64,000 bases of DNA, taken from the NCBI RefSeq assembly GCF_000149955.1, contig NC_030996.1, positions 1,505,467 to 1,569,466 on the forward strand. Direction: 5' to 3'. Origin of the DNA: Fusarium oxysporum f. sp. lycopersici 4287. Lineage: Eukaryota; Ascomycota; Sordariomycetes; Hypocreales; Nectriaceae. Shown piece by piece: positions 1 to 64,000 of this stretch (positions are counted from its first letter, which is position 1; the number at the start of each line of letters is the position of its first letter). The position numbers were made by a program, and so were the translations under genes. The notes under the pieces are model-generated. The model did no database searches. It saw nothing but the letters and a program-made list of their open reading frames with translations, and was not told the DNA's origin.

Positions 1-1011
1 ACTTGGACTATGTGAAAAGGATGTCACAAGGCGAACTGATCCTGGCTCCCAGCGATCATGGTAGAACTGGTAGCCCTGGCAAAGCAATTCCTTGATTACG
101 GCTGGAGCCAGGCGGCAGAAGAGTATGTTAGCTTCCGGATCTTGCAAAACCTCCGGTCCAGAAACGCTCCTTAGGCCAGCGGCCAATCGTAAAGCCAAAC
201 CATTCGCATAACGGGCATTTCGCAGCCATAATTCGTCCGCAAGGTAGGCTTCAATCTGAGCCGTATGAAAGCGCATTTTTGAGGCCAACTGGCCAGCTCG
301 CTTCTGGCGGAAGGCCAGTTCAGACGCCAAGGTAGGGTCGAAAGAGATGATTATGTCGACTGTCATTGCGCCGTTCTTGGTCAAACCAAAAGAGAGAACG
401 TCAACGCCGGCCTCCCAGGTCATCTCAGCTGGAGATGCCTCGAGGTGAACTAATGCATTGGCAAAACGCGCTCCATCCATGTGCACGCGTAAGCCTGCAT
501 TTTTCGCTATAGTACACAACTCTTTGAGCTCGGCGATTGTGTAGACACTACCGGTTTCGGTAGGCTGACTGATACTGAGAACAGACGGTTGGACGCTATG
601 GACGTCACCGACCTTCCGACAAACAGCAGCGCGCAAAGACTGGGGGTCGATCTTGCTATTGCTTCCAGGCACTGTTACAAGTTTAGAGCCTCCTGTGAAA
701 GCTTCTGGAGCGCCGCACTCGTCGTTGTTGATGTGGCTATCCGGGTGACAAAGAATACTGCCCCACGGCTTGACAAGCGACGCCAAGCCGATGCAGTTTG
801 CGGCTGTTCCGCTCGAAACTGGGAATACGTCGAGTTCTTTTTCGAATATCTCCTGCAGCCTTTGACGAGCGGCGCCTGTAACACCATCGTTTCCATACGG
901 CGGAACATGTCCAGTGGCTGCAGCGACGACAGCTTGCACAATTTCAGGCGACGCACCAGCTATATTGTCACTCATAAAACACCGTCCCGGGTTTGGAATA
1001 AGAGAACCCAT
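1..1011 (-). CDS. Threonine aldolase-type PLP enzyme (3' end cut by window)
   Basis: A single open frame runs from an ATG at 1011 past base 1, so the C-terminus is missing. The product resembles low-specificity L-threonine aldolase (beta-eliminating lyase family), a fold-type I PLP enzyme that cleaves threonine to glycine and acetaldehyde. Visible family landmarks are an N-terminal SDNIAGASPEIV segment, the PYGNDGVT stretch, SSGTAANCIGL, the His-containing CHPDSHINNDE, the PLP-binding Asp/Arg in HMDGARFANAL, and FGLTKNGAM with the likely Schiff-base lysine. The bacterial-like SDN...GND motifs place it in a different subfamily from the second aldolase at 37.2-38.6 kb. It diverges from the AlaX-like gene 642 bp away, so the two may share a control region. 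A second in-frame ATG lies at 975. Family call is firm; the substrate is not shown. Confidence 0.85.
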   Translation of the reverse strand, partial: MGSLIPNPGRCFMSDNIAGASPEIVQAVVAAATGHVPPYGNDGVTGAARQRLQEIFEKELDVFPVSSGTAANCIGLASLVKPWGSILCHPDSHINNDECGAPEAFTGGSKLVTVPGSNSKIDPQSLRAAVCRKVGDVHSVQPSVLSISQPTETGSVYTIAELKELCTIAKNAGLRVHMDGARFANALVHLEASPAEMTWEAGVDVLSFGLTKNGAMTVDIIISFDPTLASELAFRQKRAGQLASKMRFHTAQIEAYLADELWLRNARYANGLALRLAAGLRSVSGPEVLQDPEANILFCRLAPAVIKELLCQGYQFYHDRWEPGSVRLVTSFSHSPS

Positions 1012-1653
1012 AGCGAAGGTCCAGTAAAGAGTAAAACGAATATAAGTACTTGAGAGGGTTTGCTTGGGAGTAGTTATAAAGGATGCGGGAAGAAAAGACA
1101 GGAATTTAAATACAGGCAGTGGGAAAGTGAAGTGTAAAGCCGACCCAAGATAAGATGCAGTTAGTTCTAGAACAATTGCCTTTAGGGTTGGTGTTTTTAA
1201 CTATGTGATTGCAGTGTCACCAATTGCATACAAAGAGGGGGTGTGAATGGAGAGAAAAAAGTTTCATCTGGCCCACCAAAAAGGGCGTCGCACCTTTTGC
1301 TGCATCCTAGCCTACCTAGTTATTGCGGCAACCCCGGTTGTCATCTTGAGCGTCCCTCAATTATGAAATACATATCACAAGTCAACATGAGCCCTGGGCA
1401 GTAAGACAGCTATTTATTTGCTATATAATCCCCAGATCGCCGACATGGGAACCTCAAGCAGTATACCCGGTATATCCATCTGCGCTCAGAAACACTCGTC
1501 GTGTAGTAACTTCGTCTATTAAGAGAATATTCCCACACAATGGACAGAGTAAGCATTTCTGATGAGTCTGTTAATAGAAAAAGTGTCTAATTAACCTGCT
1601 GGTAGTTTGGGCATACTGAGGCGGTCTATCATCGCGATGAGACTCAACACGTC
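1012..1653. promoter_or_regulatory. Divergent intergenic region between aldolase and AlaX genes
   Basis: These 642 bp separate two divergently transcribed starts and must hold both promoters. I see no open frame worth calling. No single regulatory motif could be assigned. Confidence 0.4.
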
Positions 1654-2382
1654 ATGGAAACGACCGTCTTAGCCAGTATCCCATATGCTGACTGGGATAA
1701 TTCTATCAACAAGGTGTTCAAAGATGCTTCGGATGGCCTATTTCTCGTCATCACAAATTCTACTATTTTCTATGCCAAAGGCGGTGGTCAACCGAGCGAT
1801 ACTGGGACCATGACCTCCCGCGACCAGTCGTCAATTTTCACTGTCACGTCTGTGCAGAAGCTCCCGTCTGGAACGATCATGCATCTTGGCACATACTCTG
1901 GGGCCCCTTTCAAGGAACAGACGCTTGTAACTCAGGAGATCAACAAGGACACGCGAAAACTCCATTCACAGATTCACGACGCTGGTCACATCCTCGCTTC
2001 AGCCGTTCGAAGACTAGGAATACCAGATCTGCGAGAGGTCAAAGCACAGCACTACCCCGGCACTGCATTTGTTGACTTCCAAGGGATCATCCCGGGAGAT
2101 AGGAAGGAGGAGATTGAGCAACTTGCGAATCAAATAGTCAATGACGACCGTTCAATAAACGTCCACTGGTGGTCAAGAGAGGAGCTCGAAGCCAAATCTT
2201 GGACAATGCCAGAGGATTCTGACGGTCAAGGTGGACTAGTGAGAGCTGTAGAGATTGATGGTGAGGGTGCTTATATGTGCGGTGGAACCCATGTGAGGAG
2301 CACAGCTTTGGTAGGAAAGATTAGAGTAAGGAAGGTGAAGAGGCAGCAAGGCATATCGAGAGTCTCTTATGAGCTGGTGTGA
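1654..2382 (+). CDS. AlaX-type alanyl-tRNA editing protein
   Basis: An uninterrupted 242-residue frame with the second-additional-domain fold of alanyl/threonyl-tRNA synthetases. Free-standing AlaX proteins hydrolyse Ser- or Gly-mischarged tRNA-Ala in trans. The AKGGGQPSDTG loop (about residues 41-51) matches the family GGQPxDxG signature. The zinc site is visible as HDAGH (His108, His112) and CGGTH (Cys209, His213). The C-terminal GKIRVRKVKRQQGISRVSYEL matches the family end. There is no synthetase catalytic domain, so this is an editing-only protein. The ATG at 1654 is the first in frame and gives a family-like N-terminus. Its neighbour, 642 bp away and divergent, makes glycine or acts on serine/threonine-like substrates, which fits an amino-acid theme, although the link is inference. 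Confidence 0.88.
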   Translation: METTVLASIPYADWDNSINKVFKDASDGLFLVITNSTIFYAKGGGQPSDTGTMTSRDQSSIFTVTSVQKLPSGTIMHLGTYSGAPFKEQTLVTQEINKDTRKLHSQIHDAGHILASAVRRLGIPDLREVKAQHYPGTAFVDFQGIIPGDRKEEIEQLANQIVNDDRSINVHWWSREELEAKSWTMPEDSDGQGGLVRAVEIDGEGAYMCGGTHVRSTALVGKIRVRKVKRQQGISRVSYELV

Positions 2383-2547
2383 TTAGATTTAGCCGTGTAT
2401 TCAGAGACCGATAGATTATTGCTTTATTATAATTTTCAAGGCGTGAGAATTCATGAGGAGTAATTGTCAAACAAAAGAAGAGGTAGCAGCCCTAAACAAT
2501 AGCAAGTGACATATATGTTACTCAATCTCGCCTCATGCCGCTTCCGC

Positions 2548-4230
2548 TCATTGTTGGCTATCCCGATTGTCTGCTGAGTCCCCAAGATGTTGGTTACGAA
2601 AACGAGCCAGCCACTCTTCGTTGTCGGCGACCGTGTCATCCAGCGGGTCTACCGTGCCGAATTGTAACCTTCTAGCTTCATCCTGGAACATCTTATCAGT
2701 AGGGATAATCCCGAGCCTCATCTGATGCTGCGCAAAGCGACCAAGGTGGAAAGCAAACAGCTCAGGAAACGATTTATCTTGGAGGGACATCATAGGTTCT
2801 CCTGCCTCGGGTGGCATCTCCAACCCATTCCAAGCTTCGAAGCTTTCCTCAGCGGACCTTGTTATCTGCTGTACATGCTCTGCTGTTGTAGGGTTCGGAG
2901 CGGCTGCCGAGAATGGAGCATAGGTCCTTGACTCAGAGGCAATCAAATACGGAGGGATAGCATTCGTGACCTGAGCCGCGATTCCAGGCTCAAAGCCATG
3001 ATCCCCCCTCCAATCTTCCATCGTCTTGCCCTTGCGGAAGTGTGACACTAGATGGTCTGTGCGTTCCTGCCAAGATTCCATACGTAGATCACAGAAGCCA
3101 CAGTTAGATGCCACTGGTGGCCCCTCGACCTTCCATGACTCTATCGGCGGAGGATCCTGCACATGGTGTATACACCTTAGGTGCTGAATCAAGTGATCCT
3201 TCCGGCTATAAATCTGGGTTTGTCTGCATAGATTAATATCATGATCTTCTATATGTGTCGGTGTCGGATCTGCAAGGCCGCAGTACGCACAGCTGCTGAG
3301 TCCGGTGGCGGCTGATATCACAACGCTACCATATGGCGCGCATCGCCATCCCTTGATACTGAGATGTAGCGACTGCTCATGGCGTGCCCAGTCGAACTTA
3401 CTCTTGAAAGAGTCGCAACAAAATGTACAAGGGAATTTTCTCTTCTCCGCTGCTTTGCCCTTTGCTGCATTCGGTCGGGTTCGTTTCGACACGCGGCCGC
3501 GTCGGGCCACAGAACTTGCAGAAGTAGCAGAGCCTGAGGACAGGCTTGAGCCGCTAGTAAAGCTCACCGTTGAGCCCGGTCGGACGTCCACCCGGCGACT
3601 ATTCAGGCTACCTGTGCTGGTTGATGCCGGGGCCCGAAGCGGGTTATTCCTTAATGCGTCTGCAATAGCGACTAAGGAGGCTGCCTCAGTCTCCGGGGGC
3701 GAGTTTCGCCATCGCTGTATCGGGTCCATTGCACTTTCTACCAAGGTGCCAGAGCCTGATATTTGTACTGGGTTGGATCCTGAAACCATCGGTAGGGCCG
3801 AGTTACGGAGGTATCGACTTCTTCGGCGCGGGAGGCAATTTGGCTGTATCTGGACATTGGGTGGGAGCTGGAGTGCCCTGGCGGTGCCCTGGCCTAATTC
3901 CCATATTGGCGGCACCTCGCCTAGCCCGGCTTCAAGGTGATGTGGCCAGATATCCTGGTTTTGGTCCTGCAGAGACCAGGACGATGGCAATGTTTGCCAG
4001 GGCCAGTCGAGAGGCTGGGCCGGATTCTCTAATGAGAGCGTAGTAGCATCAAATGATGATTGGGTGAGATCTTGTGGCTGCCAAGAGAAGCGGTTTTGAC
4101 CTTCAGAATCACCATTGTCTTCTTGAAGTATCGGAAAGGCGTGTTGGGTTACACCAGATATATTGTCAAATTCCGTTGCCAGTCCATTTTGGGCATATGT
4201 ATGTTCAGAGGGCGGTAAGGCTGTTGACAA
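2548..4230 (-). CDS. C2H2 zinc-finger transcription factor
   Basis: A 560-codon frame ending at 2548. The N-terminal half is Ser/Pro/Gln-rich low complexity, as in fungal activators. A basic patch (RRGRVSKRTRP) precedes a finger starting FPCTFCCDSFKSKFDWARHE and continuing to a second His. Further Cys/His pairs follow around SCAYCGL...DHLIQHLRCIHH and NCGFCDLRMESW...DHLVSH, a layout common in uncharacterised fungal C2H2 regulators. The frame opens with TTG at 4230, not ATG. The ATG near 4291 (MAKVTL) is not in phase by any clear intron, so the 5' end is unresolved and a short first exon upstream is likely. DNA-binding role is inferred from the fingers; targets are unknown. Confidence 0.75.
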   Translation of the reverse strand: MSTALPPSEHTYAQNGLATEFDNISGVTQHAFPILQEDNGDSEGQNRFSWQPQDLTQSSFDATTLSLENPAQPLDWPWQTLPSSWSLQDQNQDIWPHHLEAGLGEVPPIWELGQGTARALQLPPNVQIQPNCLPRRRSRYLRNSALPMVSGSNPVQISGSGTLVESAMDPIQRWRNSPPETEAASLVAIADALRNNPLRAPASTSTGSLNSRRVDVRPGSTVSFTSGSSLSSGSATSASSVARRGRVSKRTRPNAAKGKAAEKRKFPCTFCCDSFKSKFDWARHEQSLHLSIKGWRCAPYGSVVISAATGLSSCAYCGLADPTPTHIEDHDINLCRQTQIYSRKDHLIQHLRCIHHVQDPPPIESWKVEGPPVASNCGFCDLRMESWQERTDHLVSHFRKGKTMEDWRGDHGFEPGIAAQVTNAIPPYLIASESRTYAPFSAAAPNPTTAEHVQQITRSAEESFEAWNGLEMPPEAGEPMMSLQDKSFPELFAFHLGRFAQHQMRLGIIPTDKMFQDEARRLQFGTVDPLDDTVADNEEWLARFRNQHLGDSADNRDSQQ

Positions 4231-6119
4231 GTATCAGCGCTGCATCGTCAAGTCCTTCAGATGAGCCTACGATCAGTGTAACCTTCGCCATGGCCTGTAA
4301 ATTGCGGTATTTCTAAAGCCTTTTCCGGCTGGTCAGTCGACTCCATGAGGCTACTTGTCGTTTGGCGTACTATCAAGCCAGGTGATGCTGAGGTCCGGAT
4401 CTCCCAATTACACAACCCGGATGCTATGATTATGAGTTTTGATGTTGTTTGGTGAATTGATTGGCGTCGTGATGGGGTCGTGATGCCGTTGTGATTGGTG
4501 CGTCCGGACCCCGGAGCTGTATTGACCCGCTGTGCGCCACTTACCTAGCCATCGACGAACATCACTAAAAATAAACATGCAAGTTTAGAAATAAGGGCAT
4601 TTACACTGTTTTATGCGATTTCTGCTCCAATTAAGGCTTGTAAGCTCTCCAGAGATACTGGTCACAAACATTGTCTGACGACTTGGGCGCCAAGGTAGGA
4701 GTGATATTTCGCGGGCATCATCTTAAAATTCACCTTGGAGGCTAAATCCAACGGGACGCAAAGAGCCATCGTGTGTAACTTGAGTTCAACTGAGTGCCAG
4801 TTCTACCCCAATCGTTTTTGGGAGAAGTAGGACAGCAGATCGTATTGTTTTCAGTTGTTTTCGCCGGAACAGTGGCTGTCCCGGCCAATATAACTTATAA
4901 AGAGCCCAGCAAGGTGATGGCTCTCAGTTTGCACCTTCTAATTTTTACTGGTTCTCAAATGTATGCTAATTCTATGATCTTGCCTTTCCTGGGCTGATAT
5001 TTCCTTTGCACGCCACAATTGTCAGACCTAGGCATAGAGTTTAATCGGGTAAAACATTGTTTTAAGATGTCATTCTTCAAGATGTTATTCTTATTTGGCG
5101 GTGCCTATCTCTCTGGCCGAGAACCGACCTACTGACTTAGTACGTACGCTGCCCTACGCCATATGCATGGTATTATCAAATCCTCAGTGTTAACGTAAAG
5201 ACTTAGTAACCATTTCTCTCTTCACCAGGAGCTCAAGTCAATTTTCCTCCCATGTGAGTTGATCATTACAGGGTAGGGTTGAACTGTGGGTCTGGCTGAT
5301 AAGCCAATCATTTGTTTGCGAAAACAAGACCACCAACAAAAAAAAAAAAAAAGCTGCTGATTGCCTCGGAGCATTTGCTCCCCGCTGTGACACACAGACA
5401 GGCAACAGAGTTTGACTTCTTGGCCCACCGTTCATCTCTCAACCCCAGTTGTCACTTTTCGATGATCAAAAAGAAAGAAATATAGAAAGGAGAAAAAGAA
5501 ATAAAGAGAATAATCAGAATCAGAGAGAATTCTAAGTCATCAGAGGCTGCTTCTATTTCTGCATCGTTTTCTGCTGATCATGTGCGTGGAGTACGCATGA
5601 AGGAACATCCTGACTGGGTACAATTTTCAACCCCTCGATCCACAACAAAATGGAACTATTCTCGTGCACGCGAATGCACATCATAACACACCAAATACCC
5701 GAATACCTAGTGCAAAAGTTCTCCATGGGGATAACCCAAAGGGAATTTGCAATGTCCTTCAACATGTCATAGGATTCTGACGAGAATGATACACGAATCC
5801 CATCACACGACACCAAGAACAGATAACCAACACGCCAAGCATCCTGTCACAAAACACTAAACCGTTAAAGCCAGCTCGCTCCGAACAAACAGTCAGGGGA
5901 ACCTGGCACACCTAAGCCATTTGGGGTAAATGCTCCGTCAGGGTTCTCGGGACGTTGTGCGTCAAAGATTACATCATAGCAACGTCAGTTTTCCGATCGC
6001 TGGAGAGATTATATAGAAATTCACGATGCCTGCAAAAAAAGCTTCCCCTCGAGATCGAAACTCCAAAAAAGTCTCCCTTTGGGGCCGTAAAGGCTGTGGA
6101 CCAGATTAAAAATACCACA
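4231..6119. other. Intergenic, no supported gene
   Basis: About 1.9 kb with only short, family-less open frames. It contains an A-run at about 5338-5352 and a purine-rich stretch near 5468-5515. It probably includes the promoter and long leader of the GATA gene that follows. Confidence 0.5.
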
Positions 6120-6805
6120 ATGTCCTGCCCTCTGCAAAACTCTCTCATTCCCGTAACAACTCTTACGACCAAGCAGGACGTGGGTAACTTACATGTTCTG
6201 CGCAAAATGTATTTACTCACGTGATCCAGAATTTCCATTTCGATCACGAGCGTTTCGGCCGGCCGCTTTGCGAAGTCCCCTTATTCCAGACCGCGACGAT
6301 CCCGTCCACGCTCGCTAAGGATCGAAAAGCTTTCAAGCCAAGGTTTAAGATCATGGCATGCCAATATGCGCGTAGTATTGAAACCGCAGAGCCAGAGCTT
6401 ATAGAGCCGCCGCGGAAGAGCAGCTCCAAGCGGAAGTACAAGAGTCCCGAGGGTTGGCGGAGTAAGCACAAGCACCACTCCACCACACGCCGATCGCCGT
6501 CGCGACAGGCTACTATTTCTTGTCCCTGCGCGCGGGAACACAAAGCACCCAAGGCGCCGGATCATACAAGGTCTTGCGAGTTCTGTCATGTAACCGAGAC
6601 GCCGAAATGGAGGTCTGGACCATCAGGACGTCGTACCCTCTGCAACGTCTGTGGATTGCTGTACGCTAAGAGGGAGGAAAAGGCCCGGTCGTTCTTATTA
6701 GAGAGGGAGTTTGGATGCGACTCTGTTTCTGACTCTGTTTCTGACGCATCGTCGTGGTCTACAAAGGTCTCAACGGAGGATTTTCATTCAGCGGGACTGC
6801 GATGA
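6120..6805 (+). CDS. Small GATA-type zinc-finger protein, copy 1
   Basis: A GATA finger is plain: CEFC, then 18 residues including [10 protein letters not shown], then CNVC followed by [12 protein letters not shown] (C-x2-C-x18-C-x2-C). Such proteins bind GATA-core DNA. The frame into the finger opens at a GTG, and conserved residues shared with copy 2 ([16 protein letters not shown] versus LPLCEVALFQNAAIPS) lie upstream of the first in-frame ATG, so an upstream exon is needed. My best model joins 6120-6179 to 6230-6805 by a 50-bp phase-0 intron (donor GTGGGT, acceptor CCAG), giving about 211 residues. The first exon is tentative. The Ser/Lys/Arg-rich middle is likely disordered. The finger is near the C-terminus, so there is no room for a large activation domain. 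Confidence 0.72.
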
Positions 6806-8223
6806 CCATTCAACCTCATATCCTCTTATACCCTGCCAAGCGGCCCCCAATGATACCTCACTGCCCCTCACTCTTGGCAGGTGCATTTGCAAAGGCACGG
6901 CATGCATGGGCAGGAGAGGAAACATTCACATTTTTTTATTGCAGCGTTCGAGCGTCATAATCATGAAAGAAACTGATGGCGCATTGGAGATCAGGAAACC
7001 GGGCAACATATCAGGAGTATTCGGAGCAAATAAAGTTTAAAGAAAATACTAAACCCATTTCAGCAATTTTTTCCGGTAATAGCAGAAGAGGAGCGTTGTC
7101 AAGATAATAATTGCATCCAATCGCGAACTGTTTGGCAGCTCATTAACAAAGGTCCCTCCCAACAGCAACCGTGATGTCAAAATCGCATCAGAAAACATAA
7201 CCAATCACACCTTTCACATCACCTCCGGAGTCGTCCTCTGATCTTTTAAATTTCCATTTGCTACCGTCTTACAGTACGACGTCGCATCGCCAGTCCCGTT
7301 CCACATTAGCATTACCTGACTTTAACGGATTCCGGATAGGTGCGGAGTTCAGGGTAACTCTGACATCTGACTTTTTACCCCTCAATTGGCTGACGGGAGC
7401 TTCTTTCAGCTCAAATGCCGACTCTGGAGCGGGGGAAGGTCGACACAGTGAGAACAAACCATCTGATTCTCTGCGCAAGCGACTTGCAGCAAAGATTACA
7501 CTGTACCACACACCAGACAGGTCATCCGCCCATTTTGTCCTGTGTCTAGCATTTAATAGGTGCGAGGAGTACCGCGCCGTGGCTTACGCGTCGGTAAATG
7601 AGGGTTGCAACTCTTTGAGACGAAATCGTTTCTAATCAATGTTGCAAGCAGGACGGGGGACCAGTCTTATCTATCAATCGTAGACAGACACGGCACAGAG
7701 GCCAAGGCGCCATGCAAGGAACTGTGGAAACGGGCTTACTGTCACGCCAGGTTGCTCCGAGGGACAGTGTCCGAGCGGGTGAGACGTCTCAAGGTTTGAG
7801 AGGAAAAAGCAAAGGTAAACAAGGGAGTGGGCGAGTCCTAAACAGTTGAGAGAACAGTGCGATAGACTGTTGGCCAAAGTTTAAATGGAGAGTTGAATGA
7901 ATTGGATGCTGAGAAACATCGGATTTCCTTTTCCCCGTTATGAAAATGCAGTCTTGTTGGTGATTCTCAATGGCCCCATGAGGCCACTCGGTAGGTTTCC
8001 TCCGGATCCGCGGATGGACCCTGAATCAGGGTCTCTGCACAGTCCAGGCCCAATCGCGTAGTGATCTACAAGGGTTCCTCTGGGGCAATCTTCGCTCTAA
8101 CTCTAGCAAGCGCCTCAGAGGGGTATTAGTACCGCCTCGATCCCTAACTTCTCCCTTCAGTCTCAAGATCGGACTTCCCCTCTCAACTGCCCCCTTTCAA
8201 ATGTGTCCAGTTCCTGTTCCACC
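6806..8223. other. Intergenic between the two GATA genes, no supported gene
   Basis: About 1.4 kb. Open frames here (for example 7258-7635) show no family features and lack conserved structure. It presumably holds the 3' end of copy 1 and the promoter of copy 2. Confidence 0.5.
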
Positions 8224-8950
8224 ATGAAACACCGACAGCAGACACTCGCCAAAACGGCAAAGCCAATTCGGCGGCGAAGAGATCGTGCTCACCATCCTTG
8301 TCCCGTTGATCTCCCTGAACCTAACCTTTTCCCGCCCCGACGATGTTCCTTACTTTCGCTGAGAAAATCGCCTCGACACGTGAGTTCCCTCTACGCGTAT
8401 TTGCTGACCCGTTGCCGGTGACACAGACTAACCTCTTCCAGATCCGACCTAGCATCCAGGACGTCCAACGTAATGGTCTACCTCTTTGTGAGGTCGCTTT
8501 GTTTCAAAATGCAGCTATTCCGAGTCCTTTGGCTGCGAAGCCAGAGAGAGATACTCATCTCCAGTTGAAGGCTGCTTCGCGCACTTCATCTCTCAGATCA
8601 CCCGCCGCGTCAGCACGTTCAATCCGGTCGAGATCTACTAAAGCTAGCCTCAAGGATACCTATGAAGCCCGCACGTGGCGTAACAGGCTGAGGCGGCATT
8701 CGGTATGTCACTCATTTCCACCAGAATGTCTTTTTCTTTCTAACGAGATATGCAGAAGTCACCAAGATTACATGAGCCAACTCCATGCTGCACATCATGC
8801 TTCATCAAAGAGACTCCAATGTGGCGAGAAGGCCCTTTCGGGTCTCATACTCTCTGCAACGTCTGCGGTCTTCTCTACGCCAAACGCGAAGCTCGAAGCC
8901 GATCATTTCTTCTTCAAAGAGACATCGCGCGAATGTCGCAATTTTCTTAA
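8224..8950 (+). CDS. Small GATA-type zinc-finger protein, copy 2
   Basis: Three exons fit without frame conflict: 8224-8379, 8442-8702 and 8756-8950, with introns of 62 bp (GTGAGT...CCAG) and 53 bp (GTATGT...GCAG), both phase 0, giving 203 residues. The finger reads CTSC, 18 residues with TPMWREGPFG, CNVC, then [18 protein letters not shown], very close to copy 1. The upstream block LPLCEVALFQNAAIPS also matches copy 1, so the genes are tandem duplicates. The first exon is very basic (RRRRDR) and unlike the tentative first exon of copy 1. The role is inferred to be DNA binding; no target is evident. Confidence 0.8.
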
Positions 8951-10059
8951 ATCGTTGAACCGCGTTCATGTTCCCCCCATGCATGAGCATGAGTTTAGCA
9001 CGGCTTAAACTTTCTTTCTAACGTCAAGTGTGATACCTTTTTAATGTTTCGTTTTCTTGAACTTGATCTCGACGTTATACATGCCACCGGGATCTATGAG
9101 TGATGAGGCATGGTTTCTATACCCCGGCGCAGGATTGGGAAGGCATTTTGTGAAACTCGGCTGGCTACTGAAGTTTTGTGTCAAAATGGCGTTCTCGGTT
9201 ATTTGTTATCATGTTGGATTTAGCGCAGATACCTCAGTCACAGTTATGAATTGGAATTGAACTTTTATTCGTACAACATCTACAGTCGACTTGGATCAAA
9301 CGAATGGCGGTCGGAAAACTGCATTCAACTCCACTCAACAGTTGTGAAGTCAGTCCAAGTCTCCATGAACCAACTCTTCTAAGATTTATCTACTCCGGTG
9401 AGGGAATTTCGACGCAGGATATGTTCGCTCTGTCTCCTGTACGCTACCTATGGCTTGATCTCCAAGCCATGCTGATTGCTAGGATTGCAAGGCCTTGTTA
9501 TGTATATCAAGCATTTGTGTAATAGTTTTCACTTTCCAGAGAGCCCAAAAATGAGAGGCGCGAAAAACATCGAACTGGGCGCCTAAGATTACGTTTTCCA
9601 CTCCCCAGTAACAACTTTCGCGAAGTCATGCACCTACAGGGAACAAGACAGTCAGCTGACGGCCCAGACTACCCGTTCAGGTAAGCCGAACCAGGCTGTC
9701 ACTATTTTGCGTAATAACTCCTTATCAGGTGCCGCATAGTTCCTGGTTTGAGCTGAATGCATCCGACCGGAATCGAGAAGTCTGACCACCCTCTGGCTGT
9801 GTGGGAGCTCGCAAGACCGTTGGTTAGGGGCTTTGAGGCTAAAGGTACAAAATTTCCCTCATAACATAAAACGATAATACAACCATGCAAGTCGGGGGCA
9901 GCTTGATCTTGTATTTCGGGTCAATCTGTTAAAGACCGTGCATAGATGACAGTCCTTTGTTCAAGAAACATCTACAACTCTATTTTCTTTACCCGCTGCC
10001 TGTAACTCTTGGCCTTCACCCCTTAAGTTGTTGAAGCCCTTCAATCATCATCCTGCATC
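8951..10059. other. Intergenic, no supported gene
   Basis: About 1.1 kb between GATA copy 2 and the STAND/NLR-like gene. Short frames are unsupported. Confidence 0.5.
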
Positions 10060-13000
10060 ATGGCTTCATCAGGCAAGGAAGATTTAACCATGGAACAGTT
10101 ATGGGATGAAGCAGCTGAGCGATTTCTGGCTCGTACCGGAAAAGGCCTGAATCGAAAGCCTCCAATGACAATAGACGACGTACGAAAACAGATAGAATCG
10201 CGAACAGATCCTACTATAGATATTGACGTCGTAAATACGCGGAAACACAAAAAGGACATAGGTCTGAATATCCTTGAATGATGCCTGAAACTCCTTGGTG
10301 GTATAGCTGCACAAGGTGCCAGCGTGGTAACCAGGCTTCGACCCGATTGAGCCTTCGAGCCATTGACACCTGAACAGGTTTTCCAACCGGCAACTGTGGT
10401 GTTTAATGCCATGAGTATTCTTCTTGAAGCTCCTAAAAAGATACGCGAATTCCATGAAGCAATTGATGAGGTCTTCGCCGTCGTGGCACCCTCCCTGAGT
10501 CAATTCAGGATTTACGAACGGATCGAGCAGTTCAGAAAAATTGACACCGACTTGACTCGTGCAATTCATATCACCATGATCAGTCTAGTTGATATTTGCG
10601 CCTTGGTCATAACACTCAAGACCCCAATAGCAAATGGAGCAAGTTCAAGTCCAACGTCAAGAAGGCATTGCTAGACGATGATTCGGGGCTCAGCATTGAA
10701 TTGAGGAAGTTTAGACAGGCCATCCATGGCCAACAGTCCATCGAGGCGACTTTGACACTAGAAGTAGCTCTGGAAAGCAGACATGAAGTATCGATTATTC
10801 TTGCAAAGGTCTTCGAGACTGGAAAGTGGACCGAAGAGATTGCCAGCAAAATCACCACGTTACAGCAGGCAGAGACCAAGCGAGCACAGGACACGACGAA
10901 AAAGGCAAACTTGTCTAAGATAAAAGAAAAGCTTGGTATTGATGAAAAGGAGCTCGAAACAAACAGAGAAATGTTTAAGAGACTATGCGATTCCAGGGTC
11001 GAGAATAGCGGGAGCTGGCTTGACGACGAGGAAGCTTATACTTCTTGGGCTGATGCGGATGCCGCCAAAGCGCGACCTCTACTACTGCTCCTCGGCGAGA
11101 AGAATACCGGGAGATCTACAACGGTCTCAACGATTGTCCAGAAGCTCAAAGCTAGGTACAAGACACCGACAGAAAGGTCCTCCAGGGTTCTCCTAGCCTG
11201 GTATTTCTTCCCTTCACTATCAGATAAAGCTGATAAGGGTGATCCGACTCCAGCTCGAACAGCTCTGAAACATATTGCTTTACAACTAGCTGAGCAAGAT
11301 ATGGCGCTTGCCAAGAGTATAGCTTCCATCTGTGAAGAGAAAGACAATGGTACTTACTTCACAGACGTGAGCTGTGAATCGCTGTGGAAAGACCTGAAGC
11401 TGGGACAGCCACGTGGAGATACGATGTACTACTTCATATTCGACGGGGTCGAAAAACTATCGAAGATGCATGCCGATGCTGGTACACAGTTCTTTGACGT
11501 CCTCCAAGAGGCTAGTCACTCATCTGCTACAGAAAGTGATGGGAGCAGGATTCGGCTTCTGGTTAGTGGCAGTGGTGACGCAGTCAAGGTACTCGGAGGG
11601 TTCGAATCACCAACAATTAACATAGCGAAATCCAACGGTTCAGACATTGAATTGTATATCAAGAGGGAGATGCGCAAATATGATATCTTTCAAGGCAACG
11701 ACTCGAAGGACGAAGCAAGCCGGAAGAAAATCAACGATAAACTGTTAGAGATGGCGGGCGGAAGTTTCTTCAAAGTTCAGTCAACACTAGACAGAATCAA
11801 GGACCTGGTAGATTCAGGCGGACAGGAATCGGAACTAGATGATCTGTTGACAGAGTCGGACTGGGGCAGGGAGGCGATTTCGAAAAATGTTGTTGCAGAG
11901 CTTCAAGAGCAACTATCCCCACAGAATATCGAGGAGATAAATGAACTGTTGATCTGGGTAGTATATGGTTTTGAATGGCTTAGTGTCGACCAACTGGAGG
12001 CAGCGCTGGTGAGTTTGCCATCTGAAATTTCTGAAGACATGAGTGTTAACTACCAAGTTCCTTCGGTTTGGATCAACTCCACTTCAGAAGCTGGCGAAGA
12101 AACTACAGGGGAAGTATTCCAGACTTTTTGAAGTCGATGGGCAAGTGATCACCGTACGCCGTGATCTCTTATCCCTAGTGATCAAGGATCCCAAGCAGCT
12201 ACGATCCCTTGATGACGATACCCCAAGAATAACAGCTACCATCACCATCACAAAGGGCGACATTACAACTGTGCAGAACTTCTTGTGGGCACTGTTCCAG
12301 AAGTCAGTGGTTGAGAAGTTCGAGTTTGAGCCACTAGCTGGACAGATTACCCAGACCAAGAGCGAAATCAGGGTGAACGACTCCGATGCACACTTAGCCA
12401 TAGTGATGCAAGCCATAAGCTTCCTGATAAAGAAGCCAGATGCTAGAACTGAAACCCTGGGAAGATATCTGGTCTGGAATCTTCCTATTCATTTGAAGGA
12501 ATTGAACAACCCCGAGCGTGATCACAAGGTCGATAATGCAGCAAAGAAAGACATTGGCAGCATGCTTTTCGACATCCTCGGTCAAGGAACCATCATTAGG
12601 AGGCATTGGAAACATTTCGTTGACGTGCCTCTGTTCGGTAACACGACGCAAATCTCGACACTTCTGGCATGGCTGCAGGATCCTGATGTTAGTGGCCATT
12701 TCGGGGTATACCAAATGGATTGGCTAGACAAGGTGATCTCAAGCCCGAGCCCGCACCGTACTTTACTGTCCTCTATGGCCCGTGAAGTTGGCCACAGATG
12801 GCTCAGGAGCAGTGAGAATGATCCCTGGGAAGCATATCGGTCTCTCAGGCGGTATCTTTCATTGGTAAGTCTAGAATGATTCCTTATTCACGAATATATC
12901 TGTTTATACATGACTAACGCTATCCCAGGAAGTTTCCGAGGGAGCAGCAGATGCGTCTGACGATTCGCTCGTGATTTTGAGCACAGATGAAGAGTCTCTG

Positions 13001-14812
13001 GCCCTTGATAAGGCAGAACGATGGTGCAAGAGTATACTTCAAGTTACAGACGAGCAATCCTTATGGTACGAGAGAGTTGGGGAAACTGCTAGAAAAGTTG
13101 ATGAGTTCGACCACGCGATTGCGATGTTCTTGAAGGCAACCAAGATGCCTGGAGCGTCATGGACATGCCACAGAGGTCTAGCACACTCTTACCACCAAGC
13201 CGGAAAATTGAACGACGCCTGTGTATCACAGAAGAAAGCGTTGGAAATTCTCTACGAATTGAAGGAACCTCATCCTCACGATATTTGGGTAACGAATATG
13301 GATCTTGGAAAATGGTACTTCGAACTAAAGGAGCGGGACCAAGCAACCATATACTACGAAAAGGCTCTGGAGGCCAAGCCAGCTGACGAGGCATATTACC
13401 GCATACTGGAAGCCAACCTTACATCGCAGTCTAATGGGCGTACATTGGACCTTATTGAAACCATGAGTCATGAGACGTCTACAAACGGCGGTACAAGTCT
13501 CCTGGGTTCTGCACTTCTACTCATGGCAACGGATGAAGACACTTACGAGAAGTACTTCACCAGTCTTCTCTCGTTAACTTCCTCTCGTCATGGGATGTTA
13601 GGGATGGTTCTGAGTGCCATGGACGAAGCCATTCAGCTCGCAGCTGACAAAGAGCTTTTATTCGAAAGAAGCGCCCTTCGACTCTACAAGGGCCTTGCAC
13701 TCTATTACTATGGCAACGAAGCCGATGAGAACCCGCTAACATCTGCGGTAAGACTCTGGGAGGAATGCCACTCTGATGCGAGGAAAGTCATTGAAGAAAC
13801 TGGCACCTACGTACAGTGGAAATGGATGTGGTTGGGTGGCCAGGTTATTAGTGATATAGTCTGCCATTATTTCAAAGAAGCAACGGCAGCAAACACTGAG
13901 GCTTCCGCATTGGCAAAGCTTGGTGAAATCACTATCGGTCATCGAATCTCGTACGAAGACAACCGGGTATCCCCAGCTGAGTCTTACATGGGAGCCTACG
14001 AAACCCTACAAGGAAATTTCACCGCAGTAAGAGCGCACTTCCGCAAGAACATGCTTACAGCCCATGAGATGCTATCTGACGACACAGATGAGAATGATGC
14101 AGATGCGTATTTCGTCTTGTTCCAGTGTCTACTTCATACTGGAGACGAGACAAATGCTCTCATTGCCTTCGAGCTTACAGGACCGATAGAAAAGACGATA
14201 GAAATGAGGCTTGGTGAGATTCGGGGTGAGGATAAAGCCGCCGCAACGGAGATTCTTGAGTTTGCCAAAGAGAAGTTCTCACCGAATGATGCCGCTCCTA
14301 CCAGGTACACGGCTGTCCTTGACGAGCTACAGCGGCGAATGGACCTGGGCAATGTAGAAAGCGAGAAAACCATAACTAATGAGACCTACCAAAGGCTTCA
14401 CTCGCTCCTGGCCCAGAAACGACCGGCTACGGAAGATGGAGATGGGCCAAACCAGCCGTATGAGATCACTTACAGCGATATGGTGATCAACTGGCGATAC
14501 TTCTGCAACGGGAATTGCGGAGGGACCTGGGATTTCGAGACTGACATTAACATTTGTAAATACTGCTGGGACACTCCCTTTTGTCAAAACTGTTTACCGC
14601 TGCTTCAGCAAGGCACATCGAAGATGTTGGCTTGTGATGCAGGCCACAAGTGGCTTCATGTTCCGCGGTGGAACTTGAGAGAAAGCACAGGGCTAAGGGA
14701 TGGCACTGTCATGATGGGAGGCGAAATTGTTGATGGTCGGCATGTTGGGGGACAAAGAGTCAAGATCAAGGAGTGGTTGAGCACCATTTGGAAGGAATGG
14801 GATATCGAGTAG
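10060..14812 (+). pseudogene. STAND/NLR-like protein (Goodbye-NTPase-TPR) with two lesions
   Basis: Fungal STAND proteins are NLR-like signalling ATPases linked to non-self recognition and programmed cell death. Exons: 10060-10326, 10378-12008, 12058-12864 and 12929-14812; the introns (51, 49, 64 bp) are phase 0 with good branch sites. The N-terminus matches the fungal Goodbye domain (MEQLWDEAAERFLARTGKGL; CLKLLGGIAAQGASV). The NTPase part shows a P-loop-like GEKNTGRST (Arg at the usual Lys, codon 11112-11114) and a Walker B-like YYFIFDGVEK. A winged-helix-like FLRFGSTPLQKL...KYSRLFEVDG follows, then TPR-like repeats and a Cys-rich end (CNGNC, CKYCW, CQNC, CDAGH). Two lesions hit the Goodbye domain: an in-frame TGA at 10279-10281 directly before CLKLLGG, and a 1-nt frameshift near 10620. 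No intron removes either. The remaining 4 kb is intact, so this is a recent break, a strain allele, or an assembly error. Confidence 0.8.
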
Positions 14813-15549
14813 CATTGCTCAGTTTAAGTTCACTTGCTGGCTTTTGGTTGCGTAGCCCAGAACACATCCTTTTGAGCTTGTACCCCAGTGCAAGGATATA
14901 CGTAAAAGAAAAACCGAAACCGATCGCTCACAACAAGGATGCGAAGGCGCGATGGTTTAAAAAGTTTATACGATGGAGAAATATTGCGGCCCGAAAATGA
15001 TACGCATCCACTTTGCAAGCACGCAATTTGAGTTCGCCATGTCGTTTCCCATTGATCCCTGATAGGTAATCCACACGGAAGAGCTTTCATGTGGCTGATG
15101 TTCACCAAGTCCAGTGGCAGTTCACGCCACGAGATCGTGTTGAAATGCTTTGTGTATCAATACGAAAACTCTCTTGTACTGGAGGGCAACAAACATCGAT
15201 GATACGTACGTGCCTTTCTCTCTTGCATCAACAATCTTTGAGATTGATGTCTACGACCTGGGGAAGAAAATCGACTCCTAAAAAGTTCTTTGCAAACAAA
15301 CCCTGAACATCTGGATACTCTTATCAATCGTATCTCTTAGCTGCCCCGAAAGGTTCCATCGCCGGCCCGACAACCCACACGGCCCCATACGACCTTACCA
15401 GGACAAACGCAGGCATCAAGTCCGCGAGTATAGACGATTGTCGTGCGCAATTACTCCATTGAGAACACTCGCCAAGAAAAACGTGCTGCAAGACAACTGG
15501 GTCGTGATCGGCCTCGTCCGAACGGGTCTGCAACAACGCCTTTTATAAG
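14813..15549. other. Intergenic, no supported gene
   Basis: About 740 bp downstream of the NLR-like gene and upstream of the transporter. Nothing recognised. Confidence 0.5.
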
Positions 15550-18522
15550 ATGGTTTCCCAATTTTCCGTCTGTCAAGGCGCATCTACCGATCCATCACAA
15601 TCTAACACAAGCATGACCTCCAATTCGGAGAAGGCCGTCACAGATAGTGGCATCCAAGCGACAGACAAGCGAGCGGATGTTGCCTCTACTGGATCCCTCA
15701 AGGATGAGTCCATGAACGGGAGGGCCCAGATCCTGGGTGCTACGCCCGAGGAAATCATCGAAGCAGAGGAGCATGCGCGTACGATGGACTTGGATGAGAC
15801 GAGAAGGGTGAGAATACCGAATATTGATCGTTGATATTCTCTAACATCGATCCAGCGCGCTGAAAATTTGATCTACCTTCATGAACATGATCCCAACTTC
15901 AGCTCAGAGGCTATCATGCGTATTCAAGCATTCCTCAGCAACGAAGATGTCTTCGCCAATCCTCACAAGCATGAAGATCTCATCTCAGACATCAAGACCG
16001 AGATTTCACTCGTCACTATCAATTCACCCTACGCAGAAGTCCGCGCTGTAGTAAGCAACAAGGACGACCCATCGACACCAGCTGGAACTATTCGAGCATG
16101 GACCATCGGTCTCTTTTTCGTGATCGTGCAGAGTTTCGTGAACCAGCTGTTCTCAGTGCGACAACCGACTATCCGACTTCAAGCCCCAGTCATTCAGCTC
16201 CTCTCGTTTCCGCTCGGTAAAGCTTGGGAGAAATGGCTTCCAGTCGGCGACTTCACGTTGTTTGGCCAAAGGCTACAGCTCAATCCTGGAAAGTTCAACC
16301 AAAAGGAGCACATGCTGATCTCAATCATGGCGAATGTCTCGACGAGTTTGCCTCATTCGCGATACATCATTTTCACCAGTTGGTTGAAGAAGTACTTTGA
16401 TTTGCCATTTGCTGCCGATTTTGGCTTTCAGATCTGCCTCTCGGTGAGTAGAACTGCGAAACAGCTCTCACTGAGTTTTACTAACCGTAATAGCTGGCGA
16501 TGAACTTGCTAGGCTTCGGTCTTGCTGGGTTGGCGCGACGTTTCCTAGTCTACCCATCCTTCTGTATCTGGCCTCGCTCCCTCGCAACCATCGCCCTCAA
16601 TCAGAGTCTACACAATGGTAAGTCCTCAGAAGCCGCATATCTAGTGTGCCAAGTTGACTGACCACCGAAGAATCTGGAAACGCAAGCGTGCTTGGTCCCT
16701 TCAAGAAAATGTACACCATGTCCCGGTACCGCTTCTTCATGCTCTCCTTCGCCGCCATGTTCGTCTGGTTCTGGTTCCCCGACCTCATCGCTACAGCACT
16801 GTCCCTCTTCAACTGGCTTGCGTGGATCTCACCCAATAATTTCACCCTTACAGCCATCACCGGCGTATCTAAGGGCCTTGGATTCAACCCTCTTCCAACC
16901 TTTGACTGGAACATTGCCACTTACTATATCGACCCTCTTTTGGTTCCCTTCCATGTCACGGTCAACATGTTCCTCGGTGCCTTGTTGGGTGGAATTACTA
17001 TCATCGCCATGTACTGGAACAACACCTACAACACTGGATACCTTCCTATTAACACAAATACCATGTTCGATAACACGGGTGCCAAGTACAACGTATCTTC
17101 TATCTTGGATGATCGTGGATTACTGGATGCAGAGAAGTATCAGGCTTACAGCCAGGTCTACATCGCAGCCTCATCTATCACGTACTAGTAAGCATCTCCC
17201 TTTGGCTGGTAACGCACATGTTACTGACAAGAATAGCATCTACTTCTTTGCCGTTTATAGTGCGATCATCTCCTATGCCGCTCTTTACCACTGGAACGAC
17301 ATCAAGCTTGGTTTTGTGTCGCTTTGGGAAAGCTTCAAGAAGAACAGCAAGATCAACGAGTTCAAGGATGTTCATACAAAGCTAATGGAGCAGTACAAAG
17401 AGGTTCCAGAGTGGTGGTACTTGATACTCAACGTAAGTTCTTTAGAGAAGCATAGTGGCAGTGACTAATGCGATATAGATTGTTGGTGTTGCTTTCGGCA
17501 TTGCTTCTGTAGCAGCCTGGCCCACCAACACCAGTGTCGGCACCGTCTTCTTTGGCCTTGCTCTTGCGATCCTCTTCACTATTCCTACTGGAATCATTTT
17601 TGCCACTACTGGCATCGAAGTTGAGTTCAATGTCCTTGCTGAGTTTATTGGAGGAGCATGGCAGCCTGGTAATGCCTTGGCTGTAAGTATCCGACCAACA
17701 AGACTCTAATCTTTGCACCTAACATTAGTAGATGAACTTTTTCAAAGGGTTTGGATATGTGACAGTCGCCCACGCCCTCGATTTCGCCAATGATCTGAAG
17801 CTCGGTCACTACCTCAAGATTCCTCAGCGACAGACCTTCTGGTGCCAGACTGTGGCCAGTAAGTCTCACCAACAGTATTTACAGCTCAACTCAACTGACC
17901 TTCAATAGCTGTTGTCTCCGCCTTTGTTTGCACCGCAGTGATGAATTTCCAGATCCGCAACATCCCCGAAATCTGCCAGCCTACCCAAAAGGATCGCTTC
18001 ACTTGTCCTGGCGTTGAGTCATACTTCACCGCTGCCGTGCTCTTTGGCTCTCTTGCCCCTCAAAGGGTGTTTGGTGAAGGAGGCATGTACACAGCTCTCC
18101 TCGCTGCGTTCCCAGTTGGATTGGCCTTCCCCGTTATCTACTACTACGCGACCCGCAACCTCCCCAAGACGCACTGGCTGACAAAGCTTCATCCCGTCGT
18201 TATCTTCAGCGGTGGTCACATCTGGTCTCCCTACAACCTGGCCTATGTCTGGCCGGCTGTCATTCCAGGCTGGATCTCTTGGGTCATCGTCCGGAAGAGA
18301 TACCTTCAGTTCTGGGGAAAGTACAACTATGTCCTTTCTGCAGCTTGGCAGACTGGCATCGCTCTCGCTGCGGTGGTCATCTTTTTCGCTGTGAGCTACC
18401 ACGGCGCGTCCATCAATTGGATCGGCAACAGTGCAGACAGTGGTTGTGAAGCTGAGACCTGCACCAGACTCAAAGTTCCCAATGGAACGATTTTTGGTCC
18501 TCAGCCCGGAACCTTTGCCTAG
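15550..18522 (+). CDS. OPT-family oligopeptide transporter
   Basis: Proton-coupled transporters of this family import small peptides, glutathione or metal chelates at the plasma membrane. Eight exons keep one frame: 15550-15807, 15856-16443, 16494-16617, 16671-17187, 17237-17432, 17479-17682, 17732-17858 and 17909-18522, giving 875 residues, the usual length. Many hydrophobic segments are visible. Family signatures include the early NSPYAEVRAVV and SVRQPTI segments, IPEICQPTQKDRFTCPG, VFGEGGMY, and near the C-terminus FSGGHIWSPYNLAYVWPAVI. The N-terminal about 85 residues are hydrophilic and Ser/Thr-rich, as expected for a cytosolic tail. The alternative start at 15614 would shorten this tail only. 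Substrate cannot be told from sequence. Confidence 0.9.
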
Positions 18523-18828
18523 ATATGCTATTAATAGCCAATTAATTATCTAGTCGCAATTGAATAGAACATGCTCAAATTCTCAAATGCGATAAGTGAG
18601 ACCAATAACCTCCAGGTAATATTGAATACGTGACCGTGCCGCAGATCCTACATCATCATTCCCCTATTCTAGGCAGACCTCGCTTTAGCGCTTGCACTGC
18701 CTGTTCTAATGGCTAGGATTCGGATCCCAACACTGAACCCAAATGCTGTATAAAAATGTCAGGATCTCTTTTGCTTCTAAAAAAAAAGGAAATTTTGACA
18801 TAACATCGCACTAATAATAATCGCGAAA

Positions 18829-19617
18829 ATGGTTTATCTATCGCCTAGTCAACATGGCGATTGCCTCAAATGCTATCTCGCCACTCCATTCACAGATGAA
18901 GAGCTGAAAGCCTTCAAGGCAGCTTTTGAGCTGGGCGCATGCTCCAAATTCGCTCCTCTCATGCAGCTCAAGATTCTCCACGCACCAGAAGATTATCTAG
19001 GCAAATCGCATCAATACATTCGCGCAAAAGAAACTGAAGCCGGAAACAAAGATCCATTTGTCGTCGTTGATGATGAAGCCAAGAGCAGAGGCGCAGTCTG
19101 GTACATTGACCAGTTCGCTGAAGAAGACCAAGTCGATGATGGGGAGGCTGAGAGCACAGATGTTGTTTTCAAGATTCTCACTCAGACGGAGGCTTTGGCT
19201 GTCTCTCACATAAACTACGCCATCGCCAATTCGAGCATTGGTGAAGATCTTGACAATTGCGCGGTGGATCTACCCCTCACCAACGACTTTCATCAACCCG
19301 AGTTGAATGACTGCGGTGGCTTGGACTTTGAACAGCAGCAATGGGAGCAAGATGCTTGGGTTATTGCTGAACCTGGAGAATTTGAAGAGAGCACCAATCC
19401 TGAGCTGTTGAATAATTTCTCCCCTCCTCCGGAGAAGGTGGCTAGGCTGAAGGACGATGTTGCCGAGTCAATTGGGTTGGTCAGCTCTTGGACAATTCCA
19501 AGCAACGCAGAGCCTATTGATCTTGAAGACGGAACTAAGAAAGAGTTCCCAGAGGGAAGTGTTGTTTTGCAGCAGAAGTACAACCCTGAATTTCCATGGC
19601 CAGCGGACTCACTCTAG
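18829..19617 (+). CDS. Conserved-looking protein of unknown function
   Basis: A single 262-codon frame with ATG at 18829. I do not recognise the family. The protein is acidic, without signal peptide or membrane segment, and so probably cytosolic or nuclear. A notable stretch is DPFVVVDDEAKSRGAVWYID (about residues 83-102), which looks like a small alpha/beta domain core, followed by a C-terminal region rich in Asp/Glu/Pro. It lies about 300 bp after the peptide transporter on the same strand and 461 bp before the amine oxidase. Coding status is likely from length and even composition; function is not inferable. Confidence 0.6.
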   Translation: MVYLSPSQHGDCLKCYLATPFTDEELKAFKAAFELGACSKFAPLMQLKILHAPEDYLGKSHQYIRAKETEAGNKDPFVVVDDEAKSRGAVWYIDQFAEEDQVDDGEAESTDVVFKILTQTEALAVSHINYAIANSSIGEDLDNCAVDLPLTNDFHQPELNDCGGLDFEQQQWEQDAWVIAEPGEFEESTNPELLNNFSPPPEKVARLKDDVAESIGLVSSWTIPSNAEPIDLEDGTKKEFPEGSVVLQQKYNPEFPWPADSL

Positions 19618-20078
19618 GCGGAACATAGCCCGTCAAGCGGAATGGAGTAGAACACGAGCTTCTCTCTAGATAGGGCTTTATAACCACCAATGATATCTAA
19701 TTACGCGCTTTAGTTCCGCCCTTAGAGTGATCGTAGCTTATCGCAGATGCTATTTCCCACGATGGCGGAACCGAGCATATCTCAACTAAGATAAGCGGGA
19801 CAAGCAAAGACGATCTTTCCCCGAAACGCATCTTATCATCAGTCATTCTCAATCCTGCAGGACGCTTTCCCACATACAGAAAGTGCATCCTAGCCGTTGA
19901 ATGGGTACAACTTCCCAACGCAGCAATTTTTGGAGAATCGTGGTGGGGAGGAATGGGTGAATCATCAACTCCGCACCAAGACGATCAGATCCAGCATTAA
20001 TGATAAATAGTTAGCAACTTCGTCAACCATTATTTTCATCCGATTAACAACGGTTCTAAGATCATTGGCATTATAATC
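19618..20078. other. Intergenic, no supported gene
   Basis: 461 bp between two plus-strand genes; nothing specific seen. Confidence 0.4.
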
Positions 20079-22273
20079 ATGTCTTCTGCTCCCCACCCGC
20101 TTTGCCCACTGACGGGCGATGAGATTCAGGCTAGTGCACGCTTGATCGAGAGTGTTTGGCCACAGTCTGTCTCGCTATCTTTTAAGGTTATAACGCTCAG
20201 CGAGCCACCGAAGGAGAAGCTTGCACCGTATTTGGAAGCGTTCGACAACGGAACTTCCCCTTCGCCGCTTGAACGTTTGGCTTTTGTTGCATATTATATC
20301 CGTGGAACGGTGAGTTGGCCCCCACTTTGTCATCATGCATGATCTGACCGTCACAGGATATTTTCCATGAAGCTATAGTCAACTTGACCACTGGCAGGAT
20401 CGAGAGCAATGTGAAGCTTGGACCGAATGTTCACGGGAACGTTGACTATGATGAGGCTCAGAGAGTTGAGAAGCTTGCACTTGAGGATCCGCAGGTCTTG
20501 GCTGAGCTCGAGAAGCTAAAGTTGCCGGAGGGGACCGTTGTCTGTGCGGATCCCTGGATCTACGGTAAGCCCATTAATACGTGGTGAGATGGAGTAAGAA
20601 TTGACATGCATAGGGTCCGACGGAGTTGAGGATGATGTCCGTATGTACCAGGTCTTCCTGTACATGCGAGACCCCGCAAACTCTGGCGAAGCTGATTCCA
20701 ACCACTACGCATTCCCTTTGCCTGTATCGCCGGTCATTGAATGTGTTAACTACAAAGTCATTCGGATTGATGTACTTCCTACTGGCGCTGATAACACTAT
20801 TAAGCCATTGGCACCTTATCAACCCAAGCCAGCGAATGAGTATATCCCCGAAGCACAAGAGCTCCGAAAGGATCTCAAGCCGCTGCACGTAAGCCAGCCG
20901 GAAGGGCCAAGCTTCAATGTGACCCCGGTTGGTGAGACTGGAAACGTTATCTCGTGGCAGAAGTGGACCTTCTTCGTCGGTACGTCCAAGATCTTGTCTT
21001 ACTCAATGACCCCCAGCTGACATAAATAGGCTTCAATCAGCGCGAAGGCATGGTGTTGTACAACGTCAAGTATGACAACCGTCCCTTGTTCTACAGACTA
21101 TCCCTGTCAGACATGAGCGTGCCCTACGGTGATCCACGACATCCGTTCCACAAGAAGTCAGCATTTGACTTGGGTGATGCGGGTGCTGGTGCTACAGCCA
21201 ACAACCTCAAGCTAGGCTGTGATTGTTTAGGCAGCATTCAGTACCTCAGTGGTGTGATCTGCGACGATCAAGGAAGACCGTTGCCAATGGAGAACGTGAT
21301 CTGTATTCATGAGCAAGATGCTGGTATTGGATGGAAGCACACAAACTACAGAACCGGAAGAGCTGCTGTTGTACGGGCACGGGAGCTTGTCTTGCAGTCC
21401 ATCATCACGGTTTCGAACTATGAGTATATCCTCATGTTCCTGTTCAACCAAGCAGGAGAGGTCACATATGAAGTCCGCGCTACAGGTATCCTGTCTACAC
21501 AGCCGATTGACCACGAGCTGGACAAGACAGGAGTACCATTTGGCACCGTTGTACACCCTGGTGTCCTGGCTGGCGTTCATCAGCATATCTTCTCCTTACG
21601 AGTTGATCCCATGATTGACGGCCATACGAATCAGCTGGTATACAGCGAAGCCCACAGAATACCTCGTGATCCTCACCTGAACCCTCATGGTATTGGCTAC
21701 GAAGTCGTGGAGAAGACCATTGACAAGACAGCTGGTTTGGATATCGATTATGACCTTAGTAGGGTCTATAAGATCACCAACCCCAACTCCCTCAACCCTA
21801 TCAACGGCAAGCCCGTGGGCTACAAGATTATGGCACCGCCTTTCCAGAAGCTCATGGGCGATGAAGACAGCTTCCTGCATAAGCGTGCTGAGTTTGCAGA
21901 CCATAATATTTATGTCACCACACATCGCGACCGCGAACTGTACGCGGGAGGATGGTACACCAACCAGTCTCGTGGAGGCACAGGCGTGAGAACTTGGGCA
22001 GAAAGGAACGAATCACTGACACCGGAGTCTGATATTGTGCTTTGGGTGCAATTCGGTATCAACCACATCCCACGCATCGAAGACTTCCCTGTCATGCCGG
22101 TTGAGATTCTCAAGGTGCATCTCAAGCCCGTCAACTTCTTCACTAAGAACCCTGCGCTGGACGTGCCACCTAGCGAGCAGAGCGTGAACCAGAGCACTCT
22201 TGTTGAGAACAAGAAGGAAGAGGCTTCCGACAGTTGCGGATGCGATACATCGAATGTTCCTTCAAAGCTGTAG
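20079..22273 (+). CDS. Copper amine oxidase, peroxisomal
   Basis: Oxidises primary amines to aldehydes with release of ammonia and H2O2. Exons 20079-20309, 20357-20564, 20614-20979 and 21030-22273 give 682 residues, a normal length. The TPQ-forming tyrosine lies in NYEY (Tyr399); the catalytic base is likely Asp315 in AFDLGDAGAG; copper ligands are His452 and His454 (HQHIFSLRVD) and His614 in NHIPRIEDFPVMP. The extreme C-terminus is SKL, a type-1 peroxisomal targeting signal, consistent with fungal amine oxidases working beside catalase. A Cys-containing tail (SCGCDTS) precedes it. No signal peptide is seen. The enzyme would let the fungus use amines as nitrogen source. Confidence 0.93.
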
Positions 22274-22360
22274 TCTGAGATTCTAGTAAGAGATGCCTCA
22301 CGTTGCAAAGAGTTATGACATCAATGAAGCAATATTAATATTATTCGTTTACTGAGCCGA

Positions 22361-23722
22361 TTATGGACAAGGCCCTATGCGTTCAACGTGAACTGTCGTT
22401 TCTTCTGATATTTGTATCCCATCCAATCCCTCGTTTACTGTCGGTGGAGGCGTTTGATGTCTCCACGGACTGGAAATTGTGATCTCTGTCCCATAACTCC
22501 ACCCAGCATGGGAAGCCTCAATGTCGTATCCCGCTGGGATATCATCATTCATTACAAATTCGCACACAGAACTTGAGCCGTTCTGTACTGATGCTTTAGT
22601 GCCGCGACTGCCCTTGATGCCGTATTCTGGTGATAATGCTGAGTCGACGACTGCGCGCTTGCTTCTGTGAGAAGCAAGAAATGAGGATGGGACAATTTTT
22701 CGGAATACGGGTCGCAGCATTGGTAGCGAAACTAGAGGGCGTCAATTGAGATTCGCAATATTGGGTTGGTGTGATATACCCGAAACATTCGCGAGATTAC
22801 ATTCTGCTGCAGCCAAAGACCCGTGATAACCGATCTTGAGGGCGATTTCTTTTGAACTGCCATTGTACTCGAATGAATTATGGATGACAAGAATCGACAA
22901 AACACAAACACTGTTGACATGTTAGTCCAGGAAATGAGGTATCACCACGGGGAACACACAGAGCACCAAAGCCAAAGAGGGCCATAACAGCAAGCTTTTG
23001 ACCAAGCGGAAGATGCATTTTGATGACTTCAATCAGAGGGAGAACAAGAATAACAACATCCAGAACAGCATGCGTAAGACCAGTGGAGAAGAAATAAATA
23101 TTGCTCGTGACATGGCAGTGGGTAGCTCGTCGGGCGAGATCCCAGTAGGCTGACGTCGGCATACATGACAGTGTCAACAGGAGTATTCGGACGATGAACC
23201 ATGTGACACAAAGAACGAGGACAGCTTGGATTGCGATGCGCGAACTAGAGTATTTGAAGAGTCGCCAATAAAATGTTAAGATGGCGAATTTGGCGAAGCC
23301 GATGCCTATGGTATACGTTAGGCTGCTCAGCCAAATGAGGAGGTATGATCGTTCGAGTCGTTCTTCTTCGGTAAGATGCGACGGGCCATCTTTTAGCGGG
23401 CGACCGAGTCCGAAGCCGAAAAGGACTGAGGACGAATTTAGTTATCGCAATTGATGCAGTTCGAGTGGGCATGTTCTTACAGACTAGGTTGTCAATCGAG
23501 TACGCGAGAGCTCCAATCTGCGCATCAATTGTCAGCGATCATTCATTCAGTGGCAAAACGTTAAGCATAACGCACAAACGCAACAACCGCCAACCAATCA
23601 TCAATCCCATAACCCGCCCGCGTGGTCCGTCTCGCCAGCAATCTCAGCACTAGCACCAGCGCAGCAAGCGGCAGGGTAATAAAGATAGAAGCATAGACAT
23701 TCGGTCTATAATCCGCTTCCAT
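22361..23722 (-). CDS. Fungal rhodopsin-domain integral membrane protein, copy A
   Basis: Five minus-strand exons join in one frame: 23722-23576, 23517-23481, 23425-22960, 22910-22780 and 22731-22361, giving 383 residues. The first exon has a hydrophobic segment followed by RRTTRAGYGIDDWLAVVAF, a typical start of this fungal seven-helix family often seen with CFEM or G-protein-receptor-like proteins. Further matches are LSSLTYTIGIGFAKFAIL, FYWRLF, LTHAVLDVVILVLPLI and LPLGQKLAVMALFGFG. The C-terminal about 120 residues are hydrophilic and probably cytosolic. Exons 2 and 3 are 37 and 466 nt, exactly as in the paralogue at 58.7-60.0 kb. The function of the family is not established; a sensory or receptor-like role is only an inference. 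Confidence 0.87.
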
Positions 23723-23760
23723 CGTGCATGGTCAAACACTGTAGGCTCACTTGGAGCCTA

Positions 23761-23781
23761 GAAGAAGAAGAAGAAGAAGAA
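23761..23781 (+). repeat. GAA trinucleotide repeat, 7 copies
   Basis: Seven perfect GAA units in a purine-rich stretch, about 40 bp upstream of the start of the minus-strand rhodopsin-domain gene. Confidence 0.9.
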
Positions 23782-26582
23782 TAAGTTTGGAAGGAAAAGA
23801 GAAGGGAAGGGATGGGGAGGGGAGATAAGACGAAAGGACTTGTCTCACATTGAACCAGTCAGCTTGAGCGAATGATTCAAGTGAGGACGCGCTAATGGGC
23901 TCGATGATGTTATCCTGGTTGCGCTAAGGGGGAACAGTTCGCGGGGGAAAGGAGATGCCGGTGCGGGGAGGGCTTTAACGTTTGTCCGTTGGTGTTTTTA
24001 CTGGTGAAGAGGAAACGCTTTGACTTTGTTATGACTGTGGGATTGTCTAAGCTGCTAAGGTCGTTATTAGTGTAAAGATTATTTGTCGGGTCAAGCGGGT
24101 TTGACGTTGCCAAGACCTTCGGCACTCGTGCTTAATTTCTAGAAGTTCTGAGCGTTAATGCTGGGCAGTTGCACTCATGCGTGGATTGAGCGCCCTAACA
24201 ATGGCGCATTAAGGCGCGTCTTCTCTATCAAGGATTGAACAGCTTCTGCATTATTGAACTGGTCCAGTTCATCCACAGTGAGGCTCATCACCCTTCTGGG
24301 CAACAAAACATCATCCACTTACCAGATCAACGACATGTCAGATTATCTCGACAAAACAAGCATAGCGTCGCTTTTCAGCTGCAACAGTGCTAAATTGCGC
24401 AGAATGCTTGCACTACGACGAGCAAATCACAGCGAAAAGACCTCCCGTATATCCAGGGTAGCTCATTACTGGTGAGGCGCCCAGACAGCTGGAGTTGTTC
24501 AGCGCTGACGACACAAAAGAGCCAAACCAATTCAATGCGAAGTACTTCTCAATTTATGAGAAATCATGGATTGACACGTCTATCTAAAGAAGGAGACCTA
24601 GCCAGAAACTTGAAATTGTCTAGCTTCCGCGACGAATAGCCTTTTTACATTTTATGTCCCTGGGTTAATTCTCGGAGATGCTTCTAGGAATATCTCATAG
24701 GAGGTGGCAACTTGACAACCATTATACAAGGACGAGCTTGTAATTCCAGCTCAGTACACTTTTGTGCATAATATTCATATGTGTTCTTCCCCTTCATGCC
24801 TGATGCATGGGCTTCTGGTAACGTTCCGACCTCATACATAAAATAACATAAGGATATTTAATATCATGTATCTTAGGCCATCTCTAGAATAAGAGTTCCC
24901 CCACTCGACGAGTGGAAAGCACCATAAGAGAATAAAGATGCTGACTTGAGCAAATACCTCGAGTTGTAAGAATTGTAAACCCCTCAAAGGATAGCGATTG
25001 TGAATTCCGCCACGATATTCAGACGGCACCTTGGTCATTGTTGCAGCATAGAAAGCTTCTGCGGTACTTATACTATCCTCCAAGCAATAGTTGAGATCAG
25101 AAAAACGCGCAAGCACGTGAGAGATGGACAGTCAGCTTCTATTGTACGGGTAGTTGGTATGCTGCCTGAAGTGTGTTTATGAGAGTGTCATTTTGAGTTG
25201 ATAGGCCTGATAGCTGATGCTTGCATCACGAACCTTCCCTCGGACAGTCAGCAGCAGGAATAAGTCGAGCAATATTCGTAAAGACAACCATAGGCATGAG
25301 CTTAGTAAACCTGGGAGGGGCAAGACTAATCTCAACATGGAACACGCAAGCAAAGCTGAGCTCTGGAGGCGATGGGTGGTAGAAACAAGAACAACGTGAG
25401 CTCTTCTGTTCAAGCTCGTCTGGGCTTAGATTCATCACCTCGCTCCTCGTCTTGTTCTACTCTCCAGACAGAAAGTCTATGTACCATGATCACTGGACCC
25501 AAATTAATCTGTGGCATAGCTGAAATTGTTGACCGACTTTCTCTCTATTCCAGAGCTGAGGTATTCGAAATCGTATTGGTCGGGATATCAGCCTCAGTAT
25601 AGTAACCAGGAGGGTCTTTGGCGGATATAATCATCCAGGTTCCCCTCAAAACATGGAGCGTTACCAAAGTCCTATTAGCCGCCAGGTCCGACGATACCGC
25701 AGAGAATAGTTCAATAGTAAGACTATTGTCCTGGGGGGCCCTGCTCAGCCTTCCGGAACGCGCGCTAGGAGGGCCTCAAAAATAACAGCTAGCCCGGGCT
25801 GCTTGCGTGATTTGCTACTACAATTGAAGTGCCGAATTCGATGAGCATATTATTCAATTCAGAAAGGCTTAGTCCATTCGATACTGGGGGATGGCGCAAT
25901 CCAAATTGGAAAATGGCCTTATGGTTTGAGACATCTCCGCCCAAAAGCGGTATAGGTAAGCTTCAACGCCGAGCTGAGAACCCCTGCTCGACTGCCAACC
26001 ACATCAACTATTTGCTCTTTCAATTTCCAATTCGTAATTCAACAGTTGTGGCGGTCTCGGCCCGCACCGCTTAACCTCCCAATTAGTATGTATTGCGAGT
26101 CCAGGCTTTATGTCACTGACATGATCATCGTCAACTATACTCGAATCATCGTGAGGTTCTTTGAGCCCATAGTGTATTCAGCTTGCCACCAGAAGTATGC
26201 AGCATGACATAGCGTCATGCAGTCCTGTTCACAAGCGCTAAAGGCAATATCACCTCAGCCCCCAGCTTCATCAGGAAGCTTTTGTGTCGTCGGTGAGATT
26301 AGAAACACCGCAATATTTGCTCCCGACCTTGCAATGACACGATCTTTGGACCTTCACGGTTAGATTATACCCCTATGGCCCATGAAGCGGCCAGCTGAAA
26401 GTAAGACAGAAAGTCTTCAGCAGTGACAGAGCATGCAGACTAAACCATCTGAGGATTGCTTCACCGTCATCTAAGCGCTCGGCGATGAGCGATTCTATGA
26501 TGGCAGTGCACTCACTCCTTTTGTGATACTTCCAGTGTGTCTTTAGGACCCGACCACTATCTTCGACACATGTGACAAAGTC

Positions 26583-26590
26583 TATAAAAG
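26583..26590 (+). promoter_or_regulatory. Putative TATA box of the Vap-like gene
   Basis: TATAAAAG lies about 115 bp before the ATG at 26704, with an A/C-rich leader (CAACAACAAC) between, as in strongly expressed fungal genes. Confidence 0.45.
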
Positions 26591-26703
26591 CTGCAAGATT
26601 CCCCGACCTGGAACACAAAACCATCCTCATCAAACTCACCAGATCTCCTCAAGAACCAACAACAACAACCAACACACTTCCAACAAACTCCAAGCTCATC
26701 ACA

Positions 26704-27395
26704 ATGGCTTCTACTCTCGCCTTCCCTCAGCAGCAGCAGCAGCAGCAGCAGCCCCAGGGCCTGCCCATCCAGTCCGTCAGCTCCTCCAACATTGACAACA
26801 GTCTCCTCAGTGCTCTGGCAACCTATGTCACTACCGGCAGTCACGCTCGCAGCACCACTGAGCAAGAGATCCAGGAGCTTGCCTCTGCTGTTGTTGCCAA
26901 GCCTGGCGGCCGAGCTCACCTCGAGTCCCTCATCCAATTCGACTCCTGCCCCGATCACCAGGTCTGGAAGAACCAGGCTTCTGCTAGCGGAACCATCAAC
27001 ATCACCAAGACTAACCTCTCCATCGCTCTCGAAGTTGGCACTCTTGAGTTGAAGTTCTCTGCTTCTGGTGCTGGTTTCTATGTCCCCTGGAGTGGTTCTC
27101 TGAACGCGTAAGTGTGAACTACACTTGTAGCGAAGTTAACTAACCGTCATCTTAGCGGTACCCTCTACTACAATGAGTTCAGCCAGCTCACTCCCGGAAA
27201 TGCCACCTTCAAGCTTTGGGTCAAGGGTGTAAGTACTCAAAGGCGCAACCTCACAGCCGCGATACTGACATGTTACAGCTTGACTTCTATGTTAGCATCT
27301 ACCGCAACCAGGTCTACATCGGCAACTTCTTCTATCCTAACATTGGCTTTGTCTTCCCTCCTGGCACCATCGATCTCAACGGTACTATTGCCTAA
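26704..27395 (+). CDS. Small poly-Q-bearing protein, possibly Vap-domain-like
   Basis: Exons 26704-27107, 27156-27228 and 27279-27395 (introns of 48 and 50 bp) give 197 residues. The N-terminus carries eight consecutive Gln residues and no clear signal peptide. A helical-looking middle (TEQEIQELASAVV) precedes a compact C-terminal beta-rich domain: SGTINITKTNLSIAL, KFSASGAGFYVPW, GTLYYNEFSQL, FKLWVKG, DFYVSIYRNQVYIGNF. The spacing of Gly, aromatic and alternating hydrophobic residues reminds me of the eight-stranded barrel of virulence-associated (Vap) proteins, but this is a resemblance of pattern, not a proven homology. The TATA box and A/C-rich leader suggest strong expression. Coding status is firm; function is unknown. 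Confidence 0.65.
26728..26751 (+). repeat. CAG microsatellite, 8 copies, coding poly-Q
   Basis: Eight perfect CAG codons inside the first exon of the Vap-like gene. Copy-number changes would alter the glutamine tract without breaking the frame. Confidence 0.95.
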
Positions 27396-27692
27396 GCGCA
27401 ACACTAGCCTTGTCAATGCGGCCGATGATCCTCAGGGATCAGAAGCTTGGAAGTGTTGATCATTTCTGCTCGATTCTTTTGTTATCTTGATTTTAGCTAG
27501 CTTGTTCGCTCCTTAGTTTGCAATAATCATTTCCGGGCCCAAATCAGCGACTCTCCTTCTGTGATTCTTCTTGCAACAGTTATTGTGGAGTTTCCTGAGT
27601 TGATTGACAAGCTGGATCCTATAATAGCTTGGTGACAGGAAATAAGTCAACAAGCATCTACACTAGGTACACCCTTCTATCTGCAATGCGTA

Positions 27693-29490
27693 TCACCCAA
27701 GCCGAACCTTTCTCCACATCCTCAAGCACTCCTGTAGGTCCATAGACACTGTTCCCTCCAAAGCCGTAGATGTATCTCGAATCATAGCCACCAATAACGA
27801 CGCATGTGCAAAGTCAACTTGATCATCTTGAACTGCCTGGTAGTCAGACTGTTTCATACCACCGACATCAGCCCAAGCCTTCCACTTGTCCAGCATCCGG
27901 CAAATATTGGCCGCGAACTCCCCGTCTAGAACCATGCGATGTAACATGAAGCCGGCGACATCCTTCACAGTAAGCGAGTCATCCCAATGACCTTTCCCTT
28001 GGAGCCATTGTAGGCAATGCTCAGCAACAAGCTTTGTGTCCCACTTGGGGCTGCGTAGGGCTTCCATCATGCGCTGGTCGCGTCTCAGCTGGCTTGTTCT
28101 GAGTCTCTCTCGCACTATGGCGTGTCATGTCAGCAATAGACCCGGAGCTGTATAAGATCGGGCTGACTTACTCTCATCCATCCGCTCCTGGTTCTCCTTT
28201 TGCATCCGAGCCTGGGCTGCGGCTTGACGCTGAGCAGGAGGCAATAGTGCTTCTGCAGCTATCGCAGCCCGTTGTTCTTGAGACTTTCGCGCAAACTTGT
28301 GAATGTCTGTTCCATGATCGTCATGCCTGGTTGCCCATGTTGGTGTCTCAGATTCGTCAACGATGCCTAGAACAACCAACACTCCGCAGGGCACAGTCTC
28401 CTTCCGTGCAAAGGACAGAATATCGTCTGGAATTTTATAGTTCCATAGAATAGTTTGACTGGATGTTCCAAAGGCGGTGGCTGCGCTGGAAAACCAGACA
28501 CCGTCGGATTTGGCAGGCTGAATTCGCAGATGGTCGATGTAGAGGCTTTCTAGGTTCAGGGTCGTCTGGGCGCCATAATGGTCCTGCTCGGTGAGGGCAG
28601 TGATAAGTCCTGACATGGAAATCTGACAAGTGATTGCACTCGACTGTGTGAAAGCTTGGTTAGTTCCTGGGCGTGAGTCAGCCTCCCGATCCTTCCCTGT
28701 TGTTAGTCCGTCCTCTGAGTTCCGAGCTGAGTGCTCTGGAACCTCCGACACGCTTCCAGGCTTGTTGGCATTGTCTTTCTGAGGTGGTGACGGCAATCGG
28801 ACCCAGTATGGCGGCAAGTTGGAATAATCTCTTGTGATCCAAGAACTAGACCAGGCAACAGTCAAGGAGAGATTACCATCGGAATCATTCGACGGAGCGA
28901 TTGTCAGCGCGTCTTGCCGACCTTCGGGAGACATCATCAAACAACATCCTACAGGTGTCCAAAGTCCAGACGATCTCAGTAACTTCCATCCGTGCGGATT
29001 CGGGACAGCACCAAGATCGAGAAGGTAACAAACAAGCTCATCGAATGCTACCTCGACTTGAGGTTGGCGTACTTGATCAGCATACTCAACTCGTTGAGTC
29101 TTCATACCAATTGAGTGAGTCTTCCAATTGAAGGTGGTCCAGCTACCGCCAGGTATAGAGCTGGGATGACGCGACAGAGTCCAGTATTCCGAGCGATCCT
29201 GGAATCTGTCCAGCGGCATGACAGCATAGCGCGGAAGCTCTATCTCGATGACTCTATTGACGATATCACTTCGTGTAAGTGCTGTCAGACGGCTATGCCG
29301 CAGCATACGCTTTATCTTGGAAAGCGAGATGAGCGTGGAGAGCGTGTTGTACAGAATTGGGAGAACTGCCGGGGTAGTTAGTCGCTTGGCATGTGGTAGA
29401 CGTGGGGAATAGCGATATACCTCCCAAGACTGCCAACGGCACACCGATATAGGTGATGATGTCGGTTGGCGACTTGCCATTGTCTGCCAT
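27693..29490 (-). CDS. Membrane-anchored protein of unknown function
   Basis: Exons 29490-29421, 29365-28172 and 28114-27693 give 561 residues in one frame (introns of 55 and 57 bp with clear branch sites). The start MADNGKSPTDIITYIGVPLA leads into one hydrophobic segment, VLGVLPILYNTL, and then a basic stretch, so an N-terminal membrane anchor with a long cytosolic part is likely. Conserved-looking features include HSIGMKTQRVEYADQVRQPQ, a Trp-rich middle, and an Ala/Gln/Arg-rich coiled stretch (AEALLPPAQRQAAAQARMQK). I do not recognise a catalytic motif or family. Codon use and intron signals are like its neighbours, so I regard it as a real gene of unknown role. Confidence 0.7.
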
Positions 29491-29777
29491 GCTGAAGTCG
29501 CGATGATTGTCTCTGTGTCACGAAACATTTCGAAATTGCGAAAGGGGTTTTCAGAGAGTTCAGCTGAAATGAAAAATACCGACTAGGCTGATTCGGGTAT
29601 GATCTGAAGCTAAGACAGCCACGTACCGATAATGGAATGGTGTCTTTGATTATGCCTTGCAGTAATGGATTTCTAAATATAAAGATAATCCTTCATAGAA
29701 TCAAAGTGGTCTATCAGGCGTGACTATGAGTATTTGCGTATTAGGCGACGTTACCTGGACGTCGTGTAATGGATATG

Positions 29778-30114
29778 NNNNNNNNNNNNNNNNNNNNNNN
29801 NNNNNNNNNNNNNNNNNNNNNNNNNNNNNNNNNNNNNNNNNNNNNNNNNNNNNNNNNNNNNNNNNNNNNNNNNNNNNNNNNNNNNNNNNNNNNNNNNNNN
29901 NNNNNNNNNNNNNNNNNNNNNNNNNNNNNNNNNNNNNNNNNNNNNNNNNNNNNNNNNNNNNNNNNNNNNNNNNNNNNNNNNNNNNNNNNNNNNNNNNNNN
30001 NNNNNNNNNNNNNNNNNNNNNNNNNNNNNNNNNNNNNNNNNNNNNNNNNNNNNNNNNNNNNNNNNNNNNNNNNNNNNNNNNNNNNNNNNNNNNNNNNNNN
30101 NNNNNNNNNNNNNN
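29778..30114. other. Assembly gap (337 N)
   Basis: A run of unknown bases. It separates the promoter of the minus-strand unknown gene from the methyltransferase on the right and probably removes the first exon of the latter. Anything said about that gene's start is therefore limited. Confidence 1.
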
Positions 30115-31591
30115 CTGCCAGCATGTCAGAACGAATTGTAATAAGAAACTCCGTTTGTTCAGGCACTTGCTAATTGAATGGCAGGCGGTAGATCTAGATT
30201 ACGACTCTGCTATCGAAATAGTAAGTCCATCCCGACCCCACCAAGGTCAAGGTTCTCACAAAAAAAGCCACTCGATGACTCGTTAAATTTATCACTTCGA
30301 TCCAGCCTGCTCCATTTCGCACAAGAAAATGGGCGGACTTACCACAGGTTAAGTGAAGGGAGTGAGAATAATCCTCGGTTCAAATTGACTCTGGCTGATG
30401 GAAACAGAGTATGCCTACCCAAATGACGATGTGAGCTCATCATGAAACAAACTGAGTGCTTGGTCTAACCGCATTGGAGATCGAAAACGATAGACTCGGT
30501 AGGAAGAGACCTCGAGATATGCTAGATAACACTGACAACGAGTAGATTTGCAAGATGGCATGTATATCATTACGCTTGACGGGAAGAGGGCATTGAATCC
30601 AGGAGCCGCTACTGCCAAACGAGTTTTAGATATGGGTACCGGAACAGGGATCTGGGCATTGGAATTTGGTGTGTTTTTTGATGAAGACTTTTTAATGGAA
30701 CTTGGCTAACTAGATCCTAGCTGAGGAACACCCAGCTGCCGAAGTATGCCACTTACAACCCTCTATTGACTAGCCTAATCTCTGAGAATAGGTGATCGGC
30801 GTTGATCTGAGTCCTATCCAACCTCCTTTGTTGGTCCAAACTCACCTTGACTCTTAGTAGTATCTTCCTAACGTTTGTTACAGCGTACCACCGAACTGCA
30901 GTTTCGAGATCGACGACCTTGAGAAAGAGTGGACATGGACGACACCATTTGACTTTATTTTCTCCCGCATGATGACAGGAAGCTTCTCCGACCCAGAAAC
31001 GATAGCAAAAAAGGCATTTAAGTAAGCTTGCTGATAGAAGATATCAACCCACGGACATTCTAGTAACGCACGGTAGTGGTCTGAACCCCGGTGGCTGGTA
31101 TGAGATCCAGGATATCCAACTCCCCGTCTTCTGCGACGATGGGACTCTCGACCCCAAAACCTCTCCACTGATGAAGTGGCAAGAATGCCTTATCGAAGGC
31201 TCTCGTAGACTTGGTCGGCCACTTGGCGAGTCTGACAAGTATAAAGCCATCGTCAAGAAAGTCGGCTTTCATAATGTCGTGGAAACTAGTTACAAATGGC
31301 CTACCAACAGCTGGCCCAAAGACCCAAAACTCAAGGAACTTGGGAAATGGAACCTCATCAACTTCGAATCAGGACTTGAGGGCGTAAGTCTGGCTTTGTT
31401 CACCAGGGTCCTCGGTTGGTCAAAGGATGAAGTGATATCTCTTTGTGCGGATGTGAGGAATGAATTGAGGAATCCGAAGGTGCATGGGTACTGGAAGATG
31501 TAAGTTGCCCTCGTCAATATGTCGTTCCTATACTGACAGCAGAAGCTATGTGGTCTATGGCCAGAAGCCGGAGAAGGAGGCAGCTTGGTAG
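30115..31591 (+). pseudogene. LaeA-like SAM methyltransferase, gapped and apparently frameshifted
   Basis: Family blocks appear in order: QENGRTYHRLSEG, KYAYPNDD, DGMYIITLDGKRALNPG, motif I VLDMGTGTGIWALEF, VIGVDLSPIQPP, VPPNCSFEIDDLEKEWTW, FSRMMTGSFSD, LNPGGWYEIQDIQLP, SRRLGRPLGES, VETSYKWPTNSWPKD, SGLEGVSLALFTRVLGWSKD. This matches the TAM/LaeA-like group of fungal methyltransferases, some of which act on secondary metabolism. Likely exons: to 30220, 30268-30361, 30408-30430, about 30541-30668, 30721-30743, 30792-30829, 30884-31021, 31077-31499 and 31543-31591. Between AYPNDD and DLQDG no intron choice keeps phase: the frame meets TAG at 30543-30545, which suggests a small deletion. The 5' end is lost in the gap. 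It may still be functional if I have missed an unusual splice site. Confidence 0.65.
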
Positions 31592-32189
31592 AAGGAAAAT
31601 TAGTCCGAGCTTGTGCAGTGTCGACTACACGATAGCCAATGCCTTTTCTATTTGGCGTGTAGGATAGTGGGGCCTCTGCTTTTTATTCAGTCCAAAGGTC
31701 CAGGTCAATTGACTTGTCTTGTCACGCTGAAAAACATGTTACGTGGAAGACGAGCAAGGAGTCTGTTCCATGAGACCATCTCAATGTCGCCATCTCTCAG
31801 ACTACGCTAGAACCCAGGATCATGGGCTGACCACAAAGGGTTTCGAAGCCATTCCGCCTAAGTTTAATTCCTGTCACGAGCAAAAACACAACATATGACT
31901 GGTCTGACATAACTGGCTCGTTTCCAAGATGCTGTACCCGAACCAATCGGTACCACCAAAACTTACCCCAGGTTTACCTCGGGGCAACCGGAGCCGGAGT
32001 GGATAGCAGTCTAACCCAATCCTCGCCCCGACAAAAGGTCAGAACACCATCTCGCCCCGCCAACTAATCCCAACACGCACAGAATGAGGGGGAACCAGCC
32101 CTGCAAATCCGGGGACGACGTCGGACGGGCGCTACATGCCGTCTGGGGTCCAAAGTCCGGTCTAACATGAATATGCATGCAACTTGACT

Positions 32190-32197
32190 TATATAAA
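32190..32197 (+). promoter_or_regulatory. Putative TATA box of the sugar transporter
   Basis: TATATAAA sits 80 bp before the ATG at 32270. The upstream 250 bp carry several CGG/CCG-rich blocks of the kind Zn2Cys6 factors bind; the adjacent gene encodes such a factor. Confidence 0.5.
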
Positions 32198-32269
32198 GAC
32201 CCATTGAGCTTGGCCCTTTGATCGACAGTCTTCATTCTTGGCTCAAGTCTCCACTGATTCTTTGACAAT

Positions 32270-34013
32270 ATGGACTACAAAGCTGATGAGAAGGTCGCTG
32301 TTGACCATGGTGATGAGATTCATGACGCTCATGTCGCGGTTCAGCTTGCGCATGATGTTGAGAATCAGAAGCTGTCGCCATGGACGCCTCGTATGTTCAG
32401 GTTGTACTTCATCCTGGCTTGCGCATACCTCTGCGGTTGCTTGGTGAGTGTTCCACGAGAGGACAATGAGCTGGTTGCTAACTTGGGAAGAACGGATATG
32501 ACGGTAGTCTTCTCGGTGGTATCAACGGTATGAAGGCATACCAACGCTACTTCAACATGTATGTGAAACCACCAAGAAAAAGCACTTGAACTAACAATCA
32601 CAGGTCTTCTGAGGGCTCTACGACCGGTATCATCTTTGCGATGTACAACATCGGTTCCATTGCCGCCGTGTTCTTCACCGCTCCCGTAAACGATTTCTTC
32701 GGCCGACGATGGGGCATGTTCACCGGCGCCATCATAGTCATCATCGGAACATGTGTCCAAGCTACATCCACCGGACGAGGTCAATTCCTCGGCGGTCGCT
32801 TCATCCTCGGCTTCGGTGTCAGCTTCTGCTGTGTCTCCGCCCCTTGCTACGTTAGCGAGATGGCGCATCCCAACTGGCGAGGCACCATTACTGGTCTGTA
32901 CAACTGTACCTGGTACATCGGTAGCATCATCGCTAGTTGGGTCGTCTACGGCTGCAGTTACGTCGATGGTGACATTGCCTGGAGAATTCCCATTTGGTGC
33001 CAGATGATTACCTCTGGTATCGTTGCGCTTGGCGTTCTGTGGCTGCCTGAGTCTCCACGATGGCTCATCGCTCAGGACAGAGTTGAGGATGCTGTCCAAG
33101 TTCTTGCCACGTACCATGGTGAGGGTGATGAGAACCATCCGATGGTTGTGTTGCAGATTAAGGAGATGTCGAACCAAATTGCTGCTGATGCTACTGATAA
33201 GTCTTGGTGGGATTATCGTGGACTCTGGAACACCCATAGTGCGCGACGCCGACTTATTGGTGTCTTGGGAATGGCTGTCTTTGGACAAGTCAGTGGAAAC
33301 AGTTTGAGGTACGTCACAAGTTCTTCTACAGCTCTAACATTTCTCTAACCATGCCTAGCTCTTATTATCTCCCCGTCATGCTGAAGCAAGCCGGCATCAC
33401 CAACGAAAAGAAGGTCTTGGCTCTGAACGGCATCAACCCTGTGCTCTGCTTCTTCGGTGCCATTCTCGGAGCGCGTCTCACTGATGTTGTCGGTCGCCGA
33501 CCTCTTCTGATCTACTCAATCATCTTCTGCTCATGCTGTTTCGCCGTCATCACCGGCACCAGCAAGCTCTCTCTCGACCAACCCGACAACGCCTCCGCTG
33601 CCAACGCCACTGTTGCCATGATCTTCATCTTCGGTATCGTCTTCTCTTTCGGTTGGACTCCTCTACAGTCAGCATACATCGCTGAATGCTTGTCCACCGA
33701 CATTCGAGCCAAGGGTACTGCCGTCGGTAACCTTGCTAGTTCAATCGCCTCGACCATTATCCAGTACAGCAGTGGCCCCGCTTTCCAGGACATCGGTTAC
33801 TACTTCTACCTTGTGTTTGTCTTTTGGGATCTGTTTGAAGCTGTCTTTATCTACTTTTTCTTCCCCGAGACGAAGGATCGTACTCTTGAGGAATTGTCCG
33901 AGGTGTTTGAGGCACCCAACCCTGTGAAGAAGAGTCTTCAGAAGAGGGATGCTCAGACTGTCATGAACACTCTGAATGTGACGGGAGATGCGAAGCTTGC
34001 GGGAGAGGTTTGA
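32270..34013 (+). CDS. MFS sugar transporter (lactose-permease-like)
   Basis: Exons 32270-32443, 32491-32558, 32604-33308 and 33359-34013 give 533 residues with 12 predicted hydrophobic segments. Sugar-porter signatures are visible: [18 protein letters not shown] after helix 1, the loop [31 protein letters not shown] at the middle, [11 protein letters not shown], and [16 protein letters not shown] at the C-terminus. The NGYDGS...[12 protein letters not shown] start is typical of fungal lactose/cellobiose-type permeases, so a disaccharide substrate is plausible. It lies 555 bp before a Zn2Cys6 regulator and about 12.7 kb from a beta-galactosidase. A TATA box and CGG-rich promoter suggest regulated, strong expression. 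Family is firm, substrate is inference. Confidence 0.9.
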
Positions 34014-34568
34014 TCTGGTCAACCCCAATTGCCTCGTCAAGTTTTAGGTAGCCATACTGAAGATAACTCCATCGCAATCAATATGATGCATAATGCACTA
34101 TTACTCCACAAATCTTTTCTTCGCAACGTGATACTTTGACCATGATTAGCTCCAAAGCAGTGACCAACCAGAAAGATGTCCCGACTTCAGTGTTTCAGAC
34201 TCAATTGGTTCGCGACAATTTCGTATCGCATGCCAATTGAGTTCCCATTAAACTTGTCTGCCGATCGCCAAACCCTCGGCCTCACTTCCCGATCTGCATA
34301 CCACGTCGCAGCGAGCAATGGCACCTCATGACCTTGATTTCCACCCCAGTATTTCCAAGGTCTCATGCCCATCAAGCTTTTGCACCAACCTCGCAGATCA
34401 AGGAAGTGACCAATCGGTCAAGGTCAGAAAAGCTGGGGTAACTAACCCATTCTCCGAATGAATTCCCGCACCAATCACAAGCTTCAATTGACCTCGGACC
34501 GAGCATCCCCGTGATCCATCAGATGATTCACAAACTCCTCCCTCATTATCTCCTCTTTCCCCACGTTC

Positions 34569-36792
34569 ATGTCGGCCCGTACCGGAGCGAATTGCTGCTC
34601 AGTTCCCAGCGCAATGGATCAAGCAAATGATGAATGGCCTGCGAGGAAGAGGTTGAGGACGTCGCATGCAGTGAGTTTGCAATCATGTCTCATGTTGCAT
34701 GTGCTGACCGACATTAGTGCGATGCTTGTCGTACCCGCAAGACAAGGTTGGGTGATCTACCAGAAACTTGACAGCTTGGCTGATAGCGATAGATGCGATG
34801 GAAACAATCCTTGCGCAACATGTGCGTCGATCGGCCATGATTGCACCTATGGGTCTGAAGCCAACTCGTAAGCCTCACTCTTCAATCTACTGCTCTGCTC
34901 CAGCATAGTAACACCGGCTGCAGGAGGAGCAAGAACGATCTGATCCTAGAAAGCGTTCTGCGGGTCGAGAAAACCCTACATGAGTTAAGATCTGCCATCG
35001 TAAGCCATAAGCATACCTTCTAGATTAATTGTCCAGCCTTGACCATTGTAGCCGGCCGGTGTCCAACTTGCCAACTCACCTCAAACAAATCGCACCAACT
35101 CATTCTCGGGTTCCTCGCCAGATCTGAATCTTCGTCGGCAGAGTCATGCGATTCAAACACCGACCAGTCAAGACCAACGTGAGAATGTCAACAACTTTGA
35201 GAATGCGGTCTTGGACTCTATGCATACTTCGACAACTGAGTCGATACTCCAATGGCCTCACTTTGATGTCTTTCCACTGCTTCGACATGATGGAGACTCG
35301 ATCTTCTATCTTGAACAGGCACGACCACCGCTAGCAGTTGCATCAAACCCCATGTATCCATACGTTGACGCGGAAGACATAACCTCGATGTTGGAGGCGT
35401 TCGAACGAAACATCAACTTCTGGTACCCTTCTATGTCACAAGAACAACTGGGCAATTTACGTGCGACACTTCAAACCGGAATGCCTTCAGAGGATACAGT
35501 TCACTCTTGTCTTTGTTTACTCACCTTGGCTTTAGGATGTGCAAGTCAAGCTGCCGAAGACCTTCGTTTTACAGCTGAGCCCGATGCAGCAGAGAAAGAC
35601 AGAAGACTTCGGAAGCGGAAGCTGGGTGACATCTATTTCCAACTGGCTCTAAAGAAGCTCCACGTTGCCCATCTGCAAGTTGACTCTGGAAGCACCCAGT
35701 GCCTCTTCTTCACAGCGTAAGATGACACTGGTGTTCCGAATTTTACCCTTTCTAACGTGCCAGTCTTTACTTCGCCTCTTTGGTCCGGCCACTTCAGGCT
35801 TGGGAGTATCTCAGTGCTACAGCGACGAGATGCATGTTGCTTCTTTCCTATCCACCCGACACGCATGACGACGAAGCTGAAGAACGCATCAGAAGGATAT
35901 TCTGGTCATGCTACATTCTAGAAAGGTAAACCATCATTTCGTACGTAATAATGTCAAAATGACAGCTAACTGATACCTGTCTAAGTGACTATATGGCTGA
36001 ACTCTCAGCATGTCCCCCGTCAGGAATCGCTCGCGTCGAGTCTTCTATCCCACTACCAAGCACATATCACACGCACCCGTCCGAAATTGTAGAAGAGGAA
36101 TCATCTCTCTACTTCTTGGCCTGTATCAGTATGCGACGCCTCCTCAACAGAGTCCATCAACTACTCTACGCAAAGGACACGGGCGCCGCATTCGATCACA
36201 CTCGCTTTCCACGCATCGTTGCCGAACTACAGCGACAGCTCGATGACTGGCGTGAAGTATTACCAGCCTCATTCTCTTTCAGCATAGATACGGAAGAGGC
36301 AGCAACAGCGGCTGGTGGATTCCTTCGACAACGATATCTGACCTGCAAGGGCGTGATTTACCGACCCTATCTGATGTGGATGCTAAGCAGTAGCTACGCT
36401 GAGACGAGGGTGCCTCCAATACCAGATGCTATGCAAAATTGCAAGCTATGCCTGGACGCTTGCTTGCTGCATGCGTTAGACCTAAGAGGATTCCCGCAAA
36501 CAGTTCTGATTGACACGTGGATATGCTCACTTTCGTAAGTTGACGATCGTTTCCGACCTACATCACACTGACAAGGAGCAGAATGTCTGGAGCCATGCTG
36601 ATCATCCTCGCTGCATCACACGTACCGGCTCTCAAAGAGTTCATTGGCTCACGAGCCACACTTGTAGGAAGCCATCTTGAGAAGTTGTTCCGAAACTGGC
36701 GTGAGGTCTCATTCGGAGGAGACTCGCCAAGTGTTGACCGAAGTATGTGGCTTATACAACAAGCAGATAGTTATATAAGGGACTGCTATTGA
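34569..36792 (+). CDS. Zn2Cys6 fungal transcription factor
   Basis: Eight exons join in phase: 34569-34670, 34718-34746, 34793-34867, 34924-34999, 35052-35716, 35764-35925, 35986-36534 and 36582-36792, giving 622 residues. The binuclear zinc cluster is CDACRTRKTRCDGNNPCATC, then C after six residues (C-x2-C-x6-C-x5-C-x2-C-x6-C), interrupted by an intron inside the cluster, which is common in this family. A short coiled-coil-like linker (LILESVLRVEKTLHELRSA) follows. The rest matches the fungal middle-homology region (for example FWSCYILESDYMAELS and RQRYLTCKGVIYRPYL). A second possible start is 34614. Being next to the sugar transporter, it may regulate it, which is inference from position. 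Confidence 0.9.
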
Positions 36793-37216
36793 AGGTGCTC
36801 ATAGTATTGGCTGTTACATAAATAATAATCAGGATTATAAAAAGGGTTAAACCTGGTTAGCGGCCCTGGCTATGTCTCCAGCCGACTGCCACCGAGAATC
36901 GGAGCATGGTTCACGAATCGACTCAAGTCGTGGGTTTCTACTCGACGAATAGGCAATTGCTCTCCGGGAAAGATTCGCCGGATTTTGTGGCGTTCCGTGG
37001 GTGCTGCAACGGCCGGCTCCAAAGTTAATTTCGCTCCGCGGAAAACTGGCACGGAGCTAATATGGCAGCGTGGTCCTCACCACTAGAAGAGTCAAAGCGA
37101 AGTATAAGACAAGCAGATTTGTTTAATAATTGAAAGTTTCACTCTAACACTATCATATAAGGGCCCTTCTTCCGCCTCTACTGCCTTACCACACCACGTC
37201 TGCCCTATCAACTGCA

Positions 37217-38605
37217 ATGGCTATCAACGGGTACACAGAAACTGAGAGCTGTCTGGCCGTCAGGCTCTCCAAGCCCATATCTGCTGACAGTCAGTCAGTC
37301 AGTCAACGGCCTGGTCAGGGAACCTCCTATTACCACTCGGATTCATGAAAAGATACAGGCTGCGAAAGCAAAGGCATCTCGCGACTTCAGATCTGATGTT
37401 GTTACTGTTCCTGTTGAGGAAATAATGGAGGTATGTAACCTTGCCCTCTTGATCGCCCCGCCCCTCCCCCAGCTCTGCTAACGCGTTACTCTATCAGGCC
37501 ATTCTTGCGGCCTCGGTCAACGATGACATTTACGATGCCGAGGGCAATCCGTCTGTCAAGGCCCTCGAGGCGAAGATGGTTGAGCTGACTGGCATGGAAG
37601 CGGCGCTGTGGGCGGTTTCAGGCACTCAAGGAAACCAGATCTGCCTTCGCACCCACCTCATGCAACTTCCCCACAGTGTTCTCTGTGATTATCGAGCCCA
37701 TATTCAGTACTGGGAGTCTGGAGCCCTGCCGGCCATCTCTCAAGCCACAGTTACTACGGTCCACCCGAAGAATGGCATCCATCTTACACTCGAAGATGTG
37801 AAGGCTAACATGATCGCGGACGGAAACAGTGAGTAAACACCAAAGAGAGATTCCTCTTTACATGTTGCTCGACGCTGTGAAGTTTACTGACCTGGGTCCA
37901 GTCCACTTTCCTCCGACCCGAGTTGTCTCGCTAGAGAGCACCTTGAGCGGCACCGTTCTCCTTCTAGCAGAGGCACGAGCTATTGCAGATTACGTTCGTT
38001 CATTTCCAGTTTCCGAGGGCTCACGACCTGTTGCCATGCATCTCGACGCGGCCCGAGTAATCTATAGTGTGGTTGCTGAGGGCGTCAGCCTGAAGGACTA
38101 TGCTGCATGCTTTGATAGCATGTCTATCTGCCTAGCTAAGGGTATCGGTGCCCCTATGGGGAGCGTTATTGTAGGAAGTAAGCGCTTCATCGAGAGATGT
38201 AAGCATTACCGCAAGATTCTTGGCGGTGGTACCCGACAGCCCGGCATCATGGCCGCTGCAGCTTTGTCTGCATTTGAGTATACAGTGCCCAAGTTTCCAG
38301 CCATACATGCATTGGCAAAGAGAGCTGGCAGTCAACTCGAGGACACAGGATACAGGCTAGTGCTGCCTGCGCAAAGCAACATGGTGGTACTAGATCTGGC
38401 TGGCATGGATATTCCTGGTGCTGCTTTTGTTCAGTACTGCGCCGATGCGGCAGTCGCTGTCTTCCCTAACGGGCGTTTAGTGTTCCACCATCAAACCTCA
38501 GAGGAGGCCGTTGCCGATCTGGTCAACGCATTGAAGAGGCTACTCCAGGCCAAGAAGGATGGTAAAGCTCTGAACAACGAGACAGTGCAGGGAGGCTGTT
38601 TGTGA
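37217..38605 (+). pseudogene. Second threonine aldolase-like gene, start out of frame
   Basis: Exons 37217-37430, 37498-37828 and 37902-38605. The body is a eukaryotic-type threonine aldolase: DFRSDVVTVPVEEIMEA, LTGMEAALWAVSGTQGNQ, HSVLCDYRAHI, HFPPTRVVSLESTLSGT, HLDAARVIYS, the Schiff-base lysine segment SICLAKGIGAPMGS, and GGGTRQPGIMAAAA. The ATG at 37217 is one nucleotide out of phase with this body; the mismatch falls at a perfect four-copy CAGT repeat (37288-37303), and three copies would be in phase. The usual DGAR is DAAR here. A 40-bp intron (37251-37290) could also restore phase but has a poor donor and is very short. So it is either broken in this strain or uses an unusual intron. 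It is only distantly like the aldolase at the left edge. Confidence 0.75.
37288..37303 (+). repeat. CAGT tetranucleotide repeat, 4 copies
   Basis: Four perfect CAGT units in the 5' coding region of the second threonine aldolase. A unit length that is not a multiple of three makes the reading frame depend on copy number. Confidence 0.95.
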
Positions 38606-39138
38606 AAGCCAACGTCAAAGGAACGATAGAAGACATAGCAATAAATCCTTCCTGCGTACTTGTGATGTTCTCCTCCCACAATTGCACTCACGGCTGAATC
38701 TGGGTAGAAACTCGAAGTGAGAGAATGCGAAGTAAACTAATCCTAAGTTTGAGAGACGACCTACTTCAATAATCGTCTTGAAGTTTAGAATCTTTTGTGC
38801 CATCAGCGTGTCTCTCAGCGGGAATCTGCGGCTAATAAACTGTACTCAGCTACGCCGACGTACTCATTGTAGCCAAGGTCAACAAAAGCCAAGCCACAGG
38901 GAATAAAAGGAAGGCTGTCTACGTAAAACAGGAACTTTTGGCGATGATGGATACATTTTACATAAGGACAGAGTATATTCAATTGTGAAACCTTGGAAAA
39001 AGCTTCCGAGTGGACCAAGAGTACGACTCTCTGGTTTAAGTAGCGCAAGAGCGCTTATGATCAAGATGAATATTCTTTGTTTGATCTTACATTCCGGCCT
39101 TGGGCATAAGAGTGGCGAACCTTTCCTAGAGCAAAGTC

Positions 39139-40984
39139 CTATGCTAGCCAAAACCAGAAGCGCTCGAGAGCGTTACGTGGCTTTGGATCCTCCCAGATCT
39201 CCTCCAGTGCATCGATGGCGTCTTTGCCACTTGTTATATCAGCTTCATTTGACGGGATCCATTTCGTCTTCTTGATCAACTTCCATGCAATAAAAAGGAC
39301 GGCGAAGATGAGAGTGTTGACGTACGCCGCGAAGAAGTCTGGAAATAGTTGTTAGTGCTGTAGTTGGATAGAGTCTGAATAACACGCAAAAGAGTTGATT
39401 GGGCGAGAATAAAGCTTACCGCTGATGTTCCATCTTCCTGACATGAACACGCTGAAACCGTTGAAAATGATCAACATTGAGAAGTAGATGAGAGCGGCCC
39501 AAGCTGCCCAAGGTTGGAAATAGCTTTTCAGGTGGAGAGTGTCGCGATCAACTCCTTGCGCCTTTAAGGCAGCATGAAAACGGATGTATGCCAAGCATAC
39601 ACAGGACCAGGTGAACAGTGATGAAATAGTAACGAGGTTTTGAAACCACTGGAATGCTTGAGCAGCACCGCCATCCTTTTGGACTGAAAGATAGGTCAGA
39701 AGGCCCATTGCGCTGGTAACCAGGACAGCAATCCAGGGTACTCCTTGTTTGTTGCACTTGAGGAAGAAGGCTGGAGCTTGTTTATTCACAGCCAATGCGT
39801 ACAAATAACGGGATCCACTGTAAATAAAGGCATTGGCAGATGATGAAGCCGACGAAAGGATAACAGCATTAATGATAGACGGAAGGACTGAGATGCCGAC
39901 GTTCTGGACTCCGATCACCCAGGGTGAGGCTGCGGCATTAGAAGTACCGCTTGCCTGGGCTGATAATAGGCGAGGATCGTTGGAAGCAACTAAAATACCC
40001 ACTGCAAGGGCACCAAGAACGTAGAAGAAGATAATGCGCCAGAAGATGCGACGGACAGCTTTAGGGATGTTCTTGCGAGGGTTCTCAGCTTCACCGGCAG
40101 CAACAGCAACCATTTCCACGCCACCAAAGGAAAAGGCAGCGTTAATCAATGTGGTAAAAAAGCCCAAGAAGCGACCAAGATCACCCTCAGCAAGATATTC
40201 CTTCATCGGCCCTGGATTCTTCCAGTAGGTGAAGCCTAGCCGGCGACTCTGGGGGTTACCTCCAAGCATAACGATGAACGTCATGATTAGAAGGCCCACA
40301 ATTGTGATGACCTTGATCGAGGCGAAACAGAACTCTGCCTCGCCATAAATAGAGACGGCGAAGATATTGAGTAGTACCACGACAACGAGGATGATAGTAA
40401 TCCAAACAGCCACGTTGACGCCCTCAGCCCCTTTCCAGTATCCGATTATGAGGGAAGCAGCTGATAATTCTGCACAGAGGGTGATCGCTGCTGAGTACCA
40501 TACATTCCAACCAACCGCGAATCCCAAGGCTCCATCCACATACCTGGCACAGAACTGGGGAAGGGCGCCAGGCAAAGGGAGCCAAGTCGCCATTTCACCA
40601 AGGCTCATCATCATGACAAAGATGAAGATTCCGGTTATGGTGTAACCAAGAAGGAGCGAGAGCGGGCCGGCCTTTGTCAATGCACTGCCGATACCAAGAA
40701 ATAGCCCCGTGCCAATGGAGCCTCCGATGGCGATGAACTGAATGTGGCGAGACTTTAACCTATGTAATCGTCTCGTTAGCAGTGAAGCAAGATGTTATAG
40801 GCACGCGAGGGCGTGTTTGAACCAGACAAACATGCAGAACAGCCGTAAGTTTGGGAGATGCGGCATACCCTCTATTCAGTTCACCATGCTGGTGCAATAA
40901 CTCTCCTTGAGTAAGTGGATGCTCCGTCTCAGAATGGCATCCCTCATTCTTTTCACCCTCCTCGATATTGATGTCTGTGGTCAT
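39139..40984 (-). CDS. Amino-acid permease (APC superfamily)
   Basis: Exons 40984-40869, 40759-39420 and 39338-39139 (introns of 109 and 81 bp) give 551 residues. Signatures of the fungal amino-acid permease family are visible: the hydrophilic N-terminus ending HGELNRGLKSRHIQFIAIGG, SIGTGLFLGIGSAL, the conserved MSLGEMATWLP, the NVWYSAAITLCAELSA region, FGGVEMVAVAAGEAENPRK, and SSANAFIYSGSRYLYALA. Twelve hydrophobic segments are expected. The C-terminal tail (KKTKWIPSNEADITSGKDAI...) is typical. The ATG at 40984 is chosen because the longer frame opens only with TTG. It probably imports amino acids at the plasma membrane; specificity is not visible. Confidence 0.9.
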
Positions 40985-41021
40985 ATTGATATCGAATTGC
41001 CTTGCCAAAAGATCTCCATAT

Positions 41022-41064
41022 GGAGAATCTGGGGAATCTGGGGAACCTGGAGAACCTGGGGAAA
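41022..41064 (+). repeat. Degenerate 9-bp tandem repeat upstream of permease
   Basis: About five units of a GGGGAA-C/T-CT-like 9-mer (GGAGAATCT, GGGGAATCT, GGGGAACCT, GGAGAACCT, GGGGAAAT). It lies 38 bp upstream of the permease start, on the opposite strand to its coding sense, in the leader or proximal promoter. Confidence 0.8.
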
Positions 41065-41624
41065 TATAGCTTATTATTTCTTAGGCAGACTTGACGGGAC
41101 GCCCCGCCACCGTCTTGTACATTTACTTCGCCGGTGTTTGCCGCGGAAATGGTAGCGCTCGTGTTCGCCGCGGAGTCCTAATAGACTGCACTACACCTAA
41201 GACACTTACTGACGTAGCTTAACGGTATCCTGCCTAGCCTGAATTTAAGTATAGAGAGGCCCCATTTCGTGGACATTCACCAAGTGTATTGAGGCATGTG
41301 GCTTGCACAACAGGCAAGTAGTTACACAAGGGGTTTCTTTTGACATGAGTTTGCATGCATTACAAAAGCCATTGTCATCTTGTACAAAGGAGGTGCGAGT
41401 GATGGCACAATTGGTTAGGTAAAAGCTCTACGTGGAGCTTTCGATGTAAATCTGACTCTGCTATATCACAGAAGCGAAGGGAAATATTCATCCGTCTACC
41501 TTCCGAACACGCCGTGTATCAATCAAAGCTCCTATGCTTCAAACCAAACGGATCTTAAGAGGGGTGTGTGGGTAAACGCTGGTGGCCTGCGTGCTTAACA
41601 TGTCCACCCATGCTCTTGATCAGC
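41065..41624. other. Intergenic, no supported gene
   Basis: About 560 bp holding the permease promoter and the 3' flank of the secreted-protein gene. Nothing else recognised. Confidence 0.4.
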
Positions 41625-42443
41625 TTAGTTAATGTCACCCTTGCCTCCCGAGTCACAATGCTTGAAGCTGACTTCCGGTCCACAGTAAGCCTTGTGGTCA
41701 AAGTTGCTCGCCGGTCCAATGAGGAGGTATCCGTGCCAAGTTCCACCATGGGTTAGTTCCAAACACTGGGTGCCGCAGATCTTGTGCCCATGGTTCTTGA
41801 TGTGATGCTCGATTGCACCTGCAATGGTTTCCTGTTCAGCAGTCGTGTCACAGTGTCTACCAGTAGACTGCGGTTTCCTTTGTCAGCATCTCCTGCTATA
41901 ATGTAGAACAAGAGGTTCACATACGCGATAGCGGTAGAAAAGGTTGCTGTTCGGACCAGCATGTCCAGTAAAGGTGGAACGGGTCTTGACGTTTGATGCA
42001 TGTTTAATGGCAGCGCCTGAGCGCCATGTTAGCTCAAAATCTACTTAGTTATCTCACACTTACTGATCTGGAGAATTCCGTCCTAAGAAGGGATGTTATA
42101 GGCCTGTCGATATGACCGAGGGGTTTCTTACCTTGATAGCACCTCCGATGATAACGCAATGAGAGGTAATAGTGATGATTCTCTCGCAAACCTTTAGAGA
42201 TATCAGAACTGTAAACAATACACCATGAGATAAACTTACCGTAACGTGTCTGCGCTTCTCGAGGGCAGAGTCCTCAGACTCAAAGTCCTCAAGGTGGTAC
42301 AGCGCCAGAGAATCCGGCATCTTAACGGCCTCATTAACAGCCTCGGTCTCGTTAACGGCCTCGGTCACCTCTGTGGTAGGCATAGAGTAAATAAACAAAG
42401 GCAAGGACATTAAGACGAAGAAGTTCATAAGGGCGGGTTTCAT
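41625..42443 (-). CDS. Secreted Kex2-site Cys-containing protein, unit A
   Basis: Five exons in one frame: 42443-42240, 42191-42132, a 19-nt microexon 42082-42064, 42016-41925 and 41867-41625, giving 205 residues. The start MKPALMNFFVLMSLPLFIYS is a good signal peptide. An acidic propeptide follows and ends in a dibasic EKRR (residues 62-65), a likely Kex2 site. The mature part has seven Cys and the blocks TGHAGPNSNLFYRYR, RHCDTTAEQ, TWHGYLLIGP and CGP. Unit B shares the exon lengths 60/19/92 and these blocks, which validates the model. I do not recognise the family. The first 92 nt overlap another conserved frame (42352-42561). Architecture, not sequence, recalls secreted proproteins such as small effectors or antagonistic peptides; no activity can be claimed. 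Confidence 0.75.
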
Positions 42444-42561
42444 CTTTACTGAGGTAGGCTACGAGATTCGCTGCGAGAAGGACAATGGGAAGAATGTATC
42501 CTGCTGATGCTTGAACAATTTGATCGAGGAAATGAGGGTCGAGTTGAGGTTCTGGAGTCAT
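42352..42561 (-). CDS. 69-residue hydrophobic membrane-protein ORF overlapping unit A
   Basis: An ATG at 42561 opens a 69-codon frame ending at 42352. It begins 118 nt before the ATG of the secreted protein and overlaps it by 92 nt in another frame. Two hydrophobic stretches are visible (GYILPIVLLAANLVAYL and LNVLAFVYLLYAY) and a basic end (HRGDRGR), so a small two-helix membrane protein is likely. The ORF in unit B has exactly the same length and offsets and shares AGYI, NL, KD, LNV, YLL, AY and RGDR. In the overlap this frame is better conserved between units (about 17 of 29 residues) than the secreted frame (about 12 of 29), counted by eye. A TATA-like element 40 nt upstream puts it at the start of the transcript. 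No known family. Confidence 0.6.
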   Translation of the reverse strand: MTPEPQLDPHFLDQIVQASAGYILPIVLLAANLVAYLSKDETRPYELLRLNVLAFVYLLYAYHRGDRGR

Positions 42562-42599
42562 TACTATGATTGAACGTGAGGCCTTGGAAGGGTATCGGT

Positions 42600-42608
42600 C
42601 TTTTATAG
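42600..42608 (-). promoter_or_regulatory. Putative TATA box of unit A
   Basis: On the minus strand TATAAAAG-like sequence lies about 40-47 nt before the ATG of the 69-codon ORF, implying a short leader that includes this ORF. Confidence 0.45.
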
Positions 42609-42634
42609 GTCTTTGATGGGAATTTCGAAGGATT

Positions 42635-42646
42635 TGGTGATATGAC
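42635..42646 (-). promoter_or_regulatory. 12-bp element shared by units A and B (copy A)
   Basis: The 12-mer GTCATATCACCA (minus-strand sense) occurs 74-85 nt before the small-ORF ATG here and 87-98 nt before it in unit B (45227-45238). It is either a conserved promoter element or residual duplication similarity. Confidence 0.4.
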
Positions 42647-44142
42647 GAGAGCAGATGTTGAATGTCAGAAGATTCGATGGGTGAGGGTATCTTCGGCGTG
42701 GAAGTGAGCATGCCGCTTATCCGACCCATGTGAAATGCTATTGGTTCTACAAGAGGCACAGGAACTTACGAGAATTTTGCATGCGCAGAACCAACACACT
42801 TGAACTAAAACCAACAGCGGCTCTATATATGAGGAAGATGCATGCAACTCGGAAGAACGGCATCACCCGCAACAATAAGCGCCACGGTCTCACACACAAT
42901 ATGCTGGCGGATCCGAGCTTTCCACGCGGACTTTAGTGACAGATAGCTGAATCCTCTGGGATGAATTACTGGTTTTTAGCTAACTCTTTGTAATACCAGC
43001 ATAGAGCCCTACAAGTATTAGAGCTCTTGTGGATTCCTCTTTCTTTGTATCGCCTTCGAAACATCCATTGTCAAGACTGTGAATTGAGCTATTTGTAGAA
43101 CTCTGCGAAATGGATTCTCGGACCTTTCTATTTACCGAAAAGCATCAGTCGAAGGATTTTATCCTTGTACTTCTCATATAATTATCTTCATCAAGAGTCA
43201 TGATATGTTGGCTGCAAGCACAATCCTTCGTCTTCTGCGTCTTTCAGTTGGTCATTGAACGACGTTTGATCTTCGATTTGTGCCGAATTGCCGCCTGAAT
43301 AATGATATCGATGATCAGATCTGTCGACAATCCAGAAGAAGTTGCAGTCCATATCGCCTCCTGTTACTACTTTGATGAAACGACGCGCCTGGTCCTAAGG
43401 AATCCCCGAGGGCTCCTTGTTCTTGCAGAAACTGGTGCTTGTGAAAGAAGGATATGGTCGGCACTGTGCAGGATGGATCAGACTTCCTGCCGTGTTGGTT
43501 GCATTATCAAGACAAAGATTCAGCTGTTCAAGGAAATTCCAATCGTCTGCGAGTTACGTTCTAAACCCCAAGACAGTCTCCCTGGCACCGAATTCAATCA
43601 TATCCAAGTCAATGAAGAGCTTCCACAAACCCATCAAACTCGCAGTAGTTACATCCACCGTCAATTTGGACTACGAGAGAAGAGAAAACATAAGTGGCTT
43701 AGAATAAGCTTTTTCCCTCGGCGTCTAGCTAAGGATGTCTAAATACAACCCTAAACTAAATAAGCTCATTCTGCCAAGGTAGTTCTCCTGAACTTTGTAA
43801 GCTACGATGCCATTGGTGCTAAATTCATACAATCCTCTGAGGATGCAACGACTTGATGTTTCTGCGACGCAACTGCGCTGTGACAAGATTCAAGTACCAG
43901 CTAAGTACAATAACCACCACGTCCGGTATGCATGTCATTTGCGGCAGTTATCATTCTCTTGGTTATAATTGATTATATAATTGCAACTACTTGACTTCTT
44001 GCTGCCTATAAGGTTAAATTGACTTCCCGTAATTGCTATCCTGGCCTTTTACTCTTTTCACGGTTGATGGCCCATCGAAATATGTTATAGGTTACCTGCA
44101 GAATCACTGCTCGACTCATCATCTTCAACTAAACTCATTTCT
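42647..44142. other. Spacer between units A and B
   Basis: About 1.5 kb. A plus-strand 146-codon frame (43302-43742, real ATG) lies here, antisense to the units, but it has no recognisable motif, no signal peptide and no conservation I can show, so it is not called as a gene. Confidence 0.4.
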
Positions 44143-45022
44143 CTATAGCTCACGGTCAGCTTGCTGTTCTTTCTCCTTCTCCGCTTCCTCTAAACTTTCC
44201 AAATCCCACATCATGGATACCGGAGTAACAATAAGCTTTGGCCCGCACTCTATTTCGTAGTCAAAGCCCTTGGTCGGTCCAATGAGGAGGTGACCATTCC
44301 AAACGCCAATGTCAGTCAGGTCCAGGCATTCGGTGGTACGAAGTGTTACCCCTTCCTTTTTAATACGGCTTTCGATTGCCCGTTCAATCTCGATCTGTTC
44401 GATGACGGTATCGCAGTGGCCATCATCAGTCTGTTCTACTTTAGCTATCTGACGTGAGGTTAGATGAGAGATGTACCAACCTCATACTGATAGTAGAGCT
44501 CGTTATTTGGACCGGCGTGTCCACTAAAGCGTCCGCATTCTGTTAAACCGACGGCATGCTTGATTTCGAAAGCTAAATATTCAGTTCATATCCGTATTTA
44601 AGTCATGGATCGTCTGCTTGAACTCACTCCAGCGAAGCCATATTATCTTCGATGGATACATTAGAACTCTTCTCACATTCAAGAGACTGCTTTACCTTTA
44701 ATCCCTCCTTCAACTCATGTGATGGCGCAATCGCATCCCATGCACGTCCATATATCTAGAAATCAGCCATGGCTCAGTAAATAAATAGGAACTTGGTATT
44801 ACTCACAGATCTGCGTTTCTCGGGCCGTTGTTCTTCCACGTTGTTTTTCGTCTCTCCGTGTTGAAGCTGTTCCAGTGCATGAAGCAACTCAAGATACATC
44901 TCCTGGTTCACCGCACTTGGTCGGGGACCATTAGCCGAACCTGTCGCCTCTAAGATAGGCTCCAAGCAAATAGAGGTTGGCAAAGACGTTAAGGCCAGTA
45001 AGGTCATAAGCTTTGGATGCAT
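44143..45022 (-). CDS. Secreted Kex2-site Cys-containing protein, unit B
   Basis: Five exons in one frame: 45022-44807, 44755-44696, microexon 44646-44628 (19 nt), 44572-44481 and 44430-44143, giving 224 residues. It has a signal peptide (MHPKLMTLLALTSLPTSICL), a propeptide ending EKRR (residues 68-71) and a mature domain with four Cys. Blocks shared with unit A: SGHAGPNNELYYQYE, GHCDTVIEQ, ECLDLTDIGVWNGHLLIGP and ECGP. The exon 2, 3 and 4 lengths (60, 19, 92 nt) are identical to unit A. Unlike A it ends in a charged helix-like tail (LEEAEKEKEQQADREL). The start overlaps a 69-codon frame (44931-45140). Family unknown; secretion is inferred from the signal peptide and dibasic site. Confidence 0.75.
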
Positions 45023-45140
45023 CTTTGTTGATGTAGGTAATCAGATTCGTGACTATGAGAAGGAGAGGCACGATATACCCGGCTGCTGCCCGGTTGAATC
45101 TGTCGATCGTGCCGGAGTCAAAGGAAATGTTTGGTGACAT
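44931..45140 (-). CDS. 69-residue hydrophobic membrane-protein ORF overlapping unit B
   Basis: An ATG at 45140 opens a 69-codon frame ending at 44931, again 118 nt upstream of, and 92 nt overlapping, the secreted-protein start. Hydrophobic stretches GYIVPLLLIVTNLITYI and LNVFANLYLLGAY flank KDASKAYDLTG; the end is LRGDRFG. Length, offsets, hydrophobic pattern and key residues match the ORF of unit A. The ATG context is weaker (G at -3) than that of the secreted ORF (AAAG before ATG, A at -3, in both units), which would allow leaky scanning to the second start. Function unknown. Confidence 0.6.
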   Translation of the reverse strand: MSPNISFDSGTIDRFNRAAAGYIVPLLLIVTNLITYINKDASKAYDLTGLNVFANLYLLGAYLRGDRFG

Positions 45141-45226
45141 CACAATACGCCGGGTGGTATTCTAAGGATTTGTGGCTGGGTTAGCGGTATTTGTTGATAA
45201 AAGCTGAAGAAATGGGCGAAAGCTAC

Positions 45227-45238
45227 TGGTGATATGAC
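45227..45238 (-). promoter_or_regulatory. 12-bp element shared by units A and B (copy B)
   Basis: Second copy of the shared 12-mer, 87-98 nt upstream of the small-ORF ATG of unit B. Confidence 0.4.
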
Positions 45239-49944
<4,706 letters not shown>

Positions 49945-50279
49945 ACAAGATTGTTAGATATTGTGAGTAAATGACAAGATACAGAAATTTGAGCGGCATA
50001 TGTTGCTATGACATTGCCTTGCCCTTGTGATGTTTGTCAAATTGTGTCGATCATCTGAAGCTCCGCCAATTGTTTGACTGCTTCAAATTTCCCTCATACA
50101 TATAGACTCGATCAAACCTCCGCACAGATACGAAGATGAGCTTCATATGGTTTCTAAACATTTCCCTTGCCAATAAAATCGGAATTCGGTGGCTTGAGGT
50201 TATTTTACATCCTCGTCGTCATTCAGGCATTAGGTCTTGGTGTTCATTCGCGAGCCATTACGCCACCCGAATCATCATC

Positions 50280-50377
50280 GCTAACTTGGCCGAGTGGTTA
50301 AGGCGCTGTGTTTAGGTTCTTATCAGAAACCAAACCCGCAGTGGGAAACCGCGGAGGTTCGAACCCTCCAGTTAGCA
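50280..50377 (+). tRNA. tRNA-Leu (anticodon TAG) with intron
   Basis: The acceptor stem GCTAACT pairs with AGTTAGC and is followed by A73. The D arm (TGGCCGAGTGGTTAAGGC) and T arm (GGAGG-TTCGAAC-CCTCC) are perfect. The anticodon stem CTGTG/CGCAG encloses TTTAGG with TAG at 34-36, then an intron of about 19 nt starting after position 37, and a long variable arm typical of class II leucine tRNAs follows. Reads CUA codons. Confidence 0.88.
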
Positions 50378-50391
50378 TAACAAGCGATTCA

Positions 50392-50404
50392 TTTTTTGCT
50401 TTTT
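50392..50404 (+). terminator. Pol III T-run terminator
   Basis: Two T-runs (six and five T) begin about 15 nt after the tRNA 3' end, as expected for RNA polymerase III. Confidence 0.7.
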
Positions 50405-50467
50405 ATGACGGTAATTTTATACTTTCTATCCACTATTTGATAATGGTGGCTGAATGCACGCGTAGAG

Positions 50468-51253
50468 TTACATGTACCACCGCGCGACTCTCCAAAAGCC
50501 CCACGTCGCGCCGAAAAGAGCACCCCAAGACAAAACGCCTTTCGCGATGAATACATATCTCACGATCTGGAAAGTCTTTTTCTCATTCAATCGAGGAAAA
50601 GGTTCACTCGGAACGTCCTTGCCCAAGAATTTGCAAAGCGGCTCCCAACCATCCTCTGCCTTGAACTGGAGAACCTCTCGATTCCTCTTCTTCGCCTCAG
50701 CCAACACCTCCTCGTTATACTTGCTGTACATTTCCGCCGAGAAGATATTAGCTGAACCATACTTCTCCTTGCCCAACTTGATACTCTCCATATTAAGTGT
50801 ATACCACATCCGATCAGAAGACCAGAGCAGACCAACCCAGTAGAACCAAGGACTGAAGAAGAACCAGAAGCTCTCCTCAGCGCTCTTGGCCCAGACTTCA
50901 GGATCGGGTCTTTGGTTGAGCACAATCTTGGCATCTGGATATGCGTCCATCATGTCTGGTGTGAAGTACACGACAGGAAGATCGCAGATGGAGCGATGGC
51001 CGTGAATGAGTTGCTTAACCATCTTTTGTCGAACTTCAGGATTCTTCTCGCGCAGCGCGGCGATGAAGAGGCGTAAACGCGAAGGATGAGGGAGGATCTC
51101 TGCCATGTGCATGCATGGTCCGCAGCCTAGCTTCTCAAAAGCTGCTTGCATTGATGATGTGGCAGCGCGAGGGAGCCCAGCCCCAATGACAAGGAGAGGG
51201 ACCTCCTCAGAGTTTGGGTCACCAAGACCTCGAGAATCCGTAAGGAAGCGCAT
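50468..51253 (-). CDS. Sulfotransferase-like P-loop protein with C-terminal anchor
   Basis: A single frame of 261 residues from ATG 51253; an upstream start at 51319 would add 22 hydrophobic residues. The N-terminal VIGAGLPRAATSSMQAAFEKLG is the PAPS-binding-like loop of the fungal sulfotransferase family (GxxRTGTxS-type), followed by CMHMAEIL, VYFTPDMMDAYPDAKIVLNQRPDPEVWAKSAE and LCKFLGKDVPSEPFPRLNE, all in the family order. The C-terminal VRYVFIAKGVLSWGALFGATWGFW is a likely membrane helix, as in many fungal members. Substrate and even true sulfotransfer are unproven for this group. It is convergent with the tRNA gene. Confidence 0.85.
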   Translation of the reverse strand: MRFLTDSRGLGDPNSEEVPLLVIGAGLPRAATSSMQAAFEKLGCGPCMHMAEILPHPSRLRLFIAALREKNPEVRQKMVKQLIHGHRSICDLPVVYFTPDMMDAYPDAKIVLNQRPDPEVWAKSAEESFWFFFSPWFYWVGLLWSSDRMWYTLNMESIKLGKEKYGSANIFSAEMYSKYNEEVLAEAKKRNREVLQFKAEDGWEPLCKFLGKDVPSEPFPRLNEKKTFQIVRYVFIAKGVLSWGALFGATWGFWRVARWYM

Positions 51254-51319
51254 CGCCACAACTATCGATAACAAACACTTGATAAAAATCAGATAGCTTA
51301 TATTGCAGTAAGGGCACAA

Positions 51320-52716
51320 AGTCCTTGATCCTTTAAGAATGGGGAGCAGTCGGTTTTTAAGCTCACATAATATTGAAGCATGGAAATAGTGCTGACGCCA
51401 AGCGGCACAGCGAATCTCGTGTCAGATTCTTGCTTACTTTGCATCAGCATACCAACTTCTCAATGGATTTGCGTGCCTGTGATAATTGTTTAGCCTCAAA
51501 TTATTTCTGTAGAACATCGGGGGTTTCCATTTCGAGTAATCGCGAGACTAAAGTTGTCAAAGTGCATGGTTACAATTTGCAAGAACATGCTGGGCATTAG
51601 GACACAGTTTTCCAGTCCAAATAGCTCGGCTTACATACCCTAAATTGATTGTTACAGTCTCACAGGTCATGGGCATGACCTTCAATATAATGGCAACCAA
51701 TCACAGGAACGACAAAAGATCCTTGGCTGCGGATGCCGCAGTTCAAATATTCTGGCACTTGTCGTAAGCTTCAACCCTAGAGGATCGTCACATGTGCGGT
51801 CTCTAACTTTAGACTATCATCACTCCTCTCACCTGACGGCTTCTTATGATACTCAACCTCGGCTGCCAAACGGACTGGGAAATCACGACATCCAAGCTCC
51901 AGCTTCATAGCTTAGTGTTTAAAAAGTACCGAACTTTTTAAAGCCACAATCGATAATCCAACGGCTAAGAGTAACGATTACATCATGCAAATATTGCTAG
52001 CTACATGCTAAACTAAAGAGATCGGCTCTTGACTGTCGATTGAAGATCCGGCTGTTTGTTTTCACAGTCTCTTGTCATGGTTGTCGTAGAAATTTCCCCA
52101 GAGTCTTACACTTGCATGACGCCGATATGCACGAAGTCAGGGGAAATGGCCCTTGTGGCTTCAACTAATTAAACATCGTGGAGTCAAAATCCCATCCGTC
52201 GATCTGCCGTCAAGTTTTAGTCTTGTTTTCTCTCACCACTCACCGAATAGACTAACTCAATAGGTTGAAGGCTATGCGCTCAGGCACTGCAGAATTTAAC
52301 ATGACCTGAAACAAAACAAGCCCGGGTGGAGACGAGGGCCTCAGTCTGCTGTATAACTTGTAAGCGGATTGGGCAATACGAGGAGACCCTTTTCTTTTCT
52401 TAGATACTTTGAACTTTGCTGGCCAATTAGAGAACTAGTCTTTTCATAAACCCGATATTGAAGGTAGTCGCCTTGATCCGCCTAGCTGAATTGAACTATG
52501 TGAGCTGAGGTTGGTGTGCCCGCCTGCGGTGCGATGGATCTACCGGCTGTGCGTCTGATGTCAGTCCTGCTAGAACAAACTTATAGCAGAAAAGCAATCG
52601 ATAAATAATATGACATCCTCCAACCAACTTCCTGATGGTTCCGGTTCATTCCATTCATTCACTTTGTATTCTTCTCCATATCTTACAATTATTTCTTTTC
52701 CATTACTTTCGCTACA
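51320..52716. other. Intergenic, promoter side of galactose oxidase
   Basis: About 1.4 kb without a supported gene. The last 100 bp before ATG 52717 are CT-rich, typical of strongly expressed fungal genes. Confidence 0.5.
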
Positions 52717-54762
52717 ATGAAGCCCCTTTGGACACTTGCTCTTTACCTAGGGAGCGCTAGTGCTGTCGCTATCTCCCAACCGGCAGCAAAGGCTGAGACT
52801 CCCGAAGGATCCTTGCAATTCTTAAGTCTTAGAGCCTCAGCTCCCATCGGCACTGCTATCAACCGTGACAAATGGCGTGTTACCTGTGACAGCCAGCACG
52901 AGGGAGATGAGTGCTCCAAGGCCATTGATGGTGACCGCGACACCTTCTGGCACACTGCCTGGGCCGCTGGAGGCACCAATGACCCAAAGCCTCCTCATAC
53001 CATCACTATCGACATGGGCTCTTCCCAGAATGTGAACGGCTTATCTGTTCTTCCTCGTCAGGACGGTAGTGATCACGGCTGGATCGGCCGTCACAATGTC
53101 TTTCTAAGCACAGATGGGAAGAACTGGGGCGACGCTGTCGCAACTGGAACATGGTTCGCTGACAACACTGAAAAATACTCTAATTTTGAGACTCGTCCTG
53201 CTCGTTACGTTCGTCTTGTCGCTGTCACTGAAGCAAATGACCAGCCTTGGACCAGTATCGCCGAGATCAACGTCTTCAAGGCACCTTCTTATACCAGCCC
53301 TCAACCTGGCCTCGGACGCTGGGGACCAACACTTGACTTTCCTATCGTTCCTGTGGCTGCTGCAGTTGAGCCAACATCAGGAAAAGTTCTCGTTTGGTCT
53401 TCATACCGCAACGATGCGTTCGGAGGTTCTCCTGGCGGTGTAACCTTAACCTCAACTTGGGATCCTTCCACTGGTGTGATTTCTCAACGCACTGTAACTG
53501 TCACCAAGCATGATATGTTTTGCCCTGGTATCTCCATGGATGGAAATGGGCAGGTTGTTGTCACGGGTGGCAATGACGCTCAGAAAACAAGTCTTTATGA
53601 CTCGTCTAGTGATAGTTGGATCCCAGGCCCAGATATGAAAGTTGCCCGCGGATACCAGTCATCAGCGACTCTATCGAATGGTCGTGTCTTTACTATTGGC
53701 GGCTCATGGAGCGGTGGTATATTTGAGAAGAATGGCGAAGTATATGACCCATCCTCAAAAACATGGACCTCCCTTCCAGGAGCTTTGGTCAAGCCAATGT
53801 TGACAGCAGATCAACAAGGCCTCTACCGTTCTGATAACCACGGATGGCTCTTCGGTTGGAAGAAGGGATCCGTATTCCAAGCTGGACCTAGCACTGCTAT
53901 GAACTGGTATTACACCAGTGGCAACGGAGATGTAAAGTCAGCTGGCAAGCGCCGATCGAGCCGCGGTACTGACCCAGATGCGATGTGCGGAAACGCCGTC
54001 ATGTATGATGCCGTTAAAGGAAAGATCCTTACGTTTGGCGGTTCCCCAAGCTATCAAGACTCTGATGCCACGACCAACGCTCACATCATCACAATCAGCG
54101 AGCCCGGAAGCACACCCAAGACAGTGTTCGCGAGCAATGGCCTGTACTATCCCCGAACTTTTCATACATCTGTTGTTCTTCCCGATGGAAACGTTTTCAT
54201 CACAGGTGGCCAACAACGTGGTATTCCTTTCGCCGACTCAACTCCGCAGCTTACACCAGAGCTTTATGTCCCCAACGATGACACTTTCTATAAACAGCAA
54301 CCAAACTCCATTGTCCGAGTCTACCACAGTATTTCCTTATTACTCCCTGACGGCAGGGTTTTTAACGGTGGTGGCGGTCTTTGTGGTGATTGCGACACCA
54401 ACCATTTCGATGCCCAGATCTATACGCCAAACAATCTTTACGACTCTAATGGAAAACTGGCGACACGTCCCAAGATCACTAAAGTCTCTGCTAAGAGTGT
54501 CAAGGTCGGTGGCAAGATCACAATCACAGCAGATACCAGCATCAAGCAGGCTTCGTTGATCCGTTATGGTACATCAACTCATACAGTTAATACTGACCAG
54601 CGTCGTATTCCTTTAAGTCTGAGACGTACTGGAACTGGAAACAGCTATTCGTTTCAAGTTCCAAGCGACTCTGGTATTGCTTTGCCTGGGTATTGGATGT
54701 TGTTTGTTATGAACTCGGCGGGTGTACCAAGTGTTGCGAGTACTCTTCTCGTTACTCAGTAG
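52717..54762 (+). CDS. gaoA: Galactose oxidase precursor
   Basis: Secreted copper radical oxidase that converts the C6 alcohol of galactose to an aldehyde with release of H2O2. The intronless 681-residue frame has a signal peptide (MKPLWTLALYLGSASAVA), a propeptide ending FLSLR and a mature start ASAPIGTAI at residue 40, as in the known Fusarium enzyme. A discoidin-like domain (CDSQHEGDECSKAIDGDRDTFWHT) is followed by a Kelch propeller and a C-terminal domain. The active set is complete with the right spacings: Cys269 (MFCPG) and Tyr313 (ARGYQSS) for the thioether cofactor, stacking Trp331 (GGSWSGG), Tyr536-His537 (RVYHS) and His622 (THTVN). It is close enough to the Fusarium reference to name. 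Only about 2.8 kb separate it from the beta-galactosidase gene. Confidence 0.97.
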   Translation: MKPLWTLALYLGSASAVAISQPAAKAETPEGSLQFLSLRASAPIGTAINRDKWRVTCDSQHEGDECSKAIDGDRDTFWHTAWAAGGTNDPKPPHTITIDMGSSQNVNGLSVLPRQDGSDHGWIGRHNVFLSTDGKNWGDAVATGTWFADNTEKYSNFETRPARYVRLVAVTEANDQPWTSIAEINVFKAPSYTSPQPGLGRWGPTLDFPIVPVAAAVEPTSGKVLVWSSYRNDAFGGSPGGVTLTSTWDPSTGVISQRTVTVTKHDMFCPGISMDGNGQVVVTGGNDAQKTSLYDSSSDSWIPGPDMKVARGYQSSATLSNGRVFTIGGSWSGGIFEKNGEVYDPSSKTWTSLPGALVKPMLTADQQGLYRSDNHGWLFGWKKGSVFQAGPSTAMNWYYTSGNGDVKSAGKRRSSRGTDPDAMCGNAVMYDAVKGKILTFGGSPSYQDSDATTNAHIITISEPGSTPKTVFASNGLYYPRTFHTSVVLPDGNVFITGGQQRGIPFADSTPQLTPELYVPNDDTFYKQQPNSIVRVYHSISLLLPDGRVFNGGGGLCGDCDTNHFDAQIYTPNNLYDSNGKLATRPKITKVSAKSVKVGGKITITADTSIKQASLIRYGTSTHTVNTDQRRIPLSLRRTGTGNSYSFQVPSDSGIALPGYWMLFVMNSAGVPSVASTLLVTQ

Positions 54763-55864
54763 CGTCGCTCAATCCCATTTCTCGATGTATTTCTGCTATC
54801 TTTCAAACTTTGGGAACAGGGTATTCCATCTAATATTTTAACTTCATCTTTCTGCATCTATACCTGAGGAACACCATGAGCTTTTATCTCAATCCTTATC
54901 TTTTATATCTGCATTCAGTGACACTTATTCAGCTCGATTGTAATTATCAGAAACATCTTTCTTAACCGGTGTTGAGTATTATTCTTCCGATTAATTCATC
55001 TTCACCTTGTCACTACTATCAGATCCAGCAAACTGCAAGGCGATATTTTGCAAACAGCGACCAGAAGCTTTACAATGATTCCGCAGGCTGAAGTTTCAGG
55101 ACCACATCAGCTCGATTACCGGCAGCATAACATACCACCGGTAGCGATTGAAATCATTGGTGTTAGTAGTATTTATGACTTGAAAGACAGAGTTTGCCTA
55201 TTGGAACATAACCCGGTTCGAACAAGTGCCTGGAATGTGCTCCGGTGGCCGGACATGGCGGGGAGATAAACGATAGCGCCACAAATGAACTGGCCGGAGC
55301 GAATGCTCCCAAAAGCTATTATCGGCTGTAGGAAAATCCCAACTATCTTCTCCTCAGTATATTATTTTCAAGCCATTCTCAACTTGATGCAAAAGCTAAC
55401 TTCTATTCCAAGTATTGTGAATTTTTGACTGTACTTATGATTTTAATCATTTAAAGCTGAATATTTGCGCTTAAACAAGTTCTCAAAGAAGTATGGGCTT
55501 ACCCTAGACTCCAATGAGAAAAGGTGAAATGATGGATAGAGATTTTCATTAATATCAGATGTTCTCAGAGCAATTGGTCTTAGTTTCTACTATAGCTGGA
55601 GCCGCTACCACTATGTCGTAGTACCAATTGATGTTGATCGACTTGGATCCATTCGCAGCGCTCGATGACGACAATGACATCATCACCACGATATGCATCG
55701 CTCAACCCGCACTGCGTTTTCATCCTAGCAAGGCTTGGAGCGACATGATTTGCATTAAACACACTCAAAGACTACACGTAGCAACAGTTCACACCCTAAA
55801 ACGAAATTGCCAAAATTTCTCAACGCAAAAACAACTACAACGAAGGTCATTCGAGCCGGTCAAG
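54763..55864. other. Intergenic, no supported gene
   Basis: About 1.1 kb. The frame containing the next gene extends upstream to 55628, but with no conserved start; it is treated as leader. Confidence 0.5.
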
Positions 55865-56719
55865 ATGAGTTGGATGGACAGCTGGAGTCGACCCTCCAAA
55901 TCGCAAGCAACACCAGCACCTTTCTACTTACTACCCGGAGGCGAAGCAACTCCGTATTGTCATTCATGCGGCAGAGTGATTAGTACGAGGCGAACTACCG
56001 CGACAGCAAATACCAATACGCCAGCCAAGTACTGCTCGAGCCGGTGTCGCACACAGAAGCCCGGAAAGCTGGACCGCGAGCTGGAGAAAGCCTTTGTGAA
56101 ATTATTGACGGCCGAAGAGAGCACAGCAGATGAGGTAAAGAAGCAGGCAAAAGGTGGCAAGCATAAGAAAGGGAAGAACAGCAAAGGCGACAATCGCATC
56201 TTGGTGCCATGCAGCGCAGCAGAGGAACTTGTTTTTGGACCGAACCGAACGTCAATGGAGGGAGAAATTGAACAACATGATAGCGACGAGGAGGAAGCGC
56301 AAGGATTGGAATATACGCAAGCGCCATCGGAGCCTCGATCATCAGAAGATATGGACCTCTCAGGCAACATCAAAGACGACAATCACATCGATGGGGACGT
56401 TCTGGCCCGCATGTCAGTCCGCAGTGGCACTCGCATCCGTCCACCTCAATCCGTATCCGAAGTCAACGGCAGTGTCGGCGGCGAAAAAGGCCGAGCAGAA
56501 CGTATCCACGAAACAGACGCGATGCTCGAGAAGCGAAAACAAGGACAGAAACGCGCGAAGGAACGGGAAATGACGAAGTGCGCTGCACGACGAGGTGTTG
56601 TTTTTGGGTTCACTGTCAGCGACGAAGGAGAGAGACGACTTTGTGAGGCAGTCATGGCGGGAAAAATCGTGGAACCTAGCTTTGCAAAGGGGGACTGGGC
56701 GATAAGATGGAGAGAATGA
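55865..56719 (+). CDS. Small charged protein with N-terminal Cys cluster
   Basis: A 284-residue intronless protein from ATG 55865 (MSWMDSWSRPSKSQ). Near the N-terminus CHSCGRVI and YCSSRC form a C-x2-C/C-x3-C cluster that probably binds zinc, recalling the MYND- or FLZ-like treble-clef starts of several uncharacterised fungal proteins. The rest is very hydrophilic: a Lys/Gly-rich patch (KGGKHKKGKNSKGDN), an acidic stretch (QHDSDEEEAQG), a coiled basic region (EKRKQGQKRAKEREMTKCAARRGVVF) and a compact end. A nuclear or RNA-linked role would fit but is speculation. The longer frame starting at 55628 is not preferred. Confidence 0.7.
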   Translation: MSWMDSWSRPSKSQATPAPFYLLPGGEATPYCHSCGRVISTRRTTATANTNTPAKYCSSRCRTQKPGKLDRELEKAFVKLLTAEESTADEVKKQAKGGKHKKGKNSKGDNRILVPCSAAEELVFGPNRTSMEGEIEQHDSDEEEAQGLEYTQAPSEPRSSEDMDLSGNIKDDNHIDGDVLARMSVRSGTRIRPPQSVSEVNGSVGGEKGRAERIHETDAMLEKRKQGQKRAKEREMTKCAARRGVVFGFTVSDEGERRLCEAVMAGKIVEPSFAKGDWAIRWRE

Positions 56720-58741
56720 GATTGCTCGGACTGTTGGCTCATGTATCAGATATGGTTCGGGCCGACAGGAGTCAATAAAGGTGCTAATTGTGACGGATTG
56801 ACAATGTTCATGACGCGCTTGCGATAGGGATCGACGCCCTTATCACGGCCCAAGCGTTGATGACAAGGCACTCTAGAGCGAAGAAGGAAAGGATACTGCC
56901 CACCTGTAACACCAGTTCATTGATTCACCAACTAATCTGCTGAGTAACGAATATGAGTGGTTTTACTGGTAGATCAAGCATCGTCTTGACTTCATTTTCG
57001 ACAGACGAGTTTCTGGATGCAGACGTGGAACATGCCAAGCAATACTTACGGCATGGCCCACCGCGGACGAGTGGAAGTGTCTCCATCGTTATCTTTCTAT
57101 GGGTCTGGGGTTTTACTCCGCTGAAGTCTGTCATCTGTGGTTTGCTCCGCTGGATTCTATCATGTGCAAGTAACCTCGCCTCGCATGCTTTACCATTTTC
57201 AATACATTGGAGAAACTATCATGTCATAAATATTCCAGAAACTAGGAAGGTCATCTTTTGGCCAAATTTGACAGGACGATAAACGAGAGTCTAGAATCAT
57301 GTTTTATCTGTTTGGTCCAGGGGGAAGTGGGACGACTTCCAGGTTCCCCAATCTCATGCTGCAGGGTTCAGCTTTCAGCGCTGTAGGCGATGAGAAAAGG
57401 ATGCTACACAATCTCGACTTGGCACCTTTAGCTCGAAGCGATTGCAACGTTGTTATGCAAGGTCAATCATTAGCTAGATTCCTACAGGGCTGGAATGCAA
57501 CCCAGAGTCTCAATAGTGTTGAGCAGCGTAGTTCATAGTGCCATACCGCGGAGAGAGCGAGAGCGATGGCGTGCGTTAGCCGGAAATAAGTCATGACATT
57601 ACAACAGAAAACGGTCAGGATCACAAAAAGATAAGACAGAGTCTGTTGGCCAATGCCTGTCCGGGGTAGGCCCTAACTCCAGAAGCAGTAGGTGGTAAAG
57701 CCCAGGGATCAGCCACTGGTCCCAGCGCGCTAAATATTGACGCACTACAAGCAGACGTGGCGCCACGATGGATGATAGGGCGTGGTGAGGTGATGGTGAT
57801 AGGTGAGATGCTGTTTCAGCGCGTCGGATCAAATCTAACAGAGTTTCTGCTTGAACAACCGAAAAATCGGGACCGAGCTTACGGGCCGGTTGGTTGAGAT
57901 GCCCCTGTCCATCAATGGCTTAGCAGTGTAAAGCTGAGGCCATCTTGTTCTCCAAGGGCGGTTGAGTGATTTTCCTCCAGAGCTTCCTCTTCTAGAATAA
58001 TCCTCGTATAAGCAATCAACGGCGTCGTTATCCCACCTGCTGAAAAGGCCAATGAGACGCTGATTATGAAACTGTTGATCAATGCGACAGCTATCGACGC
58101 CATTTTTCTGGTTCTGGAAGGTCTGCAGTGCTTTAATCAACCAGTCATGTTCCCAAAGGGCCGAGTATCCGACAAATAATTGTCAACTTCCATTCGTTTG
58201 CCAGTGTGTTCAGTTAGCCCAGTTCAATCAACGTCACGTCATTGATGATCGTCAAGGGGAATATTCCCTAAACAGACAAAATCACTCAGGGACCTAGAGA
58301 TGATCAGCCCTGCCAAAATCTCCCCCGGACGATTTCCGCCGGTCCACTGTAGCTCCCAGGCCCCAACGCTAGACTTGGTCCAGTCACACAATGACACTCC
58401 GGTAAGCATACCCGCCGAGAAGCTGATGGTGTAGACAACGAGTCAGTTGTTCTGGAAGCCAAGCCCAGTCCCCTTCTACCCCAGAGCCTCAGCCAACGCC
58501 TTTCTCTCCCCGGATTAGACCCATCCAGATAAGCGTCAAGGATCCTCACTGCCAAGGCCACCCGAGGCCACCATGTGGAAAAGGACATCCTTCAAATGCA
58601 GATCACTCCCACGGACATCCGTGCCTGGCGTGTGTGTACTCCTGCACCTTGCGTTGCTTTTCTTAACTTAACTAAAACAAAAGTTCGTCCAGAGTTCTTT
58701 AGTTTTGACAAGCCTGCGGGAGCGCAGGATCATAGCCCGTC
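56720..58741. other. Intergenic, no supported gene
   Basis: About 2 kb. Frames at 56953-57282 and 57299-57538 have ATGs but no family features. Nothing else seen. Confidence 0.45.
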
Positions 58742-60028
58742 ATGAGCCTCAAGTCGGATATCATCAGTGCCATGGTCATCACGTGGGTGTCGGCCTTGCT
58801 GGCGCTGATTGCACGTATCTTTGCGAGGCGCATGACAAAGGTTCCCTGGTGGTATGATGACTACTTGTGTGTCGGTGCCTTTGTAAGTTTTGCTTGTGAA
58901 ACCTTTGAAGGGTTGTTGCTTACATGTTTGTAGGTTGTTGGTATTGGATACAATGTTGTGATGATATACTGTAAGACTACCCTTTGCTTCGATGATGTGA
59001 ATAGAGGCTGACTGATGTAGGGGCCTTGACATGGTACCTTGGCACAACTATCCCCGACTCCGTCAGCGATGAACGATACGAAGAGATCAACCTCAACGCA
59101 CGACTGATGCAGTTCCTCATCTCCCTCACCTACTCATACTCGATCGGCCTCTCGAAACTCTCTATCCTTCTCTTCTACTGGCGCATCTTCAAACAGTCGG
59201 CTATCCGAATCCCAATCCAGGTTATGCTCGGTATCAGTGGCGCTTGGCTCATCCTTCGTACATTCATGGTCATCTTCCACTGCATACCAGTTCAAGCCTA
59301 TTGGGACAAGTCGATTGAGAACGCTGTCTGCAAGATCAACGACTCTCAATTCTTCTTCGCGACATGCCTTACTCACTTTATTCTTGATGTTGTCATCTTG
59401 GCGCTGCCAGTGATTGAAGTGTTTAAGTTGCGTCTTCGTCTGGGACAAAAGATTGCCATCACTGCCCTGTTTGCCCTTGGTTTCATGTAAGCTCTCTATC
59501 AGTATGTCAAAGTATTATACTAACAACGAAAGTGTTTGTCTTGCATCCGTCTTTGTCATCGTCACAGCCCTCCAATATGATCCCGCATCAAGACAAATGC
59601 CCCGCGACGTCGCCACAAATGACATGTGGGGAGGTGTCGAGATTAATGTCGCCATCGTCTCAGGGTGCTTCCCTCTTCTCCGTCCAATCTTTACCAAGAT
59701 CCTTCCCAAGAGATTCCTCAGCTCTGCTGGAAGCAGCCACCCCATCAGCCGCACCACCCACGGTATTCGTCTTACTACTATCAACCGTACCAACAAGGAC
59801 AAAGAAGAAGATGAAACAAGCTCAACTCATCAACTTGCCGATCCTGAGCAAGGGATCCCTGGTGACTTTGAGATTATCGATGGAAAGGAGGGACCTCGGA
59901 CTTTCATCTCAAGTCGAACTACTGAGTCGCTCCATTCGCGGGAGCAGGATATGGCGGGGATCTATGTGCGGAATGACGTTGTTCAGGAGGTTGAGGAGTC
60001 GAATCATACATACGCGATGAAGAGATGA
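58742..60028 (+). CDS. Fungal rhodopsin-domain integral membrane protein, copy B
   Basis: Exons 58742-58882, 58934-58970, 59021-59486 and 59533-60028 give 379 residues in one frame. It starts directly in a hydrophobic helix (IISAMVITWVSALLALIARI) followed by PWWYDDYLCVGAFVVG, the hallmark start of the family. Further matches: LTYSYSIGLSKLSILLFYWRIF, CIPVQAYWD, LTHFILDVVILALPVIEVF, LRLGQKIAITALFALGF, MWGGVEINVAIVSGCFPLLRP. Seven helices are expected with a Ser/Thr-rich cytosolic tail. Exons 2 and 3 are 37 and 466 nt, as in copy A at 22.4-23.7 kb, but copy A has an extra intron near the VxxNVA region. Role unknown. Confidence 0.9.
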
Positions 60029-60712
60029 GAATCATCTCTTGCTAATACTTTCTCTTATAATTAATATACCCATATACGTGTACACTTAGATTTACAGAAA
60101 TGTCATTTCATATGCAACTCTGATCAGGTTTCGTGAGATTTACCAGAAGCTTAATGCATCTCATGCGGCAGTTCTAAGGTTCGCCAGTAATTTATATAAT
60201 GAGTGACCGGCAGTAGACAGACTGAGCCTTTCGTGTTCATCCCATTATGATGTGCTGTCTATTATGCGGACCCGATGTCGAACATGTCCACGGCGGCCAT
60301 AGTCTAAGTTATGCCTAAAGAGATCCTACTCCCCGTAAACTCTTCTACATCATGAAGTGAGCTTAGACAACATTTCTAGATGAAGTTTATAAATTTCGGA
60401 TGTACTTTTCAACTCTCTTCTTCACCCTTGCTTCTGCAATGACACTTACTCACCTTGGTCGAGATGAAGGTTCTTGTTTCCATCTCGTCCTGATGCCATC
60501 GTAGTAGGTGGTAGATCGCATCATCTTTGGTCTGCCTGAACTCCGAACCTTCTCTCGATCTCTCGTCTGCATGGAGAGGCTTTCTCCAGCTCGAGAGGGA
60601 AGGCAGGCTTGACGACTGCCTCGCTTGTCGTCGATGTTGCGCTTGCCCCTTAAACATCAACACTGCCTTCCGCCGTGGCTTTATTTGAGTCTCGAGGCGA
60701 CGAGACAGAGAA

Positions 60713-60803
60713 CTTCTCTTCTCCTTCAAATAAACTTACCGCCAGCAATCAATATCTCATCAAGACCTTCTCTTCTTCTTCAAACACAGTTATTGCCAGC
60801 AAT
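60713..60803 (+). repeat. Two imperfect 37-nt direct repeats
   Basis: 60713-60749 and 60767-60803 are both 37 nt, start CTTCTCTTCT and end GCCAGCAAT, with several differences between. They lie in the probable leader of the gene starting at 60833. Confidence 0.7.
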
Positions 60804-60832
60804 ACTTCAGCAAGAGCTTACTTCGTCACGTC

Positions 60833-61675
60833 ATGTCGGATATCGTTCCTCACATCTTTGGTGTTTCCGATGCGGATTTCTTCCAGTTGTACCAGTTACA
60901 TTTGGCTAGTACCTTATGGCTGCCCGAAGTATGGGCCGACGGCAGCATTTTTCGTCAGCTGGCCGAAGAACTACCGTTGGATGCATTGCCCCCTGCCACC
61001 CCAGTCCAAGATGATACTATGTCGACTGGAGATATCACGCCCTCAGACGATGCCACGGCCGCAGTCGAAGATGCAACTGCTACACCCGCCACGCCCACGA
61101 GCAATAACGATTACGGCCCTTCTTACATTTTCAACGAATATGGATATCGAATTGATCACGGTTTCGCTTCCAACACAATGTTGGCCTATGCCGAACCTCA
61201 GACAGGCCTAAAACTACTCAAGGACCACGATTGTGTTTCAACAGGAACCAAGCTCTTTGTTCTAGTCGACGTGCGAGCCAAGAACAAGTGGAGATACACA
61301 TGGGCTGTCACGTTCTCCGCCCAGAACCCGTTCAATGCACTCAACCGTGAGGGAGTCTTTCAATCCAGCGCCGGCCAGCGCACCGAAGCATGCGTGCATG
61401 CGTTTTGTGAAGCGATCAACTCAATCATCGACTTTGTCAACATGGACCACAATGCGAAGCCACGTATCTCGAATTTTTACGTGCGCGTCCCTCAGTCTTA
61501 TGGATCCACGCATGCACTCAACAAGTCTTTTCGCGAGGTGGAGCAAGGGATAATTTTAGGAGAGGTTGCGCCGGAATGGCGCAAAAAGACGTATGGTGCA
61601 CTTGCCAAGACCTTAGTTCGGATGCGAAAGCTAAGGGCTCAAGGGTTTAATGTCATGTTGTGGCAGAGGAGGTAG
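60833..61675 (+). CDS. Protein of unknown function
   Basis: A 280-codon intronless frame from ATG 60833. The N-terminal helical-looking segment is followed by an Ala/Thr/Asp/Pro-rich linker (DDATAAVEDATATPATPTS), then a compact domain of about 170 residues with alternating strands (TKLFVLVDVRAKNKWRYTWAVTF), a helix with TEACVHAFCEAINSIIDFV, and a basic C-terminus (KTLVRMRKLRAQGF). The order of a strand with an acidic residue, a further strand and a long helix recalls RNase-H-like folds, but no catalytic set can be assigned and I do not name a family. It sits in an otherwise gene-poor stretch with an AT-rich island just downstream. Confidence 0.6.
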   Translation: MSDIVPHIFGVSDADFFQLYQLHLASTLWLPEVWADGSIFRQLAEELPLDALPPATPVQDDTMSTGDITPSDDATAAVEDATATPATPTSNNDYGPSYIFNEYGYRIDHGFASNTMLAYAEPQTGLKLLKDHDCVSTGTKLFVLVDVRAKNKWRYTWAVTFSAQNPFNALNREGVFQSSAGQRTEACVHAFCEAINSIIDFVNMDHNAKPRISNFYVRVPQSYGSTHALNKSFREVEQGIILGEVAPEWRKKTYGALAKTLVRMRKLRAQGFNVMLWQRR

Positions 61676-61739
61676 TTCAGTTCATAAGCAGTAATGGAAA
61701 TTAAGGTTAAAGCTGAGACTAGGTATCAATAGAATGGAC

Positions 61740-61895
61740 TTTTAGGTACTACATAAAAAGCTCTCGTGTAAGAAGAAATGGCCTATCTAATTAACCTGCT
61801 AAATATTTATATAAATTTAGTAAACATTTATAAATATTATAAAGATCTATAAAGTTATTCTTAGACTTAGTAAAATATTCTAAGATTTACAAAGC
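61740..61895. other. AT-rich island
   Basis: Dominated by TATAAA/TTTATA/ATATT words (for example around 61800-61880) with many TA and few CA/TG dinucleotides, unlike the flanks. This is compatible with an old repeat altered by repeat-induced point mutation, but no repeat body is left to identify. Confidence 0.5.
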
Positions 61896-62132
61896 AGAAA
61901 CATGATGGGCCTGTTTGTTCAAACGTAGTGACGCACGCCCAGCCAGTGAATGAATTCAGCTGCCAACAAATCGCGAGAACACAATCGTTCACTCTGAAGC
62001 TGCGTTCAGCCGTTAATCACAGATCTCCACATACATTAACATAAAATCACTGACAATGATTTCCTATATAAAGTCCTCAGGTCGGGTCACTGGACTCATG
62101 CATGGCACGCGTTCCGCAACTGCAAGCCGAAG

Positions 62133-62736
62133 ATGTCGGACTTCCGCACACGCATACCTTGCAGAGAGATCACCTCTCTTAGCAAGCTCTACAATGTGCT
62201 GACGACTGAATACGGAAATATATACTATAAGTTTGGAGACGGAAAATAACGAGCATGGTGAGCTCTTTTACGTTGTTGGTATCTCGTGTCATTTTGCGCG
62301 TGATGTTAAGGAACTTCTGGTCACGAAGGGGGTTCTTCGAGAGAGTGCGAGACCACGAGGATTTACAGCGATCAACGGACCGAGACCTCGTGGGGACCCA
62401 TTGCCTGAGGTGATTGATCTCACTTGGGATGACTCGGATGAGGAGCCTCCTCCGGCTCACGGGAGTACAAACACGGTAAACATCCCGAGAGATCTGACAC
62501 CTGGATCACGTCGACTTCTTGCTGGCGCGGAAGAGACCTCAAACTACATTGCCAAGTCAGTATCGAGACAGCGAGATAGCCCTGAGCGAACACACAGCGC
62601 TGTTACACAAACCCCAGAAAACCATAGCGGAGCTGAACAAAGACCAATCGCAGCAGGCAACAGCGCGGTTGGCCAAGGAGACCCTCGGACAGGGAGGATC
62701 CCGATATCTATGCTACTCGAGGGTGCTCATTCTTGA
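62133..62736 (+). CDS. Possible small gene with SUMO-interaction-like motif
   Basis: Two frames might belong together. An ATG frame at 62133 reads MSDFRTRIPCREITSLSKLY... and stops after YKFGDGK. A longer frame without its own ATG runs 62233-62736 and encodes a region with EVIDLTWDDSDEEP, a hydrophobic core followed by acids as in SUMO-interaction motifs. I could not find a convincing intron joining them, so this may be a decayed gene or a spurious frame. Listed with low confidence because the acidic SIM-like stretch is unlikely in random sequence. Confidence 0.3.
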
Positions 62737-63333
62737 GCTTGATTTGCGTCTGGAGATCGGTCAGGTCACACAGGCCTGTGCAGCAAATTTGACCTTCGGT
62801 AGCGGACGAAATTGGAGGTTTGGGGATTCAGTGTTTGGTGTTTGTTTGCAAGGCTGGTCACTCTAGGCAGCTCACTGGGACCTTTGTAACCGCGCATTTC
62901 TTGTGTAACATGGAAACGGGATAGAAAGAATTAATGGAGCAATTGATACCCTTCTGTTTTACTGGTCACCTAAGTGCTGGCAGCGCCCAGTTTGGGAGGT
63001 TATTAAGCATAATCTTGCCCGATGCGGCTGACATTTTTTAAAGTAACCATAGCGAAGTGGCTGTTACAAAAATAACACTCAAGCGCCACTAAGCGTAGGC
63101 CTTTGGGCTCACAAGGCGTTCTTTGGTGGTATTTTGTGCCTCGTGAATGTGAGACTAATGCTTCAGCTGAATGCGTGGACCGGTCTGGACTCTGGCAGTG
63201 AGGAGTCATATTTAACCGTGATCTGTCCCATCAAACAAGCGAAGCTTGGCGATTCTGTGAATAAATTGAGAAAGTATCTGTGAATAGCGTCATAAGAGTT
63301 ATTGAAGCGCTTTTTAAGGATTGTGATATCAAG

Positions 63334-64000
63334 ATGGCGAGTGGTCCGCCTTACAATGGTTACCAGGTGCCGCCTGGTCCGGGAGTGCCTAACCAGGCTC
63401 CCCCACCACCAACGCAGCAGTACTCTCAATCCCCTCACCTTCAACAATACTCTTCACCTCCGCCTCAACAATACGTTCCTGGTCAGCAACCGAACTATCA
63501 GTCGCCTCATCCAGGCCACGCGCAACAGGCCTACCAAACCCCGCAGCCGCCTCCAACACAATATGCACAATCACCGCAAGGCGTGCCTCAGCAATACGCA
63601 TCGGCTCAGCAGCACAACTACCAGTCTCCTCCTCCGCCAGGCCACTACCAAGTGAACCAACCCGCGCAATCACCTCAGGTTCAGCATACCCAATCGCCGC
63701 AAGGTCAATATCCTCAGCAGCAGACTCCTGGCCAGCAGCCCAGCTACCAGACACCGACCTACGGTGTCGCAGCCCCGCCGACACCTGCGCAGCACCAGCA
63801 GCAGTACCAGCAACAGGCCGCTCAATTCGCGACTCGACCCTCTGCTCAAGCCCAACTGCAATCAACCGCTCAATCCTTGTTTAAGTCTGGAAAAGGTATC
63901 CTGGGAAATCTCGCTAGCAACATCAAGTCCAAGTACCCTGCTTCCTCACCTTCCGGCGCTCCGCCAAGTTCTGGCACCTCATACACTGGGGAGGCACCGA
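63334..64000 (+). CDS. Gln/Pro/Tyr-rich low-complexity protein (3' end cut by window)
   Basis: An ATG at 63334 opens a frame running off the window end. The product (MASGPPYNGYQVPPGPGVPN...) is built of repeated Gln-, Pro- and Tyr-rich words such as PPPTQQYSQSP, PPPQQYVPGQQ and QSPQGQYPQQQ for about 165 residues, then changes to a more ordered SLFKSGKGILGNLASNIKSKYP. Such prion-like tracts occur in RNA-binding and stress-granule proteins and in membrane-trafficking adaptors; the visible part does not decide between them. The domain that would identify it probably lies beyond base 64000. Confidence 0.75.
   Translation, partial: MASGPPYNGYQVPPGPGVPNQAPPPPTQQYSQSPHLQQYSSPPPQQYVPGQQPNYQSPHPGHAQQAYQTPQPPPTQYAQSPQGVPQQYASAQQHNYQSPPPPGHYQVNQPAQSPQVQHTQSPQGQYPQQQTPGQQPSYQTPTYGVAAPPTPAQHQQQYQQQAAQFATRPSAQAQLQSTAQSLFKSGKGILGNLASNIKSKYPASSPSGAPPSSGTSYTGEAP

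Follow-up and report, generated by a model that had tools for sequence, protein, structure and literature searches.

The question raised by this locus is whether two tandem genes of Fusarium oxysporum f. sp. lycopersici, lying in a 64,000-nucleotide stretch of DNA (the window), each encode two proteins in overlapping frames. Both units carry a secreted-protein gene whose start is overlapped by a 69-codon hydrophobic ORF in another frame, arranged as follows:

42352..42561, minus strand: unit A small ORF, 69 codons plus stop, encoding a predicted two-helix hairpin membrane protein
41625..42443, minus strand: unit A secreted-protein gene, five-exon model, 205 aa, with LEKRR and DUF6736
42239-42192, 42131-42083, 42063-42017 and 41924-41868, minus strand: unit A introns in the gene model built in this analysis
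42352..42443, minus strand: unit A putative dual-coding overlap, 92 nt, small-protein second helix over secreted-protein signal peptide
42601..42607, minus strand: unit A TATA-like box, 46 nt 5' of the small ATG
44931..45140, minus strand: unit B small ORF, 69 codons plus stop
44143..45022, minus strand: unit B secreted-protein gene, exon model by eye, 224 aa, with PEKRR and a divergent DUF6736
44931..45022, minus strand: unit B putative dual-coding overlap, 92 nt

The small ORFs run from 42561 to 42352 in unit A and from 45140 to 44931 in unit B, with the secreted-protein ATGs at 42443 and 45022, respectively. The offset of 118 nt between the two ATGs and the overlap of 92 nt are thus identical in the two units, and the re-derived coordinates agree with the exact spacing claimed in an earlier sequence-only reading. 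In unit A the small frame is open further upstream, as a 125-aa ORF from an ATG at 42729; its start was taken as 42561 because unit B and the homologues seen begin at the same Met. As judged from sequence comparison, dual coding of the units is well supported, and each unit is probably a dual-coding gene for a small membrane protein and a secreted protein.

Comparison of the two units indicates that the 69-codon frame looks protein-coding, with coding-like conservation in both its overlapping and non-overlapping parts. The small proteins share 31 of 69 residues (45%) and keep their length, two hydrophobic stretches and an RGDR motif. The best blastn match between the units falls within the small ORF, where 64% of nucleotides are identical in the overlap and 53% in the remainder. 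Within the overlap, a script counted 16/30 identical residues for the small frame as against 13/31 for the secreted one; the earlier by-eye counts of 17/29 and 12/29 were slightly generous. The differences between the units fall unevenly over the small-frame codon positions in the whole ORF (33/16/39 of 68, p=0.0002) and outside the overlap (21/9/25 of 38, p=0.0007), whereas the overlap alone is not significant (12/7/14 of 29, p=0.15). For comparison, a segment of 57 codons from the last exon of the secreted-protein gene gave 24/15/33 of 57 (p=0.003).

Simulations and shuffles point in the same direction. Outside the overlap, none of 10,000 neutrally simulated runs combined an open frame with a similarity score as high as observed, and 0.67% combined an open frame with an identity that high; identity alone is only moderately unusual there (P 0.017 by simulation, 0.030 by column shuffles). 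When the overlap was constrained on the secreted frame only, the observed small-frame conservation was matched in 0-1.2% of the runs of like secreted identity, of which the strongest constraint gave only 46 and 5. Synonymous shuffles of the overlap reached the observed small-frame identity in 0, 2, 0 and 33 of 50,000. When the constraint was on the small frame only, secreted identity did not exceed the observed 13/31 in 88-99.6% of runs, a result that is only suggestive of selection on the secreted frame inside the overlap. Altogether, the codon-position pattern, shuffles, simulations and the homologues described below exceed chance, in agreement with the previous claim of two conserved overlapping frames.

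A first search with the small protein found six homologues outside the window, five of which are exactly 69 aa; the seventh match, P0001, is unit B's own protein and was not counted. Five Fusarium taxa have annotated proteins whose N-terminus carries the small frame, whole or in part, namely F. oxysporum f. sp. phaseoli, F. redolens, FIESC RH6, F. langsethiae and F. longipes. Among 11 relatives outside the window (P0002-P0007, P0012, P0020, P0021, P0026 and P0044, of which P0012 and P0020 carry only part), 10 show no disruption in the small-frame part that they carry, a proportion biased upwards because the searches can return only open frames; in P0007 the small-frame C-terminus is altered or lost. 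F. longipes (P0044) has Asp-Lys at the expected site of the secreted ATG, which excludes an ATG there but leaves the next in-frame ATG as a possible start. Bacterial, archaeal and viral contigs scanned with the small-ORF and DUF6736 alignments gave no relatives.

The signal peptide of F. austroamericanum differs from that of unit A at 9/24 residues, yet stays more compatible with the small frame than expected under a nucleotide-level null (P 0.003-0.017). Under the same null P0028 is borderline (P 0.037-0.057), and P0015, P0018 and P0025 are uninformative (P 0.2-0.38). A looser null gave P 0.0007 in both unit B and F. austroamericanum; P0028 came out at 0.0027, and the remaining five lay in the range 0.011-0.073. 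The stricter null was relied on.

Some of the annotated homologues suggest another explanation, in which alternative splicing makes the start of the small ORF the N-terminus of a membrane-anchored DUF6736 isoform and removes the signal-peptide stretch as an intron. The gene models of F. oxysporum f. sp. phaseoli, F. redolens, FIESC RH6 and F. langsethiae fuse the small-ORF sequence to the DUF6736 body, and a donor-acceptor pair in unit A (42449 to 42371, 79 nt apart) would make the junction. However, the same donor and acceptor patterns yield no such pair in unit B, and the would-be intron is conserved in the small frame (16-21/28 residues among unit A, unit B, FIESC and F. langsethiae). Moreover, the gene models exit the small frame at differing points, as automatic prediction would give, and we regard the splicing explanation as unlikely. 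The dual-coding reading suggests that several of the Fusarium models in public records for this locus are chimeric or truncated. Among 21 aligned models of secreted-protein orthologues, nine start with recognisably the same signal peptide as here, six lack it owing to a downstream start, and in two it has diverged.

The starts of the two frames are compatible with translation of both from one mRNA. The TATA box claimed for unit A corresponds to a TATA-like box that precedes the small ATG by 46 nt; unit B has no TATAA or TATAT within 300 nt of its small ATG. In both units position -3 is G at the small ATG and, as noted earlier, A at the secreted ATG. In both units the stretch from the first start to the second is free of further ATGs. 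This absence is weak evidence for leaky scanning, since it also occurs in 25-30% of base shuffles and the small peptide of units A and B leaves no room for an intervening ATG, whatever codons are used. Leaky scanning is nevertheless consistent with the sequences of both units. The geometry excludes reinitiation at the secreted ATG, since the stop codon of the small ORF sits 92 nt beyond it.

Such an arrangement might also be purely regulatory, the small ORF acting as an overlapping uORF that lowers secreted-protein translation and encodes a peptide with no function itself. The small ORF overlaps the main start and would be 5'-most on the mRNA if the unit A TATA-like box is used, which is the position of a repressive uORF. 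Yet a uORF needs no amino-acid conservation, whereas this peptide keeps its 45% identity, length, hydrophobic stretches and RGDR, and its frame has a codon-position bias; we consider a purely regulatory role very unlikely. A second frame open by accident, with similarity from shared ancestry only, is extremely improbable: the overlap stays open in 38-56% of synonymous shuffles, so that openness alone is cheap, but the similarity, the codon pattern and the constant-length homologues had already disfavoured it.

For dual coding, we propose that one promoter region serves both products. The first AUG would give the 69-residue helical-hairpin protein, which would insert into the membrane, and the second AUG, 118 nt downstream in the +1 frame, would give a preproprotein whose signal peptide is encoded across the second helix of the hairpin. 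Both AUGs are probably used, via leaky scanning or alternative transcription starts, and the Kex2-processed body would be a DUF6736 (CSS2-type, killer-toxin-like) secreted protein. AlphaFold2 predicted helices at residues 9-38 and 44-67 of the small protein with moderate confidence (mean pLDDT 72.9), and the two hydrophobic stretches fit the hydrophobic product read from the letters before; it is predicted to be a two-helix hairpin membrane protein.

The putative secreted proteins of both units belong by profile match to DUF6736 (PF20521), the "CSS2" family with published links to killer toxins. The match is strong for unit A (E=9.5e-44, 149 bits) and weaker for unit B (E=4.2e-15, 56.4 bits), and a third paralogue on contig C12 scores 112.1 bits, all above the Pfam cut-off of 27 bits. 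By inspection, all three have a hydrophobic N-terminus and EKRR before the body (LEKRR in unit A, PEKRR in unit B), which supports the proposed secreted, Kex2-type dibasic-processed product in both units. No sequence match was found among solved structures. In the text available, CSS2 (YFR020W) is reported to be homologous to Klus (PMC13211469), and CSS2/YER076C is grouped with yeast killer-toxin-like folds (PMC10927120). The A/B comparison gives a higher identity for the small protein (31/67) than for the secreted body (51/134), a pattern that does not favour a co-diversifying toxin-immunity pair; between unit A and the FIESC protein the counts are 41/67 and 96/140. In a tree of 22 rows (P0014, P0019, P0038 and P0042 kept with uncut N-termini), unit B sits on a long branch with no resolved position, and the date of the A/B duplication is not fixed.

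Most likely, the small protein is a partner in the producer's own membranes. That it aids secretion or processing of the secreted protein, or controls its output, is together a plausible reading that falls short of probable; self-protection against a membrane-active secreted protein is a more tentative hypothesis. The broader proposal, that in Fusarium each DUF6736 killer-toxin-like gene comes with its own immunity protein, a dual-coded membrane hairpin over the signal peptide, and that the C12 gene arrived at this architecture in the other frame, is doubtful. If the immunity reading is true, toxin and antidote would be inseparable by recombination, because the hairpin frame overlies the toxin signal peptide. 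The available part of a 2026 review raises the possibility of a non-canonical immunity mechanism in the Klus/KHR group (PMC13211469), and a dual-coded membrane partner in Klus/KHR relatives would make the immunity question directly testable.

If both products are made, the units give a filamentous fungus a conserved pair of overlapping genes, in a killer-toxin-linked family. The pair is not annotated as such in the database records, no title or start of an abstract found in the literature describes one, and no literature was found under the name 'DUF6736'. The available text of published accounts of the DUF6736/CSS2 family makes no mention of an overlapping frame for a membrane protein. The units share a hydrophobic N-terminus and dibasic sites with the Klus/KHR killer toxins of Saccharomyces by inspection, a link that runs via the CSS2 literature rather than direct comparison; unlike the Fusarium units, Klus has no separate membrane ORF described in the text available. 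The K2 prepro immunity peptide is likewise a hydrophobic N-terminal product tied to a secreted killer toxin, and is likened there to the small immunity peptides of bacteriocin systems (PMC13211469). However, as far as that text goes, it derives from the toxin's own precursor, whereas the Fusarium product would be encoded separately, in another frame. The human SRD5A1 dual-coding mRNA also has nearby AUGs in different frames (PMC13352861), but a secreted/membrane pairing, as in the Fusarium units, is not mentioned in the available portion. Linear-plasmid killer elements of Kluyveromyces and Pichia carry toxin and immunity protein on one element (PMC4431711), yet their toxins are described in the excerpt as anticodon nucleases, with immunity genes that are ORFs of their own.

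Elsewhere in the genome, a match on contig C7 (E=0.012) with two internal stops was dropped as spurious, because the DUF6736 profile misses it and a long unrelated ORF spans the site. The DUF6736 gene on contig C12 has a similar overlapping ORF in the other frame, which aligns unconvincingly with small proteins of the A/B type. This ORF has no further match in the genome and was not counted as support for dual coding; it is possibly there by chance, as synonymous shuffles leave that frame open in 9.8% of cases and as hydrophobic in 10% of those.

The window lies on contig C11 of a genome of 61.2 Mb and carries two tandem units, A and B, on the minus strand. As proposed in the sequence-only reading, each unit contains a small ORF of 69 codons that starts 118 nt 5' of the ATG of a secreted-protein ORF; the two share 92 nt, with the secreted ORF in the +1 frame. 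The paired overlapping frames are confirmed. In both gene models, the secreted-protein ORF forms the first exon of the secreted gene:

42561 to 42352, minus strand: small ORF of unit A
42443 to 41625, minus strand: secreted gene of unit A, five-exon model
45140 to 44931, minus strand: small ORF of unit B
45022 to 44143, minus strand: secreted gene of unit B, five-exon model built by eye

Each secreted protein starts with a hydrophobic N-terminus, followed by a propeptide that ends in the Kex2-type site EKRR and by a DUF6736 (PF20521) body, with profile scores of 149 bits for A and 56.4 bits for B (cut-off 27). Secreted protein A comes closest to annotated Fusarium oxysporum proteins, the four listed sharing 86–95% identity with it, so the host probably belongs to the F. 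oxysporum group. The secreted body of unit B sits on a long branch (1.86) in the tree.

Codon-position analysis of the two small ORFs suggests that the small frame acts as a gene does. Differences between A and B at codon positions 1/2/3 amount to 33/16/39 of 68 codons overall (p=0.0002), with 21/9/25 of 38 in the non-overlapping part (p=0.0007) and 12/7/14 of 29 within the overlap (p=0.15 alone); as a yardstick, a 57-codon stretch of the last secreted exon gave 24/15/33 (p=0.003). Within the overlap, the most variable position (14/29) is the third of the small frame, which is the second of the secreted frame. The best nucleotide match between A and B by blastn also falls within the small ORF. 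In neutral simulation of the 114 nt of small-only codons past the ATG (10,000 runs), no run combined an open frame with as high a BLOSUM similarity as that observed, and 0.67% combined one with the observed identity (14/38), which 1.7% attained regardless of the frame; column shuffles of this part reached that identity in 3.0%. Selection on the secreted frame only, simulated across the overlap at five strengths from both starting sequences, yielded the observed small-frame conservation in 0 to 1.2% of runs with like secreted identity, of which there were only 46 and 5 at the strongest constraint and more at the others. Synonymous shuffles of the overlap matched the identity observed there in 0, 2, 0 and 33 of 50,000. 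Dual coding of the units is likely.

A protein search with both small proteins gave seven matches with E<=1 among 12 candidates, one of which (P0001) is the protein of unit B itself; five of the other six are exactly 69 residues long, and P0007 has 64 residues with an altered C-terminus. With secreted protein A as the query, 35 proteins among 118 candidates matched at E<=0.01, and 21 of the 35 were aligned to exon 1 of A. Nine of these models start with a signal peptide that can be recognised as that of A, two (P0025 and P0028) have a diverged one, six start later and four begin with small-ORF sequence:

P0012, F. oxysporum f. sp. phaseoli: small-ORF N-terminus of ~37 residues
P0020, F. redolens: small-ORF N-terminus of ~51 residues
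P0021, FIESC RH6: small-ORF N-terminus through RGDR, a motif of both small proteins
P0026, F. langsethiae: small-ORF N-terminus through RGDR

The public models P0012, P0020, P0021, P0026, P0010, P0013, P0017, P0019 and P0024 appear either to be chimeras that fuse the small ORF with the DUF6736 body or to begin past the signal peptide. A search with the P0021 N-terminus found three proteins among 66 candidates, namely P0021, P0026 and P0044 of F. longipes, the last of which has the small frame without a listed DUF6736 domain, and with Asp-Lys at the site of the first secreted ATG, which excludes an ATG there. The frame runs on beyond RGDR or its equivalent in the annotated models of FIESC, F. 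langsethiae and F. longipes, so the C-terminus may differ in these species. Such searches yield open frames only, and frame loss elsewhere would go unseen.

The secreted frame within the overlap may be under selection too: it keeps a recognisable signal peptide in nine of the 21 aligned models, and in simulations with selection on the small frame only, secreted identity did not exceed the observed 13/31 in 88–99.6% of runs. For the small frame, relatives of which only the signal peptide is known were tested for compatibility with it against a nucleotide-level null: the F. austroamericanum signal peptide fits the small frame better than the null (P 0.003–0.017), P0028 is borderline (P 0.037–0.057), and P0015, P0018 and P0025 gave P 0.2–0.38; the signal peptide of unit B gave P 0.016–0.04.

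Apart from A and B, one DUF6736 gene was found in the genome, a single ORF on contig C12:

L012:5024-5194, minus strand: third DUF6736 gene with an upstream hydrophobic ORF

Read from its nearest upstream ATG, which lies 77 nt 5' of the secreted ATG, this hydrophobic ORF encodes 56 residues; it overlaps the signal peptide by 94 nt and has a TATA-like box 61 nt before it. It overlaps as in units A and B, but in a different frame, and shuffling indicates that it could have arisen by chance.

The geometry rules out reinitiation, so that two products would call for leaky scanning or a pair of transcription starts. The A at -3 noted for the second ATG is borne out in both units, where the small ATG has G at -3, and the stretch from one start to the other contains no further ATG in either. 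The TATA box reported for unit A corresponds to a TATA-like box 46 nt 5' of the small ATG; a search of the 300 nt before the small ATG of unit B found none. These features fit leaky scanning, if weakly; the proposed mechanism of expression is plausible. Over the 120 nt before the small ATG, A and B share 28% in-register identity. Blastn found one 13-nt match and another of 21 nt at 86% identity, around GTCATATCACCA (42635-42655 and 45227-45247, minus strand), which is shifted between units, about 74–107 nt before the small ATG, and is perhaps a shared promoter element in otherwise dissimilar sequence.

The small protein has two hydrophobic stretches, and AlphaFold2 (nine sequences) predicted with moderate confidence helices at residues 9–38 and 44–67 (mean pLDDT 72.9, pTM 0.52), the second being encoded by the overlap. 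Pfam search of the small proteins gave no family above the cut-off, the best for A being Peptidase_M50B (E=0.075). No later Met was found in the residues checked of 13 small-frame sequences, five of them at residues 2–39 only.

Any function of this protein is hypothetical. Many DUF6736 relatives carry the UniRef label "Secreted protein CSS2 C-terminal", and an ECOD paper (PMC10927120) groups CSS2 and YER076C with killer-toxin-like folds, as "Duf3676", presumably a misprint of DUF6736. By analogy with the hydrophobic K2 peptide, for which self-protection is discussed in a 2026 review (PMC13211469), a membrane hairpin made beside a DUF6736 protein might protect the producer itself; a role in export, processing or output control is equally conceivable. 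Conservation between A and B is higher for the small protein (31/67, 46%) than for the secreted body (51/134, 38%), which counts against a specific immunity pair, whereas between A and FIESC the order is reversed (41/67 against 96/140).

Directly downstream of unit A lies a long minus-strand ORF (39352-40794), presumably resembling an amino-acid permease. P0022, a DUF6736 protein of F. globosum, bears the name 'amino acid transporter AAT family' and is perhaps a fused model that mirrors this neighbourhood.
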